Assembly: GCF_001513955.1 (NCBI RefSeq)
Contig: NZ_KQ948153.1
Location: forward strand, 67,279-131,278
Source of the DNA: Streptomyces pseudovenezuelae
GTDB taxonomy: Bacteria > Actinomycetota > Actinomycetes > Streptomycetales > Streptomycetaceae
Direction of reading: 5' to 3'
DNA length: 64,000 nt
Shown: piece after piece, positions 1 to 64,000 of the stretch
Position numbering within the stretch: the stretch's first letter is position 1
How the letters are laid out: the number at the start of each line of letters is the position of its first letter
Made by a program: the position numbers and the translations under genes
Notes under the pieces: model-generated
The model's input: the letters and a program-made list of their open reading frames with translations, nothing else
Told to the model about the DNA's origin: nothing
Databases searched by the model: none

Positions 1-352
1 GGGGCTGGCGTCCGTCCTCGGGTGCCGTGCCCGGTGCCGTGCCCTGTGTCGTCGTCGGCTGGGTGTGGGCGGGGAGTTGGGGGCCGGGTTTGGAGTTGGT
101 GGCGGTGTTTGCGGGTGGAGGCCGAAGTTCAGGTCGGCTCAGTGAGTCGGGTGGTGGTTGGAGTGGCCGCCATCTGATCCGTTGTCCAGCGGGACGACGT
201 TGAGGTCTTGGTGGGTGTGCCCTGGGGCACCGCTGGCGTCGGCCTCGCGCGAACCGGGATCTGCGGGCCGGAAGGGCAGTGGCGGCGGTCTTCCGGGACG
301 GGGTGCTGAAAATCAGGCCGCACGGGAAGGCGCCGGCGGTTTGAATGGGCGG
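1..352. other. No gene recognised at left edge
   Basis: This stretch is GC-rich and low in complexity (G/T-rich on the plus strand). Short open frames exist on both strands but none gives a recognisable protein or has a good ribosome binding site. It may hold the edge of a neighbouring gene outside the window plus the leader of the acetyltransferase that follows. Confidence 0.5.
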
Positions 353-949
353 ATGAGCGACGTCGACGAGCAGCACCTCATCCGCCCCTTCACCCCCCTG
401 CACGGCCACGGCCTGCGCCTGTGCGCCTGGGACGCGGACTCCGACGCCCAGGTCGAGGACTGGCTGCGCGCCACGCTGGACCCCGAGTTCGGGCGATGGA
501 ACACCCCCCTCACCCTGATTCGCGACCTCGACGGCGCCCGTGACGCCCTGCGCCGCAGGGCCGAGCAGGCGGCGCAGGGCACGAGCGCGTCGTACCGGAT
601 CACGGACGAGTCGAGCGGTACGACCCTCGGACACGTCGGCGTCAACGTGATCGACCACGTCTTCCGCACCGCGCGCGTCGGCTACTGGGTGCTCCCCGAG
701 GCCCGCGGCCACGGCGTGGCCACCCGCGCCCTCCGGCTCGCCGCCCGCTGGGCCCTCACCGACCTGGGCCTGCACCGCCTGGAACTGGGCCACGCCCTCG
801 GCCACGAGGCCTCCTGCCACGTCGCCGAGCGGTGCGGCTTCCCTTACGAGGGCACGCTGCGCGGTGCGATGTTCGAGGCGGGGCGGCACGACACCTTCCG
901 GGACGTGCACCTGCACGCGCGGCTGGCGACGGACCCCGAGCCGTCGTAA
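353..949 (+). CDS. GNAT acetyltransferase, RimJ/RimL type
   Basis: A 198-residue protein that should transfer an acetyl group from acetyl-CoA to an amine; the RimJ/RimL branch acetylates protein N-termini or small amines. The acetyl-CoA loop is visible around residues 109-127 (VGYWVLPEARGHGVATRAL, with the R-G-H-G-V-A turn), followed by the typical LHRLELGHALGHEASCHVAERCGF strand-helix split across residues 135-160. The ATG at 353 is preferred over an upstream start at 158 because homology begins shortly after it; the upstream extension is low complexity. A second GNAT gene follows 39 bp downstream on the same strand, so the two may be cotranscribed. Substrate unknown. Confidence 0.85.
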   Translation: MSDVDEQHLIRPFTPLHGHGLRLCAWDADSDAQVEDWLRATLDPEFGRWNTPLTLIRDLDGARDALRRRAEQAAQGTSASYRITDESSGTTLGHVGVNVIDHVFRTARVGYWVLPEARGHGVATRALRLAARWALTDLGLHRLELGHALGHEASCHVAERCGFPYEGTLRGAMFEAGRHDTFRDVHLHARLATDPEPS

Positions 950-988
950 TTCGGAGGCGTCCCGCGCGCTCGCACGGGATCCTGAGAC

Positions 989-1861
989 ATGCGTCCTACC
1001 ACCTGGCACTCCACCGGCGACCTCGACGAATTCCTGACCCGCGCCGGTGACTTCCTGCGCTCCCGCCCGGACCTGCACACCGTCGTCCTCACCGTGACCG
1101 AGGGCCTGCGCACCCGTGGCCTCGACGCCTACGGCGACCAGGCGCCCTCCTTCGGGCTGCTGGAGGAGGACGGGCAGGTGTGCGGGGCCTACTTCCGGAC
1201 GCCACCGCACCGCCTGTACCTGACACCGTTGACCGCCGCCCGGGCCGACTCCCTCGCCGCCCACCTCCAGGCCCTGGGCCGGTCCGTCCCCGGGGTCGGC
1301 GCCGAGGCCGCGACCGCCGCCGATTTCGCCGAGGCCTGGCGGCGGCGCACCGGGGCCACGCCCGTGCCGCACAGCAGGCAGCGGCTGTACCGGCTCGGCA
1401 CGCTGACCGTCCCGCGACCCGTGCCCGAGGGCCGGGCGAGGATCGCCCAGGAGGGCGACCGGGAACTGCTGGCGCGCTGGTTCGCCCAGTTCAGCAAGGA
1501 CGTCGGCGAGAGCCAGAGCATGCGCGCCGAGTCCTGGGCCGACGCCCGCCTCGCCTATGACGGGGCCGTCCTGTGGGAGAGCCCCGACGGCACACCGGTC
1601 TCCCTGGCCGGCCTCACCCCGCTGGTCGCCGGCCAGATCCGGGTGGCGCCCGTCTACACCCCGGCCCCGCTGCGCGCCCGCGGTTACGCCGGTGCGGCCA
1701 CGGTCGAGGTGAGCAGGCTCGCCCGGGAGCGGGGCGCCGAGGAGGTGCTGCTCTTCACCGACCTGGCCAACCCGACGAGCAACGGCCTCTACCAGCGCAT
1801 CGGTTACCGGCCGGTGGCGGACTTCGCGGTGTACGACTTTCAGGGCCAGAGCAGTTCCTGA
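989..1861 (+). CDS. GNAT family N-acetyltransferase
   Basis: A 290-residue protein with a GNAT domain in its C-terminal half (about residues 150-285). The acetyl-CoA pyrophosphate-binding turn appears as RARGYAGAATVEVSRLA, followed by ANPTSNGLYQRIGYRPV, a hallmark of the fold's last helix and strand. The N-terminal 140 residues resemble the partner domain of two-domain actinobacterial GNATs and may have lost activity. Its 3' end overlaps the convergent PNPOx gene by 22 bp, so transcripts from the two strands collide here. The substrate cannot be read from sequence. Confidence 0.85.
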   Translation: MRPTTWHSTGDLDEFLTRAGDFLRSRPDLHTVVLTVTEGLRTRGLDAYGDQAPSFGLLEEDGQVCGAYFRTPPHRLYLTPLTAARADSLAAHLQALGRSVPGVGAEAATAADFAEAWRRRTGATPVPHSRQRLYRLGTLTVPRPVPEGRARIAQEGDRELLARWFAQFSKDVGESQSMRAESWADARLAYDGAVLWESPDGTPVSLAGLTPLVAGQIRVAPVYTPAPLRARGYAGAATVEVSRLARERGAEEVLLFTDLANPTSNGLYQRIGYRPVADFAVYDFQGQSSS

Positions 1862-2505
1862 TCCCAACCGCCGTCGGTGCGCCGGTAGGTGAGCCGGACG
1901 TGCCGTCTGCGCTCGTCCCCCTGGAAGAACTCCACCTCCTCGGGCACCAGCCGGTACAGCGTCCAGGACGGTACGGGCGCCGCGGGTTCGCGCTGCGCCC
2001 GCTCCCACGCCTCCTCGGAGGCCCGCGCCAACTCGTCGAGCGAGCCGAGGACTTCGCTCTGGCGGCCGGTGAGCGCGGCGGCCAGCGCGCCGGTGGAGCG
2101 GGCCTGCAGATCCGCCGCCGCCTCCCCGGACGGCGCCGCGCTCACCGGCCCCCGCACCCGCACCTGCCGGCCGAGGACCGGCCAGTAGAAGCCCAGGGCG
2201 GCGTACGGCCGCCCCGCCAGGTGGGCGCCCTTGCGGCTGTGGGCGTGGCTCGCGAAGGCCCAGCCGTCCGTGTCCGCGCCGTGCAGCATCACGGTCCGTA
2301 CGTCCGGCCGGCCCTGCGCGTCCGCGGTCGCGAGGGACATGGTGTGCGGCTCGGTCTGCCCGGCGGCCACCGCCTGGGCGAACCAGGCGGTGAAGAGCTC
2401 CAGCGGGGTCGAGGGCGCGGCGGAGGGGTCGAAGGAGGGCAGCGAGGTGACCTCCGGGTCCCACACCCGCAGCGATCTGAGCAGCTCGTGAAGATCCGTT
2501 GCCAT
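1840..2505 (-). CDS. Pyridoxamine 5'-phosphate oxidase (PdxH-like)
   Basis: A 221-residue FMN-binding split-barrel protein. The family oxidises pyridoxamine or pyridoxine 5'-phosphate to pyridoxal phosphate in the vitamin B6 salvage route. Visible signatures are the FMN-site block around PDVRTVMLHG, the HSRKGAHLAGRPYAALGFYW block typical of PdxH (residues about 90-110), and a C-terminal W-T-L-Y-R-L-x-P-E-E-V-E-F-F-Q-G segment matching the PdxH dimerisation region. It lies 3 bp downstream of a second split-barrel gene on the same strand, so the two probably form an operon. It could instead be a PdxH-like flavin enzyme with a different substrate; the C-terminal arginine motif is imperfect. Confidence 0.8.
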   Translation of the reverse strand: MATDLHELLRSLRVWDPEVTSLPSFDPSAAPSTPLELFTAWFAQAVAAGQTEPHTMSLATADAQGRPDVRTVMLHGADTDGWAFASHAHSRKGAHLAGRPYAALGFYWPVLGRQVRVRGPVSAAPSGEAAADLQARSTGALAAALTGRQSEVLGSLDELARASEEAWERAQREPAAPVPSWTLYRLVPEEVEFFQGDERRRHVRLTYRRTDGGWDQELLWP

Positions 2506-2508
2506 GCC

Positions 2509-2934
2509 TCAGACGGTACCGAGGTCGGACGTCACCCACCGCTCGGGCCGCATCCGGAGGATCACCTGCTCGCCGTGGTTCTTCGAGGCGAACTCCACGT
2601 ACCCGTCCACCTTCTCGGCCGGCAGGTAGCGGGCGGAGATCTCCTGGAGGTCCTCGCGGGTCCCCGGCCGGGTGTCGAGGACCGGTCCCTCCACGGACAC
2701 GTACCGGATGGTGGGCTCGACGCGTTCGACGAGCAGGGAGAAGCGGCCGGCCTTCCGGATCAGCTCGTGCTTGCGCGAATCGCGCCCGGTCATGATCCAG
2801 ATGTCGCCGCCGGGCGCGTACTGGTACCAGATCGGCACAGTGAGCGGCGCGCGCCCCTCTCCCGCGTCGACCGCCAGCGCGGCGACATGCGGCTCGGCCA
2901 GGAACTGTTCACGTTGTGCGCGAGTCAGGGCCAT
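2509..2934 (-). CDS. PPOX-class split-barrel flavin/F420 protein
   Basis: A 141-residue protein of the pyridoxamine-phosphate-oxidase-like fold. Small actinobacterial members bind F420 or FMN and reduce diverse substrates, or bind haem or biliverdin. The core reads HVAALAVDAGEGRAPLTVPIW, then GGDIWIMTGRDSRKHELIRKAG, a layout typical of the PPOX class. The ATG at 2934 is chosen because the homologous segment MALTRAQREQFL starts there; an upstream extension would run into the divergent lipoprotein promoter. First gene of a probable two-gene unit with the PdxH-like gene. Cofactor (F420 or FMN) cannot be settled from sequence alone. Confidence 0.75.
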   Translation of the reverse strand: MALTRAQREQFLAEPHVAALAVDAGEGRAPLTVPIWYQYAPGGDIWIMTGRDSRKHELIRKAGRFSLLVERVEPTIRYVSVEGPVLDTRPGTREDLQEISARYLPAEKVDGYVEFASKNHGEQVILRMRPERWVTSDLGTV

Positions 2935-2983
2935 ACAGTGCAGGGTACTTGGGCCGCCAGGGGAACCCGGGGGAGAGGATGCG

Positions 2984-4306
2984 ATGAGTCGCCCGTCCGG
3001 TACGGCAGTCGGCGCCTGCGCCGTCCTCCTGCTCGCGTCCCTCACCGCCTGCGGCTCCACCACCCCGGACCCGTCCCTCACCGTTCCCGGGCTCTACTAC
3101 CTGCGCCCTTACGGCGACAGGGCCGGCCCGAAGGACAAGACGCCCTTCCACGTGAGCGCCGAGGACGGGAACCGGCCCGGGGTAGGCCGGCTCACCGTGG
3201 AGGTCGCGCCGGACGGACGGGACGTGGTCCGGCTGAAGAAGTACGGCCCCTGCGAGGGCGACTCGGCGCGGCTGACCTGCGAGGTGGACGGCGACTACAG
3301 CAACTGGGCCGACAACGCCCGGGCCCAGCCGCACGCCGTCAGGGGCGCCCGGGCCGGTGCCACGGCCGTCGTCCGGTACACGTACACCACCCTGGACGGC
3401 AGGAAGCTCACCGCACGCACCCGGTTCGTCGTCGGCGAGCCGGTCGTCGAGGCGGTGGCGCCCGAGTACACGAAGGAGCTGCTGCGGCCCGGTTCCGAGC
3501 TGGTCTCCCCGCTCGTCGTGCGCAACACCGGCGAGGTCCCGGTCAGGGGACTGGGGATCGCGATGACCACCGACGGCACGCAGTTCACACGGCGGTACGG
3601 CAACTGTCGTTACCCCGAGCTGAGAAAGGGCCACCTCGCGGTGTGCGAGCTGCCGGAGGTGACCATCGACCCGGGAGAGACGCTCACCGTCCGCCCCGCG
3701 CTGACTCTGCGCGTCCCCACCGCCCGGATGCACCCCTCCTACGGCCGGGACGTCTGGGCCCTGGACATGGGGCCGGGGCAATACCGCGCCCACCCGCGGG
3801 GCGGCGGCACCGGAGACGGGCCGGCCCTGGAGGCCGAGCCCACCACAGCCGCCGAGGGTGCCTTCGCCGGGGGCGGCGGCTCCACCCGGCTCACCGTCGA
3901 CACCCACGCCGACTACCAGGTCTCCGCCGTCGCGCTGCACGGCGCCCCGGGTACCCGGCGCACCTTCCGCGTCGAGGTCCGCAACAACGGGCCGGCCGAC
4001 GCCGGCACCGCGACCGATCTGGTCTTCGAGCCGCCCCTCGAACTGAGGGTGGTCAAGGAGCCCGTCGAGGAGTACGACGACGGCGCCTACCGGGCGTACT
4101 GCGACAACAACGGCTTCACCTACACCTGCGCGGTGCCCGACCTGAGGCCGGGCGAGACCCGGTCCTTCGAGTTCACGGCCGAACTCGGCGCACCGGGCCG
4201 GGGCGTGCTGAGCCTCCAGGAGAAGGACCCGGCCGGCCCGTGGGACGGGAGCCGCAGGGATCCGGACCCGTCCAACGACGAGGCGGCCATCAGGGTCGTG
4301 CCCTAG
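2984..4306 (+). CDS. Secreted lipoprotein with DUF11/CARDB-like Ig domains
   Basis: A 440-residue exported protein. The N-terminus has a short basic stretch, a hydrophobic core and a lipobox (LLASLTAC, lipidated Cys at about residue 22), so it should be anchored to the outer face of the membrane. The body has two all-beta regions: one containing VRNTGEVPVRGLGIAMTTDG, and a C-terminal one with VRNNGPADAGTATDLVFEPP ending in DPDPSNDEAAIRVVP, characteristic of DUF11/CARDB repeats found in surface and adhesion proteins. The ATG at 2984 follows a GGGAGAGG ribosome site at a suitable distance. Its TAG stop lies inside the left tip of the inverted-repeat element. Specific role unknown. Confidence 0.75.
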   Translation: MSRPSGTAVGACAVLLLASLTACGSTTPDPSLTVPGLYYLRPYGDRAGPKDKTPFHVSAEDGNRPGVGRLTVEVAPDGRDVVRLKKYGPCEGDSARLTCEVDGDYSNWADNARAQPHAVRGARAGATAVVRYTYTTLDGRKLTARTRFVVGEPVVEAVAPEYTKELLRPGSELVSPLVVRNTGEVPVRGLGIAMTTDGTQFTRRYGNCRYPELRKGHLAVCELPEVTIDPGETLTVRPALTLRVPTARMHPSYGRDVWALDMGPGQYRAHPRGGGTGDGPALEAEPTTAAEGAFAGGGGSTRLTVDTHADYQVSAVALHGAPGTRRTFRVEVRNNGPADAGTATDLVFEPPLELRVVKEPVEEYDDGAYRAYCDNNGFTYTCAVPDLRPGETRSFEFTAELGAPGRGVLSLQEKDPAGPWDGSRRDPDPSNDEAAIRVVP

Positions 4307-4392
4307 GGCCTGTCGTTTGGATCAGGCCGGCCGTGAGGTGCGGTGCTTTTCTGACCCCGCTACGCCGGGCTGATCCAAACGACAGGCCCTAG
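4303..4392. mobile_element. 90-bp palindromic element (MITE-like)
   Basis: Two perfect 22-bp inverted repeats (4303-4324 and 4371-4392) begin with CTAGGGCCTGTCGTTTGG and flank 46 bp. Each tip is CTAG, a sequence compatible with the YTAR target preference described for IS5-group elements. There is no room for a transposase, so this looks like a non-autonomous miniature element, and it can also fold as a bidirectional terminator. The TAG in each tip is the stop codon of the flanking convergent gene. MITE identity is inference; the repeat itself is directly visible. Confidence 0.75.
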
Positions 4393-5558
4393 CGCCCCAG
4401 CACCACCGTCCCCGACGAGCAGAACCAGCCTCCCGTCCCGGACGCCACCGCCAGCCCGGGCGCCGAGCCGTCCCGGCGGGTGACCTGCCGTGCGCCCGCC
4501 TCCCCGCGCAGCTGCCGTACGGCCTCCGCCAGCAGGAACAGGCCCCGCATGCCCGGGTGTTGGGCGGACAGTCCGCCGCCGTCCGTGTTCACCGGCAGGT
4601 CGCCGCCCTCGACCGTCAGCCGCCCCTTCTCCACGAACGACCCGCCCTCGCCCTTTGCGCAGAACCCGAGGTCCTCCAGCGTCACCAGGGTCATGTAGGT
4701 GAACGCGTCGTAGATCTCGGCGAGTTCGATCTCCTCGGGGCGTACGCCCGCCCGCTCGAAGGCCAGCCGTCCGCTCACCGCCGCCGGGGACACCGTGAAG
4801 TCGGGCCACTCGGACATGCTGACGTGCGAGATGTACTCCCCGGTGCCGAGCACCCAGACAGGCGCGGTACGGCAGTCCCGTACGTACTCCTCGGCCACGA
4901 GCAGCACCGCGGCGCCGCCGTCGGAGCGGATGCAGCAGTGCAGCTTGGTGAAGGGGTCCGCGATCATCGGGCCGGCGAGGACGTCGTCGACGGTGATCGG
5001 GTCGCGGAACATCGCCTCGGGGTTGAGGGCGGCGTTCGCCCGGGCCTGGACCGCGACCTGCGCCAACTGCTCGACGGTGGTGCCGTGTTCGATCATGTGC
5101 CGACGGGCCGCCATCGCGTACTTGGCGATCAGGGTGTGCCCGTACGGCACCTCGAACTGGAGCGGGCCGCGGGCGCCGAAGGACAGGGTGCCGGTGCGGC
5201 GGCCCTCCTTGATGTCGGCTCGGGCGGTGGAGCCGTAGACGAGCAGGACGGCGTTCGCGTGTCCGGCGGCGATCGCGTCGGCCGCGTGGGCCGCCATGAC
5301 CTCCCAGGTGGAGCCGCCGACCGAGGTCGAGTCGACCCAGGTGGGGCGCAGGCCCAGGTACTCGGCGATCTCGGCGGGGGCGAGGGTGCCGGTGCCGGCG
5401 GAGGCCAGACCGTCGACCAGTCCGCGGTCCAGGCCCGCGTCGGCGAGGGCGCGGCGGGCGGCCTGGGCGTGCAGGGCGTAGGGGGTCGTGCCGTCCACGC
5501 GGCCGCAGTCGGCCAGCGCCACGCCGGTGATCGCGACTTTCCGGCTCCCGGGGGGCAT
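4389..5558 (-). CDS. Thiolase-fold protein, SCP2/lipid-transfer type
   Basis: A 389-residue thiolase-superfamily protein of the SCP-x/lipid-transfer subgroup, which acts on acyl-CoA thioesters in side-chain degradation. It shows an N-terminal VAITGVALADCGR, a middle VSMSEWPDFTVSPAAVSGRLAFERAGV and a C-terminal NTDGGGLSAQHPGMRG. At the usual nucleophile position the sequence is VGGSTWE with Ser83 and no cysteine, which is more like the Ltp-type retro-aldolases than a true beta-ketothiolase. It is divergent from the acyl-CoA dehydrogenase with a CTGACGG-type palindrome between them. The stop codon is supplied by the inverted-repeat element, possibly trimming the native C-terminus slightly. Confidence 0.85.
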   Translation of the reverse strand: MPPGSRKVAITGVALADCGRVDGTTPYALHAQAARRALADAGLDRGLVDGLASAGTGTLAPAEIAEYLGLRPTWVDSTSVGGSTWEVMAAHAADAIAAGHANAVLLVYGSTARADIKEGRRTGTLSFGARGPLQFEVPYGHTLIAKYAMAARRHMIEHGTTVEQLAQVAVQARANAALNPEAMFRDPITVDDVLAGPMIADPFTKLHCCIRSDGGAAVLLVAEEYVRDCRTAPVWVLGTGEYISHVSMSEWPDFTVSPAAVSGRLAFERAGVRPEEIELAEIYDAFTYMTLVTLEDLGFCAKGEGGSFVEKGRLTVEGGDLPVNTDGGGLSAQHPGMRGLFLLAEAVRQLRGEAGARQVTRRDGSAPGLAVASGTGGWFCSSGTVVLGR

Positions 5559-5601
5559 GAGGGCCTCCTGCCTCTGGGCATCTGGTGCGGGCGCTCCTAA
5601 T

Positions 5602-5616
5602 ATGACGGACCGTCAG
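5602..5616. promoter_or_regulatory. Palindromic operator, site 1 of regulon
   Basis: ATGACGGACCGTCAG in the 81-bp divergent gap between the thiolase-like gene and the acyl-CoA dehydrogenase. It matches the consensus CTGACGG-N3-GTCAG shared with sites at 16052, 16079, 22096, 25074, 25139 and 54395. A TAATAT hexamer at 5598-5603 that could be a -10 box overlaps its left edge, so a bound repressor would block the plus-strand promoter. Confidence 0.75.
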
Positions 5617-5639
5617 ATCCGGAGGGAAGAGGAAGAGCC

Positions 5640-7589
5640 ATGGACGCTCGCTTCACCGCCGAACAGGACGAGATCCGGCTCGCGTTGCGGGACCTGCTGC
5701 GCAGGCGGTGCGGGCCCGGGGAGTCGAGGAGCGCGGCCGACACCCCGGCCGGCTACGACCCCGAGCTGTGGACGGCCCTCGCGCGACAGCTGGGGCTGCC
5801 GGGGCTGGCCCTCCCCGAGCGGTACGGCGGGGTGGGGTGCTCGGTCACCGAGCTCGCGCTGGCCTGCGAGGAGACGGGCCGGGTACTGGCCGCCACCCCG
5901 CTGCTGGCCACGGCGGTCATCGTGGCCCCCCTGGTGCTGGCCCTGGGCACGGACGCCCAGCGCGCGGCCCTGCTGCCCCGCATCGCGTCGGGCGCCCTGA
6001 CGGCGACCCTGGCCGCACCACCGGCCACGGCCCTCGCCCTGACCGGCGACAACAGCGGCGACTGGGCCGGCGGCGGACGAGCGGGCGGAGTCCAGGCCCA
6101 CCCCGTCCACACCACGGCCCAAAGCCACACCCCCGGCCCCCACCCGACACCAACCACGGCAGACGCCCCTCCGGCGGGCGCCGCCCCCGGTGAGCCGGGT
6201 GCTGCTTCGGCGGGGCGGTCGGAGCTATCCCCGGGGGGTGCCGCGCCCGGAGGACCGGGCGCAGCCTCGGGGGGACGGTCGGGCCTTCCCCCGGTGGGTA
6301 CCGCCTCCGGAGGGTCGGGCGCTGCTTCGGTGGGGCGGTCGGAGCTCCCTTCGGGGGGTGCGGCCTCCGGAGGGTCGGGTGTTGCTTCGACGGGGCGGTT
6401 GGCCTCGGCGGGGGCGGAGGAGCCGGCGGGTGCCGTGCCCGGAGGGCCGGGCGCAGCCTTGGCTGGGCGGTCGGAGCTCCCTTCGGTGGGTGCCGCCCCC
6501 GGAGGGGCGGGTGCTGCTTCGGTCGGGCGGTCGGTCTCGGCGGGGGCGGAGGAGCCGGCGGGTGCCGTGCCCGGAGGGCCGGGCGCAGCCTTGGCTGGGC
6601 GGTCGAAGCTCCCCTCGGCGGGCGCCGCCTCCGAGGAGCCAGGTGCTGCTTCGGTGGGACGGTTGGGCTCGGCGGGGGCGGAGGAACCGGTGGGTGCCGC
6701 CTCCGGTGGGTTGGGTGCAGCCTTGGCGGGGCGGTCGGAACTTCCGTCGGCGGGTGCCGCGCGCGGAGGGTCGGGTGCGGCTTCGGTGGGAGGGGCGGAG
6801 GCCCCCTCGGCCGGTGCCGTGCCCCGAGTGCCCGGTGCTGCCCCCGCAGGGCGGTCGGCCGGGTCGGTCCCGGGTGGCGGTGGCTGGCGGCTCTACGGGC
6901 AGGTGGATCAGGTGCTCGACGGGCACAGCGCCGACCTTCTGCTGGTCGCCGCGCACGCCGGGGGGTTCGCCCGGTCCCGGACCCTTCTCTTCCTCGTCCC
7001 CGGGGACGCTCCGGGACTGGTCCGTACCCGGCAGACCGCTCTCGACGCCACTCGGCCCCAGGCCCGTGTCCAACTGCGTGACGTCGAGGCCGAACTGCTC
7101 GGGTCCGAGGACGGGGCCGATGTGCTCGGGGCGCTGGCCCGCACCGGGGACACCGCCGCCGCCGTGCTCGCCTGCGAGGCCGTCGGGGCGGCCGACAGGG
7201 TGCTGGAGACGACCGTCGAGTACGTCGGGCAGCGCGAGCAGTTCGGACGGGCGATCGGGTCGTTCCAGGCGGTCAAGCACCGGCTCGCCGATGTGTACGT
7301 CCAGCTCCAAGCGGCCCGTTCCGCCGCCTACTTCGCCGCCTGGGCCGCCGCGCACGACGAGCAGCGGGTCGGCGGGCTGGCGCTGGCCCAGGCCCTCGAA
7401 GCCCTGCGGACCGCCGCCGCCGAGGGGATCCAGCTGCACGGGGGCATCGGGTTCACCTGGGAGCACGAGGCGCAGCGGTACTTCAAGCGCGCCGCCGCGG
7501 ACGAGCTGCTCTTCGGGCCGGCGCACCGGCTGCGGGCGCACGCCGCCGACGCGGCACAGCTCTTCACGCGGGCGGAGGTGACGGTGTGA
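5640..7589 (+). CDS. Acyl-CoA dehydrogenase with repeat insertion
   Basis: An FAD-dependent acyl-CoA dehydrogenase, which introduces a 2,3-double bond into an acyl-CoA. It has 649 residues where the family usually has 350-400. Residues 1-145 are the N-terminal helical domain (MDARFTAEQDEIRLALRDLL, then ERYGGVGCSVTELALACEETG). Residues from about 414 on resume with GGGGWRLYGQVDQVLDGHS and run to the C-terminal helical domain, including QREQFGRAIGSFQAVKHRLAD and IQLHGGIGFTWEHEAQRYFK. Between them lies a Gly/Ala/Ser/Pro-rich tandem repeat of about 235 residues, at the junction with the beta domain. The frame is open throughout. The ATG at 5640 has a GGAGGGAAGAGG leader. Its last codons overlap the Ddn-like gene (GTGTGA). 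Confidence 0.85.
   Translation: MDARFTAEQDEIRLALRDLLRRRCGPGESRSAADTPAGYDPELWTALARQLGLPGLALPERYGGVGCSVTELALACEETGRVLAATPLLATAVIVAPLVLALGTDAQRAALLPRIASGALTATLAAPPATALALTGDNSGDWAGGGRAGGVQAHPVHTTAQSHTPGPHPTPTTADAPPAGAAPGEPGAASAGRSELSPGGAAPGGPGAASGGRSGLPPVGTASGGSGAASVGRSELPSGGAASGGSGVASTGRLASAGAEEPAGAVPGGPGAALAGRSELPSVGAAPGGAGAASVGRSVSAGAEEPAGAVPGGPGAALAGRSKLPSAGAASEEPGAASVGRLGSAGAEEPVGAASGGLGAALAGRSELPSAGAARGGSGAASVGGAEAPSAGAVPRVPGAAPAGRSAGSVPGGGGWRLYGQVDQVLDGHSADLLLVAAHAGGFARSRTLLFLVPGDAPGLVRTRQTALDATRPQARVQLRDVEAELLGSEDGADVLGALARTGDTAAAVLACEAVGAADRVLETTVEYVGQREQFGRAIGSFQAVKHRLADVYVQLQAARSAAYFAAWAAAHDEQRVGGLALAQALEALRTAAAEGIQLHGGIGFTWEHEAQRYFKRAAADELLFGPAHRLRAHAADAAQLFTRAEVTV
6171..6878 (+). repeat. 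In-frame tandem repeat inside acyl-CoA dehydrogenase
   Basis: About 11 degenerate copies of a roughly 20-residue unit (60 bp), alternating in part with a 25-residue form. The consensus is close to P-S-x-G-A-A-P-G-G-P-G-A-A-S-V-G-R-S-E-L, and longer units add SAGAEE. A 44-residue double unit beginning SAGAEEPAGAVPGG recurs three times (residues about 256-390). All unit lengths are multiples of three, so the reading frame is kept. Confidence 0.9.
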
Positions 7590-8056
7590 TCGGCACGAGG
7601 GTGGTGCAGAAGGTGTCGTCCACGCGCGGCTTCGCCAAGGTCGCGCCGCATGTGATCCCGGCCCTGGACCGGGCCGTGCACCGGATCACGCGGGGGAAGG
7701 TCCTGCTCAGCGCGCAGATGCTGCCCGGGGTGATCCTCACCTCGACGGGGGCGCGCAGCGGGCTGCCCCGGCGGACCCCGCTCGCCTGCATGCCCGAGGA
7801 CGACGGCCGTACCTGGATCCTCATCGGCTCCAACTTCGGCCGCGAGGGCCACCCCGCCTGGACCGCCAACCTCCTCGCCCACCCCGACGCCGAGGTCAGC
7901 TGGAAGGGCGCGGACCTCCCGGTCACGGCGACCCTGCTGACGGGGGAGGAGCGGGCGGCCGTATGGAGGACCGCGCTGGCGTTCTGGCCGCCGTACGCCA
8001 CCTACCAGGCGCGGATCGAGCGGGAGATACGGCTCTTCAGGATCGTCCGCAGATGA
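7586..8056 (+). CDS. Ddn-like deazaflavin-dependent nitroreductase family
   Basis: A 156-residue split-barrel protein of the family that includes the mycobacterial F420-dependent nitroreductase Ddn; members use reduced F420 to reduce quinones and other electrophiles. The signature is visible as LTSTGARSGLPRRTPLACMPEDDG followed by WILIGSNFGREGHPAWTANLLAHPDAEV, the usual F420-binding block. It starts at a GTG overlapping the TGA of the acyl-CoA dehydrogenase, so translation is probably coupled and the gene falls under the same operator at 5602. It may recycle or reduce intermediates in the same pathway; that is inference. Confidence 0.85.
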   Translation: MIGTRVVQKVSSTRGFAKVAPHVIPALDRAVHRITRGKVLLSAQMLPGVILTSTGARSGLPRRTPLACMPEDDGRTWILIGSNFGREGHPAWTANLLAHPDAEVSWKGADLPVTATLLTGEERAAVWRTALAFWPPYATYQARIEREIRLFRIVRR

Positions 8057-8071
8057 CCCGGACGCACGACA

Positions 8072-8101
8072 GGCGGCCGTCCACCCGTGTGAACGGCCGC
8101 C
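8072..8101. terminator. Bidirectional hairpin terminator
   Basis: A perfect 9-bp stem, GGCGGCCGT (8072-8080) with ACGGCCGCC (8093-8101), and a 12-nt loop, in the gap between the convergent Ddn-like and TetR genes. No T-tract follows, as is common in Streptomyces. Confidence 0.6.
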
Positions 8102-8128
8102 CGCCAGACAGGACTCGAAACAGGGACG

Positions 8129-8776
8129 CTACTTCGTCGGCTTCTTGCCCGTCACGCCCAGGTGCACCAACAGCGCCAGATTCGGCTTGAGTTCGGCCTG
8201 CTTGACGCCCCAGGTCTGAAAGCCCTTCTGGTGCGAGGCCACCGCCGCGAGCATCGCGACGAGCGAACCGGCCACCGCCGCCGGGTTGACGTCCTTGTCG
8301 ACCCGGCCCTTGGCCTGGAGCTCGGCGACCGCGTCCGCGAGGGAGTTGTTCACCGAGTTGAGGATCTTCATGCGGATCTTGTAGAAGCGCTTGTCGCCCT
8401 CGGCGGCCCCGAGGTCGACCACGCGCAGGATCGCGTCGTTCTTGCGCCAGAACTCCAGGAAACCGTCCACGAGTTCCTGCGCGGTCTGCCAGCCCGCCTT
8501 GCCGACCCACGACCGGCCGTCGAGCAACTGTGTCAACTGGCCGCCTTCCGTGGCCATTTGCTCGGCGACCTCCAGGACGGCGCCTTCGACGTCCGGGAAA
8601 TACTGGTAGAAGGTCGCGGGTGAAGTGCCCGCCTTCCGGGCGACATCGATGACTTTGACGTCCCGGTAAGGGGAGGAGCTGAGCATCTCGCTGAGGCAGT
8701 CGAGCAGCTTCTGCCGGGTCGCCTGCCCACGCCGGCCGGCCACGCGGCCGTCGACGGTACGCACTTGTCCTGTCAT
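8129..8776 (-). CDS. TetR-family repressor, candidate master of the regulon
   Basis: A 215-residue TetR protein. The helix-turn-helix is in residues about 40-65 (YRDVKVIDVARKAGTSPATF, then YQYF), followed by an all-helical ligand domain with FWRKNDAILRVVDLGAAEGD. TetR proteins bind short palindromes as dimers and release them when a small ligand, often an acyl-CoA in catabolic regulons, binds. It is the only TetR gene in the window. A near-match to the shared operator (CTGACGGCATGACAG on the minus strand, 8770-8784) overlaps its own start codon, as expected for autoregulation. That makes it the best candidate regulator of the seven CTGACGG-N3-GTCAG sites; no binding evidence exists here. Confidence 0.85.
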   Translation of the reverse strand: MTGQVRTVDGRVAGRRGQATRQKLLDCLSEMLSSSPYRDVKVIDVARKAGTSPATFYQYFPDVEGAVLEVAEQMATEGGQLTQLLDGRSWVGKAGWQTAQELVDGFLEFWRKNDAILRVVDLGAAEGDKRFYKIRMKILNSVNNSLADAVAELQAKGRVDKDVNPAAVAGSLVAMLAAVASHQKGFQTWGVKQAELKPNLALLVHLGVTGKKPTK

Positions 8777-8784
8777 GCCGTCAG
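8770..8784. promoter_or_regulatory. Operator-like site at the TetR start codon
   Basis: Read on the minus strand it is CTGACGGCATGACAG: it has the full CTGACGG half and one mismatch (GACAG for GTCAG) in the other arm. It overlaps the TetR ATG. Possible autoregulatory site, weaker than the other members of the set. Confidence 0.5.
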
Positions 8785-8899
8785 CTTACCGAGGGGTGAT
8801 CGGAGCGCGATTCGGCCGACTGCAAATGGGGTGCACGAGGCTCGGGAGACGGGTGTGCCTGGTCCTGCGGGGTGCGTGCGTCGCCGTTACTTTGACGGT

Positions 8900-9643
8900 A
8901 TGGCCGAAAACAGGGCATCCGCAGACGGAACGGGATACGGCGAGGGCGTCCCCTGCTGGGTGGACGCGCAGCTGCCCGACGTGGCTGCCGGGAAGCGGTT
9001 CTACGGTGAGCTCTTCGGGTGGACCTTCGAGGACGCCCACGGCGGTTCGGTGTGGGCCCACCACGAGGGCCGCCCCGTCGCCGCCCTCGCCCACAAGACG
9101 GACGGCCGCATGCCCACCGTGTGGACGGTCTACTTCGCCACCCCGGACATCGAGGGCCTCGCCGACCGGATCTGGGCGGCCGGCGGACAGGTCGTCACCG
9201 CGCCCGTGCCGGTCGGTGAGCTGGGCACGTCCGCGCTGGTCACCGACCCGGAGGGGGCCGTCTTCGGCCTGTGGGAGCCGGGCAGCCACTCCGGTTTCGG
9301 CGCCCGGCACGAGCCCGGCACCTTCGCCTGGGCCGAGCTGTACGCCCGCGACACCGAGGCCGCCAACACCTTCTACGGCGGGCTCTTCCACGACGCCCTC
9401 TTCGGGGCCGGGGCCCACCCCGACTTCGGCCGCGCCCCCGTCTTCGACGTCTTCCCCGCGGAGATGCCGCCGCACTTCCTGGTGCACTTCGGGGTCGAGG
9501 ACTGCGAGAGCGTGCTCGGGGCGGTCGCCCGGCTCGGCGGACGGGTCCAGGCGCCGCCATTCGAGACGTCGTACGGAAAAGTGGCCGTCGTCACCGACAA
9601 TCAGGGGGCGTCGTTCGCCATCCTGGAACCATCGGAGCGGTAG
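8900..9643 (+). CDS. Two-domain VOC (glyoxalase-fold) protein
   Basis: A 247-residue protein with two vicinal-oxygen-chelate modules. Module 1 spans residues about 10-125 (PCWVDAQLPDVAAGKRFYGE, ending VFGLWEPG) and module 2 about 135-245 (FAWAELYARDTEAANTFYGG, ending GASFAILEPSE). Such fused VOC proteins include metal enzymes and binding or resistance proteins. It lies directly upstream of afsK on the same strand, 168 bp away. In S. coelicolor an AfsK-binding inhibitor, KbpA, of about 250 residues is encoded near afsK, and this gene could be its counterpart by size and place; I cannot confirm that from sequence. The ATG at 8900 is chosen because the first VOC strand follows at once. Confidence 0.75.
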   Translation: MAENRASADGTGYGEGVPCWVDAQLPDVAAGKRFYGELFGWTFEDAHGGSVWAHHEGRPVAALAHKTDGRMPTVWTVYFATPDIEGLADRIWAAGGQVVTAPVPVGELGTSALVTDPEGAVFGLWEPGSHSGFGARHEPGTFAWAELYARDTEAANTFYGGLFHDALFGAGAHPDFGRAPVFDVFPAEMPPHFLVHFGVEDCESVLGAVARLGGRVQAPPFETSYGKVAVVTDNQGASFAILEPSER

Positions 9644-9811
9644 AAGTTCCGCTTTGATGTGAGACACCCCATTTGACCCCGGGTTCGCCACCAGGCCTCC
9701 GGCCAGGAAGAATCAGGGTCGCGTGCCGCCATGGCGGTGCGGTGGTGAGACGCTGCACGGGGTCGCGTACATATGTGGTGGCGCGGCTTGTACGGGGAGG
9801 TGGCAGGCAGA

Positions 9812-12160
9812 GTGGTGGATCAGCTGACGCAGCACGATCCGCGCAGGATCGGGCCGTTCGAGGTGCTGGGACGGCTCGGTGCCGGCGGCATGGGGCTGGT
9901 CTATCTCGCGCGCTCGGCGTCGGGCCGGCGCGTGGCGATCAAGACGGTCCGGACGGAGCTCGCCGAGGACCAGCTCTTCCGCGTCCGCTTCACCCGCGAG
10001 GTGGAGGCGGCCCGGGCGGTCTCCGGTTTCTACACGGCGGCCGTGGTCGACGCCGACCCGCGCGCCGCCGTGCCGTGGCTGGCCACCGCGTACGTCCCCG
10101 CGCCCTCCCTCGAAGAGATAGTGAACGAGTGCGGGCCGCTCCCGGCCCAGGCGGTGCGCTGGCTCGCGGCGGGCGTCGCCGAGGCCCTGCAGTCCATCCA
10201 CGGCGCCGGGCTGGTCCACCGCGACCTCAAGCCCTCCAACGTCCTGGTGGTCGAGGACGGCCCCCGGGTGATCGACTTCGGCATCGCGTCCGGCGTCTCG
10301 AACACCCGTTTGACGATGACGAACGTCGCCGTCGGCACCCCCGCCTACATGTCCCCCGAGCAGGCCAAGGACTCCCGCAGCGTCACCGGCGCCAGCGACG
10401 TCTTCTCGCTCGGCTCCATGCTGGTCTTCGCCGCCACCGGCCACCCGCCCTTCCACGGCGCCAACCCTGTCGAGACGGTCTTCATGCTGCTGCGCGAGGG
10501 CCCCGACCTCGAAGGCCTCCCGGACGAACTGCGTCCGCTCATCGAGTCCTGTATGCAGATGGAGGCCACCGGGCGTCCCAACCCGGCCGACCTCCAGGCC
10601 CAGCTGGCCCCCCACCTCTTCGGCTCCGGCTCCGACGACAGCGGTACCGCGTCGGCGTGGCTGCCCGAGAAGGCCGTCACGATGATCGAGTCGAGGCGCG
10701 GTGGCCGCCCGGCGCCCACCCAGCAGGTCGGCGCCCGCAGCGGAGGCGGCCGCCCCGCCGTACCGCCGCCGCCCTCCTACGACCCGCCCCAGCCCGCACC
10801 CGTGCCCGTCGGCGCCCCCGACACCGGACCCGTCCGCCTCGCGGGCGCCCAGGTGCCCATCGGGCCCGGCCCGCGCGTCGCCGACGCCCGGGCCGCCGCC
10901 GTGAAGGCACCCCCGCCGGAGGCCGGCCTGGTCGCCTCCTGGTCCCGGCCGCGCCCCGGCGTCAACGGCACCGACGCCGCCGTGGGACCGGCCGTCCCGG
11001 CACCCCCGCCCGCGCCGCCGGAGAACGCGACCGGCTGGCGGCCCTGGCGGTTCCGCATGTCCAACGACGTGTGGGGCACCCCGGCCGTCGCCGGGGACCT
11101 CGTCTACGTCACCTCCTTCGAGGTGCACGCCCTCGACGTCGGCACCGGCCGCCGCCGCTTCAAGACCCGGGACGTGGCCTGGTCGATGGCGGTCGCGGAC
11201 GGCCGTATCCACGCCTCGGACGGCCCCACCCTCTTCGCCCTCGACGCCCGTGAGGGCGCCGACCAGTGGCGGATCGGCACGGACGCCTGGGTGTACTCCC
11301 TCAAGGCCGAGCGCGGCACGGTCATCACCGGCACGCGCGGCGGTGGCGTCCAGGCGTGGGACGCCTCGGGCGGGCAGAAGCTGTGGGAGATCGCCGGCTG
11401 CCAGACCGACTTCGAGTCCCCCGAGGCCGGACCCGCGCTCCACGAGGACACGGTCTACGTCTGGCAGGAGGGCCGCCTGCGAGCCCTGGACGCCCGCACC
11501 GGCGAGGAGCGCTGGGCGTTCCCCATCGGTGACGCGGCCTCCTGCGCGGGCGTGCCGGTCCGGGTGGCCCAGGCCCACGACGGGTCCGTGTACATCTCGG
11601 CCGGGACGCGGGTCATGGCCCTCGACGTGGCGAGCGGACGGGTGCGCTGGCACTTCGAGGCCCCGGCGGTCTTCCTGTGCCCGCCGACCTTCGTGCCCGG
11701 GGCCGCGGTGACGGGCGGCGGGGTGTACCTCGCCGACTACCTCGGCACGGTGTACGCCCTCGACGCGGCCGACGGCCGCGACCGCTGGCGCATCGCCACC
11801 GAGGCCCGCTCCTCGGTCGAACCGGTGCTGGTGGCCGGCGGTCATGTCCATGTGGGCAGTGGCAAGGGCCTGTACACGCTGGACGCCGTCACGGGTACGC
11901 CGAAGTGGCGGTTCCAGGCCGGCGGGGACATCGTGGGAGCGCCCGCGGTCGCCGAGGGCCGTATCCACTTCGGGTCCACCGACCATCTGCTCTACACCCT
12001 GAAGGCCGACGACGGCCGCCTGCGCTGGAAGCTCGCGACCGGCGGGGAGATCACCGGCTCACCGGTCGTCAGGGACGGGGTCGTGTACGCGTGCAGCAAG
12101 GACCGGTGCGTGTACGCCCTGGACGCGGAGAAGGGGACGGGGACGGCCAGGGCCACCTGA
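9812..12160 (+). CDS. afsK: Ser/Thr protein kinase AfsK with PQQ propeller
   Basis: A 782-residue eukaryotic-type kinase. The catalytic domain (about 15-290) shows the glycine loop GRLGAGGMG (20-28), Lys44 in AIKTV, the catalytic HRDLKPSN (136-143) and DFG (155-157). A Pro-rich linker (about 300-420) joins a C-terminal PQQ-type beta-propeller of repeated WxxP/G-x-P-V-V-A-x-G-x-V-Y blades (about 420-775). This architecture and length match AfsK of S. coelicolor (799 residues), which autophosphorylates, phosphorylates the transcription factor AfsR to raise antibiotic production, and also affects hyphal tip growth. No transmembrane helix is seen. GTG at 9812 follows GGGGAGG; GTG at 9815 is also possible. 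afsR and afsS lie 6-10 kb downstream. Confidence 0.9.
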   Translation: MVDQLTQHDPRRIGPFEVLGRLGAGGMGLVYLARSASGRRVAIKTVRTELAEDQLFRVRFTREVEAARAVSGFYTAAVVDADPRAAVPWLATAYVPAPSLEEIVNECGPLPAQAVRWLAAGVAEALQSIHGAGLVHRDLKPSNVLVVEDGPRVIDFGIASGVSNTRLTMTNVAVGTPAYMSPEQAKDSRSVTGASDVFSLGSMLVFAATGHPPFHGANPVETVFMLLREGPDLEGLPDELRPLIESCMQMEATGRPNPADLQAQLAPHLFGSGSDDSGTASAWLPEKAVTMIESRRGGRPAPTQQVGARSGGGRPAVPPPPSYDPPQPAPVPVGAPDTGPVRLAGAQVPIGPGPRVADARAAAVKAPPPEAGLVASWSRPRPGVNGTDAAVGPAVPAPPPAPPENATGWRPWRFRMSNDVWGTPAVAGDLVYVTSFEVHALDVGTGRRRFKTRDVAWSMAVADGRIHASDGPTLFALDAREGADQWRIGTDAWVYSLKAERGTVITGTRGGGVQAWDASGGQKLWEIAGCQTDFESPEAGPALHEDTVYVWQEGRLRALDARTGEERWAFPIGDAASCAGVPVRVAQAHDGSVYISAGTRVMALDVASGRVRWHFEAPAVFLCPPTFVPGAAVTGGGVYLADYLGTVYALDAADGRDRWRIATEARSSVEPVLVAGGHVHVGSGKGLYTLDAVTGTPKWRFQAGGDIVGAPAVAEGRIHFGSTDHLLYTLKADDGRLRWKLATGGEITGSPVVRDGVVYACSKDRCVYALDAEKGTGTARAT

Positions 12161-12180
12161 GGGGGCTGTCACAGGCCCCC
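12161..12180. terminator. Hairpin after afsK
   Basis: GGGGGCTGT and ACAGGCCCCC pair across a short loop with one bulged base, starting at the base after the afsK stop codon. It probably ends the afsK transcript. Confidence 0.55.
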
Positions 12181-12194
12181 GTTAGAGTGAGCGC

Positions 12195-12680
12195 ATGTAT
12201 TCACGGGGGCGTGTTCTCAGATTCACGGCGGTCATGGCGACGGTGGTGCTCGCGCTGACGGGTTTCTCCAGCGGCCACAAGAGCAGCGGGCGGCACAAGA
12301 GCAGTCACAGTCACCGGGACAGTGACGGCGGCGGGGGGTGCAGCACCTCCCGCCAGGACCACGACAGTTACACGCCGTCCCGCAGCACGAGCACCCGCCG
12401 CGCCTCGGTGCTCCAGGACGGCACGGCCGTGCTGGTGAGCTGCGCGACGAAGGCGACCCCGTACGCGACCGTCGAGGTCAGCAACCCGAACAGCCGCCGG
12501 GCCACCTTCGAGGTCGAGTTCGCCTTCCAGGACGCGACCGGCCGGGCGCTGAACTCCGTGGTCAAGCAGATCTCGGTGCCCGCGAGAGGCACGTCGAACG
12601 TCCAGGTGAAGGCGAGCGGGTCCCTCCTGGCGAAGCTCGACCACTGCCGGGTCGAGCCGGAGGCCGACCGGGTCGGCTGA
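12195..12680 (+). CDS. Small secreted protein, Ser/His-rich N-terminus
   Basis: A 161-residue protein of unknown function. An N-terminal signal peptide is visible (MYSRGRVLRFTAVMATVVLA). After cleavage comes a low-complexity segment rich in His, Ser, Lys and Arg (GHKSSGRHKSSHSHRDSD), then a compact beta-rich domain containing two cysteines (SCATKATPYATVEVSNPNS and LDHCRVEPEADRVG) and a middle FEVEFAFQDATGRALNSVV that resembles small extracellular FxLYD/CARDB-like folds. It sits 34 bp after the afsK stop, behind the hairpin, and probably has its own promoter. The His-rich patch could bind metal; that is speculation. Confidence 0.7.
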   Translation: MYSRGRVLRFTAVMATVVLALTGFSSGHKSSGRHKSSHSHRDSDGGGGCSTSRQDHDSYTPSRSTSTRRASVLQDGTAVLVSCATKATPYATVEVSNPNSRRATFEVEFAFQDATGRALNSVVKQISVPARGTSNVQVKASGSLLAKLDHCRVEPEADRVG

Positions 12681-12683
12681 CCG

Positions 12684-13652
12684 TCAGTCCCGCAGCCCCG
12701 TCAGGAACTCCACCAGCTCCGCGTTCACCTCGTCCGGCCGCTCCTGCTGGGTCCAGTGGCCGCAGCCCGGGAGCAGGACCGGGTCCTTGACCAGGTTCGG
12801 CATCAGCTGCGGGAGCCTGTCGATGAGTTCCGGCGTCCCCGGGAACGCCGGGACCAGGTCGCGGTCGCCGTACAGGTACAGGGCCGGCGGGGTGACCCGC
12901 GCGCCGTGCCAGGGGGCCGTCAGCTCCCAGTTGCGGTCCAGGTTGCGGTACCAGTTGAGGGCGCCGGTGAAGCCCTTGGCGTAGCTCTCGGCGAGCTCGT
13001 CGAGGTCCTGCTCGGTGAGCCAGCCGGGGAGCACGTCCGGCTCCGGCATGTCCGCGAGCCAGCCGCGCTCCAGGTCGGTCACCAGGGCCTGTTCGTAGCG
13101 TCCGCCGCCCGCCCCGTCGCCGGAGGCACCGACCAGCAGCCGGCGCAGGGCGGAACGGGGGTCCGCGCCGAACTCGGCGTCGGCGACCCCGGGCAGGTTG
13201 AAGTAGTTCCAGTAGAAGTGCCCGCCGAACCGCTCCTGCATGGTCCGCAGCGGCGGCCGTTCGCCCCGGAACGGCGGCGGCACGCTGAGCCCCGCCACCC
13301 CGCGCACCACGTCGGGCCGCAGCAGCGCGGTGTGCCACGCGACCGGCGCCCCCCAGTCGTGCCCGACGACGAACGCCTGCTCCTCGCCCAGCGCGTGCAC
13401 GAGCCCGACGACATCGCCGACCAGGTGGAGGATGCTGTACGCCGACACGTCCTCGGGATGGTCACTGGTGCCGTATCCGCGCTGGTCGGGAGCGACCGCC
13501 CGGAACCCGGCCGCGGCCAGCGGGCCGAACTGGTGCCGCCAGGAGTGCCAGGACTCCGGGAAGCCGTGCAGCAGCACGACGAGCGGTCCCTCACCCTCCT
13601 CCGCGATGTGCAGCCGTATGCCGTTCACGTCGACCGTGCGATGTTCCACCAT
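12684..13652 (-). CDS. Alpha/beta hydrolase, epoxide hydrolase type
   Basis: A 322-residue alpha/beta hydrolase resembling soluble epoxide hydrolases, which open epoxides to diols through an ester intermediate. The oxyanion motif HGFPESW is at residues 29-35, the nucleophile is Asp99 in VGHDWGAP, and the catalytic His lies near the C-terminus in GCGHWTQQE. An Asp nucleophile, rather than Ser, favours epoxide hydrolase or haloalkane dehalogenase over esterase. It is convergent with the small secreted protein (3 bp apart) and lies downstream of the enoyl-CoA hydratase on the same strand with 36 bp between, so it may be the last gene of the thiolase-DUF35-hydratase transcript under the operator at 16052. 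Confidence 0.85.
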   Translation of the reverse strand: MVEHRTVDVNGIRLHIAEEGEGPLVVLLHGFPESWHSWRHQFGPLAAAGFRAVAPDQRGYGTSDHPEDVSAYSILHLVGDVVGLVHALGEEQAFVVGHDWGAPVAWHTALLRPDVVRGVAGLSVPPPFRGERPPLRTMQERFGGHFYWNYFNLPGVADAEFGADPRSALRRLLVGASGDGAGGGRYEQALVTDLERGWLADMPEPDVLPGWLTEQDLDELAESYAKGFTGALNWYRNLDRNWELTAPWHGARVTPPALYLYGDRDLVPAFPGTPELIDRLPQLMPNLVKDPVLLPGCGHWTQQERPDEVNAELVEFLTGLRD

Positions 13653-13688
13653 GGGATGAGCATACGCCTGTATAGGGAAACGAAATTG

Positions 13689-14462
13689 CTAACGCAATCT
13701 GAATCCGGGTTGCCGGGAGCGGAACAGCTCGGCCTGCCGGTCCGGCGGCAGGTTCCCGAGGGCGACCAGGTGCGGCGCCTGTGCGAAGCCGCGCTGCACG
13801 GCGCCCTCCTTGGCGGCCCACAGCGCACGGACCGTGCCCTGCACCCCTTCCGGCGGATACCCGGCGATGACCGCGGCGGCGGCGGTCGCGGCCGCCAACG
13901 CCCCGCCCGGCCCGGTGAGTTCGGTGACGAGCCCGATGGCGTGGGCGCGCTCGGCGGAGAGCCGTTCCGCCGTCCCCATCAGCGCCGTGCGCGCGGCCTC
14001 CCCGTGCGGCATGAGCTGCGCCATGAGCACCGACTCGTAGGCGCTGACCATGCCGTAGGTGGTGTGCGGGTCGAAGAAGGTGGCGGCGGGGTCGGCGACG
14101 AGGAAGTCGCACTCGCCGAGGAGGTAGAAGGCGCCCCCGCAGGCCATCCCGTTCACCGCCGCGACGACCGGCTTCCAGAGGTCGTTGGACTTGGGTCCGA
14201 CCCGCAGAAGCGGGTCGTCCGTCATGTAGGGGGAGCCGGGCTGCGGAATCTCGGCGTCCCGGTCGAGGCCGGTGCAGAAGGCCCGCTCCCCGGCGCCGGT
14301 CAGGACCACCGCCCGGACGGAGTCGTCGAAGCGCAACTCCCGCCATGCGGCGACCAGTTGGTCCCGCAGGTCCAGATCGAGGGCGTTCAGCCGGTGGGGC
14401 CGGTCGAGGGTGACGACGGCGACGCCGGTGTCCTTGTCGGCGGTGACCCGCAGGCCGCTCAC
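13689..14462 (-). CDS. Enoyl-CoA hydratase/isomerase family
   Basis: A 257-residue crotonase-fold protein; members hydrate or isomerise enoyl-CoA thioesters. The N-terminus VAVVTLDRPHRLNALDLDLR is typical, and the oxyanion-hole region reads NGMACGGAFYLLGECDFLVA. The segment after it (FFDPHTTYGM) departs from the usual second catalytic glutamate, so the reaction may be isomerisation or C-C cleavage rather than plain hydration. The start is a GTG at 14462 whose bases overlap the TGA stop of the DUF35 gene (GTGA), implying translational coupling. Part of the unit thiolase-DUF35-hydratase-(epoxide hydrolase). Confidence 0.85.
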   Translation of the reverse strand: MSGLRVTADKDTGVAVVTLDRPHRLNALDLDLRDQLVAAWRELRFDDSVRAVVLTGAGERAFCTGLDRDAEIPQPGSPYMTDDPLLRVGPKSNDLWKPVVAAVNGMACGGAFYLLGECDFLVADPAATFFDPHTTYGMVSAYESVLMAQLMPHGEAARTALMGTAERLSAERAHAIGLVTELTGPGGALAAATAAAAVIAGYPPEGVQGTVRALWAAKEGAVQRGFAQAPHLVALGNLPPDRQAELFRSRQPGFRLR

Positions 14463-14866
14463 GCCGGCACCCACTGCGGAAGCCCGTCGGAGAACACCAC
14501 ATGGACCCGGGCGCCGATACGGATCCGGCCCGGATCGAGGGAGTCGAGTGCCGCCCCGGCCGCGGCGACCAGATTGCCGACCAGGCGTATCCGGGGCGCC
14601 TCCTCCAGTTCGACCACGATCACGTTGTACGGCGCCCGTGCCGCGTAGTCGGGCAGCAGGGGCGGATGGGGGACGACGTAGGACCAGATGCGGCCGCGCC
14701 CGGAGACCGGCCGCCACTCGGCCTCGAAGGACCGGCAGTGCGGGCAGCAGGGGCGGGGCGGGAAGCGGAGTTCGCCGCAGTCGGCGCAGGCCTGGACGCG
14801 CAGTTCGCCCCGGGCGGCGTACTGCCAGAAGGGGGCGCCCGTGGCGTCCCTCACCGGTTCGAGCAT
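14459..14866 (-). CDS. DUF35 OB-fold/zinc-ribbon acyl-CoA protein
   Basis: A 135-residue protein with an N-terminal rubredoxin-like zinc ribbon (CADCGELRFPPRPCCPHCRS, four cysteines in two C-x2-C knuckles at residues about 27-44) and a C-terminal OB-fold with GRIWSYVVPHPP. DUF35 proteins pair with thiolase-fold partners; in steroid side-chain degradation a DUF35 domain and an Ltp2-type thiolase form a retro-aldolase. Here the partner thiolase-like gene lies immediately upstream, with 1 bp between its stop and this start, and the hydratase overlaps downstream. It is likely a complex subunit rather than an enzyme alone. Confidence 0.85.
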   Translation of the reverse strand: MLEPVRDATGAPFWQYAARGELRVQACADCGELRFPPRPCCPHCRSFEAEWRPVSGRGRIWSYVVPHPPLLPDYAARAPYNVIVVELEEAPRIRLVGNLVAAAGAALDSLDPGRIRIGARVHVVFSDGLPQWVPA

Positions 14867-14867
14867 G

Positions 14868-16019
14868 TCAGCTCCTGTTGGTCAGCAGCAGGGCGGAGGT
14901 GGGGACGCCCTCACCGGCGGTGACGAGGCAGGTCGTGGCGTCCGGCACCTGCGCGGTGCTGGTGCCGCGCAGTTGCCGGACGCCCTCGTCGATGAGGTTG
15001 AAGCCGTGCACGTACGCCTCGGACAGGCCGCCGCCCCCGGTGTTGATCGGCAGCCGTCCGCCGATCTCCAGGGCGCCGCCCTCGGTGAAGGAACCGCCCT
15101 CCCCGCGCTCGCAGAAGCCGTAGCCCTCCAGGGAGAGCGGGACGAGGGCGGTGAACGCGTCGTAGATCTGGGCCACGTCGACGTCCTGCGGGGTGAAGTC
15201 GGCGTTCTTCCACAGGTGTCGGGCGGCCGTCCAGGCGGGTCCGGTGAGCGGGTCGTCGTTCCAGTAGTTGACCATGCCGTGGTGCTGGGCGGGCAGGCCC
15301 TGGGCGGCGGAGTGGACGTAGACCGGGGTGTTCGGGCAGTCCCGGGCGCGCTCCCGGCCGACCAGCACACAGGCCAACGCCCCGTCGGTCTCCAGACAGT
15401 TGTCGAAGAGGCACAGGGGCTCGCTGATCCAGCGGGAGGTCATGTACATCTCGCGGGTCAGAGGGCGGTCGTACATGATCGCGGCGGGGTTCTGGTTGGC
15501 GCGGTTGCGGCAGGCGAGGGCGACGTTGAAGAGGTGGTCGCGGGTGGCGCCGTACTCGTGCATGTAGCGGCGGGTGAGCATGGCGATCTCGTCGGCGGGA
15601 CGCAGCAGGCCGAAGGGTCTCGTCCACTGGGCCGGGGTGGGGAGTTGCACGGTCGTGTTGGTCCAGGGGCGGGGGCCGGACCCGCGCTTGCGCGACCGCC
15701 AGGCGACCCCGACCGTGGCCTGCCCGCTCGCGATCGCCGCCGCGAGATGGGCGACGGTCGCGCACGAACCGCCGCCGCCGTAGCCGACCTTGCTGAAGAA
15801 GGTGAGGTCGCCGAGACCGACGGCCTTCGCCAGTTCGACCTCGTCCGTCTCCTCCATGGTGTACGAGGCCAGGGCGTCGACCTCGTCCGGGGCGATCCCG
15901 GCGTCGTCGAGGGCGGCGAGCACGGCCCGGCAGGCCAGGGTCCGTTCGTCCTCGGCGAGGTGTTTGGCGAAGGGGGTCCGCCCGATGCCGACGATCGCCG
16001 TGGCGTCCTTGAGAGTCAC
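14868..16019 (-). CDS. Thiolase-fold lipid-transfer protein (DUF35 partner)
   Basis: A 383-residue thiolase-superfamily protein. The N-terminal TAIVGIGRTPFAKHLAEDER is typical of the SCP-x/Ltp group; the active-site region reads GGGGSCATVAH with Cys86, and the C-terminal part includes NTGGGGLSEAYVHGFNLIDE and QIYDAFTALVPLSLEGYGFC. With the adjoining DUF35 gene it forms the gene pair typical of thiolase-type retro-aldolases and acyl-CoA side-chain enzymes. GTG at 16019 is chosen because GGAGGTG lies 8 bp before it; a longer frame from 16040 would bury that ribosome site inside the coding region. It heads the leftward operon driven from the divergent gap with two operators. Confidence 0.85.
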   Translation of the reverse strand: MTLKDATAIVGIGRTPFAKHLAEDERTLACRAVLAALDDAGIAPDEVDALASYTMEETDEVELAKAVGLGDLTFFSKVGYGGGGSCATVAHLAAAIASGQATVGVAWRSRKRGSGPRPWTNTTVQLPTPAQWTRPFGLLRPADEIAMLTRRYMHEYGATRDHLFNVALACRNRANQNPAAIMYDRPLTREMYMTSRWISEPLCLFDNCLETDGALACVLVGRERARDCPNTPVYVHSAAQGLPAQHHGMVNYWNDDPLTGPAWTAARHLWKNADFTPQDVDVAQIYDAFTALVPLSLEGYGFCERGEGGSFTEGGALEIGGRLPINTGGGGLSEAYVHGFNLIDEGVRQLRGTSTAQVPDATTCLVTAGEGVPTSALLLTNRS

Positions 16020-16051
16020 GCTGCACGCACCTCCGCACACTGTGAGGCCTG

Positions 16052-16066
16052 CTGACAGCCCGTCAG
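16052..16066. promoter_or_regulatory. Palindromic operator, site 2
   Basis: CTGACAGCCCGTCAG; on the minus strand CTGACGGGCTGTCAG. A perfect 5-bp inverted repeat with the shared GG. It lies 32 bp upstream of the leftward thiolase start, so it probably controls the thiolase-DUF35-hydratase unit. Confidence 0.75.
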
Positions 16067-16078
16067 GCTACAGCTAAT

Positions 16079-16093
16079 CTGACGGGTAGTCAG
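16079..16093. promoter_or_regulatory. Palindromic operator, site 3
   Basis: CTGACGGGTAGTCAG, perfect arms. It lies 31 bp upstream of the CoA-ligase GTG and 12 bp from site 2. The TAATCT hexamer just before it may be the -10 box of the rightward promoter. Confidence 0.75.
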
Positions 16094-16124
16094 CTAACGC
16101 GTTTCCGCTTTCGGGGAGGCCGAT

Positions 16125-17675
16125 GTGGAGTGGCGCAGCATCCCGGAGCTGGTCGGCCGGGCGGCGGAGCGGTTCGCCGGCACGGAGGCGGTCGTCGAGG
16201 GCCGCAACCGGGTCACCTACGCCGAGTTGGGCGCCCGCGTGGAGCGCGCGGCGGCGGCCTGCATCGCCCAGGGCGTACGACCGGGGGACCGGGTGGGCGT
16301 CTGGGCCCCCAACTCCCTCGACTGGATGGTCTCGGCGCTGGGCGCGGTGTCGGCGGGCGCGGTCCTGGTGCCGCTCAACACCCGCTTCAAGGGCACCGAG
16401 GCCGCGGACGTGCTGCGCCGGAGCGGGACCCGGCTGCTGTTCGTCACCGGGACCTTCCTCGGCACCTCGTACGTGGCCGCGCTGCGCCGGGCGGTCGCGG
16501 AGGGGCCGGGGCTGCCGGACCTGGAGCAGGTGGTGGTGCTGTCGGAGGACGCCCCCGCCGACTACCGCACCTGGAAGGACTTCCTGGCGAGCGGGGACAG
16601 GGTGACGCAGGCGGAGGTGCGCGAGCGCGCTTCGGCGGTCGACGGCACCTGGCCCTCGGACATCGTCTTCACCTCGGGGACCACCGGGCGTCCCAAGGGC
16701 GCGGTGATCACCCACGAGCAGACGCTGCGGGCGTACGAGGTCTGGTGCGACCTGGCCGGGTTGCGGCACGGCGACCGCTATCTGATCGTGAACCCCTTCT
16801 TCCACACCTTCGGTTACAAGGCCGGTGTGATCGCCTGTCTGATGCGGGGCGCGACGATGATCCCGCAGCCGGTGTTCGACGTGGACACCGTGCTGGCGAA
16901 CATCGCGGCGGAACGGGTCTCGGTGCTGCCCGGCCCGCCGACCCTCCACCAGTCGCTCCTCGACCATCCGGCACGGGACGCCCACGACCTGTCCGCGCTG
17001 CGCCTGGTGGTGACGGGCGCGGCGGTGGTCCCGCTCCGACTGGTCGAGCAACTGCACGGCGAACTGGGCGTGGAGACGGTCCTGACGGCGTACGGCCTCT
17101 CGGAGGCGAGCGGCATCGTGACGATGTGCAGACGGGGCGACCCGCTGCCGGTGATCGCGTCGACGTCCGGGCGGGCCATCCCCGGGACGCAGGTGCGGGT
17201 GGAGGCGCCGCCCGGCGAGCCCGGCGAGGTCCTGGTCCGCGGCTTCAACGTGATGCGTGGCTACTACGAGGACGCGGCGGCGACCGCGGAGACGGTCACC
17301 GAGGACGGCTGGCTGCGCACCGGTGACATCGGCGTCCTGGACGCGGCGGGCAACCTGCGGATCACCGACCGGCTGAAGGACATGTTCATCGTCGGCGGCT
17401 TCAACGCGTACCCGGCGGAGATCGAGCAACTGCTCGGCCTGCACCCGGCGGTGGCCGACGTGGCGGTCGTCGGCGTGCCCGACGCACGGCTCGGCGAGGT
17501 GGGGAGGGCGTACGTGGTCCGGCGCCCGGATTCGGTCCTCACCGCCGACGACCTGATCGCGTGGGCACGCCGGGAGATGGCCAACTACAAGGTGCCGCGG
17601 ACCGTGGAGTTCGTGGCCCGGCTGCCGAGGAACGCGAGCGGGAAGGTGGTCAAGGGGGAGCTGCGCCGGTCCTGA
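16125..17675 (+). CDS. Acyl-CoA ligase, FadD3-like
   Basis: A 516-residue adenylate-forming enzyme that activates a carboxylic acid to its CoA thioester through an acyl-AMP. The AMP-binding P-loop is FTSGTTGRPKGAVITHEQ (about residues 182-199), then INPFFH-type VNPFFHTFGYKAGVIA, LTAYGLSEASG, the hinge TGDIGVLDAAGNLRITDRLK and the catalytic C-terminal lysine in PRNASGKVVKGEL. Motif spacing and several blocks (VLPGPPTLHQSLLDHPAR) resemble mycobacterial FadD3, the ligase for a bicyclic propionate from steroid rings, but no other ring-degradation genes are present, so the substrate stays open. GTG at 16125 follows GGGGAGGC; the ATG two bases earlier is out of frame. Confidence 0.85.
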   Translation: MEWRSIPELVGRAAERFAGTEAVVEGRNRVTYAELGARVERAAAACIAQGVRPGDRVGVWAPNSLDWMVSALGAVSAGAVLVPLNTRFKGTEAADVLRRSGTRLLFVTGTFLGTSYVAALRRAVAEGPGLPDLEQVVVLSEDAPADYRTWKDFLASGDRVTQAEVRERASAVDGTWPSDIVFTSGTTGRPKGAVITHEQTLRAYEVWCDLAGLRHGDRYLIVNPFFHTFGYKAGVIACLMRGATMIPQPVFDVDTVLANIAAERVSVLPGPPTLHQSLLDHPARDAHDLSALRLVVTGAAVVPLRLVEQLHGELGVETVLTAYGLSEASGIVTMCRRGDPLPVIASTSGRAIPGTQVRVEAPPGEPGEVLVRGFNVMRGYYEDAAATAETVTEDGWLRTGDIGVLDAAGNLRITDRLKDMFIVGGFNAYPAEIEQLLGLHPAVADVAVVGVPDARLGEVGRAYVVRRPDSVLTADDLIAWARREMANYKVPRTVEFVARLPRNASGKVVKGELRRS

Positions 17676-17697
17676 GCGACCGGCCCCCGGACGCGCC

Positions 17698-17736
17698 TCG
17701 GCCGCGACGGCTCCCCCTCCGCGCCGCCGCGGCCGA
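17698..17736. terminator. Hairpin between CoA ligase and afsS
   Basis: TCGGCCGCG (17698-17706) and CGCGGCCGA (17728-17736) form a perfect 9-bp stem with a 21-nt loop in the gap between two convergent genes. A likely bidirectional terminator. Confidence 0.5.
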
Positions 17737-17760
17737 TCCCCGTTCGAGGAGAAGTCCTGG

Positions 17761-17949
17761 TCAGGCCTTCTCGTCCGTGGCGTGGTTGTCGAGCGGCTTG
17801 ACCGTGCCGTCCGTCGTACCGGCGGTCAGGGTGACGACCTTCTCGGCGCCCGTGGCGTGGTTGTCGAGCGGCTTGACCGTGTCCTCGGTCCCCGTGGCGT
17901 GGTTGTCGAGCGGCTTGACGGTGCCGTCCTGCTTCTCGGTTTCACTCAT
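17761..17949 (-). CDS. afsS: AfsS-like small regulator with three DNH repeats
   Basis: A 62-residue protein with three copies of TVKPLDNHAT at residues about 10-19, 24-33 and 49-58. AfsS (AfsR2) of S. coelicolor is a 63-residue protein with repeated D-N-H motifs, lies just downstream of afsR on the same strand, and stimulates antibiotic production when AfsR turns it on. Size, repeats and position all match here. The ATG at 17949 is preceded by GGGAGAG. The promoter gap to afsR (206 bp) holds an 11-bp direct repeat fitting AfsR/PhoP sites. How AfsS works is not established; it has no known enzymatic domain. Confidence 0.85.
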   Translation of the reverse strand: MSETEKQDGTVKPLDNHATGTEDTVKPLDNHATGAEKVVTLTAGTTDGTVKPLDNHATDEKA

Positions 17950-18108
17950 GGGTGGTGACTCTCCCGTTCGATGATGGGCCAGGCCGCCCGGCGACTCCCC
18001 CGAGGGTCGCCGGGCGGGCGTGTCAGGGTCGGTAACCCTAGCGATGGAGACCACCGCTGACCCGTCTGCCCCCCGACGCGACGGATCGACAGGGACGAGT
18101 CTGCCGGG

Positions 18109-18130
18109 CGGCGATAAACGAACGATGAAC
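18109..18130 (-). promoter_or_regulatory. 11-bp direct repeats in the afsS promoter
   Basis: On the minus strand, GTTCATCGTTC is followed directly by GTTTATCGCCG. The 11-bp period and GTTCA/GTTTA cores fit both SARP/AfsR direct repeats and PhoP direct-repeat units, which are known to overlap at afsS in S. coelicolor. It lies 160-180 bp upstream of the afsS ATG and just after the afsR 3' end. Confidence 0.7.
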
Positions 18131-18155
18131 GTCCGGCCAGGCCCGCCGCACCGCC

Positions 18156-21100
18156 CTACACGGTGGCCGACGGCGTGAGCAGGAGCCGTACGTCGGCGGC
18201 CTCCGGAGAGCCCAGCTGCTCGAAGATGCCGAGCGCCTCCTGCCAGCACGCATGGGCCCGGCCGGACTGCCCGAGCCCGCCGAGGGCGCGGCCGAGGACC
18301 GTCAGGACGTTGCCGCGCCGCCACTCGCCGCCGATGCCCCGCAGCACGGCGAGGTGGGCCTCGGCGAGCCGGAACAGCGTCATGCCCTCCCACAGCCGCT
18401 GCCGGCTGTCGCGGAAGACCTCCAGCGCCTCCGTCAGCCGGTCCACGGCGGCGTCCAGCAGCCCCTGCCCGGTGAGCGCCAGACCCAGCGCGTACCGGCC
18501 GTTCGCGCCGCGCAGGGTGTGCCCCAGCCGGTCGTAGATGACGATGCCCTGCTGGGCGAGCTCCACGGCGCTGGTGCTCCGTCCCAGGGCCAGGTGGATA
18601 CGGGAGAGGTTGCACAGCGCGCTGGCCTCGCCCGCGAGGTTCCGGTCGAGCCGGAAGCTCTCGATGGCCTCCTTCAGATACGCTTCGCCCTCGGGGTGGC
18701 GCCCCTGGTAGAGCGCGATGATGCCGCGGTCGTTGGCGGCCCAGCAGCGGGGCGCCAGGTCGTCCGCCGCTCGGGCGAGCTGCATGGCCAGCCGGGCCTC
18801 CGCGTCCGCCTGCTCGAAGCGGCCGGCCACGAGATGGACGTTGGTGAGCGTGGTCAGCGCACGCGCGCGGCTGCGCGGGTCGTCCGCCGCGTCGGCCGCG
18901 TCCCGCAGGGCGACGGCGGCGACCTCGTACTGCTTGGAGTTGGCCCCCGACTCGGCCAGGTCCTTCGCCACCCACAGCAGGTCCACCGCGCGCCGCAGCA
19001 GGGCACCCTTCGCGCACTGCTGGACGAAGGCGAGCAGGGCGTTGGCCTCCGCGTACAGCCAGTCCTGGGCGGTGTGGCGGTCGTCGAAGGACAGGCCGGG
19101 GTAGCGGATCTCCTCCAGGTGCTCCACCAGCCGGTCCCCGGGCCGCTCGATGGCGTACACGGCCGCGGCGGTGGCCAGATAGAAGTCCAGCAACCGCGAC
19201 AGCGCCGCCTCGCGCTCACTGGGCGGCCACTCGTCGCGCTCGGCGCACGCACGCGCGTAGAGCCGGACGAGATCGTGGAACCGGTAGCGGCCGGGCGCCG
19301 CCGACTCCAGCAGCGAGGTGTCGACCAGGGCCTCCAGGAGGTCCTCGGTGTCCTCGACGGGCAGGTCCAGTACGGCGGCGGCCGCGGCCAGCGAGATGTC
19401 CGGGCCGTCGGCGAGGCCCAGCAGGCGGAACGCGCGGGCCTGGGCGGGCTCCAGCTGGCCGTAGCCGAGTTCGAAGGTGGCCTTCACGGCGAGGTCGCCG
19501 GCCTGGAGTTCGTCGAGGCGCCGGCGTTCGTCGGCGAGCTTCGCCGCGAGGACGGACACCGTCCAGGTGCGGCGGGCCGCCAGGCGGGAGGCGGCGATAC
19601 GGATGGCGAGCGGGAGGAATCCGCAGGCGGCGACCACGTCGAGGGCGGCCTTGCGCTCGGAGGCGACCCGCTCCTCGCCGACGATCCGGGTGAACAGCTG
19701 CAGTGCCTCGTCGGGGGACATGACGTCCAGGTCGACCAGGTGGGCGCCGGCGAGGTCGACCATCCGGACCCGGGAGGTCACGAGGGCCGCGCAGCCCGCC
19801 GTGCCGGGCAGCAGGGGACGTATCTGGGCCGCGTCGCGCGCGTTGTCGAGCAGGAGGAGGACCCGGCGCCCGTCCAGGACCGAGCGGTACAGGGCGGCCC
19901 GTTCCTCCAGGGAGTCGGGGATCGCGGAGTCGGCGGTGCCGAGGGCGCGGAGGAAGGCGCCGAGGACGGTTTCGGGGTCGGCGGCCCGGGCACCGGCGCC
20001 CTGGAGGTCGACGTAGAGCTGCCCGTCGGGGAAGGCGGAGCGCGCCTGGTGGGCCACGTGCACGGCCAGCGTGGTCTTGCCGACGCCGCCGATGCCGGCG
20101 AGCGCGGAGACCGCCATCACGCGGCCCTCGGAGCCGGAGGCGAGGACCTCGCTCAGTTCGGTGACGAAGGACGCGCGGCCGGTGAAGTCGGGCACGGTCG
20201 CCGGGAGTTGCGCGGGGCGGACAGGCGCGGCGACCGGTTCGGGCTGCGGGGAGGAGGGCTCCGCGAGACCGGGGTCGGCCTGGAGGATGCGCTGCTGGAG
20301 CTCGCGCAGGCCGGGGCGGGGGTCGACGCCGAGTTCGTCGGCGAGCAGCCTGCGGGTGTCGGCGTAGACCGCGAGGGCCTCGGCCTGCCGGCCGCTGCGG
20401 TACAGGGCCAGCATGAGCAGTTCCCTGAGCCGCTCGCGCAGGGGGTGCTCGGCGGTGAGCGCGGTGAGTTCGGAGACCGCCTCCGCGTGGCAGCCCTGCT
20501 CCAGGTCCATGTCCAGGCGGGATTCGAGGAGTTGCAGCCGCCACTCCTCCAGCCGCACGCGCTGTGCCTCGGCGTACGGCCCCGGCACGCCCGCGAGCAC
20601 CTCGCCGTCCCACAGGCCCAGCGCCCGGGCCAGCTGGTCCCGCGCCTGGCACAGGTCCCCGGCGCTTCTGGCCTTCTCCGCCCCGGTGGCGAGTTCCTGG
20701 GCGGCGGCGAGGTCCAGCGCGTCCTCGCCGAGTCCGCGGATCGCGTAGCCGCCGGACTCGCTGACCAGGATCCCGGGGTCGAGGATCTTGCGGAGCCGGG
20801 AGGCGTACGTGCGCACCGCGGCCAGGGCCTGCTCCGGGGGCTCCTCGCCCCACAGGGCGGAGATCAGCTCGGCGGCGGTCGCGGTGCGGCCCTCACGCAG
20901 CAGCAGGGCGGCGAGCAGGGCGCGTTGCTGGGGGGACCCGGTGGCCAGCAGTTCCTCCCCACGCCAGGCACGCACCGGCCCGAGCACACTGAACCGCAAC
21001 GACGGCACGACCGCTGCCACGGGGCTGGTGCGCGGCCCGAATCCGGTGCCGGGGCCCGTGTGCGGCCCGGCTTCCGACGCAGAGCCGGTGTGCTGTCCGG

Positions 21101-21923
21101 CTCGGGCCGCGGGGTCGGTGTCCTGACTGACATCTGCCGCGGTGGCCGTGTCCTTGCCGGGACCCGTGCGCGGCCCGAATCCCGTGCGGGGGCTGGTGTG
21201 TTGCCCGGCTCGGGCCGCGGGGCCCGTGTCCTTCCCGGCTTCCGTGGTGGAGCGCCTGTGGTGGCGGGGCGCCGCTGCGGGGTCGATGTTCTGGCCGGCC
21301 TCCGCCGCGGGGTCCGTGCCCTTGCCGGTTCCCGCCGCGGGGCTGGTGCGCGGCCCGAATCCGGTGCCGGGGCCCTTGTCCTGCCCGGCATCCGCCGCGG
21401 AGCCGGTGTGTCGCTCGGCTCGGGCCGCGGGGGCCGTGTTCATCCCGGCTTCCGTGGCGGAGGGCATGTCTCGGCCGGCTCCGGCCGCAGCGTCGCCGTC
21501 CGACCGGACCGCCGCCTCAGGGTCCGTCTCCTTGCCATTCACCGCCGTCGGACCCGTGTGGTGCCCGGCTCCGGCCGCGGCGTCGGCGTCCTGCCGGATT
21601 GCCGCCGCAGGGTTCGTGTCCTTGCCATTCACCGCCACGTGACCCGTGTGGTGCCCGGCTCCGGCCGCGGCGTCGATGTCCGACCGGACCGCCGCCTCAG
21701 GGCTCGTGTCCTCGCCAGTCACCGCCGCCGGACCCATGTGGTGCCCGGCCCCGGCCCCGGCGTCGACGTCCGACCGGATCGCCGCCGCAGGGCCCGTGTC
21801 CTCGCCGACCGCCCTCGCGGGGCCGATCCGCTGCCCGGAAGCCGCCGTTGAGCCCGTGTCCTGCCCGGCCCCCACCGGGGAGCCGGGACGCCTCTGCTCC
21901 GGCACCCGTGGTACACCGTCCAT
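18156..21923 (-). CDS. afsR: SARP-NB-ARC-TPR transcription factor AfsR, extended
   Basis: A 1255-residue global regulator. After MDGVPRVPEQRR there is a decapeptide-repeat region (about 21-303). The SARP winged-helix DNA-binding domain follows (about 307-400, from LRFSVLGPVRAW), then the BTAD domain (about 405-550), an NB-ARC ATPase with Walker A AGIGGVGKTTLA (609-620) and Walker B RRVLLLLDNA, and C-terminal TPRs (about 950-1240). AfsR is phosphorylated by AfsK and other kinases, binds DNA, hydrolyses ATP and activates afsS. S. coelicolor AfsR has 993 residues; without the repeat this protein would be close to that. The start at 21923 has a GGGGGAC leader. Internal starts in the repeat cannot be excluded. 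Confidence 0.88.
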   Translation of the reverse strand: MDGVPRVPEQRRPGSPVGAGQDTGSTAASGQRIGPARAVGEDTGPAAAIRSDVDAGAGAGHHMGPAAVTGEDTSPEAAVRSDIDAAAGAGHHTGHVAVNGKDTNPAAAIRQDADAAAGAGHHTGPTAVNGKETDPEAAVRSDGDAAAGAGRDMPSATEAGMNTAPAARAERHTGSAADAGQDKGPGTGFGPRTSPAAGTGKGTDPAAEAGQNIDPAAAPRHHRRSTTEAGKDTGPAARAGQHTSPRTGFGPRTGPGKDTATAADVSQDTDPAARAGQHTGSASEAGPHTGPGTGFGPRTSPVAAVVPSLRFSVLGPVRAWRGEELLATGSPQQRALLAALLLREGRTATAAELISALWGEEPPEQALAAVRTYASRLRKILDPGILVSESGGYAIRGLGEDALDLAAAQELATGAEKARSAGDLCQARDQLARALGLWDGEVLAGVPGPYAEAQRVRLEEWRLQLLESRLDMDLEQGCHAEAVSELTALTAEHPLRERLRELLMLALYRSGRQAEALAVYADTRRLLADELGVDPRPGLRELQQRILQADPGLAEPSSPQPEPVAAPVRPAQLPATVPDFTGRASFVTELSEVLASGSEGRVMAVSALAGIGGVGKTTLAVHVAHQARSAFPDGQLYVDLQGAGARAADPETVLGAFLRALGTADSAIPDSLEERAALYRSVLDGRRVLLLLDNARDAAQIRPLLPGTAGCAALVTSRVRMVDLAGAHLVDLDVMSPDEALQLFTRIVGEERVASERKAALDVVAACGFLPLAIRIAASRLAARRTWTVSVLAAKLADERRRLDELQAGDLAVKATFELGYGQLEPAQARAFRLLGLADGPDISLAAAAAVLDLPVEDTEDLLEALVDTSLLESAAPGRYRFHDLVRLYARACAERDEWPPSEREAALSRLLDFYLATAAAVYAIERPGDRLVEHLEEIRYPGLSFDDRHTAQDWLYAEANALLAFVQQCAKGALLRRAVDLLWVAKDLAESGANSKQYEVAAVALRDAADAADDPRSRARALTTLTNVHLVAGRFEQADAEARLAMQLARAADDLAPRCWAANDRGIIALYQGRHPEGEAYLKEAIESFRLDRNLAGEASALCNLSRIHLALGRSTSAVELAQQGIVIYDRLGHTLRGANGRYALGLALTGQGLLDAAVDRLTEALEVFRDSRQRLWEGMTLFRLAEAHLAVLRGIGGEWRRGNVLTVLGRALGGLGQSGRAHACWQEALGIFEQLGSPEAADVRLLLTPSATV
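21015..21863 (-). repeat. 30-bp tandem repeat coding decapeptides in AfsR
   Basis: About 28 copies of a 10-residue unit (30 bp) with consensus near x-D-T-G-P-A-A-x-A-G. The first half is organised as a 30-residue (90-bp) triplet, HHTGP-x-AVNG / KDTxPxAAxR / SDxDAAAGAG, repeated four times. Every unit is in frame. This precedes the DNA-binding domain. Confidence 0.9.
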
Positions 21924-21933
21924 CGCCGTCCCC

Positions 21934-21945
21934 CTAGGGCCTGTC
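21934..21945. repeat. Isolated CTAGGGCCTGTC tip upstream of afsR
   Basis: The 12 bases are identical to the outer tip of the 90-bp inverted-repeat element at 4303-4392. No matching opposite tip is seen within a few hundred bases. It may be a decayed end or chance. Confidence 0.3.
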
Positions 21946-22095
21946 TACAACCCCGTCAGTTTGCCTTGTCCATGGCGGATGCGTCAGCTGTGGAGACTCT
22001 GATCACGGGTGGACGCGCGGGATGTCACAAGGCCCTCACCCGCTCTTCGCACACGTCCGCACACGAACCGTCGCCATCGGCCACCGTTCGCGGAG

Positions 22096-22110
22096 CTGAC
22101 GGACCGTCAG
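22096..22110. promoter_or_regulatory. Palindromic operator, site 4
   Basis: CTGACGGACCGTCAG, perfect arms, 21 bp upstream of the amidohydrolase ATG at 22132. It would control the amidohydrolase-LLM-SDR operon. Confidence 0.75.
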
Positions 22111-22131
22111 ATCAGCGCTACCGTGAGCGCC

Positions 22132-23364
22132 ATGGAGACCACGACGGCACTTCCGAAGATCATCTCCGTCGACGACCACACGGTGGAGCCTCCCGACGTC
22201 TGGCAGAACCGGCTCCCGAAGAAGTACCTCGACACCGGCCCCCGCACGGTCCGCGCCCCGCTCAAGGAGATCAGCTTCCTCGGCGGCCGCTTCAAGCCCG
22301 TGATGGGCGCCCCGGGCGACGACGGGCCCCTCGGTGACTGGTGGCTCTACGAGGGACTCCAGCGTCCCCTCACCCGCCTGGACACCGCGGTCGGCTACAG
22401 CAGGGACGAGATCAAGCTGGAGGTCATCACCTACGAGCAGATGCGCCCCGGCTCCTACGACGTCCCGCAGCGCCTCGCCGACATGGACGTCAACCACGTC
22501 CAGTCCGCCGTCTGCTTCCCGACCTTCCCGCGCTTCTGCGGCCAGACCTTCACCGAGGCCAAGGACCACGAACTGGGCCTGCTGTGCGTCCAGGCCTACA
22601 ACGACTGGATGGTGGAGGAGTGGTGCGGCCCCCAGGCGCAGGGCCGGCTCATCCCGCTCACCCTGATCCCGCTCTGGGACGCCGAGCTGGCCGCCGCGGA
22701 GGTCCGCCGCAACGCCGCCCGGGGAGTGCGGGCCGTCGCCTTCTCCGAGATACCCCCGCACCTGGGCCTGCCCTCCGTCCACTCCGACGACTGGGACCCC
22801 TTCCTCGCCGCCTGCGACGAGACCGGCACGATCATCGCCATGCACATCGGCTCCAGCAGCCGGATGCCCTCCACCTCCGCCGACGCCCCGCCCGCCGTCG
22901 GCTCCACGATCACCTTCGCCAACTGCTGCTTCTCGATGGTCGACTGGCTGATGAGCGGCAAGTTCGAGCGCTTCCCGAACCTCAAGGTCATGTACGCGGA
23001 AGGCCAGATCGGCTGGATTCCCTACATCCTGGAGCGTGCCGACGTCGTCTGGGAGGAGAACCGCGGCTGGGGCGGCGTCGCCGACAAGGTCCACCGCCCG
23101 CCGTCCGAACTCTTCACCGAGCACGTCTACGGCTGCTTCTTCGACGACGCGTTCGGCCTCAGGAACCTCGACGCGATCGGCGTGGGGAACGTGCTGTACG
23201 AGACCGACTACCCCCACTCCGACTCCACCTGGCCGAAGTCCCGCGAGGTCGGCGAGGCCCAGATGGGGCACCTGGACGCCGAGGTGGTGGAGCGGATCGT
23301 GCGGGGCAACGCCATCGAGCTGCTCGGTCTCACCCCGGACGGCCTCTGGGGCGGTCCGCGGTGA
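22132..23364 (+). CDS. Amidohydrolase-2 (metal-dependent hydrolase)
   Basis: A 410-residue TIM-barrel protein of the amidohydrolase-2 family, which hydrolyses or decarboxylates ring and amide compounds with a bound metal. The N-terminal metal site is IISVDDHTVEPPDVW (D-x-H in place of the usual H-x-H), the mid-barrel His is in IIAMHIGSSSRMPS, and the last catalytic Asp is in YETDYPHSDSTWP. The ATG at 22132 is chosen because the family motif starts right after it and the operator lies just upstream. The TGA stop overlaps the GTG of the next LLM gene. The substrate is probably a ring-opened or hydroxylated intermediate of the same pathway. Confidence 0.85.
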   Translation: METTTALPKIISVDDHTVEPPDVWQNRLPKKYLDTGPRTVRAPLKEISFLGGRFKPVMGAPGDDGPLGDWWLYEGLQRPLTRLDTAVGYSRDEIKLEVITYEQMRPGSYDVPQRLADMDVNHVQSAVCFPTFPRFCGQTFTEAKDHELGLLCVQAYNDWMVEEWCGPQAQGRLIPLTLIPLWDAELAAAEVRRNAARGVRAVAFSEIPPHLGLPSVHSDDWDPFLAACDETGTIIAMHIGSSSRMPSTSADAPPAVGSTITFANCCFSMVDWLMSGKFERFPNLKVMYAEGQIGWIPYILERADVVWEENRGWGGVADKVHRPPSELFTEHVYGCFFDDAFGLRNLDAIGVGNVLYETDYPHSDSTWPKSREVGEAQMGHLDAEVVERIVRGNAIELLGLTPDGLWGGPR

Positions 23365-24278
23365 CCGCGTACGGCATCCAGCTCCCCGTCCAGTCCCAGA
23401 GCACGATCTACGCCGAGCCCTGGGAGGCCGGCGCCGGCCCCGAGGACCTCGTCGCGGTGGCCCGGGCCGCCGACCGTGCCGGGTTCGCGTACATCGCCGC
23501 CTGCGACCACGTGGCGATCCCGCGCCGCCTCGCCCCCGCGATGAGCACGGTCTGGTACGACCCGGTCGCCACCCTCGCCCACCTGGCGGGCGTGACCGAA
23601 CGGGTGCGGCTGCTGAGTCATGTGGCCGTGGTCGGGCTGCGGCACCCCCTGCTCACCGCCAAGCAGTACGCCACCCTCGACCATCTCAGCGGCGGGCGGC
23701 TGGTCCTCGGCGTCGGCGCGGGCCACGTTCAGGAGGAGTTCGAGGCGCTCGGCGTCGACTTCGCCGGGCGCGGGGCCGTCCTCGACGAGTCGATCGACGC
23801 CCTGCGCAAGGCCCTCGGCCCCGACGAGTTCCCCGAACACCACGGCAAGCTCTACGACTTCGCGGACCTCGGCCAGCGTCCCCGGCCCGCCCAGGCGCAC
23901 GTCCCGCTCTGGGTCGGGGGCTCCTCCCCGGCCGCCGTACGCCGGGCCGCGCTCAAGGGCGACGGGTGGCTGCCCCAGGGGGACCCCCGGGACCGGCTGC
24001 CCGCGCAGATCGACCGGATACGGCATCTGCGGGCGGAGGCGGGCCTCGACGGGCCGTTCAGCGTCGGGGCCATCGCCGAGCCGCTCTACGTCGGCACGCC
24101 CGCGTGGGACGTCGGCCGCCGCACGCTCAGCGGCCCGCCCGACGAACTGGCCGCGTCCCTGCGCGCCTACCGCGCGATGGGCGTGGACCAGCTCCAGGTG
24201 CGGTTCCGCAGCCGCGACCGTGCCGAACTCGTCGACCAGATCTCGGCGTTCGGCGCCGACATCGCCCCCCACCTCTGA
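23361..24278 (+). CDS. LLM-class F420-dependent oxidoreductase
   Basis: A 305-residue luciferase-like TIM-barrel enzyme; this branch uses F420 (sometimes FMN). It has VARAADRAGFAYIAACDHVA, VAVVGLRHPLLTAKQYATLDHLSGGRLVLGVG split across residues about 88-120, and HVPLWVGGSSPAAVRRAA in the cofactor-binding half. It starts at GTG 23361 inside the stop of the amidohydrolase, so the two are coupled. The SDR follows 11 bp downstream. The enzyme probably oxidises or reduces a carbonyl or enoyl group. Confidence 0.85.
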   Translation: MTAYGIQLPVQSQSTIYAEPWEAGAGPEDLVAVARAADRAGFAYIAACDHVAIPRRLAPAMSTVWYDPVATLAHLAGVTERVRLLSHVAVVGLRHPLLTAKQYATLDHLSGGRLVLGVGAGHVQEEFEALGVDFAGRGAVLDESIDALRKALGPDEFPEHHGKLYDFADLGQRPRPAQAHVPLWVGGSSPAAVRRAALKGDGWLPQGDPRDRLPAQIDRIRHLRAEAGLDGPFSVGAIAEPLYVGTPAWDVGRRTLSGPPDELAASLRAYRAMGVDQLQVRFRSRDRAELVDQISAFGADIAPHL

Positions 24279-24289
24279 GGAGTCAGCGC

Positions 24290-25060
24290 ATGGGCAAGCT
24301 GGACGGACGTGTCGTCCTCGTCACCGGCGCGGCGCGCGGGCAGGGGGAGCAGGAGGCCCGGCTGTTCCGGGCGGAGGGCGCCGAGGTCGTCGTAGCGGAT
24401 GTGCTCGACGAGCAGGGAAAGGCGCTCGCCGAGGAGATCGGGGCGCTCTACGTGCACCTGGACGTGAGCCAGGAGGCGGACTGGCAGCGCGCGGTGGAGG
24501 CCGCAGTCGAGGAGTACGGGCGCGTCGACGGGCTCGTGAACAACGCCGGCATCCTGCGCTTCAACAGCCTCCTGGACACACCCCTCACGGAGTTCATGCA
24601 GGTGTTGCAGGTCAACCAGGTCGGCTGCTTCCTCGGCATCAGGACCGTGGGTCCGGTGATGTCCGACGGGGGCACGATCGTGAACACCGCCTCCTACACG
24701 GGGGTGACCGGCATGGCCGGCGTGGGCGCCTACGCGGCCTCCAAGCACGCGATCCTCGGGCTCACCCGGGTCGCCGCGCTGGAGCTGGCGCCGCGCGGGA
24801 TCAGGGTCAACGCCATGTGCCCCGGGGCCGTCGACACCGCGATGTCCAACCCGGCCGTCCTGGACCCCTCGGCGGACGGGGCGGAGGCCTCCCGGGGGCT
24901 CGACCGGTTCTACCGCAAGCTCGTACCGCTCGGCCGGATCGGCCGGCCGGAGGAGGTGGCGGCGCTCGCGCTGTTCCTGACCTCGGCCGACTCCTCGTAC
25001 ATCACCGGCCAGCCGTTCGTGATCGACGGCGGCTGGCTCGCCGGGGTGTCCGTCATCTGA
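24290..25060 (+). CDS. Short-chain dehydrogenase/reductase
   Basis: A 256-residue classical SDR. The cofactor motif TGAARGQG is at residues 12-19, NNAG follows, and catalytic Tyr148/Lys152 sit in YAASK with Ser in NTASYTG. An acidic residue in VVADVLDE after the second strand favours NAD(H). Substrates in related pathways are hydroxyacyl-CoAs or secondary alcohols. It is the last gene of the amidohydrolase-LLM-SDR unit; GAGGAG precedes the ATG. Two regulatory palindromes follow its stop codon before the next LLM gene. Confidence 0.88.
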
Positions 25061-25073
25061 GGCCGACGGGTAT

Positions 25074-25088
25074 CTGACTGACCATCAG
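25074..25088. promoter_or_regulatory. Palindromic operator, site 5 (degenerate arm)
   Basis: CTGACTGACCATCAG; on the minus strand CTGATGGTCAGTCAG, one mismatch from the consensus. It lies 50 bp upstream of site 6, and the pair may allow cooperative binding. Confidence 0.6.
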
Positions 25089-25138
25089 CTATTGACGGTG
25101 TCTGCGCCCGGTGCCACAGTCGGCGGCAGATCAGGAAT

Positions 25139-25153
25139 CTGACGGAGTGTCAG
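25139..25153. promoter_or_regulatory. Palindromic operator, site 6
   Basis: CTGACGGAGTGTCAG, perfect arms, 25 bp upstream of the LLM start at 25179. Confidence 0.75.
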
Positions 25154-25178
25154 AAACAACTGGGGACGGTGAACCTCC

Positions 25179-26297
25179 TTGGAATTCGGGCTCTTTGTAC
25201 AGGGATACGTGGGCAAGCGTGCCGAGACCGATCCGCTGGCCGAGCACAAGGCGCTGATGGAGGAGACCGAGTACGTCATCCAGGCGGACCGGTCCGGCTT
25301 CAAGTACGCCTGGGCGTCCGAGCACCACTTCCTGGAGGAGTACTCGCACCTCTCCGCCAACGACGTCTTCCTCGGCTACCTCGCGCACGCCACCGAACGC
25401 ATCCACCTCGGCTCCGGGATCTTCAACCCGCTCGCCCAGGTCAACCACCCCGTGAAGGTCGCCGAGAAGGTCGCCATGCTCGACCATCTCACCGAGAACC
25501 GCTTCGAGTTCGGCAGCGGGCGTGGGGCCGGGTCGCACGAGATCCTCGGGTTCATCCCCGGGGTGACCGACATGAACTACACGAAGGAGATCTGGGAGGA
25601 GACCATCGCGGAGTTCCCGAAGATGTGGCTCCAGGACGAGTACGCCGGCTTCCAGGGCAAGCACTGGCAGCTGCCGCCCCGGAAGATCCTGCCGAAGCCC
25701 TACGGGAAGTCGCACCCCGCGATGTGGTACGCCGCCGGATCGCCGCCGTCGTACGCCATGGCGGCGAAGAAGGGGCTCGGGGTGCTCGGCTTCAGCGTGC
25801 AGAAGGTCTCCGACATGGAGTGGGTGCTGGAGCAGTACAAGACGGCCGTCGTGAACGCCGAGCCGATCGGGGACTTCGTCAACGACAACGTGATGGTGAC
25901 GACCACGGCGATCTGCGCGCCGACGCACGCCGAGGCCATCGAGATCGCCGTGCGCGGGGGGCTGCACTATCTGCCGTCCCTGGTGTTCCGCTACCACGAC
26001 ACCTTCCCGCGGCCCGAGGGATTCCCCGTGTGGCCGGAGACGCTGCCCGAGTACACCGCCGAGTTCGTCGAACTCCTCATCGAGGAGGAGCTGCTGATCT
26101 GCGGCGACCCGGACGAGGTGGTCCGGCAGTGCAAGCGGTGGGAGCAGGCCGGGGCGGACCAGCTCAGCTTCGGACTGCCGGTCGGGGTGCCGAAGGAGGA
26201 GACCCTCCAGACGATCCGGCTCATCGGGGAGCACGTGATTCCGAAGATCGACACGGATCCGGTGCACCGGACCACGCGGTTCCGGGAGGCCGCCTGA
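25179..26297 (+). CDS. LLM-class flavin/F420 oxidoreductase
   Basis: A 372-residue luciferase-like monooxygenase-fold enzyme. Visible blocks are KYAWASEHHFLEEYSHLSAN, LGSGIFNPLAQVNHPVKVAEK and FEFGSGRGAGSHEILGF; the E-H-H after the second strand is common in bacterial-luciferase-type members that use FMNH2, so this one may be a true monooxygenase rather than an F420 enzyme. The start is a TTG at 25179; no in-frame ATG or GTG lies near the start of homology, and the ribosome site is weak. It heads a unit with the D-aminoacylase-like and aldehyde dehydrogenase genes. Confidence 0.8.
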   Translation: MEFGLFVQGYVGKRAETDPLAEHKALMEETEYVIQADRSGFKYAWASEHHFLEEYSHLSANDVFLGYLAHATERIHLGSGIFNPLAQVNHPVKVAEKVAMLDHLTENRFEFGSGRGAGSHEILGFIPGVTDMNYTKEIWEETIAEFPKMWLQDEYAGFQGKHWQLPPRKILPKPYGKSHPAMWYAAGSPPSYAMAAKKGLGVLGFSVQKVSDMEWVLEQYKTAVVNAEPIGDFVNDNVMVTTTAICAPTHAEAIEIAVRGGLHYLPSLVFRYHDTFPRPEGFPVWPETLPEYTAEFVELLIEEELLICGDPDEVVRQCKRWEQAGADQLSFGLPVGVPKEETLQTIRLIGEHVIPKIDTDPVHRTTRFREAA

Positions 26298-26310
26298 GGT
26301 CGTAGGCGGC

Positions 26311-26352
26311 TGCGGGTGTGTGGGGGCTGCTCGCGCAGTTCCCCGCGCCCCT
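26311..26352 (+). repeat. 42-bp intergenic repeat, copy A
   Basis: It ends in TCGCGCAGTTCCCCGCGCCC and is about 90% identical to 62861-62902. It lies between the LLM gene and the D-aminoacylase-like gene. This kind of sequence is scattered between genes in many Streptomyces genomes. Confidence 0.7.
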
Positions 26353-26390
26353 CGGTAGGTCGGATCACCGCAACTCCAAGAGGTGCACCC

Positions 26391-28121
26391 ATGCTTGATC
26401 ACGTCATCAAAGGCGCGACCGTCGTCGACGGGACCGGTGCGGCCGCCTTCACCGCCGACGTGGGGATACGGGACGGCCGTATCGCCGCGATCGGTGAGCT
26501 CACCGAGGAAGCCCGCACCGCCGAGGACGCCGCCGGGCTCGTCCTGGCCCCCGGGTTCGTCGACCCCCACACGCACTACGACGCCCAGCTCTTCTGGGAC
26601 CCGTACGCGACGCCCTCCCTCAACCACGGCGTCACCACGGTCGCCGCCGGGAACTGCGGCTTCACGCTGGCGCCCCTGAACCCGGCCCGTCCCGAAGACG
26701 CCGACTACACCCGCCGCATGATGTCCAAGGTCGAGGGGATGTCCCTGGTCGCCCTGGAGGAGGGGGCGCCCTGGAGCTGGAGTTCCTTCGGGGAGTACCT
26801 GGACGCCCTGGAGGGACGGATCGCCGTCAACGCCGGGTTCATGGTGGGGCACTGCGCGCTGCGGCGGTACGTCATGGGACCGGACGCCGTCGGCGGACAG
26901 CCGTCCGAGGACCAACTCGCGCAGATGCTGCGGCTGTTCCACGAGGCCATGGAGGCCGGCGCCTGGGGGTTCTCCACCACCCAGTCGTCCACGCACTCCG
27001 ACGGCGACGGAAAGCCCGTCGCCTCCCGGCACGCCCTGCCCGCCGAACTCCTCGCGCTCTCCCGGGCCGTCGGAGAACACGAGGGGACGCAGATCGAGGC
27101 CATCGTCGCCGGGTGTCTCGACCAGTTCAGCGACGCCGAGATCGACCTGTTCGTCGAGATGAGCGCGGCGGCCGGGCGGCCGCTGAACTGGAACGTGCTG
27201 ACCATCGACTCCTCCGTGCCGGAGCGGGTGCCCAGGCAGCTGTTCGCGAGCGAGCAGGCCCGCAAGGCGGGCGGCCGGGTCGTCGCCCTGACCATGCCGA
27301 TCCTCACCCCGATGAACATGTCCCTGGGCACCTTCTGCGCGCTGAACCTGATCCCCGGCTGGGGGCCGGTGCTCGCGCTGCCCGTCCCCGAGCGGATCGA
27401 GCGACTGCGCGATCCGGACGTACAGCGGGAACTGCTCAGGCAGTCCCAGGCCAAGGAGGCCGGGGTCTTCCGGCGGCTGACCAACTTCGGGCGGTACGTC
27501 ATCGGGGACACCTACAGCGACGCCAACCGCGGTCTCTCCGGGCGGGTCGTCCAGGACATCGCGGCCGAGCGCGGGCAGGAGCCGTTCGCCGCACTGGTCG
27601 AGATCTGCGCGGCCGACGACCTGCGTACGGTCCTGTGGCCCATGCCCACCGACAACGACCCGGCGTCCTGGGCGATGCGCGCCGAGGCCTGGCAGCACGA
27701 GGACGTGCTGCTCGGCGGGTCCGACGCGGGCGCGCACCTGGACCGGATGTGCGGGGCGCCGTACACGACCCGCTTCCTCGGGGACTGTCTGCGCGGGCGG
27801 AAGCTGACTTCGCTGGAGCAGGCCGTGAAGATGCTCACCGACGACCCGGCCCGGCTGTTCGGGCTGCGCGGGCGCGGGCGGATCGAGGAGGGCTTCCATG
27901 CGGACCTCGTGCTCTTCGACCCGGAGCGGATCGCCGCGGGCACGGCCACCCTGGTGCACGACCTGCCGGGTGACAGCCCACGGCTGGACTCCAAGGCCAT
28001 CGGGATACGGGCCGTGTGGGTCAACGGGGTCGAGGCGATCCGGGACGACGTGGTGAGCGGAGCCGTGCCGGGCCGGGTGCTGCGCTCGGGGCGGGACACC
28101 CGGACGGTGAGCACCAGGTGA
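26391..28121 (+). CDS. Amidohydrolase, N-acyl-D-amino-acid deacylase type
   Basis: A 576-residue amidohydrolase of the D-aminoacylase/dihydroorotase-like group that hydrolyses cyclic amides or N-acyl amino acids using bound metal. The first metal ligands are in GFVDPHTHYDAQLFWDP (H-x-H), a cysteine ligand candidate in AAGNCGFTLAP, and the catalytic Asp in LLGGSDAGAHLDRM. The C-terminal beta-sandwich with GRIEEGFHADLVLFDP is typical. The ATG at 26391 has AGAGGTG upstream. The stop overlaps the GTG of the aldehyde dehydrogenase (GTGA). Whether it acts on D-amino acids or on a lactam or ring intermediate of this pathway is unknown. Confidence 0.85.
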   Translation: MLDHVIKGATVVDGTGAAAFTADVGIRDGRIAAIGELTEEARTAEDAAGLVLAPGFVDPHTHYDAQLFWDPYATPSLNHGVTTVAAGNCGFTLAPLNPARPEDADYTRRMMSKVEGMSLVALEEGAPWSWSSFGEYLDALEGRIAVNAGFMVGHCALRRYVMGPDAVGGQPSEDQLAQMLRLFHEAMEAGAWGFSTTQSSTHSDGDGKPVASRHALPAELLALSRAVGEHEGTQIEAIVAGCLDQFSDAEIDLFVEMSAAAGRPLNWNVLTIDSSVPERVPRQLFASEQARKAGGRVVALTMPILTPMNMSLGTFCALNLIPGWGPVLALPVPERIERLRDPDVQRELLRQSQAKEAGVFRRLTNFGRYVIGDTYSDANRGLSGRVVQDIAAERGQEPFAALVEICAADDLRTVLWPMPTDNDPASWAMRAEAWQHEDVLLGGSDAGAHLDRMCGAPYTTRFLGDCLRGRKLTSLEQAVKMLTDDPARLFGLRGRGRIEEGFHADLVLFDPERIAAGTATLVHDLPGDSPRLDSKAIGIRAVWVNGVEAIRDDVVSGAVPGRVLRSGRDTRTVSTR

Positions 28122-29584
28122 GTGCCGAAGGTGCCCCGCGGGGACAGCGGCTGTTCGTCGGCGGTGAGTGGGTGGCGCCGGACGGCGGCCACTACGCGGT
28201 GGTCGACCCGGCCCGCGAGGAGACCGTCGGATGGGCCCCGGAGGCCTCGCGGGATCAGGTGCACGCGGCCTGTGCCGCGGCCCGCGAGGCCTTCGGACCC
28301 TGGTCGCGCACCGCGCCGGAGGAGCGGGCCGCCCTGCTGGCCCGCGCCGCCGACCTCATCCGCGCCCGCCTGGTGCCGTACGCCGAACTGGCCCAGGCCG
28401 AGACCGGCGCCACCACGGGGGTGGCCCGTGGCATGCAGGTCGGCGTGGCCGCCGCCCGTTTCCGGCGGTACGCGCGGTCCGAGCCCGCCGAGTGGGCGGT
28501 CCCGCCGCAGGTCAACGAGGCCGGGCCGATGGGGCGGGCCGCGGTGATGGGCGCGCTGGCCGTCCGGCAGCCCGTCGGGGTCGTCACCTGCATCACCTCG
28601 TACAACAACCCGTGGGCCAACCCCGCCGGGAAGATCGCCCCGGCGCTCGCCATGGGCAACACCGTGGTGGTGAAGCCCGCCCCGCAGGACCCCCTCTCCG
28701 TCTACCGGATGGCAGAGGCGCTGGAGGCCGCCGGGGTGCCGCGCGGGGTCGTGAACGTGGTGAGCGGCCGATCCGTGGCGGTCGGCGAGGCCGCCGTGGA
28801 CTCGCCCGACGTCGACATGGTCAGCTTCACCGGCTCCACGGCTGTCGGACAGCGCATCGGCGAGGTGTGCGGGCGGTCCATGAAACGGCAGTTGATGGAG
28901 CTGGGCGGAAAGGGCGCGGCGGTCGTCTTCGAGGACGCGGATCTCGGATCGGCCGTGGCCGGCATCGGGACCACCTTCTCCTTCTACAGCGGGCAGATCT
29001 GCACGGCACCGACACGGGTGCTGGCGCAGCGCGGCGTCCACGACCGGCTCGTCGAGCAACTGGCCGCCTACACCGGCCGGTTGAGGGTCGGCGACCCACG
29101 GGAGTCCGGGACGGTCGTCGGACCGGTGATCTCGGCCGCGCACCGGGAGCGGGTGGAGTCGTACGTCGAACTCGGCCGCAAGGAAGGCGCGTGCGTGGTC
29201 GCGGGCGGTGAACGGCCCGGCCTGGAGAGGGGTTTCTATGTGGCTCCGACCCTGCTCGCCGACTGCCGCCACGACATGCGGGTCGTCCGTGAGGAGATCT
29301 TCGGGCCGGTCGTGACGGTGACGCCCTTCGACGACGAGGAGGAGGGCATCGCCCTCGCCAACGACAGCGACTACGGCCTGATCGACTACGTCTGGTCGGC
29401 GGACGTCGCCCGCGCCTTCCGCGTGGCACGGCGGCTGCGGGCCGGGGGAGTCGGGATCAACACGGTCGGCCGCAACATGGAGGCGCCGTTCGGCGGCTTC
29501 CGCAGGAGCGGGGTCGGCCGGGACTGCGGGTCGTACGCGCTGCACGCCTACAGCGAGGTGCAGTCGATCGTCTGGCCGGGGTGA
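28118..29584 (+). CDS. Aldehyde dehydrogenase
   Basis: A 488-residue NAD(P)-dependent aldehyde dehydrogenase that oxidises an aldehyde to the acid. Catalytic Cys295 (SGQICTAPT) and general base Glu261 (MELGGKGA) are present, as are the cofactor block VTCITSYNNPWANPAGKIAPA, SFTGSTAVGQRI and EEIFGPVVTVTPFDDEEE. The GTG start at 28118 overlaps the upstream stop. It is the last gene of the operator-6 unit. It may convert an aldehyde released by the retro-aldolase-type thiolase partners to an acid that the CoA ligase then activates; that link is inference. Confidence 0.9.
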   Translation: MSAEGAPRGQRLFVGGEWVAPDGGHYAVVDPAREETVGWAPEASRDQVHAACAAAREAFGPWSRTAPEERAALLARAADLIRARLVPYAELAQAETGATTGVARGMQVGVAAARFRRYARSEPAEWAVPPQVNEAGPMGRAAVMGALAVRQPVGVVTCITSYNNPWANPAGKIAPALAMGNTVVVKPAPQDPLSVYRMAEALEAAGVPRGVVNVVSGRSVAVGEAAVDSPDVDMVSFTGSTAVGQRIGEVCGRSMKRQLMELGGKGAAVVFEDADLGSAVAGIGTTFSFYSGQICTAPTRVLAQRGVHDRLVEQLAAYTGRLRVGDPRESGTVVGPVISAAHRERVESYVELGRKEGACVVAGGERPGLERGFYVAPTLLADCRHDMRVVREEIFGPVVTVTPFDDEEEGIALANDSDYGLIDYVWSADVARAFRVARRLRAGGVGINTVGRNMEAPFGGFRRSGVGRDCGSYALHAYSEVQSIVWPG

Positions 29585-29656
29585 GCCGGCCTCCGGAGCG
29601 CGTGTTCGGCCAACTGGCCGGTAACCCTGGGGTGGGCCCGTAGAGTCCCGGACCGG

Positions 29657-29683
29657 AGGGCGGCGCCATCACAGCGCCGCCCT
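29657..29683. terminator. Strong hairpin after aldehyde dehydrogenase
   Basis: AGGGCGGCGC (29657-29666) and GCGCCGCCCT (29674-29683) form a perfect 10-bp stem with a 7-nt loop, 72 bp after the stop codon and 34 bp before the DUF3455 start. Most likely a terminator, or a 5' leader hairpin of the next gene. Confidence 0.6.
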
Positions 29684-29717
29684 GACCGACAGTCAAAATC
29701 CTTTGCGGAGAACAGAC

Positions 29718-30254
29718 TTGAAGCTCACCAAGCGACTCGCCCTGACCACCGCGGCCCTCGCCGCCGCGACCGCCTTCCTGGGCACGACCACCGGTAACGC
29801 GGCCCCCGCGGAGGCCGCACCGAGGCCCGTGAAGGCCCCCGCCGCACTCAAGGTGCCCGACGGCAACAAGCTGACCGGCGTGTACCCGGCCCGGGGCGTC
29901 CAGACCTACACCTGCACCGACGGCGCCTGGAAGCTCCTGGAGCCCGCCGCCACCCTCTTCGACAAGCGGGGCCGCAGCGTCGCCCTGCACTCCCGCGGCC
30001 CCGTCTGGGTCTCCACGGTGGACGGCAGCGCGGTGAACGCCACGGCGATCGCCAACTCCCCCAAGCCCGGCACCATCCCCGAACTCCTCCTCCAGGCCAC
30101 CGCCACCCGGGGCGAGGGCGTCTTCGGAGGCGTCTCCTACATACAGCGACTCCACACCACCGGCGGGGTCGCCCCCACCACCGCCTGCACCGGCACGGAC
30201 CAGGTGAGCGTGGCGTACACGGCGACGTACGCCTTCTACAAGCCCGCCAAGTGA
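29718..30254 (+). CDS. Secreted DUF3455 protein
   Basis: A 178-residue exported protein. The signal peptide KLTKRLALTTAALAAATAFL ends in an AxA-like site near NAAPAEA. The mature part, from KVPDGNKLTGVYPARGVQTY to the end, matches the DUF3455 layout, with a conserved TYTCTDGAWKL block and IPELLLQATATRGEGVFGGV. Two cysteines could form a disulfide. TTG at 29718 is chosen because GCGGAG precedes it; an earlier TTG at 29703 lacks a site. Function of the family is unknown; some members are surface or fungal secreted proteins. Confidence 0.75.
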   Translation: MKLTKRLALTTAALAAATAFLGTTTGNAAPAEAAPRPVKAPAALKVPDGNKLTGVYPARGVQTYTCTDGAWKLLEPAATLFDKRGRSVALHSRGPVWVSTVDGSAVNATAIANSPKPGTIPELLLQATATRGEGVFGGVSYIQRLHTTGGVAPTTACTGTDQVSVAYTATYAFYKPAK

Positions 30255-30277
30255 CACCCAGGACGCCCTGAGCGGTG

Positions 30278-30312
30278 CGGCGGCGGCCACCGCCGGAGCG
30301 GAGCCGCCGCCG
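30278..30312. terminator. Bidirectional hairpin terminator
   Basis: CGGCGGCGGC (30278-30287) and GCCGCCGCCG (30303-30312) form a perfect 10-bp stem with a 15-nt loop between the convergent DUF3455 and cupin genes. Confidence 0.6.
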
Positions 30313-30319
30313 TGCCGCG

Positions 30320-30820
30320 TCACAGGAACTCGCTCCGGTAGGCCGGGGCCGGCTCGGCGGCGAGGCGGCGGCGCTCCATGACCTCCCCCTGCGACAGGCG
30401 CGGCGGCGGTGCGTCCCTGTCCGCGACGACGTCGCCGATGCGCAGGAAGTACTCGTCCTGGCCGGCGGGGGTGCACATGCACAGCATGCGGGCCGGCGCA
30501 CCTGAGGCGTTGCGGAAGTGGTGCGGCGCGTTGGCCGGGATGTTGATCGTGGATCCGGCCCGTACCGTGTGCTTCCCGCCGCGGAAGGTGAACTCGATCT
30601 CGCCCTCGAGGATCGTGAACATCTCCTCGAAGTCGTGCCGGTGCGGCGGCGGGCCGCCGCCGTCGGGGACCCGCATGTCGATCAGGCAGTACCGGCCGGC
30701 GGTCTGCTCGCCCGTGATCAGCATGGCGTACGTGTTGCCGACCAGGGAGACGTACGTGGTGCCGGGGTCGTCGGGGTCCGCCACGGTCAGCGAGCGGGAG
30801 GGGTCGTCGTCGGGGATCAT
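30320..30820 (-). CDS. Cupin-domain protein
   Basis: A 166-residue single-domain cupin. Metal-binding motif 1 is GGGPPPHRHDFEEMFTILEG (H-x-H with Glu), and motif 2 is NIPANAPHHFRN. Such small cupins act as dioxygenases, isomerases or sensors. It follows the quinone-oxidoreductase-like gene on the same strand with 27 bp between, so the two are probably cotranscribed. Substrate unknown. Confidence 0.8.
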   Translation of the reverse strand: MIPDDDPSRSLTVADPDDPGTTYVSLVGNTYAMLITGEQTAGRYCLIDMRVPDGGGPPPHRHDFEEMFTILEGEIEFTFRGGKHTVRAGSTINIPANAPHHFRNASGAPARMLCMCTPAGQDEYFLRIGDVVADRDAPPPRLSQGEVMERRRLAAEPAPAYRSEFL

Positions 30821-30847
30821 CGGGGTCGTCTCCTTTCCGACGTCGTG

Positions 30848-31792
30848 TCAGGCGGCAGGGGCGACGATGACGGTCTTGCCGTGCAGCTCGCCCGCGGCGG
30901 CCCGGGTGTGGACCGCCGCCAGCTCCGCCAGCGGCACCCGCTGCGCCACGTCGACGCGCAGCTCGCCGGAGTCGACCAGCTCCACCAGCCGCGCCAGCTG
31001 TCCGGCGTCGCTGGTGACGAACAGGTCGATGCCGCGCACGCCGCGCTGTTCGTCGCCGGGCGCGGGCATCCACACCGTGGTGTTCACCAGCACCCCGCCG
31101 GAACGGATCAGGGTGGGCAGCGCGGCCAGTTGTGCCGGGTCGACCGGCGCGAGGTTGAGCACGACGTCGACGGGCTCGGTCACCGCCGCGGTCACCTCGG
31201 TGGTGGTGTGGTCGACGACCTCGTCGGCGCCCGCCGACCGGACCTGCTCGCTGCTGCGCGGGCCGGCCGTGGCGATCACGTACGCGCCGGCGTTCTTGGC
31301 CAGCTGCACGGCGTAGCCGCCGACCGCACCGCCCGCGCCGTTGATGAGCACACGCTGCCCCGGCACCAGCTTCGCGTGATCGAACAGGGCCTGCCAGGCC
31401 GTCAGCCCCACCAGCGGCAGCGCGGCGGCGTCGGGCAGCGGGATGCTCCGGGGTGCCCGGGCCAGTGTCCCGGCCGGAGCCACCACGTACTCCGCGGCCG
31501 CGCCGACCCCCGTCATCGGCAGGAAGCCGACGACCTGATCGCCGGCCCCGAGGCCGGACACGCCCTCGCCCAGCGCTTCGACCGTGCCGGCGACGTCGAT
31601 GCCGGGCGTGTGCGGCAACGTCACGGGGATGGGGCCCTGCATGAAACCCCCGCGGATGGTGCCGTCGACGCCGTTGAACGAGGTCGCGGCCACCCGGACC
31701 AGAACCTGCCCGGCGCCCGGTACGGGCTGCTCGACCTCCTCGTACCGCAGGACGCTCGGGTCGCCGTACTCGTGGAAACGTACTGCCTTCAT
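30848..31792 (-). CDS. Zinc-independent quinone/alcohol oxidoreductase (MDR)
   Basis: A 314-residue medium-chain reductase. The N-terminus MKAVRFHEYGDPSVLRYEEV and the cofactor turn INGAGGAVGGYAVQLAKNAG are typical of NADPH-dependent quinone oxidoreductases; the catalytic-zinc ligands of true alcohol dehydrogenases are missing. Such enzymes reduce quinones or enones. An XRE regulator gene lies upstream on the same strand with a 146-bp gap and may control this gene and the cupin. Confidence 0.88.
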   Translation of the reverse strand: MKAVRFHEYGDPSVLRYEEVEQPVPGAGQVLVRVAATSFNGVDGTIRGGFMQGPIPVTLPHTPGIDVAGTVEALGEGVSGLGAGDQVVGFLPMTGVGAAAEYVVAPAGTLARAPRSIPLPDAAALPLVGLTAWQALFDHAKLVPGQRVLINGAGGAVGGYAVQLAKNAGAYVIATAGPRSSEQVRSAGADEVVDHTTTEVTAAVTEPVDVVLNLAPVDPAQLAALPTLIRSGGVLVNTTVWMPAPGDEQRGVRGIDLFVTSDAGQLARLVELVDSGELRVDVAQRVPLAELAAVHTRAAAGELHGKTVIVAPAA

Positions 31793-31938
31793 GGGAAATC
31801 CTCGTCTCTCCGGCCGCCAGATCTCGTCGGACCCGGGACCTCCCGTGTCCGACTGATCAAGCGTGGCGCGCGTCGGAACCCGGATGAAGGCCTGTCCTAT
31901 CCCCGGACAAGTTGTCCCTGGCGCCGGGGCTCATACGG

Positions 31939-32775
31939 CTAGTGCCCCGCGTAGTCCCGTACGGAGGACAGGAGTTGGAGCTTCTCGTGGCTGGGTGAGC
32001 CGGGTGTGGCGGAGAAGACCAGCAGTTCCTGGGCCTGGTCGGGGTCGATGAGGCGCTGGCAGTACAACTCCATTTCGCCCAACGCGGCATGGCGATAGCG
32101 CTTGAGGTCGTTGTGGTGGGTGACGTCCACCTCGTGCAACCGCCAGATGCCGGCGAACTCGTCGCTGATCTCCAGCAGCGCGGAGACGATCTCGCCGGCG
32201 GTTCCCTCAGGGTCCGCCGTGTACGCCGCCCGGATCTCCGAGGTGAAGACCCGGCCCCGCAGATCGTGGTCCTCGACGGGGTAGAGCGCGCGTTGCGCCG
32301 GGTCGGTGAACCAGCGGTAGACCAGGTAGCGGGAGAGTCCGCTGAAGCGGGTGTAGTCGCCCAGGAGGGCGATCGCCGGCGGGTTCTGCAGCAGGGTCTC
32401 GTTGAACCGGGACATCACCAGGGCGGGGGTGTCCGAGAGCCGTTCGACGATGCGCAGCATGGTGGGGCTGACGTGGCCGTCGCCCAGGACCCGCCGTGGC
32501 GCCGAGTGCCCGGCGAGGTCGAAGAGATGGTCCCGTTCGCTCAGGCTGAGGTGCAGGGCGCGGGCGATTCCGGCGAGCACCTGTTCGGACGGGACCGGGC
32601 CGCGCTGCTGCTCGATCCGGCTGTAGTAGTCGACCGACATGCCGGCCAGCGCGGCGACCTCCTCGCGCCGCAGCCCGCCGGTACGCCGCCTCGGGCCGCG
32701 GGGAAGCCCGACGTCCTCCGGCTGCAGCACCTCCCGGCGCGCCCGCAGGAAGTCGGCCAGCAACGCCCGGTCCAT
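31939..32775 (-). CDS. XRE regulator with MmyB-like ligand domain
   Basis: A 278-residue regulator. An N-terminal helix-turn-helix (residues about 10-70: RRTGGLRREEVAALAGMSVD then YYSRIEQQRGPVPS) is followed by the MmyB-like domain (about 105-265), recognisable by PALVMSRFNETLLQNPPAIA and ISDEFAGIWRLHEV. In Streptomyces, MmyB-type regulators often control an adjoining oxidoreductase and bind a fatty-acid-like ligand. Here the next gene in the same direction is an MDR oxidoreductase, in keeping with that pattern. Confidence 0.85.
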   Translation of the reverse strand: MDRALLADFLRARREVLQPEDVGLPRGPRRRTGGLRREEVAALAGMSVDYYSRIEQQRGPVPSEQVLAGIARALHLSLSERDHLFDLAGHSAPRRVLGDGHVSPTMLRIVERLSDTPALVMSRFNETLLQNPPAIALLGDYTRFSGLSRYLVYRWFTDPAQRALYPVEDHDLRGRVFTSEIRAAYTADPEGTAGEIVSALLEISDEFAGIWRLHEVDVTHHNDLKRYRHAALGEMELYCQRLIDPDQAQELLVFSATPGSPSHEKLQLLSSVRDYAGH

Positions 32776-32858
32776 CCCAGCCTCCGCGAACAGGACCCAT
32801 GCCGAAGGACGGTCCGGTCGGCGAAATCCACCGTAACGGAAAAGCCCTCAGCCACTCC

Positions 32859-33251
32859 TCAGCTGTCCAGATCAACCCGCACGGTCAACTGCCCTGCCCC
32901 TATGGCCCGTACGGACAGGCTGTTCAGCACGGGCAGCGAGCGCAGGCGTACGGCGGTGTCGTCGTCCGGCAGGAGATGGGCGGTACCGGTGTGCCACCGC
33001 CCCCGGATGCGCACCCGCACCCGCGGCTCGGCCTTGATGTTGCGGACGTACTGCGACCGTTCGCCGAACTCCGAGACCAGCCAGAAGGAGCCGCCGACCC
33101 GCTTGCCGCCCACCGGGGTCCGGCGGGGCAGGCCCGAGACGCGGCCGGTGGTCTCCAGGACGGTCTGGAGCGGCAGCCGCCGCATGACCGGGTTGAGCAG
33201 GCGCTGAACGGCCCTGGCGGTGCGGTACTTGCGCTCGGCGTCCCGGGACAT
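32859..33251 (-). CDS. Ddn-like F420-dependent reductase family protein
   Basis: A 130-residue deazaflavin-dependent nitroreductase-family protein. The typical run LETTGRVSGLPRRTPVGGKR then FWLVSEFGERSQYVRNIKAE holds the F420-binding block; the family includes Ddn and small quinone reductases. It lies alone between the XRE gene and a divergent EEP-family gene. Physiological substrate unknown; a redox-protection role is known for relatives. Confidence 0.82.
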   Translation of the reverse strand: MSRDAERKYRTARAVQRLLNPVMRRLPLQTVLETTGRVSGLPRRTPVGGKRVGGSFWLVSEFGERSQYVRNIKAEPRVRVRIRGRWHTGTAHLLPDDDTAVRLRSLPVLNSLSVRAIGAGQLTVRVDLDS

Positions 33252-33345
33252 GGGTGGTGAGACTCCTGCCTCTTGTCTTCCGTAACCTGACGGGCGGCCT
33301 CGATGATCTCAGGGTGCGGGCCGGGCGGACGAAGGGGTGTCGGCG

Positions 33346-34164
33346 ATGCGCGTGGTGACCTGGAACCTGTGGTGGCGCTTCGGCCCGTGGGAGCAACGTC
33401 AGAAGGCGATCCTCACGGTGCTGCGGGAGCTGCGTCCGGATGTGGTCGGCCTCCAGGAGGTGTGGTCGGCCGGCTCCGAGAACCTGGCGGAGTGGCTGGC
33501 CGGGGAGCTGGGCCTGCACTGGGCGTGGGCCGCGTCGCCCGCCTCGGAGCGCTGGCAGCGGCGGATCGGCGACCCGGGGGTGGAGGTCGGCAACGCGGTG
33601 CTGAGCCGCTGGCCGGTGATCGACCGGGCCGTCCTGCGGCTGCCCGCCCCTGAGGACCTGGACGACGGCCGCCTCGCCTTCCACACCAGGCTGGCGGGAC
33701 CCTCGTACGACATCCCCTTCTTCACCACCCACCTCACCTCGTCCCCCACCGCCTCGGCGATCCGCTGCCAACAGGTCACGGCACTCGCGGAGTTCGTGGC
33801 GGCGCACAGGTCGGGCACCGACTTCCCGCCCGTCATCACCGGCGACTTCAACGCCTGGCCCGACTCCGACGAGGTCCGCCTCTTCGGCGGCTACAGGACG
33901 GCCCCGGCCGTTCCAGGCCAACTCTTCCTGGACGCCTGGGAGTACGCGGACCCGTCGGCCCCCTCCGCGACCTGGGATCCGGCGAACCCCTACGTCCGCG
34001 TGGCCCCGCCGGCCCGCATCGACTACATCCACGTGGGCCCACCGAACGCATCCGGCCTCGGTCACGTCCTGAACGTGCGGCGCGCGGGCGACGCCCCGGT
34101 GGACGGCGTCTGGCCGTCGGACCACGCGGCGGCGGTGGCGGAGCTGGCGGACGGGTCAGAGTGA
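33346..34164 (+). CDS. Endonuclease/exonuclease/phosphatase (EEP) family
   Basis: A 272-residue protein of the DNase I-like fold that hydrolyses phosphodiester or phosphomonoester bonds with Mg2+. Conserved blocks are MRVVTWNLWWRFGPW, VVGLQEVWSAG (metal-binding Glu), ITGDFNAWPDSDEV (D-x-N) and WPSDHAAAVAEL (catalytic His). The ATG at 33346 has GAAGGGG 8 bp upstream; a GTG 9 bp earlier would overlap that site. No signal peptide. The substrate (nucleic acid or sugar phosphate) cannot be told from sequence. The 3' end overlaps the convergent DUF397 gene by 9 bp. Confidence 0.85.
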   Translation: MRVVTWNLWWRFGPWEQRQKAILTVLRELRPDVVGLQEVWSAGSENLAEWLAGELGLHWAWAASPASERWQRRIGDPGVEVGNAVLSRWPVIDRAVLRLPAPEDLDDGRLAFHTRLAGPSYDIPFFTTHLTSSPTASAIRCQQVTALAEFVAAHRSGTDFPPVITGDFNAWPDSDEVRLFGGYRTAPAVPGQLFLDAWEYADPSAPSATWDPANPYVRVAPPARIDYIHVGPPNASGLGHVLNVRRAGDAPVDGVWPSDHAAAVAELADGSE

Positions 34165-34341
34165 CTTGAGGTGGCCGAGCAGGGCGGCGAAGGCGGCGGG
34201 GGTGACGGTGACGACGGTTCGGGCGGGGCCGGAATCGGAATCGGTGTCTGTGAGGTGGACTCCGTCGGGTTCGGTGGATATGTGGACGCACGCGTCGCCT
34301 TCCTGGCAGTAGGACGACTTCTGCCAACGGTCCGTGATCAT
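34156..34341 (-). CDS. DUF397 small protein
   Basis: A 61-residue DUF397 protein, with the typical W-x-K-S-S-Y start (WQKSSYCQEGDACVHI) and a C-terminal VTPAAFAALLGHLKS. DUF397 proteins are encoded beside XRE-DUF5753 regulators in Streptomyces (the WhiJ/BldB-type pairs) and modulate them. The XRE gene lies 10 bp upstream on the same strand, so this is such a pair. Confidence 0.88.
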   Translation of the reverse strand: MITDRWQKSSYCQEGDACVHISTEPDGVHLTDTDSDSGPARTVVTVTPAAFAALLGHLKSL

Positions 34342-34351
34342 GCGGACTCCC

Positions 34352-35203
34352 TCAGAGGTTCTGGGCGATGGAACGGATCAGATCCCGAGACTTGCCGGGA
34401 CTCAGAGCGGTGGCTTCCACGACGTCGAGCAGGTGCCGGTACTTCGTCAGAAGAGCCTCGGCGTCGAGGAGGACCGGCCCGTGAAACTGGTCGAGCTGTG
34501 CGGTGTCGAGCTGCGGTACGGGCCCGTACAGGTAGTTGATGGACTGACCCGAGCCGGGGAAGGCGCCGACGTCGAACGGCAGCACACGGATCGTGACGTG
34601 CTGCTGCTCGCTCATGTCGAGCAGATGCCGTAGCTGGGCACGGGCCACGTCCCGGCCACCGACCCGCATGCGCAGGGCCGCCTCGTGCACGGTCGTGCGA
34701 TACGGCGTCGGGTCGGCGCCGTAGAGGAGGCCCTGCCGCTTGATCCGGTGCGAGACCCGGTGTTCGATCGCGGGTGGTGAGGGTTCCGGGATGACGTGCC
34801 GGAAGATCTCGCGTGCGTGGTCGGCAGTCTGGAGCAGCCCCGGCATATGGGAGGTGTACGCGGTCCGTATGGCGGTGGCGTGATGCTCCAGCTCGGCGAG
34901 GTCGAGGAGTCCCGAAGGCAGGACTTCGCGGTACGACTCCCACCAGCCGAACAGCCTGTCGGTCGCCATGCCGACCAGAGCCTCGACGAACGCCTGGTCC
35001 GGGCAGGAGTAGATGCTGGCCAGCGCGCGGATACGGTCGGGGCTCACCCCGAACCGTCCGGATTCCACGTTGCTGAGCTGTCCTTGGCTCGTACCCAGTG
35101 TGCGCGCGGCCTCGGTCGCCGTCAGGCCCGAGCGCTCACGCATCTTGCGCAGCTCCACAGCGATCCGGAGGCGGCGGGCCGTCAGCGGGGGCCTTGTGGA
35201 CAT
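34352..35203 (-). CDS. XRE regulator with DUF5753 (WhiJ type)
   Basis: A 283-residue regulator with an N-terminal helix-turn-helix (LTATEAARTLGTSQGQLSNV, residues about 22-50) and a DUF5753 domain (about 90-275; IRTAYTSHMPGLLQTADHAR, RLRM-type ALRMRVGGRD, VTIRVLPFDVGAFPG). WhiJ-type proteins control development or antibiotic production together with a DUF397 partner, which follows here. The ATG at 35203 is chosen because AGGAAGAG lies 8 bp upstream. The divergent gap carries a palindrome at 35282-35296. Confidence 0.85.
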   Translation of the reverse strand: MSTRPPLTARRLRIAVELRKMRERSGLTATEAARTLGTSQGQLSNVESGRFGVSPDRIRALASIYSCPDQAFVEALVGMATDRLFGWWESYREVLPSGLLDLAELEHHATAIRTAYTSHMPGLLQTADHAREIFRHVIPEPSPPAIEHRVSHRIKRQGLLYGADPTPYRTTVHEAALRMRVGGRDVARAQLRHLLDMSEQQHVTIRVLPFDVGAFPGSGQSINYLYGPVPQLDTAQLDQFHGPVLLDAEALLTKYRHLLDVVEATALSPGKSRDLIRSIAQNL

Positions 35204-35281
35204 GTGTGAACTCTTCCTGGACGCACGTTCCATACACGGTCACCCGCATGGGTGAAAAACGTCGAAGTATCTCCAGGGGCG

Positions 35282-35296
35282 GCAAATGGCATTTGC
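35282..35296. promoter_or_regulatory. Palindrome in XRE/ATPase divergent promoter
   Basis: GCAAATGGCATTTGC, a perfect 7-bp inverted repeat around one base in the most AT-rich part of the gap. Plausible operator for the adjoining XRE regulator. Confidence 0.55.
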
Positions 35297-35405
35297 TGGA
35301 CCTCTATCGTCATATCCAGGCGCCCCGTCTGGAAGCGCACCGTGGGACGCCGCGGCGGAGACACCAGGCACTCGTCCAACTCCCCTCAGTGACCGGAGAC
35401 TTCCG

Positions 35406-35834
35406 ATGGCCACCGTATCCCCGTCCTGGAACTACACCCTGCATCTTCCGCACGATCCACGCGCACCGGGGATCGCGAGGGGCGCTCTGAGGCTGATCCT
35501 TGCCGCGCACCGGTTGCCCGACCTCACACCCACCGCGGAGCTACTCGCGGCAGAACTGCTGGCGAACGCGCACTGCCACACGAAAGGCCCCTACGCCTTC
35601 CGCCTCCTCTCCCCGGCCCCCGGACGGATCCGGGTCGCCGTCTGGGACACGGACCCCCGCGTCCCGCCCGGCTTCACCTCCGACCAGCCGCCACCCGCAC
35701 CGGACGCCGAACACGGCCGGGGCCTGAGCCTGGTCCGTGCCTGCGCGGACGCGACGGGCGTGTCGGTACTGCGCGAGCTGGGCGCGTCGAGGGGCGGGAA
35801 GCTGCTGTGGGCGGAGTGCGGGGTGCCGGGGTGA
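35406..35834 (+). CDS. RsbW-like ATP-binding (anti-sigma type) protein
   Basis: A 142-residue GHKL-type ATPase of the small histidine-kinase-like group. The N-box is seen as LAAELLANAHCHTKGPYAF, followed by VAVWDTDPRVPP and a G-box AEHGRGLSLVRACAD. Such proteins bind and phosphorylate anti-anti-sigma factors or act as accessory partners at XRE-DUF397 loci. It is divergent from the XRE gene. ATGA overlap possible with the next frame. A partner sigma factor is not seen in the window. Confidence 0.82.
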   Translation: MATVSPSWNYTLHLPHDPRAPGIARGALRLILAAHRLPDLTPTAELLAAELLANAHCHTKGPYAFRLLSPAPGRIRVAVWDTDPRVPPGFTSDQPPPAPDAEHGRGLSLVRACADATGVSVLRELGASRGGKLLWAECGVPG

Positions 35835-35884
35835 TGAGCCGGGCCATACTGGGAGAAGTGACCGCTGTTCACCAGGAGCCGACC

Positions 35885-36160
35885 ATGAGCGCACAGCCCG
35901 AGCACGGCTGGGGAGCGATGCCCCTCCCGGAGATCCGGACCGTGGACGACCTGCGCAGCGCGCTCAGCCGCTACGGCTTCCCCGGCGACCGGGAGCGTTT
36001 CGAAACGGAGCTGGCGGCCGCCATAGGTGCCTCGCCCACCAACGACTTCGCGGGTGCCGCAGCTGTCGTCCGGGCCTACCGGCACCGGGTTCTGATCAGG
36101 AACTCACCCGAGATCATGACGGCCCTGGAAGAGGCCCGTGGCGGAGGCGGCGGTACGTGA
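35885..36160 (+). CDS. DUF6247-like small protein (possible antitoxin)
   Basis: A 91-residue protein. Features seen: PLPEIRTVDDLRSALSRYGF, then RFETELAAAIGASPTNDF, and a helical C-terminus ending in Gly residues. The ATG at 35885 has AGGAG 6 bp upstream; an ATG at 35834 overlapping the ATPase stop is a weaker choice. Its stop (TGA) overlaps the GTG of the next small gene. Stop-start coupling with a RelE-like protein suggests an antitoxin or binding role; that is inference. Confidence 0.6.
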   Translation: MSAQPEHGWGAMPLPEIRTVDDLRSALSRYGFPGDRERFETELAAAIGASPTNDFAGAAAVVRAYRHRVLIRNSPEIMTALEEARGGGGGT

Positions 36161-36384
36161 ACGAGATCCCGCTGGAGGAGGCCGAGCCGGCCAGGAAGGC
36201 GTTCGGCGATCTGACGGAGGGGGAGCGGGAGGTGGTCCGCGCGGCACTCGCCGCCATTGCCCGGGACCCGGCGGTGGGCCGCGAGATTCCCGGCTGGCGC
36301 CCTCCGTCCCTGGCGTACACGCATACACCGGGCCTGGGGGTGACGGTCGTCTATTACTTCCGTGATCCGCAGGTGTTGGACTGA
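36157..36384 (+). CDS. Small RelE/ParE-like protein
   Basis: A 75-residue protein, GTG start inside the previous stop (GTGA). Helical N-terminus AFGDLTEGEREVVRAALAAI, then DPAVGREIPGWR and a beta-hairpin end GVTVVYYFRDPQVLD resembling the core of RelE/ParE toxins. It lacks a clear catalytic set, so it may be a degenerate or binding member. Paired with the gene before it. Confidence 0.55.
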   Translation: MNEIPLEEAEPARKAFGDLTEGEREVVRAALAAIARDPAVGREIPGWRPPSLAYTHTPGLGVTVVYYFRDPQVLD

Positions 36385-36397
36385 GGCGGTCCTTCGG

Positions 36398-37117
36398 CTA
36401 TGCCTTCGGAACGATCCATTCTCTCGGCTCGTCCAGGCCGTCGGGTTGGTACAGCACGGACTCTGGACGCTCGGTGCCGGGGACGGCGAACGCCAGCTTG
36501 CCCCGTGCGCACTTGCCTGCGGTCACCGTCACTTCGAACGGGAACTCCGGCTTCGGGAAGTCGCTATAGGTGGAGCTCGACGGGTTGATACGGCCTCCGT
36601 CGCCGTAGTACAGCGTCCAGCTGGTGGTGTTGTCGGTGTACGAACCTCTGGTCCCGCACAGCTTCAGATCCGCGTACGCCCACACGTAACCCGGCTCCCC
36701 GGCCTCTTCACTCGCCTTGCCGACCGAGGTGAAGCCCTGTTTGTAGTCGAGCACGGTCAGGCTGCCTTCGAACGGCTTGGCCGGGTCGGTGTTTTGCACC
36801 CTCCAGGTGGTGCCGAAGGCCAAGGCCTTGGACGACGGGGGTGACGAGGCAGGTGCCTCAACCGCTCCGGGTGTGGGGAGCACGGTCTGTGCGCTGGTAA
36901 CTGTCGTGGTGGCCGTCGCCGAAGGACCCGCCTTGTCGGCGCCGGAGTCGGCCGTGACGCCGATCAGCACTCCGACGAGGAGGCCGGCGAGAACGGCGCC
37001 TGCAAGGAGCAGGACGCTCCTCCGGGAGCGCGCGGGACGCGGCGGTTGAGCGGCGTCATCGGAGGCCTGAGCGTGCAGTGGCCCGTCGGGAGGTCCCGAC
37101 GGGGACGGGCTGTTCAT
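36398..37117 (-). CDS. Membrane-anchored extracellular protein, DUF4352-like
   Basis: A 239-residue protein: Pro/Ser-rich cytoplasmic start, a single transmembrane helix (SVLLLAGAVLAGLLVGVLIG, about residues 34-53), a low-complexity Thr/Ser/Ala linker, and an extracellular domain with FGTTWRVQNTDPAKPFEGSL, LTVLDYKQGF and two cysteines. The ATG at 37117 fits the topology. Family resemblance is to DUF4352-type immunoglobulin-like domains. It ends 13 bp from the convergent RelE-like gene. Function unknown. Confidence 0.68.
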   Translation of the reverse strand: MNSPSPSGPPDGPLHAQASDDAAQPPRPARSRRSVLLLAGAVLAGLLVGVLIGVTADSGADKAGPSATATTTVTSAQTVLPTPGAVEAPASSPPSSKALAFGTTWRVQNTDPAKPFEGSLTVLDYKQGFTSVGKASEEAGEPGYVWAYADLKLCGTRGSYTDNTTSWTLYYGDGGRINPSSSTYSDFPKPEFPFEVTVTAGKCARGKLAFAVPGTERPESVLYQPDGLDEPREWIVPKA

Positions 37118-37229
37118 GGTTTCAGCGTGCGACGGGCAGGCTGTTCGCGCACTCCGGACCACGTCTGCCTCACGGCTGCTTCGACGTGCGGTGCACCCGG
37201 CCTGGTGCTCAACTGGAAACCGGATCCCA

Positions 37230-37364
37230 TCGAGCACAGGACGTTGCGATGAGCGGCAACGGAACTCGACGCGGGCCCTTATGGCGCCTGCGACGGAAAT
37301 GTACGCGCCGCATCTCGACAGGGACGGCGACGGCGTGGCCTGCGAGCCGTACGCGGGGCCTTGA
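37230..37364 (+). pseudogene. Excalibur calcium-binding domain remnant
   Basis: The plus-strand frame ends YAPHLDRDGDGVACEPYAGP then stop, matching the D-x-D-G-D-G-x-A-C-E core of Excalibur domains found at the end of secreted nuclease-like proteins. The sequence in front has no signal peptide and no clear start, and lies over the promoter of the leftward gene. Probably the tail of a decayed gene. Confidence 0.55.
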
Positions 37365-37397
37365 CGCGACGGCGACCGAAATCTCTCGCGGGGACGC

Positions 37398-38534
37398 TCA
37401 GTCGCCTCGCTCCTCCCCCGTGAACATGCTGATCAGGCCGTGAGGGGTGTCGGCGCCGAACATCAGGGCGTAGAGCTCCGTGCCCTCCTCGGCCGTTTCG
37501 GCGCTGCGGGGGAACATGGCGTGCTCGTGCTCGGTGAGCGCGGTCTCGATGTCGTCGGGGTGGGCCGCCAGAGCCTTGGCGAGCTCCGCGCCGTCGAGCA
37601 TGGCGAGGTTGGCGCCCTCGCCGTTCGGGGCGGCGACGTGGGCGGCGTCGCCGATCAGGGTCACGCCCGGCACCCGCTCCCAGCGGTGCTCGACGGGCAG
37701 GGCGGCGAAGTGGCGCAGGACCGGGGCGGTGTCGGCGTCGGTGATCAGCGCGGTGAGTTCCGGCGCCCAGCCCTCGAACTCCCGCGCTATCCGGGCGACG
37801 GCCGCGGCGGAGTCGGTGAAGTCGATGTCCGCGAACCAGTCCTGCGGCCGGGCGAGCATCACGTACGTGTGCAGGTTGCCGCCCCGCTCCCGGTGCGTCA
37901 CGAAACCCTTGCCCGGCGCGAGCACGAACAGCGCCCCGGCTCCGACCACCTTCGCGCTGGCCGGGTGCCGGGTGTCGGAGTCGTGCAGGTACACCTCGAC
38001 GCAGGACATGCCGGTGTACTCGGGCCTCGCGGCGGACAGCAGCGGCCGTACCCGGGACCATGCCCCGTCCGCGCCGACCAGGAGTTCGGTGACGACCGAG
38101 GTGCCGTCGGCGAACGTCACCTCGTGGCGGCCCCCGCCCAGCGCCCGGGTGCCGCTGACCTTGTGGCCCCAGCGGACCGTGCCGGGCGGCAGCGAGTCCA
38201 GCAGGAGCTGCCGCAGCTCGCCGCGCTGCACCTCGGGGCGGCCGCCGGTGCCGTCGTCGGCCTTGTCGAAGAGGACCGTGCCGTCCCGGTCGACCAGCCG
38301 TGTCGCCTCGCGGCCCTCCAGGATCAGGCCGTGGAACTCGTCCTCCAGGCCGGCCGCCCGCAGGGCCAACAGGCCGTTGTGGTCGTGGATGTCGAGCATT
38401 CCGCCCTGGGCGCGGGCCGTGGGGGAGGACTCCGCCTCGTACACGGTGGCCGGGATGCCGTGGACGTGCAGGACGCGGGCGAGCGTGAGGCCGCCGAGTC
38501 CGGCGCCGATGATCGTGACGTGGGTGGTGGTCAT
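37398..38534 (-). CDS. FAD-dependent monooxygenase, TetX-like
   Basis: A 378-residue class A flavin monooxygenase. The FAD-binding turn is IIGAGLGGLTLARVLHVHG (GxGxxG at 10-15), followed by GADGAWSRVRPLL and VTLIGDAAHVAAPNGEGANL near the end of the FAD domain. The family includes PHBH-type hydroxylases and TetX, which inactivates tetracyclines. The pattern GGMLDIHDHNG and the short C-terminus are close to TetX-type proteins. It stands beside an MFS exporter, so a detoxification role is attractive but unproven. Confidence 0.82.
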   Translation of the reverse strand: MTTTHVTIIGAGLGGLTLARVLHVHGIPATVYEAESSPTARAQGGMLDIHDHNGLLALRAAGLEDEFHGLILEGREATRLVDRDGTVLFDKADDGTGGRPEVQRGELRQLLLDSLPPGTVRWGHKVSGTRALGGGRHEVTFADGTSVVTELLVGADGAWSRVRPLLSAARPEYTGMSCVEVYLHDSDTRHPASAKVVGAGALFVLAPGKGFVTHRERGGNLHTYVMLARPQDWFADIDFTDSAAAVARIAREFEGWAPELTALITDADTAPVLRHFAALPVEHRWERVPGVTLIGDAAHVAAPNGEGANLAMLDGAELAKALAAHPDDIETALTEHEHAMFPRSAETAEEGTELYALMFGADTPHGLISMFTGEERGD

Positions 38535-38821
38535 GGAGACTCCTTGCGCGTCGTGGGGCCGCCGGGTGGGTCCGGTGGCGTCTCCAGAAAGGTTCCGGGG
38601 CCCCGTCGACAGGCCGCCGACACCGAACCGACACCCCCGACAGACGCCCGACACCGCGCCGACGCCGACGCCGACCCGAAGTTGAAGCCCCTGCCGCGCG
38701 TGGAGACGGCGTCGGCCGAGCCGGCCGCCGCGTTCCAGATCGTGTGCGACGCCACCAGCGAGCAGGTCGACAGGTGGAGAGGCTGGAGGCGTTGAAGTCG
38801 CTGCCGGACTCGTGGTTCGCG
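38535..38821. other. Gap with a decayed coding fragment
   Basis: A 287-bp gap between the monooxygenase and isochorismatase genes. On the plus strand, AFQIVCDATSEQVDR and, in another frame from about 38776, VERLEALKSLPDSWF look like coding text broken by a frameshift. I could not assign a family. The promoter of the monooxygenase must also lie here. Confidence 0.35.
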
Positions 38822-39421
38822 TCAGTCGGCCCGGAGCAGGGCGCGCAGCTCGGTGGTGTCGATGATGTGGGCCCGTGAGGGGAAGACGCGGTGGAGCAGG
38901 ACCTCGTGGACTTCGGTGTCCGGGTCGGCGACGCCGTCCGACAGGACGTAGAGCTGGTAGTCGCGGTCGGCGGCGTCGATGACGGTGGACAGGACGGCGC
39001 CACTGGTGCTGATGCCGGAGACGACCAGGGTGGTGATGCCGCGCTCCCGCAGCTGCTGGTCGAGGTCGGTGGTGGACATGCCGCCGTGGCGGATCTTGCG
39101 CACGACGATGTCGCTGTCCTGGGGAGCCAGGCGCTCGTGGACGGCGGTGCCAGGGTCCTCGTGGTGCAGGACGCGGTGGTGGGCCAGCGGGGCGAAGGAC
39201 TTGTTGGAGGCCGGGATCGCGTCCCAGTCGGTATCGGTGAAGCCGACGCGTACGTAGGCGATGGTGCCGCCATGCGCGCGAACGTCGGCGATGGCCCCTT
39301 CCACACGACCGAGCAGCGCGTTCCGGTCCTCGCCTTCGGGCACAAAGGCCAGGATCGCGGGCTGGTAGTCCATGACGAGAAGAGCGGTGCGGGCGGGGTC
39401 AAGCGCGGGGGCGGTGTTCAC
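38822..39421 (-). CDS. Isochorismatase-family hydrolase without Cys
   Basis: A 199-residue cysteine-hydrolase-superfamily protein. Catalytic Asp is in LLVMDYQPAILAF and Lys in IVVRKIRHGG, but the usual nucleophilic Cys position reads VSGISTSGAVLST, with no cysteine. True isochorismatases (EntB/PhzD type) also lack the Cys and hydrolyse a vinyl ether, so this may be one of those or another non-amidase member. GTG at 39421 has AAGGAGAA upstream. It is downstream of the MFS gene on the same strand (89 bp). Confidence 0.8.
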   Translation of the reverse strand: MNTAPALDPARTALLVMDYQPAILAFVPEGEDRNALLGRVEGAIADVRAHGGTIAYVRVGFTDTDWDAIPASNKSFAPLAHHRVLHHEDPGTAVHERLAPQDSDIVVRKIRHGGMSTTDLDQQLRERGITTLVVSGISTSGAVLSTVIDAADRDYQLYVLSDGVADPDTEVHEVLLHRVFPSRAHIIDTTELRALLRAD

Positions 39422-39510
39422 GCGAGTTCTCCTTAACCGGTGGTGTGCCAGGTCGACGCGGACACGCACCGGGGACCGGCTGCGGCCTGCGGGTGGCACG
39501 TTGTGGTGCC

Positions 39511-40755
39511 TCACGAGTGGCTGCGGGACGGTTCCGGCTCGTGCTGCGGCGTCTGGTCCTCTCGGGGAAGCAGGAGCGGGGTGGTCAAGATGAGCAGTCC
39601 TGCGACCGTGAGAGCGGTACGTGGGCTGGTGACGTCGGCGAGCAGCCCGGCGAGTGCGGTGAGGACGGCGATGGACGCCTGCTGGCCGATCGACCAGGCC
39701 GACAGGGTGCGGGCGACGAGATGCTCGGGGGTGTGTTCGAGCCGGTAGGTGGCGAGCACCGGGCTGTACAGGCTCATGTTGATGATGATCGCCAGCTCGA
39801 CGGCCATCACGGTGACGAGGCCGACGACGCCGGGACGGACGAAGGCCAGGCCGATCAGCCAGATGGCGCGCAGGGTGCCAACGGTCCGGAAGACCCAGTG
39901 CCGGCCGAAGCGCGCCACGACACGGCGGGCCAGCCGCGAGCCGATGAGTCCGCCGAGGCAGGGGGCGGCGAAGGCGAGGCCGTACTGCCAGGGCGGGAAA
40001 CCGAGTTGGCGAAGCAGGAGCACCGCCAGCAGCGGCTCGGTGGCCATGATCAGCCCGCCGACGAGCAGTTGGTTGAGGTAGAGGGCGCGCAGACCGGGGT
40101 GGCCCAAGATGTGTCGCCAGCCGTCGAGAAGTGCGCCCACCCGGACGGGGCTCTTGTCGGTCCTTCGCGGCGCTTCTTCCTGGCCGCGGATCGCGATGAT
40201 GCCGAGCGCGGAGAGCAGGTAGCTGAGCGCGTCGGCCACCACGGTGGTGACGGGACCGAACAGGCCGATCGCAGCTCCGCCCAACGGTGGCCCCACCGCG
40301 ATGGAGCTCCAGTTCGTGGACTCGAACCGAGCGTTGGCGACGAGTAGGTCGTCCGGCCGGACGAGGGCCTTGAGGTAAGCGCCGCCGGCCGCGTTGAACG
40401 CGATCTTGGCCGCGGCGACCAGAGCCGAGACCACGAGGAGCTGGACGAGACTGAGCCATCCGAAGGCGTAGGCGACGGGGACCGTCGCCATGGCCGCAAG
40501 CCGGGCCAGGTCCATCATGATCATGACTGGGCGTTTGCGCCGGAACTCCACCCACGGCGCGAGGGGCACCGCGATCAGCGCACCCACCGCAGGCCCCACC
40601 GCGGACAGCGCGGACACCTCAGCGGGTCCGGCATGCAGCACCAGCACGGCGATCAGCGGCAACGCCCCGAACCCCAGCCCGGACCCATACGCGCTCACCG
40701 CATACGACGCCCACAGCCAGCCGAACTGCCGGCCCAACCGTCTCCTGCCCGCCAT
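39511..40755 (-). CDS. MFS exporter (enterobactin-exporter/MFS_3 type)
   Basis: A 414-residue membrane transporter with about 12 helices, starting FGWLWASYAVSAYGSGLGFG and with the A-motif-like region between helices 2 and 3 (LAPWVEFRRKRPVMIMMDLA). The MFS_3 group exports siderophores and drugs. The ATG at 40755 has GGGGAG upstream. It is divergent from a LysR regulator with an inverted repeat in the gap, so it is probably the LysR target. With the TetX-like enzyme and isochorismatase it forms a likely resistance or detoxification set. Confidence 0.85.
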   Translation of the reverse strand: MAGRRRLGRQFGWLWASYAVSAYGSGLGFGALPLIAVLVLHAGPAEVSALSAVGPAVGALIAVPLAPWVEFRRKRPVMIMMDLARLAAMATVPVAYAFGWLSLVQLLVVSALVAAAKIAFNAAGGAYLKALVRPDDLLVANARFESTNWSSIAVGPPLGGAAIGLFGPVTTVVADALSYLLSALGIIAIRGQEEAPRRTDKSPVRVGALLDGWRHILGHPGLRALYLNQLLVGGLIMATEPLLAVLLLRQLGFPPWQYGLAFAAPCLGGLIGSRLARRVVARFGRHWVFRTVGTLRAIWLIGLAFVRPGVVGLVTVMAVELAIIINMSLYSPVLATYRLEHTPEHLVARTLSAWSIGQQASIAVLTALAGLLADVTSPRTALTVAGLLILTTPLLLPREDQTPQHEPEPSRSHS

Positions 40756-40831
40756 GCGCAGCGCACTCCCCTTGATTCCCCGCCCGAACAAACCGACGTT
40801 GACCACGGAGAGATAAGCGGGCAGGACAACA

Positions 40832-40853
40832 GCAGGTCAAACAACCGACCTGC
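40832..40853. promoter_or_regulatory. Inverted repeat in MFS/LysR divergent gap
   Basis: GCAGGTC (40832-40838) and GACCTGC (40847-40853), a perfect 7-bp inverted repeat with an 8-nt spacer. LysR proteins bind such dyads near divergent promoters. Confidence 0.6.
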
Positions 40854-40895
40854 CCGCAATCCACAACCATCAGTTGTTCACTAAGGTGGGTCGGC

Positions 40896-41831
40896 GTGGA
40901 TCTCGAAGCAGTACGTACCTTCGTCGCCGTCGCGGAAGCGGGCCAGTTCCAGAAAGCCGCCACCGACCTGTCGATCACCCAGCAGGCCGTCTCCAAACGC
41001 ATCGCCGCGCTGGAGCGCACCCTTGGCGTGCGACTGTTCACCCGTGCCCCACGCGGCGCCGAGCCCACCATCGACGGGCAGGCGTTCCTGCCCCACGCAC
41101 GCGAGCTGCTGCGCGTCGAGGGGCGCGCGATAGCCTCCGTGCGCCCCGGCCACCGGCCGCTTCGCGTCGACGTGATCGCCTCGCGCAGCGCGCAGTCGGG
41201 CCTGATGCGTGGCTTCCACCGCGCACACCCCGAGATCGACCTCGACGTGATGATGCTGTTCGACATCGAGACCGCCGTCACCGCCATCCGCTCCGGCACC
41301 ATCGACGCGTCCTTCCGCGCCGTCGCCGCGCCTGGCCGCCCCCTCCCCGAGGACATCGAGTCCATCCGGGTCCTCGACGAGCCGCTCCAACTCCTCACCG
41401 GCCCCCGCCACGCACTGGCAGGCGCCCGCTCGGTCACCCTCGCCCAGCTCACCGGGCACCGGATCTGGATGCCCGGCATCGCCCCCGGCACCGAATGGGG
41501 CGCCTACTACGACGACCTCGTCGCCGAGTTCGGCCTCACCATCGAGGCGACGGGCCCCAACTTCGGCTCCGACGTACTCCTCGACACCATCGCCGACACC
41601 CCGGCACTGGCCACCTTCATGGGCGAGCCCACCCGCCTCGTCTGGCCCGCCGGCCACGACCTGCGCCGCATCCCGGTCATCGACCCGACCCCGGTCTACC
41701 CGCACTCGCTCCTCTGGCACCGCGACAACCCCCACCCGGCGCTGGCCACCCTCCGCACCCACCTCGCCGCCACGACGGCCGACCACGACGCCACCGGCAC
41801 CTGGAGGCCGGGCTGGGTGACGCCGCGCTGA
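40896..41831 (+). CDS. LysR-family regulator
   Basis: A 311-residue LysR regulator. N-terminal winged helix: [20 protein letters not shown], then [20 protein letters not shown] and GVRLFTR. The effector domain follows from about residue 90. The start is GTG at 40896. LysR proteins usually act on a divergent target when a ligand binds; the MFS exporter is the neighbour on the other strand. Ligand unknown. Confidence 0.88.
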
Positions 41832-41862
41832 ACGGCCGACGACCCACGCGGCCGGCCCTGTC

Positions 41863-42087
41863 GAGCGCGGACAGTCGACGGCGGGCGTCGCCGGGGGCGA
41901 GCAGGCCGGCCGGCTCGGAGATCGCCTCCGCGGAGGGCTCGAAGCAGCGACGGAGCCTCTCCGGCGTCCTGTGCCGGGACTTCGCCATCAGCATCAACAG
42001 CGAGGCAGCCCGCTCGCCGAGATGGGTCAGGGCGGAGTGACGGTACTCGTGCAGGTCCCAGCCCGTACCCGGCCCGCGCAGGGTCGC
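41863..42087 (-). pseudogene. Tyrosine recombinase (integrase) C-terminal remnant
   Basis: The minus strand encodes [20 protein letters not shown], then [20 protein letters not shown] and a tail [10 protein letters not shown], the conserved end of Streptomyces phage/plasmid-type tyrosine recombinases. The H-x-x-R and S-R-H residues are present, but the nucleophile position expected to be Tyr (RRYF in relatives) is Cys (RRCF), and no upstream catalytic domain is visible. A dead fragment of an integrase. Confidence 0.72.
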
Positions 42088-42262
42088 AGGGCGGTGCGCC
42101 CCCGCCACGACCGCGCTGCTCCCTGGCGCTCGCCGAGCCTGCGTACGGTGGACGCTGCACCTGCCCCGCGCGCGGCCGACCGGCCGTGCCGACCCGGGCA
42201 GACCGAGCCGCCCCTGGCCGACCGGTCCCGCCCCCGCCGGGCCCGACACCGCGCTCGCCCCC

Positions 42263-42316
42263 GGCCCACCCGGCCCACCCGGCCCACCCGGCCCACCCGG
42301 CCCACCCGGCCCACCC
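42263..42316. repeat. Perfect 9-bp tandem repeat, six copies
   Basis: GGCCCACCC repeated six times without a change, followed by about 110 bp of Pro-codon-like CCC-rich DNA, in the 672-bp gap between LysR and LLM genes. Apart from the integrase remnant I see no gene in this gap. Confidence 0.9.
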
Positions 42317-42503
42317 GGGCCCCCAGCCCCAGCCCCGGTCCACCCGGTCCACCTGACCCACCCGGCCCACCCGAGCCCCCAGCTCCAGCCCCCCGCCCCC
42401 CTGCTCACCCCACCCACCCCCACACCCCAACACCCCAACAACCCCCAACGATGCCGACCAGTCGGTATGGACATCCCCGCCCCCGCCCGGTACAGATGCA
42501 GTC

Positions 42504-43346
42504 ATGCGTATTTCCGTGACGATCTTCCTCACCGACGAGACCATCACCCCGACCCGGCTCGCCCGTGAGCTGGAGGCGCGGGGCTTCGGCGGGCTGTATC
42601 TGCCCGAGCACACCCACATCCCCGTCGAGCGGGTCACCCCGTACCCCGCGGGCGGCGACCTGCCGCGCGAGTACGGCCGTACCCTCGACCCCTTCGTCGC
42701 GCTCGGCCAGGCCGCCGCCGTCACCGAGCGGCTCGGGCTCGGCACCGGCATCACGCTCGTCGCCCAGCACGACCCGATCGACCTCGCCAAGCAGATCGCC
42801 ACCCTCGACCACCTCTCGGGCGGGCGGTTCACGCTCGGGCTCGGGTTCGGGTGGAACGTCGAGGAAGCCGCCGACCACGGCGTCGAGTGGCGCACCCGGC
42901 GCGAGCTCGTCCGGGACCGGATGGCGCTCATGCAGGCGCTGTGGGCGGACGAACCGACCGCCTACGAAGGGGAGTTCGGGAGCGTCAAGGCCAGCCACGC
43001 CTTCCCCAAGCCCGTGCGGAAGCGGACCCTGGTGGGCGGCGCCGCCGGGCCCAAGCTGTTCTCCCACATCTGCGCGTACGCCGACGGCTGGCTCCCCATC
43101 GGCGGACGCGGCCTCGGCGAGTCCCTGCCCGTGCTGCGCGCCGCCTGGGCCGACGCGGGCCGCGACCCGGGCGCCCTCCAGGTCGTCCCGTACGCCGTCC
43201 TGCCCACCCCCGGCAAGCTCGCCCACTACGCCGAGCTCGGCATCGAGGAGGTCGTGCTCCAGCTGCCGCCGGCGGGGGAGGGTGAGGTGCTGAAGGTGCT
43301 CGACGAGTATGCCCGCTATGTCCAGGACGGCACCGCAGGGGTGTGA
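42504..43346 (+). CDS. LLM-class F420-dependent oxidoreductase
   Basis: A 280-residue luciferase-like protein of the F420-dependent group. Blocks: RISVTIFLTDETITPTRLAR, GGLYLPEHTHIPVERVTPYP, GTGITLVAQHDPIDLAKQIA and RFTLGLGFGWNVEEAADHGV. It starts at ATG 42504, 58 bp before fbiC on the same strand, so the enzyme and the synthesis of its cofactor may share a transcript. No CTGACGG operator lies upstream, unlike the other LLM genes. Confidence 0.87.
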   Translation: MRISVTIFLTDETITPTRLARELEARGFGGLYLPEHTHIPVERVTPYPAGGDLPREYGRTLDPFVALGQAAAVTERLGLGTGITLVAQHDPIDLAKQIATLDHLSGGRFTLGLGFGWNVEEAADHGVEWRTRRELVRDRMALMQALWADEPTAYEGEFGSVKASHAFPKPVRKRTLVGGAAGPKLFSHICAYADGWLPIGGRGLGESLPVLRAAWADAGRDPGALQVVPYAVLPTPGKLAHYAELGIEEVVLQLPPAGEGEVLKVLDEYARYVQDGTAGV

Positions 43347-43404
43347 CGTCACCCACCTCCGGGCGGCGGGGCTGCCCTGATCACACCGCTCGTATGCTCG
43401 AAGG

Positions 43405-46017
43405 ATGACGACTTCCGCGACCTCCGGAACCGGCCCCACCGACCGCCCCGGCGGTACCGGCCCCACCGAGAACTCCCTGCGTCGCGCTCTCAAACGCGCC
43501 CGGGACGGCGTCGCCCTGGACGTGACAGAAGCAGCGGTGCTCCTCCAGGCCCGCGGTGAGGCCCTCGTCGACCTCACCGCGTCCGCCGCCCGGGTCAGGG
43601 ACGCGGGGCTCGAACAGGCCGGCCGTCCCGGTGTCATCACGTACTCGAAGAGCGTCTTCATCCCGCTGACCCGGCTGTGCCGCGACAAGTGCCACTACTG
43701 CACCTTCGTCACCGTGCCCGGCAAGCTCCGCCGCGCCGGGCACGGGATGTTCATGTCCCCCGACGAGGTCCTGGACGTGGCCCGCAAGGGCGCCGCGCTG
43801 GGCTGCAAGGAAGCCCTGATCACCCTCGGCGACAAGCCGGAGGACCGCTGGCCGGAGGCCAGGGAGTGGCTGGACGCGCACGGCTACGACGACACCATCG
43901 CCTACGTCCGGGCCATCTCCATCCGCATCCTGGAGGAGACGGGCCTGCTGCCCCACCTCAACCCGGGCGTGCTGTCCTGGACCGACTTCCAGCGGCTCAA
44001 GCCGGTCGCGCCCAGCATGGGCATGATGCTGGAGACCACCGCCGAGCGGCTGTGGTCCGAGCCCGGCGGCCCGCACCACGGTTCCCCCGACAAGGAACCC
44101 GCCGTACGGCTGCGGGTGTTGGAGGACGCCGGGCGCTCCTCCGTCCCCTTCACCTCCGGCATCCTCATCGGCATCGGGGAGACCTACGAGGAGCGCGCCG
44201 AGTCGCTCTTCGCGCTCCGGCGCACGGCGCGGGCGTACCACAGCGTCCAGGAACTGATCATCCAGAACTTCCGCGCCAAGCCGGACACCGCGATGCGCGG
44301 CATGCCGGACGCGGAGCTCGACGAGCTGGTCGCCGCGGTGGCGGTGGCCCGCCTCATCATGGGCCCGGCCGCCAACATCCAGGCCCCGCCGAACCTCGTC
44401 GAGGGCGAGTACGAGCGGCTGATCGGGGCCGGGATCGACGACTGGGGCGGCGTCAGCCCGCTCACCATCGACCACGTCAACCCCGAGCGCCCCTGGCCGC
44501 AGATCGAGGAGCTCACCGAGCGGTCCGCCGCGGCCGGCTTCGAACTGCGGGAACGTCTGTGCGTGTACCCCGAGTTCGTCCAGCGGGGCGAGCCCTGGCT
44601 GGACCCGAGGCTGCGCCCGCACGTGGCGGCGCTGGCCGACCCGGAGACGGGCCTCGCCCGCCCCGACGCCCTCCCGCGGGGGCTGCCGTGGCAGGAGCCC
44701 GAGGAGGTCTTCGTGGCCTCCGGCCGCACGGACCTGCACGCCTCCATCGACACCGAGGGCCGTACGTCCGACCGCCGTGACGACTTCGACGAGGTCTACG
44801 GCGACTGGGGCGCCCTGCGCGAGGCGGCCGCCCCCGGGATGGTGCCCGAGCGCATCGACACGGACGTACGGCAGGCGCTGCGGACCGCCGCCGACGATCC
44901 CACCAGGCTGACCGACGAGGAGGCCCTCGCGCTGCTGCACGCCGACGGGCCCGCCCTGGACGCGCTGTGCCAGGTGGCCGACGACGTGCGCAAGTCGGTG
45001 GCCGGCGACGACGTGACGTACATCGTCACCCGGAACATCAACTTCACCAACGTCTGCTACACGGGCTGCCGTTTCTGCGCCTTCGCCCAGCGGCGCACCG
45101 ACGCCGACGCCTACACGCTCTCCCTGGACCAGGTGGCCGACCGCGCCCAGCAGGCCTGGGAGCTCGGCGCGGTGGAGGTCTGCATGCAGGGCGGGATCCA
45201 CCCGGACCTGCCCGGCACGGCGTACTTCGACATCGCGAAGGCGGTGAAGGAGCGGGTCCCCGGCATGCATGTGCACGCCTTCTCGCCGATGGAGGTCGTC
45301 AACGGCGCGACCCGCACCGGCATGTCGATCCGCGAGTGGCTGACCACGGCCAAGGAGGCCGGGCTCGGCTCCCTGCCCGGCACGGCCGCCGAGATCCTCG
45401 ACGACGAGGTCCGCTGGGTGCTGACCAAGGGCAAGCTGCCGACGGCGACCTGGATCGAGGTGATCGAGACGGCGCACGAGGTCGGCCTCAGGACCTCCTC
45501 GACGATGATGTACGGCCATGTCGACCAGCCCCGGCACTGGCTGGGCCACCTGCGCACGCTGGCGGGCATCCAGCAGCGCACCGGCGGCTTCACGGAGTTC
45601 GTGACGCTCCCCTTCATCCACACCAACGCCCCGGTGTACCTGGCCGGCATCGCCCGCCCCGGCCCGTCGATGCGGGACAACCGGGCGGTCACGGCGATGG
45701 CCCGGCTGCTCCTGCACCCCTGGATACCGAACATCCAGACCAGCTGGGTCAAGCTCGGCACCGAGGGCGCGGCCGAGATGCTCCGCTCCGGCGCGAACGA
45801 CGTCGGCGGCACCCTGATGGAGGAGACGATCTCGCGGATGGCGGGGTCGTCGTACGGCTCCTACAAGTCGGTCAAGGACCTGATCGCGGTGGCGGAGGCG
45901 GCGGGCCGTCCCGCCCGTCCGCGCACCACGCTGTACGGCGAGGTGCCGCAGGAGCGGCAGCAGGCGGCGCAGGTCTCCGACGGGCATCTGCCGGAGCTGC
46001 TGCCGGTGCTGGACTGA
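43405..46017 (+). CDS. fbiC: FbiC: F420 deazaflavin (FO) synthase
   Basis: An 870-residue fusion of CofG and CofH radical-SAM enzymes that joins tyrosine and a flavin-pathway ribitylaminouracil to make FO, the chromophore of F420. The CofG half carries CRDKCHYC (Cys92, Cys96, Cys99) and the CofH half CYTGCRFC (Cys551, Cys555, Cys558), each binding a 4Fe-4S cluster. Conserved [20 protein letters not shown] and [11 protein letters not shown]-type text occur in the CofH half. Full length for actinobacterial FbiC. Its product is the cofactor for several enzymes in the window. A hairpin follows the stop. Confidence 0.96.
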
Positions 46018-46049
46018 GCCGGGGCGACGGCTCGCGGGCGGGTGTCGAG

Positions 46050-46080
46050 ACGGGGGCCGGTACGATGATCCGACCCCCGT
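46050..46080. terminator. Hairpin after fbiC
   Basis: ACGGGGG (46050-46056) and CCCCCGT (46074-46080) form a 7-bp stem, 32 bp after the fbiC stop. A probable terminator. Confidence 0.5.
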
Positions 46081-46114
46081 TCGACGGGGATCCTTAGCCG
46101 AGGAGATGCGTGCC

Positions 46115-46666
46115 GTGCCAGCCCCGAAGGTCTGGGTGACGGGTCTGACCGTGGGGGCGATCGCCGCCGTCGTCGCCCTGGCCGTACAGGCCGACAAGGG
46201 AACGAAGCCGAGCGCCGTGGCCACCGCCCGGCCGAGCGTGTCGGCGTCCCCGAGCGCGTCCGCGCGACCCGAGCCGTCGGCGACCGCGGTCCCGGACGCC
46301 TCCGGCACCGGCCGCCGGATCGTCTACTCGCTCGGCGACAAGCGGGTCTGGCTGATCGACGCGAGCGAGGCGTCCCGGCGGACCTTCGCCGTCTGGCCGG
46401 GGACGGTCGACCCCGCCCCCGGCACCTACGCCGTCTCGCTGCGCCGGGGCGACCCGACGACCGGATCCGACGGCGTGCGGATCGAGCACATCGTGTACTT
46501 CACCGCCGTGGACGGCGTGAACGTCGCCTTCTCCAACGCGGTGGACGGTTCCTCGCCCCCGCCCGCCAAGGGCAGCCGGACCGGCGGCATCCGCATGAAG
46601 ACGGCGGACGGCTCGGCCCTGTGGACGTTCGGCGAGACGGGGACGAAGGTCGTCGTCGTCAACTAG
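46115..46666 (+). CDS. Secreted or membrane-anchored hypothetical protein
   Basis: A 183-residue protein: hydrophobic N-terminus KVWVTGLTVGAIAAVVALAV, a Ser/Pro/Ala-rich linker, then a domain with RRIVYSLGDKRVWLIDASEA, FAVWPGTVDPAPGTYAVSLR and IEHIVYFTAVDGVNVAFSNA, resembling extracellular L,D-transpeptidase-like beta domains but without a catalytic Cys. GTG at 46115 has AGGAG at good spacing; the ATG at 46106 abuts it. Stop overlaps the convergent DUF2165 gene by 8 bp. Function unknown. Confidence 0.65.
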   Translation: MPAPKVWVTGLTVGAIAAVVALAVQADKGTKPSAVATARPSVSASPSASARPEPSATAVPDASGTGRRIVYSLGDKRVWLIDASEASRRTFAVWPGTVDPAPGTYAVSLRRGDPTTGSDGVRIEHIVYFTAVDGVNVAFSNAVDGSSPPPAKGSRTGGIRMKTADGSALWTFGETGTKVVVVN

Positions 46667-47165
46667 CGGCGCGCTCCGGCAGGTTGACCACCAGCAGCAC
46701 CACGCCGCTCAGCACGAACACCCGCAGCGCCGCGTCCAGGCCGTTCCAGGTGTCCGACTGCCACATGGAGAACCACTCCCCGCCGATCGCGATGAACCCG
46801 GCGCCGAAGAGCAGCATGAGCATGAGCAGACCGTAGGTGGAGAAGCGCCGGGCGGCCTGGTCGTCCCGCCGCACCCACAGCCATGTGCCGTAGATCAGCA
46901 CGAGCGCCGCGAGCGTCTCCCAGACGATGATCGCGACGTACGCCGTGTTCTGAAGTCCCTTGCTGGTGACGGCTCTCCACATCAGATCGTCGTCCTTGAA
47001 CGTCGTGTCCATCGCGAGCACATGCTGCACGAACGCCTGGTTCGTGCCGAAGTCGGTGATGTTCCCGAACGCGACGAGCGCTATGTACAGCGCGACGCTC
47101 GCGGTGAGCAGGGTGGCGGAGAGGTGAAGTGCGCTGCGTGAGGTGCGTGGGGGTGTCGATGCCAT
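46659..47165 (-). CDS. DUF2165 small membrane protein
   Basis: A 168-residue membrane protein with four hydrophobic helices (including ATLLTASVALYIALVAFGNI and AYVAIIVWETLAALVLIYGT) and the conserved extracytoplasmic segment between helices 1 and 2 with NQAFVQHVLAMDTTF typical of DUF2165. The ATG at 47165 is preferred because GGAAG is 9 bp upstream; the ATG at 47174 abuts it. Function of the family is unknown. Confidence 0.78.
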   Translation of the reverse strand: MASTPPRTSRSALHLSATLLTASVALYIALVAFGNITDFGTNQAFVQHVLAMDTTFKDDDLMWRAVTSKGLQNTAYVAIIVWETLAALVLIYGTWLWVRRDDQAARRFSTYGLLMLMLLFGAGFIAIGGEWFSMWQSDTWNGLDAALRVFVLSGVVLLVVNLPERAAS

Positions 47166-47254
47166 GGAGGCCATCTTCCCTGTGCGGGGCGGCGTGATCC
47201 AGATCGGTTGCGCCAGAATGAGAGGCGGACGGGCCGCGACGAGGGGACGAACGC

Positions 47255-50200
47255 ATGACGCAGGCGGAGCCGTCGGCGCAGGAGCTGATCCTGCGGCGCA
47301 CCCGGGCCGGTTTCGTGGGCCGCGAGGCCGAACGGACCGCGTTCCTGCGGAACTTCGACTTCCCGCCCGGGGACCCCCGGCACCGTTTCCGCTTCCATGT
47401 CCACGGCAGCGCGGGCGTCGGAAAGACCTCCCTGGTGCAGGAGTTGGCGGCGCTCGCCCGCGAACGCGGGGCGCTCACGGCCTACATCGACGACGGCATC
47501 GGCAGCGTCCCGGAGGCGATGGAGACGCTGTGCCGCGAATTCGTCGACCAGGGCCGGAGACTGAAGGATCTGGAGCGGCGCCTCGCGACCTGGCGGGACC
47601 GGCGGCGCGAGGCGGAGGCCGCCCTCGCCGCCCTCGCCCCGGAGTCCCCACCCCAGGGGGCGTCGGCCGGGAGCAGGATGGCCGTGGACCTCAGCCTGGG
47701 TGCCCTGGAAGCGGCCCTGCCGGGCGCCGGACTCGTCACCCGCGCCCTTCCCGCCGACCGGCTCGCCCAGGGGGCCGACCGGCTGCGGGCCGGCCTCGGC
47801 GCCCGCTTCCGCAACCTCGACGACGTCGACCTGGTGCTCACCCCGGAGCGGGTCCTCACCCCGGTCCTGCTCGCCGAACTGAGGGCCGCCGCCTCCGCCG
47901 TACCGTGGATCGTCCTGTTCTTCGACACCTACGAGCGGACCGGCCCCTTCCTCGACCCGTGGCTGTACGACGTCCTCACCAAGCCCCGTGAGCACGGCCG
48001 GCTGCCCGCCGCCGTCGTGGTGGTCACCGCGGGCCAGCGCCCCCTGGACACCGCCCACTGGGGCGGACTGGACTCGGTGGCGGAGCTGCCGCTGGCCCCC
48101 TTCACCGAGGCCGAGGCGCGCCGCCTGCTCGCCGCGTGGGGCATCGTGGCCGAACCGGTCGTCGAGGAGGTGCTGCGCCTGACGGGCGGCCTGCCGGTCC
48201 TGGTGTCGACCCTCGCGGCCCGGCGCCCCGACGGCCCGGACGACGTGATCGACCCGAGCACCACCGCGGTGCAGCGGTTCCTGAAGCCGGAACCGGAGGC
48301 CCTGAAGAAGGTCGCCCGGGCCTGCGCGCTCCCCAGACGCCTGGACGCGGACGTCGTCCGGGTGCTCATCGCCGCCCCGGAGGACGAACTCGACTCCCGG
48401 TACGCGTGGTTGACCGGGCTGCCGTTCGTCACCCAGCGCGGCGATCGGCTCCAGTACCACGACGTCGTCCGCACGCAGATGCTCCGCATGGAACGGCGCC
48501 GGTCCCGCACCGAGTGGACGAGCCGGCACCGGCGGCTCGCGGAGGCGTTCGCCGAGTGGCGCGAGGACGCCGAATGCGGCCGGGGCGTCGAGGAGCTGTG
48601 GGCCGACGAGGAGTGGTGCGAACTGCGCCTGGAGGAGGTCTACCACCTGCTCTGCGCCCGCCCGCCCGCGGCGCTCGCCGAGGCGCTGCGCGGCTTCGTC
48701 GTGGCCTGCCGCCAGGACGAGGTCGTCGCCCGCCGCTGGGCGCGGATGCTGGAGGAGGCGGGCGAGGCGGCGGACCACGCCCTACTGCGCGAGTGGGGAC
48801 GGTCGCTGGGCGCGGCGCTCGCCGACGAGGAGAGCGGCATGACCACGGCGGCGGACCTGCTGCTGGCCCGCCCCGGTCTCGACCCGGCCGGGCGGGCGGA
48901 GGCGCATGTGCTGCGCGCCCGGGAACTGCGCAGGCGCCAGGAGTACGGGCAGGCCCTGGAGGAGTACGACCGCGCGGTCGAACTCGATCCGCTGCAACCC
49001 CTGGCCCACTACGGCCGGGGCCTCGCCCATCAGCTCCTGGACGACTACCCGGCGGCACTGACCGCCTTCGACCGGGCCGTCGAACTGGCCCCCGACCTCG
49101 GGTGGATCATCGCCGAGCGGGCCGAGACGTACCGTCTGGCGTCCCGCTTCGAGGAGGCGGACGCCGACTTCAGCCGGGCCGTGGCCCTCGACCCCACCGA
49201 CGACGTCGCCCTGACCGGACGGGCGGTGTGCCGGCACGGCCTGGGCCGGCTCGACGAGGCACTCGCCGACTTCAACCGGGCGCTGAGCATCGACCCGGAG
49301 CATCTGTGGGCGCTCGTGCGCAGGGCCCGGCTGCACCGCACGCGGGGCGACGAGGACAAGGCGTTCGCCGACCTCGACCGGGCGTTCGCGCTGGCTCCCG
49401 ACATGGCCTGGATCGCGTCGGAACGCGGGGACGCGTACCGGCTCGCCGGGCGCTACGAGGAGGCCGTGGCGGAGCTGGGGCGCGCGGTGGCCCTGGAGCC
49501 GGGCTACGCGTCCGCGCTGGCGAGCCGCGCCCAGGCCCTGTACGAACTCGGCCGGTACGAGTCGGCGTCGGCCGAGTTCGACCGGGCCCTCGGGCTGATC
49601 CCCGACTACGCCTGGGCGCTGGTGATGAGATCCCGGACCAAGGACCGGCTGGGCGACCAGGACGGCATGTTCGAGGACCTGCGGCGGGCCGTCGAGGCGG
49701 AGCCGGACGCCCACTGGATCCAGTCCGAGCTGGGGTGGGCGTACTGGCTGGCGGGCCGGTACGACGAGGGGGCGGCCGTCCTGCGGGCCCTCCTGGAGCA
49801 GGACCCGGAGCAGGAGGTCGCCCTGGCCGGACTGGGCGCGATTCACCACATCCGCAAGTCGTACGAGGAGGCCCTGCACTACCTGGGCCGGGCGGTGGCC
49901 GTCGACCCCGAGTACGCCTGGGCCTACGGCCGCCGGGGCCGGGTGTGGCTGGCGATCGGCCACACCGAGCAGGCCCTGGCCGACCTGGACCGGTGCGTGG
50001 CACTGGACCCGGGGATGACGTGGGAGCGGGGAGCGGCGATCGATCTGCTGTGGGTGTGCGGGCGCCGGGAGGAGGCGGAGGAGCGGCTGGCGGCGGTCCC
50101 CCTCGGAGAGCTGGACGACACCCGCGTCGAAATCGACCGCCGCCTCGGCCGGTGGGCGCGAGCCCGCGCTCTCGCCGAGCGCCTGCGGGAGCAGGATCCG

Positions 50201-50569
50201 GTCGTCGGCACCTTTCAGCTGGCCATGACGGTCCACTGCTCCGAAGGCATGGAGGCCGCCGAGCCCGTCTGGCACGACCTCGCCCGAGTGGTCGAGCAGG
50301 ATTCCGAGATGCAGCCCGTGACGCGAGCCCAGGCCCACTGCTTCCTGGGCTGCGTACGGGCGGACGGCCCGGCGGCGGACCGCGGCCTGTCCGAACTCCT
50401 CGCCCTGGACCCGGAATGGGACGACCTGGCCTACCTGGCCGAGATCCTCACCGAGCTGCTCACCGCCCCCGGGGCGGACCGGTCCTCCCACAGCGCGACC
50501 GCGACCTGTCTGACGGCGGTGAGCGAGGCACGGGACGCGGTCCGGGACCGGTGGTCGGCGAGCAGCTGA
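47255..50569 (+). CDS. P-loop NTPase-TPR protein (STAND-like)
   Basis: A 1104-residue soluble protein. An N-terminal AAA/NACHT-like ATPase has Walker A GSAGVGKTS (51-59) and Walker B-like WIVLFFDTYERTGPF (about 219-233), a winged-helix-like middle region, and about 12 TPR units from residue about 545 to 960 (repeats such as ALEEYDRAVELDPLQPLAHY). STAND NTPases with TPR act as signal or defence switches that oligomerise on ligand binding. No effector domain (nuclease, TIR, protease) is seen at the N-terminus, so a plain regulatory role is as likely as defence. No partner gene. Confidence 0.82.
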   Translation: MTQAEPSAQELILRRTRAGFVGREAERTAFLRNFDFPPGDPRHRFRFHVHGSAGVGKTSLVQELAALARERGALTAYIDDGIGSVPEAMETLCREFVDQGRRLKDLERRLATWRDRRREAEAALAALAPESPPQGASAGSRMAVDLSLGALEAALPGAGLVTRALPADRLAQGADRLRAGLGARFRNLDDVDLVLTPERVLTPVLLAELRAAASAVPWIVLFFDTYERTGPFLDPWLYDVLTKPREHGRLPAAVVVVTAGQRPLDTAHWGGLDSVAELPLAPFTEAEARRLLAAWGIVAEPVVEEVLRLTGGLPVLVSTLAARRPDGPDDVIDPSTTAVQRFLKPEPEALKKVARACALPRRLDADVVRVLIAAPEDELDSRYAWLTGLPFVTQRGDRLQYHDVVRTQMLRMERRRSRTEWTSRHRRLAEAFAEWREDAECGRGVEELWADEEWCELRLEEVYHLLCARPPAALAEALRGFVVACRQDEVVARRWARMLEEAGEAADHALLREWGRSLGAALADEESGMTTAADLLLARPGLDPAGRAEAHVLRARELRRRQEYGQALEEYDRAVELDPLQPLAHYGRGLAHQLLDDYPAALTAFDRAVELAPDLGWIIAERAETYRLASRFEEADADFSRAVALDPTDDVALTGRAVCRHGLGRLDEALADFNRALSIDPEHLWALVRRARLHRTRGDEDKAFADLDRAFALAPDMAWIASERGDAYRLAGRYEEAVAELGRAVALEPGYASALASRAQALYELGRYESASAEFDRALGLIPDYAWALVMRSRTKDRLGDQDGMFEDLRRAVEAEPDAHWIQSELGWAYWLAGRYDEGAAVLRALLEQDPEQEVALAGLGAIHHIRKSYEEALHYLGRAVAVDPEYAWAYGRRGRVWLAIGHTEQALADLDRCVALDPGMTWERGAAIDLLWVCGRREEAEERLAAVPLGELDDTRVEIDRRLGRWARARALAERLREQDPVVGTFQLAMTVHCSEGMEAAEPVWHDLARVVEQDSEMQPVTRAQAHCFLGCVRADGPAADRGLSELLALDPEWDDLAYLAEILTELLTAPGADRSSHSATATCLTAVSEARDAVRDRWSASS

Positions 50570-50718
50570 GCGAGGGGCGTGACACCGCCCCGCCGCCCGT
50601 GGACGTCCGCGCCTTTCGGTAATAGAGGCGCATACCCACACGCCCCCTGAACCCCGCACCCCCCGTCGATTACAGTGCTGAGCGTCGTACATACGGACGG
50701 TCGCCACGGGAGGTCTTG

Positions 50719-51837
50719 GTGGGTGCGACAGCCGGGGCCGTCGTCTGGGGGCGTGCCGAGCAACAGGACTTTCGCAGCCGGGTGCGCGGGACGCTCCTCG
50801 GGGTGGCCGTCGGTGACGCACTGGGCGCGCCGGTGGACGGGCTCGGTCTGGACGAGATCCGTGAGGCGTACGGCGCCGAGGGGCTCGTGGACCTCGGGTT
50901 CGGGTACGGCCGGCGCGGTGCCGTCACGCATCTCACCCAGCTCAGCCTGTTCACCGTGGACGGGCTCATCCGGGCGCAGGTGCGGCGCGACACCGGTGCC
51001 TGGCATCCGCCGACCGATCTGCACCGGGCGTACCTGCGCTGGTTCGCCACCCAGCGCGACTGGGGGCCCGACGAGCGGCGCAAGGACGACGGCTGGCTGG
51101 CCCGCGAGGAGTGGCTGTACGCCCGCCGCGACCCCACCCGCTCCCTGCTCCTCGGGTTCGGCGACGACACCATGGGGACGCTGGAGTCGCCCAAGAACCC
51201 GAACGAGCTCGGGCCCGAGGCCACGGCCCGTTCCGCGCCCTTCGGGCTGCTCGTCGGGTGGGAGCCGCAGCTCGTCGTACAGCTGGCCGTGGAGTGTGCC
51301 GCGCAGACCCACGGGCATCCCGTCGCCTATCTCTCGGCGGGCGCGTACGCCGTGATCGTGCACGCGCTGGCCCTCGGCGACAGTCTGGACGGGGCCGTGC
51401 AGCAGGCGCTCGCGCTGCTGGCCGCGCGGCCGGGCCACGAGCCGGTGTCGGACGCGCTCCAGCACGCGCTGGGTGCCGTACGGCAGGGGATGCCCACCCC
51501 GGCGCGGGTGGAGGAGCTCGCCGCCGACGGTTCCGCGGACGGGCTGCTGTCGGCCGCCGTGTACTGCGCGCTGGTCGGGGAGGACGTACGGCACGGTCTG
51601 TGCCTCGCCGTGAACCACGACGGCCCCTCCGCCGCCGCCGGTGCCCTCACCGGCGGTCTGCTGGGCGCCCTGCACGGCGAGACGGCCCTCCCGCCGGCCT
51701 GGCTGGCCGAACTGGAGGGCCGTCCCACCCTGCTGGAGCTCGCCGACGACTTCGCGATGGAGATGACCCAGGGGCCCGCGCTGCACGGGCCCGGGGGCGC
51801 GTCGCCGGGGTGGCTGGTCCGCTACCCGAGGGCCTAG
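50719..51837 (+). CDS. ADP-ribosylglycohydrolase family protein
   Basis: A 372-residue DraG-type protein that removes ADP-ribose from modified residues or hydrolyses related glycosides. N-terminal motif RGTLLGVAVGDALGAPVDGL, and metal-site text near the end, NHDGPSAAAGALTGGLLGAL, where the usual second aspartates are partly replaced (HDGPSA for HDGDSD), so activity should not be taken for granted. GTG at 50719 follows GGGAGG. Its partner ADP-ribosyltransferase is not in the window. Confidence 0.8.
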   Translation: MGATAGAVVWGRAEQQDFRSRVRGTLLGVAVGDALGAPVDGLGLDEIREAYGAEGLVDLGFGYGRRGAVTHLTQLSLFTVDGLIRAQVRRDTGAWHPPTDLHRAYLRWFATQRDWGPDERRKDDGWLAREEWLYARRDPTRSLLLGFGDDTMGTLESPKNPNELGPEATARSAPFGLLVGWEPQLVVQLAVECAAQTHGHPVAYLSAGAYAVIVHALALGDSLDGAVQQALALLAARPGHEPVSDALQHALGAVRQGMPTPARVEELAADGSADGLLSAAVYCALVGEDVRHGLCLAVNHDGPSAAAGALTGGLLGALHGETALPPAWLAELEGRPTLLELADDFAMEMTQGPALHGPGGASPGWLVRYPRA

Positions 51838-51865
51838 ACCGCGGCGGGCCCGGACTCCCGGTCCT

Positions 51866-53449
51866 TCAGTCCTTCACCTTCGTGCCGATCACGTCCTCCA
51901 CACCGCCCGCCGGAGCGGGGATCGCGGCGGCCGCGGCCGCTCCGTCCCCATCCCCGTCCGTGTTGATCTTCTCGATGATCGCGAGGCGTTCCGGGGTGTC
52001 CTCGGGCTTGATGAACCCGATGAGGATGTACAGGACCAGGGAGACGGCCAGCGGGATCGAGACCTGGTACTGGAGCGGGACGCCGCCGTCGACGTTCCAG
52101 TTGATCGGGTAGTTGACCAGCCAGAAGGTGAGCAGACCCATCGACCAGCTGGTGAGCGCGGCGGTCGGTCCCGAGCGGCGGAAGGGGCGGAGCAGTCCGA
52201 GCATCATCGGGATGGCCATCGGGCCCATGAGCCCGGCCACCCACTTGATCACGACGGTGATGATGTCCTTGAACGCGGGGGAGTTGACCTGGGTCGCGGC
52301 CGCCATCGACAGGCCGAGGAAGACGACCGTCGTGACACGCGCGACCCTGAGGCCCTGCCCCTGGTTCCAGCTGCGCGCCCTGCGCCACACCACCGGGGCG
52401 CAGTCCCGGGTGAAGACCGCCGCGATCGCGTTGGCGTCGGAGGAGCACATGGCCATGGTGTGCGAGAAGAACCCGACGATCACCAGGCCCAACAGGCCGT
52501 GCGGCAGGAGCTGTTCGGTCATCAGGCCGTAGGAGTCGGAGCCGTCGGGCTTCTGCGACTGGACCAGCAGCGGCGACATCCACATGGGGAAGAAGAGGAC
52601 GACCGGCCACACCAGCCACAGGACCGCCGACAGGCGTGCCGAGCGCTCGGCCTCGTGCGCGTTCGCCGTGGCCATGTAGCGCTGGGCCTGGTTGAGCATG
52701 CCGCCGTTGTACTCGAAGAGCTTGATGAAGAGGAAGGCGAGCAGGAAGACCGTTCCGTACGGCCCCACCAGCGGCTCCCCGTGGCCCTTGAGCTCCGGCT
52801 CGTCCCAGGCGCCGAAGAAGCCGATGCCCTTGTCGTCGAGTTTGAGGACGACGGCGACGAACATCGCGACACCGGCGAGGAGTTGGATGACGAACTGTCC
52901 CAACTCGGTGAGCGCGTCGGCCCACAGGCCGCCGATCGTGCAGTAGACGGCCGTGATGGCGCCGGTGATCAGGATGCCCTGGTTGAGCGAGATGCCGGTG
53001 AAGACCGACAACAGGGTCGCGATCGCGGCCCACTTGGCGCCGACGTCCACGATCTTCAGCAGCATCCCCGACCAGGCCAGCGCCTGCTGGGTCTTCAGGT
53101 CGTAGCGGTTCTTGAGGTATTCGAGCGGGGAGGTCACGTGCAGTCGTGAGCGCAGCCGGTTGATGCGCGGCGCGAACAGCTTCGAGCCGATCGCGATGCC
53201 GAGGGCGATGGGGAAGGACCAGGTGACGAAGGAGGTGACGCCGTAGGTGTAGGCGATGCCCGCGTACCCGGTGAACATCACCGCGCTGTAGCCCGACATG
53301 TGGTGCGAGATGCCGGACAGCCACCAGGGCATCTTGCCGCCGGCGGTGAAGAAGTCGCTGACGTCGTCCACGCGTTTGTGCGACCAGACGCCGATCGCGA
53401 CCATCACGCCGAAATAGCCGATGAGCACGGCCCAGTCGAGACCGTTCAT
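51866..53449 (-). CDS. Sodium:solute symporter (SSS family)
   Basis: A 527-residue integral membrane protein with about 13 helices. N-terminal LIGYFGVMVAIGVWSHKRVD, then FFTAGGKMPWWLSGISHHMS, typical SSS text around helix 2, and ANAIAAVFTRDCAPVVWRR. Members move sugars, amino acids, acetate or similar solutes with Na+. The C-terminal tail is Ala/Gly/Asp-rich. The ATG at 53449 has GGGAGGG. Solute unknown. Confidence 0.88.
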   Translation of the reverse strand: MNGLDWAVLIGYFGVMVAIGVWSHKRVDDVSDFFTAGGKMPWWLSGISHHMSGYSAVMFTGYAGIAYTYGVTSFVTWSFPIALGIAIGSKLFAPRINRLRSRLHVTSPLEYLKNRYDLKTQQALAWSGMLLKIVDVGAKWAAIATLLSVFTGISLNQGILITGAITAVYCTIGGLWADALTELGQFVIQLLAGVAMFVAVVLKLDDKGIGFFGAWDEPELKGHGEPLVGPYGTVFLLAFLFIKLFEYNGGMLNQAQRYMATANAHEAERSARLSAVLWLVWPVVLFFPMWMSPLLVQSQKPDGSDSYGLMTEQLLPHGLLGLVIVGFFSHTMAMCSSDANAIAAVFTRDCAPVVWRRARSWNQGQGLRVARVTTVVFLGLSMAAATQVNSPAFKDIITVVIKWVAGLMGPMAIPMMLGLLRPFRRSGPTAALTSWSMGLLTFWLVNYPINWNVDGGVPLQYQVSIPLAVSLVLYILIGFIKPEDTPERLAIIEKINTDGDGDGAAAAAAIPAPAGGVEDVIGTKVKD

Positions 53450-53575
53450 ATGCGCCCTCCCAGGGATCAGCCCGGCGCTCATCGTGGGCGCCACCGCGTG
53501 GACACGACAAGCTGGTGTAGGGTCAAGGGGAGGTAAAAGTATTCGAGCTGATGGCCTGCGTTCACCTACATGAAC

Positions 53576-54364
53576 TCATCGCATCAGCTCCCCTGCGTTG
53601 ACCAGCAAGGACTGTCCGGTGATCGCGCGCGCCCGGTCCGAGGCCAGGAACACCGTCGCGTCCGCCACGTCCCCGTCGGTCGCGAGCTCGGGCAGCGCCA
53701 TCCGGTCGGTGAGCCGCTTGAGCACATCCGCCTCCGGCACCTTCTCCGTATGCGCGGTGAACTGCACGTAGGCCTGCACCGGCGGCCCCCACATCCAGCC
53801 CGGCAGCACGGTGTTGACCCGGATCCGGTACGGCCCGAGCTCCCGCGCCAGCGAGTACATCGCGCTGGTCAGCGCCCCCTTCGAGGCGGCGTACGCGGCC
53901 TGGCGCACCTGCGAGGGGGCGGCCACGGCGGACTGCGTCCCGATGAACACCACCGAACCGCCGCCCGCCGCCCGCAGCCCCGGCAGACAGGCCCGGGTCA
54001 TCCGCAGCGATCCCAGCAGGTTCACATCGATGACCGACTGCCAGGTCGCGAAGTCCGCGTCCTCCAGCCCGCCGAAGCAGCTGTCCCACGCGGCCACCTG
54101 CACCACCGCGTCCAGCCGCCCGAACCGCTCCACCGCCAACTCGGCAAGCGCCGCGCACTGTTGCTCGTCGGTGATGTCCGTGGACCGGTACGCGGTGTGC
54201 GCCCCGTCCGGATCGATCTCCGCGGCGCTCTTCGCGAGGTTCGCCTCGGTCCGCGCACCGAGCACGGCGTTGCCGCCGTCCCGGACGACGGCCGCGGCGA
54301 CCTGGTGCCCGAGCCCGGCACCGACTCCCGACACGACGACGGTCTTCCCGGCGAGAAGTGACAT
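53576..54364 (-). CDS. Short-chain dehydrogenase/reductase (operator-controlled)
   Basis: A 262-residue SDR: cofactor turn VSGVGAGLG (11-19), catalytic Tyr158/Lys162 in YAASK. The usual NNAG is replaced by VQVAAW, which is unusual, and the C-terminal half has PGWMWGPPVQAYVQF. ATG at 54364 follows GGGAGG. It is divergent from the unknown gene at 54443, with operator site 7 between. It belongs with the regulon far to the left by that site, probably oxidising a hydroxy intermediate. Confidence 0.87.
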   Translation of the reverse strand: MSLLAGKTVVVSGVGAGLGHQVAAAVVRDGGNAVLGARTEANLAKSAAEIDPDGAHTAYRSTDITDEQQCAALAELAVERFGRLDAVVQVAAWDSCFGGLEDADFATWQSVIDVNLLGSLRMTRACLPGLRAAGGGSVVFIGTQSAVAAPSQVRQAAYAASKGALTSAMYSLARELGPYRIRVNTVLPGWMWGPPVQAYVQFTAHTEKVPEADVLKRLTDRMALPELATDGDVADATVFLASDRARAITGQSLLVNAGELMR

Positions 54365-54394
54365 ACCGGCGGCCTCCCTGCTCTGGCGCATTAT

Positions 54395-54409
54395 CTGACG
54401 GGGCGTCAG
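54395..54409. promoter_or_regulatory. Palindromic operator, site 7
   Basis: CTGACGGGGCGTCAG, perfect arms, 30 bp before the leftward SDR start and 33 bp before the rightward start at 54443. Same consensus as sites 1-6 although it lies 29 kb from site 6. Confidence 0.75.
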
Positions 54410-54442
54410 AGTATGGGCGAGCGCTGGAGGAGGGAAGGTCCC

Positions 54443-55279
54443 ATGTCAGAAGAGACCCGCAGCGAGACGTACGCCGAACTGGCCGCCACAGGACCCTACG
54501 GAGTCCGCCCGGGCCACGCGCTGATCACCATGGTCGAGCCGCATCCCGGCCACGAGTACGCCTACAACCGCTGGTACGAGGACGACCACTACTACGCCGG
54601 CGCGATGGCCATGCCCTGGATGTTCGCCGGCCGCCGCTGGGTGGCCACCCGGGACCTGCAACTCCTGCGGGTCCCCGAGAAGTCGGCGGTGGCCCAGCCG
54701 GTCACGGCCGGCTGCTATCTCTCCACCTACTGGGTCACCGACGGCCGCTACGACGACCACATGCGGTGGACCGTGGCCATCAACAAGCGCCTCAACCGTG
54801 ACGCCCGCGTCTACCGCGACCGCACCCACGTGTTCACCGCGTTCCAGGACCACGAGTCCACGGTCTACCGCGACGGAGCGGCCGGCCCGAGGGACTTCCA
54901 CGCCCTGGACCACCCGTACGCCGGCCTGGTGCTGGAGGTGATCGACGCGGAATCCCCCGAGCGGCGGGGCGAGTTGCTGGAGTGGCTGGTCTCCCGCCAC
55001 CTCCCGAAGCGCGTGGCGGGCTCCCCGGCGGCGATGGTGACGCTGTTCCGCCCGACCCCCTTGCCGGGCGACCGCATGACGTACGTGAAGCAGGTGGAGG
55101 GCGTGGACACCCGGGTGACGCTGCTGTGGTTCCTGGAGAGGGATCCCCGCGAGTGCTGGGACCCGCATTTCACGGACCTGGAAGAGCCGGTGACGGGCCG
55201 CCGCGAGCTGTTGGCGCCTTTCATCCCGACAGTCCCGGGCACGGACACATACGTGGACCAGCTGCGGCAATCCCCTTAA
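54443..55279 (+). CDS. Unknown protein, dimeric alpha-beta barrel-like
   Basis: A 278-residue protein not clearly assigned. The segment ALITMVEPHPGHEYAYNRWY, EDDHYYAGAMAMPWM and FAGRRWVATRDLQLL has the layout of EthD/ferredoxin-like ring-modifying or stress proteins, and a second half (PLPGDRMTYVKQVEGVDTRV) repeats a similar strand-helix order, so it may be two fused barrel modules. It shares operator site 7 with an SDR and so may act in the same catabolic regulon. ATG at 54443 has GGAGGAGGGAAGG. Confidence 0.65.
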   Translation: MSEETRSETYAELAATGPYGVRPGHALITMVEPHPGHEYAYNRWYEDDHYYAGAMAMPWMFAGRRWVATRDLQLLRVPEKSAVAQPVTAGCYLSTYWVTDGRYDDHMRWTVAINKRLNRDARVYRDRTHVFTAFQDHESTVYRDGAAGPRDFHALDHPYAGLVLEVIDAESPERRGELLEWLVSRHLPKRVAGSPAAMVTLFRPTPLPGDRMTYVKQVEGVDTRVTLLWFLERDPRECWDPHFTDLEEPVTGRRELLAPFIPTVPGTDTYVDQLRQSP

Positions 55280-55280
55280 G

Positions 55281-55312
55281 AAGCGCGGGGAACTGCGCGA
55301 CGAGCCCCCACC
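55281..55312 (-). repeat. Intergenic repeat, partial inverted copy
   Basis: On the minus strand it contains TCGCGCAGTTCCCCGCGC, the core of the repeats at 26311 and 62861, right after the stop of the gene at 54443. Confidence 0.6.
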
Positions 55313-55329
55313 GGCCGGCAGCCGCGAAA

Positions 55330-57183
55330 CTACTTCAACTCATCCGGACACGGCGTCCCCCGCGGCAGGGTGTACGGCGCGGCCAACCGATACGTCCCCG
55401 CCTTCGGCGCCAGCAACATCGTCCACTTGTCCCCGTCCGCGTCCTCCGGCGTCTCCATCAGACACCCGTTGACGTTGTCGAACGTCTTCGGCTCCCCGTC
55501 CCCCCGCTCCTTCGACGCGTCCGTCTCCTGCGGCGCCTTCAGCTTCTTGCCCTCCGCGTCGACGATCGACAGCCACGGCGAGTACGGGATCCGGATCAGG
55601 ATCCGCCCGGCCTTCTTCACCCGCATGGTCATCTCGCCCTGCGCGGCCCGGTCGACGACGGTGTTCGGGGAGGCCAGCGGCGCCGGGTCGGTGACCTGGA
55701 ACAGCTGCCAGTTCGCGTCGCCCCAGATCTGCCGCAGATACGGCATCCCGCGCTGGACCAGCTCCCGCTCCCGCTCGCCCCCGTCCCCGTCGGGCTCGTC
55801 CTTGGGCACGACCACGAAGTGCACGGCCCAGCGCTGGAGCCACTCGTGGTAGTTCGCGGAGTTCAGGGTGTCGTCGTAGAAGAGCGGGTTGCGCTCCATG
55901 TCGGCCTGCCGGTTCCAGCCCCGGGCGAGGTTGACGTACGGCGCGAGCGCGGACGCCTCGCGGTGGGAGGCGGCCGGTACGACCTCGACGCGGCCCTTCT
56001 CGGCACCGACCTCCTGGAGCTCGTTGACGAGGGGGGCCAGCTCGCGGGCCCAGGACGCCGTCGGGGTCGTGTGGACGACGTCGTCGACGGACTTGAAGCC
56101 GATCCAGACGGTGAAGCCGACGAAGGCGATCACGGTGGCGTACCACTTGCGGGAACGCGGCACCGTGAACGGCAGCGCGGCCGCCAGGGCCACCCCCGCG
56201 AACAGCATCGACAGACGCGAGATGTTGGAGCCGATCTGGGAGCTCACCAGCCAGACCAGGACGACCGACAGGCTGTACACCCCGGCGGTGATCCGGACCG
56301 TGGACCACTCGCGCGGGACGAGCAGGAAGACCAGGACGCCGTACGCCAGCGGCAGCAGCACCGAGGCGATCTTCATCGGCTGGGTGCCGGCGAACGGGAA
56401 CAGCCAGGCGGACAGCGCGACGACGGCGGTGGGCGCGAGGCCCAGCGCCCAGGCGCCCGGACGCCGTTTCTGCAGGAAGAGGGCGACCGCCACCAGGCCC
56501 ACGAACAGGCCGGCCACGGGTGAGGCCATGGTCGCGAGCGCGGCGAGCGGGGCCGCGCACAGGGCCTTGGCCCAGCGTTTGTAGCGCCAGCGGTGCGGCC
56601 AGCAGTAGACGACGGCGACCGCGCCGAGCGCGAACACCGTGCCGAGCCCGAAGGTCACCCGGCCCGAGGCCGCGTTGCACAGGAAGGCGTACACGCCCGC
56701 CAGCGAGGCCCACAGCGGGTTCTTCACCGACCGGCTGCGGATCAGGACCAGGGTCAGCAGACCGGCCGAGACGGTCCCGGCGAGCATCATCGTCGTACGG
56801 ACGCCGAGGACCGACATCAGGTACGGCGAGACGATGCTGTACGACACCGGGTGCATGCCGCCGTACCAGGCCAGGTTGTACGCGGAGTCCGGGTGCCGGC
56901 CGACGAACTCGGCCCACGCGTCCTGCGCCGCGAGGTCCCCGCCACTGTTCGCGAACGTGAAGAACCAGACGATGTGGAGGACGCCGGAGAGCGCGGTCAT
57001 GGAGAGGACGGGGTGTTTCAGCAGCCGCTCGCGCAGCGCGAGGAGAGCGGCCCGGATCCTGCCCCCCGTGCCCTCGGGCGGGCTGTCGTGCCCGGTCTCA
57101 GGGTCTGCGGGCACGCGTATTCGCGGGCCGGTACCCGGGCCCGGGTCGGTGTCGTCGGCGCGTGTCGGCTCCGCAGTGGCCAC
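55330..57183 (-). CDS. Large polytopic membrane protein (GT-C-like)
   Basis: A 617-residue membrane protein: cytoplasmic Pro/Gly-rich N-terminus, about 10 helices between residues about 60 and 370, then an extracellular domain of about 240 residues with ARGWNRQADMERNPLFYDDT and WAVHFVVVPKDEPDGDGGER. The topology (helices, then outer beta domain) and DAWAEFVGRHPDSAYNLAWY after helix 1 look like the GT-C or MptA-type integral glycosyltransferases, but no catalytic signature is firm; MFS annotation in relatives is not convincing. GTG at 57183 has GGGGAG 9 bp upstream. It lies downstream of the carboxypeptidase on the same strand. Confidence 0.65.
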   Translation of the reverse strand: MATAEPTRADDTDPGPGTGPRIRVPADPETGHDSPPEGTGGRIRAALLALRERLLKHPVLSMTALSGVLHIVWFFTFANSGGDLAAQDAWAEFVGRHPDSAYNLAWYGGMHPVSYSIVSPYLMSVLGVRTTMMLAGTVSAGLLTLVLIRSRSVKNPLWASLAGVYAFLCNAASGRVTFGLGTVFALGAVAVVYCWPHRWRYKRWAKALCAAPLAALATMASPVAGLFVGLVAVALFLQKRRPGAWALGLAPTAVVALSAWLFPFAGTQPMKIASVLLPLAYGVLVFLLVPREWSTVRITAGVYSLSVVLVWLVSSQIGSNISRLSMLFAGVALAAALPFTVPRSRKWYATVIAFVGFTVWIGFKSVDDVVHTTPTASWARELAPLVNELQEVGAEKGRVEVVPAASHREASALAPYVNLARGWNRQADMERNPLFYDDTLNSANYHEWLQRWAVHFVVVPKDEPDGDGGERERELVQRGMPYLRQIWGDANWQLFQVTDPAPLASPNTVVDRAAQGEMTMRVKKAGRILIRIPYSPWLSIVDAEGKKLKAPQETDASKERGDGEPKTFDNVNGCLMETPEDADGDKWTMLLAPKAGTYRLAAPYTLPRGTPCPDELK

Positions 57184-57338
57184 CTGAAGGCACTCCCCGT
57201 GGTGTCCCGTCTTCATTTCTCGGCCGCGCCCCAGCGTCGACCTGCCCCGGTTCGTGACGCTAGCACGCGGCCCGCCGTCCGGAACCCCGGCGGGGTCCCG
57301 GCCTGCGGGCCGCGTGCGGCGTCTGTCCCGGTTAAGGA

Positions 57339-60128
57339 TCAGCCGACGCGGGTCAGCTTGTCGGTCAGACCCGGCTCGGTCAGGTCCTTCTGCAGGGTGA
57401 CCGGCACCTTGACCGCGCCGCCCTTGCCGTCACCGACGGTGAGGCTTCCGACCTTGGTGCCGGCCTTCGCGGTGTGCGGCACCTCGTCGGCGGTGAAGGA
57501 CAGCTTCACCTTGAAGCCGGCCCAGCCGACGGCGGTGACGTCCTTGGTCAGCACGACGGGGGTGTGGCCGCCGAGGCCGTCGTCCACGTATCCGACGACG
57601 TCGCCCTTCTTCAGGATCTTCGCCGACTTCAGGGCGTCCTCCGCGGCGAGCAGCGCGACCTTGCTGACGTCGTTGACGGTCTTGATGATCGGCGCCTTGT
57701 GCTGGCCGAGGATCGCGCCGACCACGGTGACGGTCTCCCCGCCGACCTCCTTGCGGGACGCGAAGAGGAGGTTGCCGCCGGCGGCGCTGGTGGTCCCGGT
57801 CTTGATGCCGATGCCGGTGTAGGGGACCAGATAGTTGTAGTTGTACCACTTCTGTCCGGACGGATCGACCCACTGTCCCATGGACGTGATCTCCATCAGC
57901 GCCGGGATCTTCACCAGCTCGTTGCCGAGCTTCACCTGGTCCTCGGCGGAGGAGACGGTGGTCTCCTTCAGGCCCGAGGCGTCGGTGTACTTCGTGTTCT
58001 TCATGCCGAGTTCCTGGGCGGTGTCGTTCATCTTCTTGATGAACGCGGCCTCGGAACCGGCGTCCCAGCGGGCGAGCAGCCGGGCGATGTTGTTGGCGGA
58101 CGGGATCATGATCGCCGCGATCGCCTGCCTCTGGGTGAGGACGTCGCCCTGCTTGACGGTGTTGAGGGTGGACTCGCCCTGCTTGTTGTAGCCGCCCTCC
58201 TTCTCGGCGAGCGCGTCGACGGTGATCTTCGGGCCCTCCGCGCCGGACTTGAGGGGGTGGTCCTTCAGGACGATGTAGGCGGTCATGGCCTTGGCCACGG
58301 AGCCGATCGCGACGGGGGTCTGCTTGCCGAAGTTCCCCATCGTGCCGACGCCGTTGACGTCCATCCAGCCCTGGCCCTGGGTGGGCCAGGGGAGGGACGC
58401 CTCGTTGCCGTCGAAGGTGTAGGAGTCCTCGGCGGTGAGGCTGAGGGTGGGGTCCGGCAGCGGACGCAGAGCCTGCGCGATCGCAAACGCGACGACCAGG
58501 AGGATGACGAGCGGGGTCCAGATCTTGACCCGGCGGCCGAGGGTGCGCAGGGGGCTGGGCGGGGGCGGCGGAGTGTTGGTGAGCTCCGCGAGCAGGTCGA
58601 GGGGCGGCTTCGGCGGCAGGGGCTGCTGCGTGGTGCGCTCCGGGCCGACCTGGGGGACGGCGGTGGTCACGTCCGGCTTCGGCCGGGGCTCGTCGAGGGC
58701 CTTCAGCGCGACGAACCGGCTCGTCCGCTCGGCGTCGGCCTCCGGCTTGGGCTTGGGCTTGGGCTCCGGCTCCGGCTCCGCTTCCGGCTCGGCCTCCGGT
58801 GTCTTGCCGAGCTTCAGCATGGTGGTGGGCTGGTCCACGGCGGGCCGGGGAGCCTTGAAGACGGCGGTGGGCTGGTCGACGGGGGGCGTGTCCTCCACGT
58901 CCGCGTCGTCCGTCCGCGAGGCGGCTCCCCGCGCCCCCGAGGGGGCCGGCTCGTCGTCTACGGCAGTCCCGGCGTCGTCGTCCTCTTCGGTGTCGCCGGC
59001 CGCCTCGGGCTCGCCGGCCCCGGCGTCCTTGCCGGAACCGTCCCCCTTGGCCACCCACGCCGCCACCGCGTCCCGCAGCCGGGCGTCCCCCACCGCGGCG
59101 GGTTCCTCCCGCTCACCGGAGCCACGAGCCCCGTCTTCGGTCGCGGGGCGCGTGTCCTCCGGGGTCTTCGCCGTGCCGGAGTCGTCCGGGCCGTCGGCGG
59201 TGTCCGTGTCGTCCGTGGTCTTGGCGTCGCCGGAGTCCTCGGGCCCCTCGGGGGTGTCGGTGTCGTCCGGGGCGTCGGCTGTGCCCGTGTCGTCCGAGTC
59301 CTCGGCCGGGCGCGCGTCCTCCGGGGCGTCCGCCGTGCCGGTGTCGTGCAAGCCGTCGGCCGTCCGGGAATCGTCCGGAGCCTTCGCCGCGCGCGGGTCC
59401 TCCGGGGCGTCCGCCGTGCCGGTGTTACCCGGGCCGTCGGCGGTGTCGGTGGCGTGCGGGGTCTCGGCCTTGCCGGAGTCCTCGGGCCCCTTGGGGGTGT
59501 CGGTGTCGTCCGGGGCGTCAGTCGTGCCCCTCGTGCCCGTGTCGTCCGAGCGCTCGGACGCGCCGGTGTCCTCCGGCGTCTCGGACGTACCGGATTCGTC
59601 CGCGCCCTCGGCGGCGCCGGAGTCCTCGGACTCCTGAGCCGTACCGGAGCCCTTCGACGCCTTCGCCGGAGCCGCGTCCTCCGGGGCGTCCGTCGGGTCC
59701 GCGTCCTCAGGGGCGTCCTCCAGGGCCGCGTCCCCCGGGCCGTCCTCCGGGACCGCATCCTCCGGGCCGGCCGGCGTGGACGTGTCGTCCGGCGTGGGCG
59801 TGTCGGCGTCCGTCGCCTCGGTGCTCCGGGCGGGCTCTGGGCGCCGCTCCGCGGCCGGAGGGGCGTCCTCGGGCTCCCCGGTGCCGGAACCGTCCGCTCC
59901 AGCCTCAGCGGGGCTCTCGCCGGCGTCCTCGGGGGTCTTCGGGAGGTCACGCACCGAGAAGACCTTCGTGGCCGTGTCGAGACCTCCGAGGGAGATGGAC
60001 TCCCGTGCCACCGCGAGCCGGGGATCGGGGGCGGAACTCCTCGCCCCGGGAACCGGACTCGCGCTCCCCGACGTCGGTTCTGCCGACGACTCGCGCTGCT
60101 TCGACCTGTCGGGGGACTCGCCCGCCAC
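57339..60128 (-). CDS. D-Ala-D-Ala carboxypeptidase with repeat-rich arm
   Basis: A 929-residue DD-carboxypeptidase (PBP5/S11 type) that trims the terminal D-Ala of peptidoglycan stem peptides outside the cell. Residues 1-535 are cytoplasmic and disordered, with a nonapeptide repeat at about 161-331 and a Pro/Glu/Lys stretch; a single transmembrane helix spans about 536-552; the enzyme domain has S-x-x-K at 610-613 (GSVAK), S-x-N at 677-679 (PSANN) and KTG in GIKTGTTSAAG. Cytoplasmic DQPTAVFK/DQPTTMLK motifs are possible phosphorylation sites. GTG at 60128 has GGAGGAGG upstream. The 250-bp gap to the divergent GPP34 gene holds both promoters. Confidence 0.9.
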   Translation of the reverse strand: MAGESPDRSKQRESSAEPTSGSASPVPGARSSAPDPRLAVARESISLGGLDTATKVFSVRDLPKTPEDAGESPAEAGADGSGTGEPEDAPPAAERRPEPARSTEATDADTPTPDDTSTPAGPEDAVPEDGPGDAALEDAPEDADPTDAPEDAAPAKASKGSGTAQESEDSGAAEGADESGTSETPEDTGASERSDDTGTRGTTDAPDDTDTPKGPEDSGKAETPHATDTADGPGNTGTADAPEDPRAAKAPDDSRTADGLHDTGTADAPEDARPAEDSDDTGTADAPDDTDTPEGPEDSGDAKTTDDTDTADGPDDSGTAKTPEDTRPATEDGARGSGEREEPAAVGDARLRDAVAAWVAKGDGSGKDAGAGEPEAAGDTEEDDDAGTAVDDEPAPSGARGAASRTDDADVEDTPPVDQPTAVFKAPRPAVDQPTTMLKLGKTPEAEPEAEPEPEPKPKPKPEADAERTSRFVALKALDEPRPKPDVTTAVPQVGPERTTQQPLPPKPPLDLLAELTNTPPPPPSPLRTLGRRVKIWTPLVILLVVAFAIAQALRPLPDPTLSLTAEDSYTFDGNEASLPWPTQGQGWMDVNGVGTMGNFGKQTPVAIGSVAKAMTAYIVLKDHPLKSGAEGPKITVDALAEKEGGYNKQGESTLNTVKQGDVLTQRQAIAAIMIPSANNIARLLARWDAGSEAAFIKKMNDTAQELGMKNTKYTDASGLKETTVSSAEDQVKLGNELVKIPALMEITSMGQWVDPSGQKWYNYNYLVPYTGIGIKTGTTSAAGGNLLFASRKEVGGETVTVVGAILGQHKAPIIKTVNDVSKVALLAAEDALKSAKILKKGDVVGYVDDGLGGHTPVVLTKDVTAVGWAGFKVKLSFTADEVPHTAKAGTKVGSLTVGDGKGGAVKVPVTLQKDLTEPGLTDKLTRVG
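59136..59648 (-). repeat. 27-bp repeat coding nonapeptides in DD-carboxypeptidase
   Basis: About 19 copies of a 9-residue acidic unit, consensus near [ED]-D-[TS]-G-T-A-[DE]-x-P (for example DDTGTADAP, EDSGTAQES), all in frame, coding the intracellular arm. Confidence 0.9.
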
Positions 60129-60378
60129 CGATGCCTCCTCCATGTGCCGCAGGTGATCGGTATCGGTCACCCTGCGTCTGCCGATCCATTGAATCGCCGC
60201 CCGGACAGCTGCCACACCACGCTGTCCGAACCGTGTACCAGTGTCCTGTGTGCGGCCCTGCCCCGAGCGGTAGACGAGAACGACATACCTACCGGTTCCA
60301 CTACAAACAGGTCACGCACCCTCGACAGACCAATGTGAGAGGGGTCACCCTGTCTTTCATCCACGCGGGGAGGCATGG

Positions 60379-61134
60379 ATGGGCAGGAGCCGCAGAACAC
60401 TTCCGGAGGAGCTTCTGCTGCTGGCGTTGGACCCGGCCACGGGTACCACCGCACAGCCGCAGTCGCTCGACCTCGGTCTGGCCGGAGCACAGCTAGTGGA
60501 GCTGGCGCTGGCCGGACGGATAGCCCCAGACGGGGATCGTATCGCCGTGGTAGCCCCACGGCCGACTGGAGATCCGACTTTGGACTGCGCGTTGGAGTTG
60601 CTGCGAAGGCGTGGCGCTCCCGTGCGGGCAGTGAACTGGATCGGTGGCCCGCGACTGGGGCTCCGCCAGACCTACCTCTCGCATCTGGAGCGGTGCGGCA
60701 TGGTGCATGCCGTCGCGGGCCAGATGTGCGGAGTGCTTCCGACGACCCGCTACCAGGCGACGGACAACGAGATCAGCCGGGAGATCAGGTCCCGACTGGA
60801 CTCGGCGATCCGCACCGGCGTACCGCCGGACCCGCGGACCGCGGCGCTCGCCGCCCTGGCACACGCGGTCGGCCTCGGCAAGCACCTGTATCCGGGCAAC
60901 GAGGGCCGTTCCTCGCGCTCCCGGCTGCGGGACCTGATCAGGCACGACCCGATGGGCGGACTCGTCGCGCACGCCGTGATGGACGTCCAGAACGGCGTGG
61001 CCGCACAGCCACGTCGTAGCCCGGCACCGGCCGGCCGTCAGGCCGCCCCCGGAGCCAGGCCCGCACCGGAACCCGCTCGCGGCGTTCCGATGCAACCGCG
61101 CCGAGGACCGATGGCGCGCGCCGTGGCTCACTGA
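60379..61134 (+). CDS. GPP34 family phosphoprotein
   Basis: A 251-residue GPP34 (Golgi phosphoprotein 3-like) protein. The N-terminal LPEELLLLALDPATG is the family's start, followed by AGAQLVELALAGRI and helical text to about residue 205. Eukaryotic relatives bind phosphoinositides; bacterial ones are uncharacterised. The C-terminal tail (about 205-251) is Pro/Arg-rich. ATG at 60379 has GGGAGG. It is divergent from the carboxypeptidase. Confidence 0.88.
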   Translation: MGRSRRTLPEELLLLALDPATGTTAQPQSLDLGLAGAQLVELALAGRIAPDGDRIAVVAPRPTGDPTLDCALELLRRRGAPVRAVNWIGGPRLGLRQTYLSHLERCGMVHAVAGQMCGVLPTTRYQATDNEISREIRSRLDSAIRTGVPPDPRTAALAALAHAVGLGKHLYPGNEGRSSRSRLRDLIRHDPMGGLVAHAVMDVQNGVAAQPRRSPAPAGRQAAPGARPAPEPARGVPMQPRRGPMARAVAH

Positions 61135-61484
61135 GCCGCAGTCCCACGGCCCGCACCGCCGGCAGCACGACCGCACCAGGCACCACCCGCACCACTCAGC
61201 CGCCGCACCGTCAGTCCCCAGAGACCGGTTCGGGAGCCGCTGGTCCGCGCGGGGCGAGGGAACCGTACGTCCGGATGACGACGGGTTCCGCCGCCCCGCG
61301 CGGCCGCATGTTCGGGCCCGGTCGGGCCTGTTCGGACCCGCCGGCCCCAAGTGGCCCCGGACACTGACGTGTACGCAGCGCATATACACCGTTTCCCAGC
61401 GGTAATAAGCACCTTGGTGGCAGTCTGCTCAACAGCAGATACGCAAAGTCAAGAACGAGGCACGCAGCCGGAGGTGCACGTCCC
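61135..61484. promoter_or_regulatory. 350-bp leader of the XRE regulator
   Basis: The gap between GPP34 and the XRE gene holds no gene. Around 61380-61450 it is AT-richer than its surroundings and has an inverted repeat TCTGCT / AGCAGA (61424-61429, 61434-61439), a candidate operator near the start codon at 61485. Confidence 0.45.
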
Positions 61485-62354
61485 GTGGCGTCCAATGTCA
61501 ATCCCACCGTCAGGCGGCGCCGGCTGGGCCAGGAGCTGCGCAGGCTCCGCGAGCTCAAGGGCATGACGGCCGAAGAGGTGGCGGAGCGGCTGCTCGTGTC
61601 GCAGTCGAAGATCAGCCGGCTGGAGAACGGCCGGCGCAGCATCAGCCAGCGCGACGTCCGCGACCTGTGCGGGGTGTACGAGGTCGAGGACCAGCGGGTC
61701 GTCGACTCCCTGATGCAGATGGCCAAGGACTCGCGGCAGCAGGGCTGGTGGCACGCGTTCGGGGACATCCCGTACAGCGTCTACATCGGCCTGGAGACCG
61801 ACGCCGAGTCGCTGCGGGTGTACGAACCCCAGATCATCACCGGCCTGTTGCAGACCCGGCCGTACGCCGAGGCCATCGTGCGCGGCGGCGCGCCGGAGGC
61901 CACGGAGACGGAGAACGACAAGCGCGTGGAGGTACGGCTGCGCAGGCAGAGCCGGGTCGCGGCCGAGCGGGATCCCCTGCGGCTGTGGGTGGTGCTGGAC
62001 GAGGCGTCCCTGCGCCGGGTCGTCGGCAGCCGGCAGGTGATGCGCGAGCAGCTGGAGTACCTCGTGGAGATGTCCCAGCAGCCCCATATCACCGTGCAGG
62101 TGCTGCCGTTCGACGTCGGCGCCCATCCCGGGCTCAGCGGGCAGTACTCCATCCTGGAGTTCTCGGACGCGGCGGACTCCAGCGTCGTCTACATCGAGGG
62201 CGTCACCAGCGACCTGTACCTGGAGAAGGCGCACGACGTGCAGAAGTACACCGTGATGTACGAGCACTTGAGGGCGCAGGCGCTCAACGTCGACCAGTCG
62301 CGTCAGCTGATCGAGGACATCGCCAAGGAGTACGCCCGGGAGTACGCCCGTTGA
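61485..62354 (+). CDS. XRE regulator with DUF5753 (Scr1-like)
   Basis: A 289-residue regulator: helix-turn-helix in residues about 18-60 (GMTAEEVAERLLVSQSKISR then LENGRRSISQRDV) and a DUF5753 domain with YEPQIITGLLQTRPYAEAIV, LRLWVVLDEASLRR and ITVQVLPFDVGAHPG. By place (after the GPP34 gene, before a DUF397 gene and glutathione peroxidase) it matches the S. coelicolor XRE-DUF397 pair known as Scr1/Scr2, strong activators of antibiotic production; assignment by synteny from memory. Start GTG 61485 with GGAGG upstream. Confidence 0.85.
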   Translation: MASNVNPTVRRRRLGQELRRLRELKGMTAEEVAERLLVSQSKISRLENGRRSISQRDVRDLCGVYEVEDQRVVDSLMQMAKDSRQQGWWHAFGDIPYSVYIGLETDAESLRVYEPQIITGLLQTRPYAEAIVRGGAPEATETENDKRVEVRLRRQSRVAAERDPLRLWVVLDEASLRRVVGSRQVMREQLEYLVEMSQQPHITVQVLPFDVGAHPGLSGQYSILEFSDAADSSVVYIEGVTSDLYLEKAHDVQKYTVMYEHLRAQALNVDQSRQLIEDIAKEYAREYAR

Positions 62355-62555
62355 GCCGTCTCCGAGCCGCTTCCCGACAGGGCGGGCCGGATAGTACACC
62401 CCGGCCACGTCCGTCTGGAAGAGTCCTATGGAATATGCCGCCGTAAGAGTGAATGACTGCTCCGAAAGAGGAGGCCGGCGAGTAGCGTCGATCACGCCAA
62501 CGATCAGTAAAGGTTGGCGTAATCCGAACACTGCGCATCTGGCTACGGAGCGAAT

Positions 62556-62747
62556 ATGGCAATTCGTCTGGGCAACCTCGACTCATGGACGACCTCCACC
62601 TACACGAACGCCAACGGGGCGTGCCTGATGGTGAGGTCGACCGAGGAGGAGGCACTCGAACTCGGCGACACCAAGATCCCCGAGGGTCCCAAGCTGGCCT
62701 TCCCGGCCGAGGCGTGGAGCGCCTTCGTGGCCTCGGTCAAGGTGTGA
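62556..62747 (+). CDS. DUF397 small protein (Scr2-like)
   Basis: A 63-residue DUF397 protein (MAIRLGNLDSWTTSTYTNAN, then LGDTKIPEGPKLAFPAEAWS and AFVASVKV). It lies 201 bp after the XRE gene and so probably has its own promoter. DUF397 partners of XRE-DUF5753 regulators modulate them. Not to be confused with the first DUF397 gene at 34156, which lies close to its XRE gene. Confidence 0.85.
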   Translation: MAIRLGNLDSWTTSTYTNANGACLMVRSTEEEALELGDTKIPEGPKLAFPAEAWSAFVASVKV

Positions 62748-62860
62748 CACCACGCCACACCCCTACAACTGCACAAGCACCACCACAGGGCCCTCTCGAC
62801 CAGATCGCCGTCCTTGCCGAGGGGGCCTGCGGCGTTTCGGCCGTGGGGTCGGGTCTCGGG

Positions 62861-62902
62861 TGCGGGTGCGTTGTGGCTGGTCGCGCAGTTCCCCGCGCCC
62901 CT
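62861..62902 (+). repeat. 42-bp intergenic repeat, copy B
   Basis: About 90% identical to 26311-26352. It lies in the 220-bp gap between the DUF397 gene and the convergent glutathione peroxidase gene. Confidence 0.7.
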
Positions 62903-62967
62903 GAGTGGGTGCAGTCGAAGCCCGCTCAGCGAAACCCACTCCTTCCGGCCCGCACCCGGCCGACGGT

Positions 62968-63471
62968 CTAGCCCAGCGCGCTCTCCACCGCCGTCACGAC
63001 CTCGTCCGACTCCGGCTCCGTCTGCGGGGAGAAGCGGGCCACGACCGCCCCGTCCCGCCCGATCAGGAACTTCTCGAAGTTCCAGCGGATGTCCCCGCTG
63101 TGCCCCTCGGCATCGGCGACGTCCACCAGACGCTCGTACAGCGCGTGCCGCCCCTCCCCGTTCACCTCGACCTTCTCGGTCAGCGGGAAGGTCACGCCGT
63201 ACGTCGCCGAGCAGAACTCCGCGATCTCCTCGGCGCTGCCGGGCTCCTGCCCGAGGAACTGGTTGCAGGGCACGCCGAGCACGGTGAAGCCGCGCTCCGC
63301 GTACCGCTCCTGGAGCTTCTCCAGCCCGTTGTACTGCGGGGTGAGCCCGCACTTGGAGGCCACGTTCACGATGAGGACGGCCTTGCCGGCGTACTGGGCG
63401 AGGTCGGCGGAGCCGCCCGTGAGGGCCCCGATCTCGACGTCGAGGGGGGAGGAACCATCTGTAGTCGTCAT
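62968..63471 (-). CDS. Glutathione peroxidase-family protein
   Basis: A 167-residue peroxidase of the thioredoxin fold that reduces peroxides. Catalytic Cys41 is in NVASKCGLTPQYNGLEKLQE (a cysteine, not selenocysteine), with the conserved GVPCNQFLGQEPG and RWNFEKFLIGRDG blocks. Streptomyces lack glutathione, so the electron donor is probably thioredoxin or mycothiol-linked. No neighbouring redox gene. Confidence 0.92.
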   Translation of the reverse strand: MTTTDGSSPLDVEIGALTGGSADLAQYAGKAVLIVNVASKCGLTPQYNGLEKLQERYAERGFTVLGVPCNQFLGQEPGSAEEIAEFCSATYGVTFPLTEKVEVNGEGRHALYERLVDVADAEGHSGDIRWNFEKFLIGRDGAVVARFSPQTEPESDEVVTAVESALG

Positions 63472-63526
63472 GAGCGGATGCTAACCCCGCCGCCGGCCCC
63501 CGCCCGGTCGCGGCCCCCGGCGGACG

Positions 63527-64000
63527 TCACCGCCCGGACGGCGTGGCCCCGGACGGCGTGCCCCCGGACCTCGCGGCCTCGACGGATACGGCGTCGAAGG
63601 TGAGGGGGACCGTCTCGACGTGCCGCTTGCCGAAGTCCACCAGGTAGGTCTCCAGCGCCGGCGGCCGATAGTGGGGGTCGCCCTCGCGGCGGCGCAGGAC
63701 CGTGTCGGCCAGGTGCTCGTTGCCGACGAGGCGGCCCTGCTTGTCCCGCTCCTGACCGATGGGGCGGTGCAGGGGCCGGAAGAGCCGGTAGAAGCCCTTC
63801 CGGGACGGGACCCACGGGCCCATCGGGTCGGGCTGGACGGCGAAGTCGGCGCACTCCTGCGGGCGCATGCTGTCCGGCCCGTCCGCGCTGAGGACCTTGG
63901 GATCGAATTCCAGGCCGTACCGGGCCGCCTGCCGGACCATCCACAGGAGGGTGATGTCGGACAGGCCCGAGTTCTTCTCGCCGCCCCCGACGGAGAGATG
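63527..64000 (-). CDS. DUF2235 (Tle1-like) protein, 3' part only
   Basis: The gene runs off the right edge; its 3' half is here (about 157 residues). The frame reads HLSVGGGEKNSGLSDITLLW, then MVRQAARYGLEFDPKVLSAD, matching the conserved G-G-G and the LSDI-x-L-x-W-M of DUF2235/Tle1-type alpha/beta-hydrolase proteins. Some family members are phospholipase effectors; many Streptomyces ones are stand-alone. No type VI secretion genes are here, so no effector claim is made. Confidence 0.72.
   Translation of the reverse strand, partial: HLSVGGGEKNSGLSDITLLWMVRQAARYGLEFDPKVLSADGPDSMRPQECADFAVQPDPMGPWVPSRKGFYRLFRPLHRPIGQERDKQGRLVGNEHLADTVLRRREGDPHYRPPALETYLVDFGKRHVETVPLTFDAVSVEAARSGGTPSGATPSGR

Follow-up and report, generated by a model that had tools for sequence, protein, structure and literature searches.

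Gene organization and the repeat array

The analyzed stretch of DNA, referred to below as the window, comprises 64,000 nt of the forward strand of Streptomyces pseudovenezuelae (GCF_001513955.1, contig NZ_KQ948153.1, positions 67,279-131,278). It carries a gene for a protein resembling the acyl-CoA dehydrogenases (ACADs), the 3' end of which overlaps a gene for an F420H2-dependent quinone reductase-like protein (Table 1). The ACAD-like ORF contains neither a stop nor a frameshift across its length, and its product was matched above cut-off by both an N-terminal (Acyl-CoA_dh_N, E 1.2e-19) and a C-terminal (Acyl-CoA_dh_1, E 1.2e-23) Pfam domain. Between these domains lies a long tandem repeat.

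Table 1. Features of the ACAD-like gene and its downstream neighbor (nucleotide positions in the window; residues of the ACAD-like protein)
Feature	Position	Strand	Residues	Basis or remarks
ACAD-like gene	5640..7589	+	649 aa	Single open frame
N-terminal helical ACAD domain	5655..5993	+	6-118	Pfam PF02771; predicted helices 7-117
Hairpin strand before the insert	6090..6104	+	151-155	Predicted model
Whole insert relative to short-loop orthologues	6099..6884	+	154-415 (262 aa)	Predicted model with alignment and survey
Eleven-unit tandem array	6177..6872	+		8 units of 60 nt and 3 of 72 nt; every unit in frame
Hairpin strand after the insert	6885..6917	+	416-426 (WRLYGQVDQ...)	Predicted model; alignment to solved ACADs
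Position aligned with the IVD/LCAD-type catalytic Glu	7155..7157	+	A506	Glu in 0/76 relatives
C-terminal helical ACAD domain	7161..7550	+	508-637	Pfam PF00441
Position aligned with the MCAD-type catalytic Glu	7512..7514	+	F625	Glu in 0/76 relatives
F420H2-dependent quinone reductase-like gene	7586..8056	+		Begins with GTG, in overlap with the ACAD stop (GTGA)

The array consists of exactly eleven head-to-tail units, as the original prediction had counted, which begin at positions 6177, 6237, 6297, 6357, 6429, 6489, 6561, 6621, 6693, 6753 and 6813 and are thus spaced by either 60 or 72 nt. The units have diverged considerably, with a mean pairwise identity of 71% (range 57-95%). Tandem Repeats Finder scored the region at 255 for a period of 60 and at 665 for a period of 132 (that is, 60+72), against a threshold of 50, so the array is not a product of chance. 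The repeat DNA has a single match in the whole genome of this strain, itself, by which a mobile or dispersed repeat was ruled out.

The repeat had been estimated to add about 235 residues. This figure holds for the span 6171-6878, which encodes 236 residues, but the entire additional stretch is larger: 262 residues are present here, versus 6 at the same site in most orthologues, and the first ∼24 residues of the insert lie outside the repeat. The insert is rich in Gly, Ala, Ser and Pro, and its GC3 of 0.76 is lower than that of the flanks (0.92-0.97), as would be expected for young sequence.

Position of the insert in the predicted fold

An AlphaFold model of the protein superimposed on solved ACADs with Z scores of 40-43 over ∼360 residues, including 6wy8_A (Z 42.5, 33% identity) and 4x28_C (Z 41.5), which together with the two Pfam domains places it in the ACAD superfamily. 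Most of the core was modeled with pLDDT values above 90, while nearly all of residues 179-406 fell below 50. By this prediction, the insert is probably a disordered loop, carried on an intact ACAD fold.

Structure prediction had been proposed as a check of the original prediction; it bore out the intact core, but the place of the insert in the model differs from what had been envisaged. The repeat had been assigned to the join of the helical and beta domains. In the model, it is instead flanked by two strands of the beta domain, and in the predicted model of an orthologue with a short loop (L112) the corresponding strands (residues 154-159 and 162-173) form a tight hairpin. Since the strands match those of the hairpin, the insert is modeled as a loop extension that replaces a 6-residue beta-hairpin turn, and not as a split between domains. 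Profile alignment with the solved ACADs likewise placed it in the beta-domain turn between 'vqarr' and 'gwrl'. Location at a domain boundary was ruled out on these grounds. The turn that carries the insert is presumably solvent-facing.

Distribution of the insert among Streptomyces

When 295 Streptomyces genomes were searched, 178 matched the C-terminal half of the protein strongly, and insert length was determined between fixed motifs in 83 orthologues. Because 40 of the loci had been chosen largely on account of their long open frames, the sample is, if anything, biased toward long inserts. Of the 83 orthologues, 72 carry only 6-14 residues at the site, and most homologues thus lack the insert. 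Eight Streptomyces, including that of the window, form one clade (support 100/98), in which the loops measure 24, 24, 29, 71, 108, 122, 136 and 262 residues and the two 24-residue members branch first. Length variation among close relatives, a hallmark of coding tandem repeats, is therefore considerable in this clade. Three other sequences with long loops (17, 22 and 23 residues) branch apart from this clade, two being sisters of each other, and three changes in the tree suffice to account for all of the long loops.

A ninth close relative (L097), which was left out of the tree, has an insert of ∼284 nt. Inside this insert the reading frame is lost, at a stretch that contains a single undetermined base (N), and the break may be a fault of the draft assembly. 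In another orthologue (L119), a stop separates the N half from the C half, and the two do not share a frame.

Measured against codon-shuffled controls, the repeat unit of the window was recognizable in four of the relatives (L092, L097, L095 and L096; p 0.003-0.007), two of which, L092 and L095, possess tandem arrays of their own. In L094, L093 and L098, no occurrence of the unit exceeded such controls. Because it is undetectable in these three, it is unproved that every insert descends from a single seed unit.

Selection on the gene and coupling to the downstream reductase

The open frame itself was set aside as proof of coding, inasmuch as the GC-rich array can be read without a stop in other frames as well; selection, the clade and the overlap with the downstream gene were used as evidence instead. 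In comparisons between the window and members of the clade, dN/dS was 0.08-0.17 for the C domain and 0.15-0.38 for the N part, and both flanking domains are under purifying selection. Together with the single ORF and the Pfam matches, these values uphold the earlier claim that the frame and both flanking ACAD domains are intact. The N part of L093 showed a raised dN/dS (0.59) versus its nearest relative, L095, with a constrained C domain, possibly owing to a sequence fault.

Within the repeat, pN/pS was 0.71 in the frame of the gene and 1.36 and 0.91 in the other two forward frames, and third codon positions varied the most (p 0.046). One of the reverse frames, however, gave a value as low as that of the gene frame (0.68). 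Purifying selection on the repeat itself is at best weak and marginal.

The GTGA overlap between the ACAD stop and the reductase start was present in all seven clade members checked. It also occurs in several short-loop orthologues and is therefore not specific to the insert. The overlap suggests translational coupling of the two genes, which would penalize loss of frame, and thus may help to keep the frame through the repeat.

Catalytic residues and subunit identity

Among 76 aligned relatives, R532, Q543 and H600 are invariant and Q598, G601 and G602 nearly so. The subfamily thereby retains the R-x-QF and Q-x-HGG motifs, which, together with Q543, we take to bind the ADP part of FAD, as is familiar from the ACAD family. 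Two positions are known for the catalytic Glu of ACADs (PMC11153573), the MCAD type and the IVD/LCAD type; here they are occupied by F625 and A506, and none of the 76 relatives has a Glu at either. The original prediction had described an insert in an enzyme core; what is found is a loop on a member of a subfamily in which neither of the known positions holds the catalytic Glu.

Based on its residues, the product is probably a non-catalytic subunit. In the alpha2beta2 steroid ACADs, the Glu is borne by only one of the two subunits (PMC8399759), namely alpha, while beta contacts the ADP part of FAD (PMC11153573). The absence of the Glu and the retention of the FAD/ADP motifs fit the latter, and by analogy the protein is most likely a beta-type subunit that completes the FAD site of a partner.

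The beta-type subunits of the steroid ACADs include Tcur3481 (6wy8), ChsE5 (4x28) and IpdE2, and share with the present protein the ACAD fold and both motifs. The best match of the subfamily profile in the PDB was 6wy8_A (Tcur3481; E 3.4e-72); 4x28_D (ChsE5) was also close, and both chains, like the product of this ORF, lack Glu at the MCAD-type position. The identification of 4x28_D as ChsE5 and of 6wy8_A as the non-catalytic chain is inferred from their residues and from what is generally known of these enzymes. The present protein differs from these subunits in its 262-residue loop, in a score for the IpdE2 family (NCBIfam NF050027) of 190.4 bits against a curated cut-off of 450, and in its genomic setting. 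With the queries used, no second ACAD gene was detected in the window or within ∼6 kb of its orthologues, whereas adjacent ACADs are present beside three paralogues of the same subfamily (L002, L004 and L080). Adjacency of the alpha and beta genes is common, yet not obligatory. Because a partner ACAD was not found within this distance of the orthologues, the role as a beta subunit is not established.

Origin of the insert

Taken together, the array is best explained as a coding minisatellite that has grown in a tolerant beta-hairpin turn of an ACAD-fold protein devoid of a catalytic base, an interpretation to which we assign a probability of roughly 0.77. In the ancestor of a small Streptomyces clade, the 6-residue turn would probably have been lengthened to ∼24 residues. 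Subsequently, a GC-rich unit coding for roughly GAAPGGPGAASAGRSELPSA would have been duplicated in tandem, presumably via unequal recombination or slippage. The length attained by the loop would have differed from species to species, with eleven units in that of the window. On this view the insert is tolerated since, being attached at a turn, it does not disturb the core. Its frame is kept by selection, since the C-terminal domain, and probably also translation of the overlapping reductase gene, depend on it.

The repeat could instead have a selected function, as a tunable spacer or binding region for assembly, localization or contact with a partner, the length of which is adapted in each species. 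The frame is intact in every member of the clade with unambiguous sequence, a composition rich in Gly, Ala, Pro and Ser recurs among them, and the tandem repeats in ORFs of Borg elements, which are reportedly under strong selection, offer a precedent (PMC9879509). On the other hand, close relatives have loops of anywhere between 24 and 262 residues, the sequence is barely conserved, selection within the repeat is weak, and most orthologues have no insert at all; we consider a selected function unlikely. More doubtful still is the bolder proposal of a disordered arm on a non-catalytic ACAD subunit, adaptive and tuned in its length, which governs the choice of partner or the assembly of the complex.

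Alternatively, the repeat might mark relaxed selection on a decaying gene whose protein no longer works. The loss of frame within the insert of L097, the atypical codon usage of the insert and the missing catalytic Glu would all be in keeping with decay. The C domain, however, evolves at a dN/dS of ∼0.1, the missing Glu is common to the whole subfamily, including its ordinary short-loop members, and the break in L097 coincides with the undetermined base, so that it is possibly a fault of the draft. Decay is accordingly judged quite improbable. The array could also be an artefact of assembly, given that the draft genome consists of 32 contigs and that repeats are prone to such errors. With units only 57-95% identical, a mis-stacked copy is unlikely, and long inserts that differ from one another occupy the same site in several independent genomes, leaving very little room for this explanation. 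A dead gene and an assembly error were the two outcomes named at the outset as fatal to the original prediction; the clade survey and the selection tests argue against both, with purifying selection on the flanking domains and a frame that is kept.

Relation to known repeat-bearing proteins and other repeats in the window

The literature consulted contained nothing direct on ACADs of Streptomyces that bear repeat inserts. Events of this kind are nevertheless known. In Borg elements, amino-acid tandem repeats create disordered regions in proteins, often in extracellular or membrane proteins (PMC9879509). These repeats and the ACAD array have in common fast-changing, in-frame repetition at the DNA level and predicted disorder in an existing protein. 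In contrast to the Borg cases, the array resides in a chromosomal Streptomyces gene, its units are GC-rich and diverged, and it sits on an ACAD fold, at the turn of a hairpin; such a site, in a likely non-catalytic subunit, is unusual. The insert also resembles the low-complexity regions of prokaryotes (PMC6821194) in being a repeat-rich segment of biased composition in a bacterial protein. That survey stresses conserved regions, whereas the ACAD insert is lineage-specific and variable in length.

The orthologues provide a natural series, in one protein, of loops of 6, 24, 71, 108, 136 and 262 residues at a single hairpin turn. With this series one can readily test the amount of disordered sequence that a conserved fold will tolerate, and how in-frame minisatellites originate and grow. 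Moreover, the analysis suggests that a widespread Streptomyces gene, which domain annotation would designate an acyl-CoA dehydrogenase, encodes a non-catalytic subunit.

Additional repeats were observed elsewhere in the window. A BTAD-type regulator with NB-ARC and TPR domains (18156-21923, minus strand) has an N-terminal stretch of ∼310 residues, rich in 30-residue repeats, that precedes the DNA-binding domain. In a D-alanyl-D-alanine carboxypeptidase (Peptidase_S11; 57339-60215, minus strand), the catalytic domain is preceded by a long N-terminal repeat region rich in Asp, Thr, Ala, Pro and Glu. A GC-rich tandem repeat of short period (9 nt) is located at 42180-42421.

Follow-up and report, generated by a model that had tools for sequence, protein, structure and literature searches.

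The closest described counterpart of the protein considered here is AfsR of S. coelicolor (PDB 8k60, 8jke and 8hvr; PMC10936776), in which ODB, BTAD, NOD, arm and TPR regions follow one another and the SARP domain comes right after an N-terminal tail of 24 residues. AfsK phosphorylates S22, just ahead of the SARP domain; S22 does not belong to the four conserved phosphosites of the protein, and phosphorylation scarcely alters activation (PMC10936776). Binding of an inducer to the sensor domain of AfsR ‘remains elusive’ (PMC10936776). AfsS of S. coelicolor contains three 12-residue repeats (PMC2267785). Two further classes of system bear comparison. Coding minisatellites (variable-number tandem repeats, VNTRs) in disordered regions of bacterial proteins consist of imperfect units in multiples of three bases, form higher-order units and vary in copy number among close relatives. 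RRNPP receptors (Rap, NprR and PlcR), which serve here as an analogy only, combine an intracellular TPR receptor with an adjoining gene for a small, variable partner peptide. In the literature outside subscription journals and preprints, we found no prior description of tandem repeats, whether in AfsR or elsewhere in Streptomyces coding regions, nor any of AfsS as an AfsR ligand or of peptide signalling via AfsR.

The window, a stretch of 64,000 nucleotides from Streptomyces pseudovenezuelae, carries a coding sequence of 1255 residues with an ATG start (18156..21923, minus strand, as are all features given below). Its product matches S. coelicolor AfsR (PDB 8k60, 993 aa) over the full length (phmmer E=0) and shows the same domain order. 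Profile matches identify a SARP domain with an OmpR-type DNA-binding part (Trans_reg_C, 2.6e-8) and a BTAD (5.5e-46) at aa 309-555 (20259..20999), an NB-ARC or NOD domain (3.9e-15) at aa 589-786 (19566..20159) and C-terminal TPRs (TPR_12, 2.4e-11). The afsS gene, encoding 62 residues with three DNHAT motifs, lies directly 3′ (17761..17949). This architecture and the adjoining afsS establish the gene as afsR, as the original prediction had it. The window protein lacks a 16-residue stretch of the C-terminal TPR region that its relatives have, the in-frame deletion junction falling at 18353..18354 where the sister sequences carry LAGHRPAQTAALTEQA. It also differs from S. coelicolor AfsR at the N terminus, where a tail of about 310 residues replaces the 24-residue one.

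This tail begins with a conserved N-terminal peptide, MDGVPRVPEQRRPGS (aa 1-15; 21879..21923), recognized in 62 orthologues, and continues as an array of decapeptides that extends over aa 16-301 (21021..21878) almost to the SARP domain. A 28-copy array had been proposed at 21015-21863, between a short conserved N terminus and the SARP domain; exactly 28 full in-frame units are counted, and those limits are correct to within about 15 bases. The units keep a single register from aa 16 (nt 21878), with 24 of them up to aa 255; after a 6-residue partial unit that shifts the register (aa 256-261; 21141..21158), four further decapeptides end at aa 301 (nt 21021). The proposed 30-residue higher-order unit is likewise borne out and is clear at aa 36-155, where it forms four 90-bp copies (21459..21818; period 90, 86% matches). 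Self-comparison of the protein gives peaks at lags of 10, 20, 30 and 60 residues (0.28/0.25/0.39/0.38), the best of which (0.39) compares with a mean maximum of 0.16 in composition-preserving shuffles and is reached by none of 500. The array is thus a run of tandem in-frame units well beyond chance, as in a coding minisatellite. Residue 24 of S. coelicolor AfsR (8k60) aligns to residue 308 of the window protein, which corresponds to approximately 284 extra residues and, by comparison with S. coelicolor AfsR and the orthologues, to the lineage-specific gain that had been claimed.

Two trivial explanations of the array had been named in advance as capable of removing it. According to the first, translation begins past the array, near 21010, and the repeat is an untranslated leader; most orthologues indeed manage with tails of 20-30 residues. 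Nevertheless, the ATG, the Shine-Dalgarno-like AGGGGGA (21929..21935, read from the sequence and its orthologues) and the peptide MDGVPRVPEQRRPG all stand upstream of the array, as they stand ahead of the tail in orthologues, AGGGGGA being found just 5′ of the ATG in the 12 orthologue upstream sequences listed. The standard start is shared by 62 orthologues, whose first 14 codons vary synonymously at most sites while the amino acids are kept: V7, P8 and Q10 are invariant, as they also are in alignment A1, and P5, E9, R11 and R12 are invariant or nearly so. Moreover, the coding frame is free of stop codons across the array, whereas each of the other five frames has 1-4. Because the start is conserved with synonymous variation and the array frame is stop-free, a start after the repeat is highly improbable. 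According to the second explanation, the length of the array is an artefact of assembly, and the window assembly does consist of 32 contigs. However, genomes of sister species assembled in 2-3 contigs (G140 and G141) carry arrays of a similar kind, and a false expansion is unlikely because the units match imperfectly, at about 86% even in the 90-bp block, where they are most alike; we therefore give this explanation very little credence.

A close AfsR is present in 370 of the 393 genus genomes searched. Comparison of 97 non-redundant orthologues (loci from genus genomes and from a named collection, one genome per species) shows a core of 963 ± 6 residues, with extremes of 947 and 1012, and an N-terminal tail with a median of 27 residues and a range of 20-310, the longest being that of the window. 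On the core tree the window sequence stands beside G235, which has a 207-residue tail, within a clade of 11 rows (SH-aLRT 96) that corresponds to the S. canus / S. griseorubiginosus lineage and relatives. Cores in this clade are mostly 93-98% identical despite tails of 310, 265, 233, 207, 133, 112, 72, 51, 50, 45 and 33 residues. The decapeptide occurs in 7 of the 11 rows, including S. canus DSM 40017, Streptomyces sp. NRRL B-24085 and Streptomyces sp. LUP47B, in arrays that span 3 to 28 units (about 3 in LUP47B), so that unit number differs among close relatives as in a VNTR. In S. canus DSM 40017 (locus L038) the array stands at the same place within a 265-residue tail, ahead of a core 95.8% identical to that of the window and accompanied by an AfsS of the DNHAT type, but it differs from the window array in unit number, order and sequence, and the 16-residue TPR deletion is absent. 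S. canus DSM 40017 and G141 (233 residues) have cores 98.1% identical and arrays with common ends and different interiors, the pattern expected of a minisatellite. The window array is distinguished from other coding minisatellites by its location in a global transcription activator, and the comparison made here is between species. In a second clade, repeats unrelated to the decapeptide have grown at the corresponding position, giving tails of 83-141 residues (GGSAPQA in S. cellulosae, EAEAVA-like and others) where its relatives have 29-35. The possibility that the decapeptide is a mobile or shared protein repeat was also considered and rejected: it is absent from all other proteins of the window genome, and each of its occurrences in 5 of 296 genus genomes and 4 of 395 relatives is in AfsR. 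On a smaller scale, the N-terminal peptide itself has been recurrently duplicated (MDGVPDGVPRVPEQ, VPRVPEVPRVPEQ).

Mismatches between units of the window array at a lag of 30 bp are distributed almost evenly over the three codon positions (0.47/0.40/0.46), and the remaining long arrays are similarly flat, whereas the AfsR core, compared between the window and its sister species, is strongly third-position-biased (0.029/0.008/0.11). The pN/pS ratio among the four 90-bp copies is 1.43. Flat mismatches against a constrained core, together with this ratio, indicate that the residues of the arm are not under purifying selection; a value above 1 between units could alternatively reflect diversifying selection. 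All arrays of the clade nevertheless have a recognizable motif, xAGQ[HD]T[GSN]P, and the arms remain rich in Ala, Gly, Thr and Pro and poor in hydrophobic residues, so that bulk composition could be selected even if the exact residues are not. Conservation of the N-terminal peptide points to something being kept in place at the distal tip of the arm. In the AlphaFold2 prediction residues 1-308 lack secondary structure; pLDDT is about 43 in the arm and about 80 in the BTAD portion of the SARP domain. This agrees with, though it only weakly indicates, a disordered arm, for which low confidence also follows from the small number of aligned homologues.

The original prediction supposed that such an arm could affect binding to DNA, phosphorylation or phase behaviour. 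A rival reading would make the arm adaptive: a multivalent disordered region tuning AfsR through promoter search, oligomerization or phosphorylation by AfsK at multiple Ser/Thr sites, the number of units serving as a rheostat. The occurrence of large arms in two separate clades, the 45 Ser/Thr, 33 Asp/Glu and 24 Lys/Arg among the 289 residues of the window arm and the phosphorylation of S22 by AfsK within the short tail of S. coelicolor AfsR (PMC10936776) can all be cited in its favour. Against this, the units lack codon-position bias, tails of 33-51 residues suffice in close relatives of the same clade, charge and His content vary among the arms, and S22 is outside the conserved set of phosphosites, phosphorylation having barely any effect on activation (PMC10936776). 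A conserved tail phosphosite was rejected as a candidate, S22 having no fixed equivalent in the arms of the decapeptide clade (sequence; PMC10936776). The codon-position rates and the pN/pS ratio leave the proposed effects on DNA binding, phosphorylation and phase behaviour unsupported. The preserved composition and the conserved tip peptide leave some room for an adaptive arm, but none of the measurements calls for one, and we consider it unlikely. Still less can be said for the arm as a tethered imitation of the AfsS motif (QHAS/QHTG versus DNHAT) that would occupy the AfsR sensor. Clade arms do hold QH[AT][SGN], and their sensor type goes with a DNHAT AfsS; when aligned locally with AfsS units, however, the arms score no better than shuffled arms (18 for the window against a shuffled mean of 23), and even the best case is matched by 44 of 300 shuffles, which makes such imitation most improbable.

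The array is probably a coding minisatellite situated in a disordered tail that tolerates changes in length, and acts as a passive spacer rather than as a new regulatory activity. A stretch of roughly 10 codons in the disordered N-terminal tail of AfsR would have been duplicated in the S. canus / S. griseorubiginosus lineage, after which the array would have expanded, contracted and re-duplicated by 30-bp and 90-bp steps, always keeping the frame. The product would be a flexible spacer, rich in Ala, Gly, Thr and Pro, that joins the 15-residue N-terminal peptide to a SARP activator intact in all other respects. The tail is not part of the folded SARP domain and is free to vary in length, which would explain why such a spacer is tolerated. 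We infer an origin by slippage or unequal recombination and neutrality of the array length itself; the effect of the arm is most likely passive, that is, a longer tether and a bulkier protein. The tail ahead of the DNA-binding domain of a global antibiotic activator can thus grow ten-fold with no visible loss in the rest of the protein, which marks the AfsR N-terminal tail as a permissive insertion site and cautions against assigning a function to every repeat.

The opposite end of AfsR varies in another manner. Identity among orthologues drops sharply near residue 935, from a mean of 0.90 (minimum 0.82) over SARP and NOD to a mean of 0.60 (minimum 0.37) over the C-terminal sensor, and this drop delimits a hypervariable arm/TPR region at aa 939-1255 (18159..19109). 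The sensors form 16 clusters at 68% identity, which require 39 changes on the SARP+NOD tree, and 205 pairs of orthologues are >93% identical in SARP and NOD while <75% identical in the C-terminal part. Outside the N-terminal array, the loci of G140 and G141 are about 97% identical save for one island of 68-76% that spans the sensor and afsS, which is by its sequence pattern a cassette replacement, the sensor being exchanged together with the adjoining afsS; the nearest matches of the G140 sensor are in distant species (0.84), not in the sister species. The S. canus sensor is predicted to form a TPR superhelix (pLDDT 93.5), whose best matches in a fold search are general peptide-binding TPR superhelices (LGN and KLC), with no RRNPP receptor among the 50 matches listed. 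As along the successive TPRs of RRNPP receptors, equivalent Asn residues are conserved (S. canus sensor fragment numbering: N150 in 90 of 96 sequences, N191 in 96, N227 in 93 and N307 in 81), and site 151, beside one of them, is highly variable. In TPR receptors, ladders of Asn residues of this kind grip the backbone of the peptide.

The afsS gene, located about 200 nt 3′ of afsR, encodes 2-5 copies of a short motif in units of 12-15 residues (for example KPLDNHATGTED and TTLGDIHATDEP), and the type of this motif follows the sensor cluster: DNHAT accompanies sensor g5 (that of the window), DNHAS g4, DAHA[TS] g2, NTHVT g3, DTH[VI]T g6, DNVHIT g7, D[LMI]HAT g8, N[VIST]HAT-like motifs g9, DSHMPAPP g10, DQHAPAPP g11, DTHIS g12 and [DN]N[AN]MP g13, and further types exist. 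Partial Mantel tests over 79 loci associate AfsS with the sensor when SARP+NOD is given (r=0.69; 0 of 999 permutations) but not with SARP+NOD when the sensor is given (r=0.007), and no such association with AfsS is seen for the region 0.7-2.7 kb downstream (0.15, compared with 0.53 for the sensor). Such a correlation is no proof of binding, since linkage alone would make the sensor and its neighbour afsS move together; yet parallel diversification of the two, with no equivalent in either flank, is on the face of these alignments not explained by linkage. As the sensor allele predicts the AfsS motif, AfsS-type peptides become candidate ligands of the AfsR sensor.

We tentatively propose, at somewhat less than even confidence, that AfsR and AfsS may constitute a polymorphic receptor-peptide pair, in which exchangeable TPR sensor alleles would be matched to the motif of the adjacent AfsS (DNHAT, DLHAT, NTHVT, DSHMP, DNNMP and others). 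The sensor would then have its missing inducer or inhibitor in AfsS, or in peptides cut from it; in some species a neighbouring secreted peptide with the motif of another type could affect AfsR in different strains, and the N-terminal array would be incidental. If true, the co-variation of sensor and AfsS would give one answer to both what AfsR senses and how AfsS acts, and would offer a peptide handle to switch on antibiotic production in Streptomyces. The locus shares with RRNPP systems a (predicted) TPR receptor next to a small peptide gene; unlike RRNPP receptors, AfsR has a SARP output domain with a STAND ATPase, and its candidate pair is known from sequence co-variation. No secretion signal, as would be expected of an RRNPP precursor, is recognizable in the sequence of AfsS. 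At seven loci only, an extra small gene located 550-740 nt after afsR combines a signal-peptide-like start with a motif of the AfsS kind, as identified by a pattern-based screen rather than a trained signal-peptide predictor; these putatively secreted peptides offer a lead towards a possible signalling system. At all seven the secreted motif differs from that of the locus's own AfsS: DNVHAT against DAHAT in S. justiciae, DIHAT against DTHIS in Streptomyces sp. V4I2, DNHAT against DIHAT in G140, DAHAT against DNHAS in G103, DTHIS against DLHAT in G124, DNPMP against DNGMP in G128 and DSHIT against DNVHAT in G040. Several of the secreted motifs are identical to the AfsS motif of a different sensor type.

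Comparison of 96 orthologues indicates that the C-terminal sensor of AfsR (window 19109-18159, minus strand) is a hypervariable region that is swapped among lineages. The sensor shows a mean identity of 0.60, as against 0.90 for the SARP and NOD domains, and 205 pairs of AfsR proteins are less than 75% identical in their C-terminal part despite sharing more than 93% identity over SARP and NOD. The window AfsR furthermore lacks 16 residues (LAGHRPAQTAALTEQA) of a C-terminal TPR that are present in its closest relatives, with the deletion junction located at window 18353/18354 (afsR residues 1190/1191). At the opposite end of the protein, the N-terminal peptide MDGVPRVPEQRRPG (window 21879-21923, minus strand) is kept throughout the genus, despite a gap to the SARP domain that ranges from about 10 to almost 300 residues.

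The sensor allele predicts the repeated motif of AfsS, encoded at window 17761-17949 (minus strand) and compared at the equivalent position in other loci (partial Mantel r=0.69, 0/999 permutations). This covariation suggests that the AfsR sensor and AfsS constitute a candidate receptor-peptide pair. The afsR loci L164 (genome G140) and L165 (genome G141) are ~97% identical except for a 1.6-kb island at 68-76% identity (L165 about 9150-10750), by which sensor and afsS are replaced as one.

Small genes combining a signal-peptide-like start with AfsS-type motif repeats, unlike the AfsS motif of their own locus, lie past the afsR stop in seven loci (L055, +596 nt; L066, +577 nt; L164, +574 nt; L183, +587 nt; L184, +554 nt; L185, +736 nt; L186, +562 nt). 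Besides that of afsR, the window holds three further imperfect tandem-repeat arrays (6171-6790, 42180-42421 and 59152-59805), with periods of 9-192 bp.
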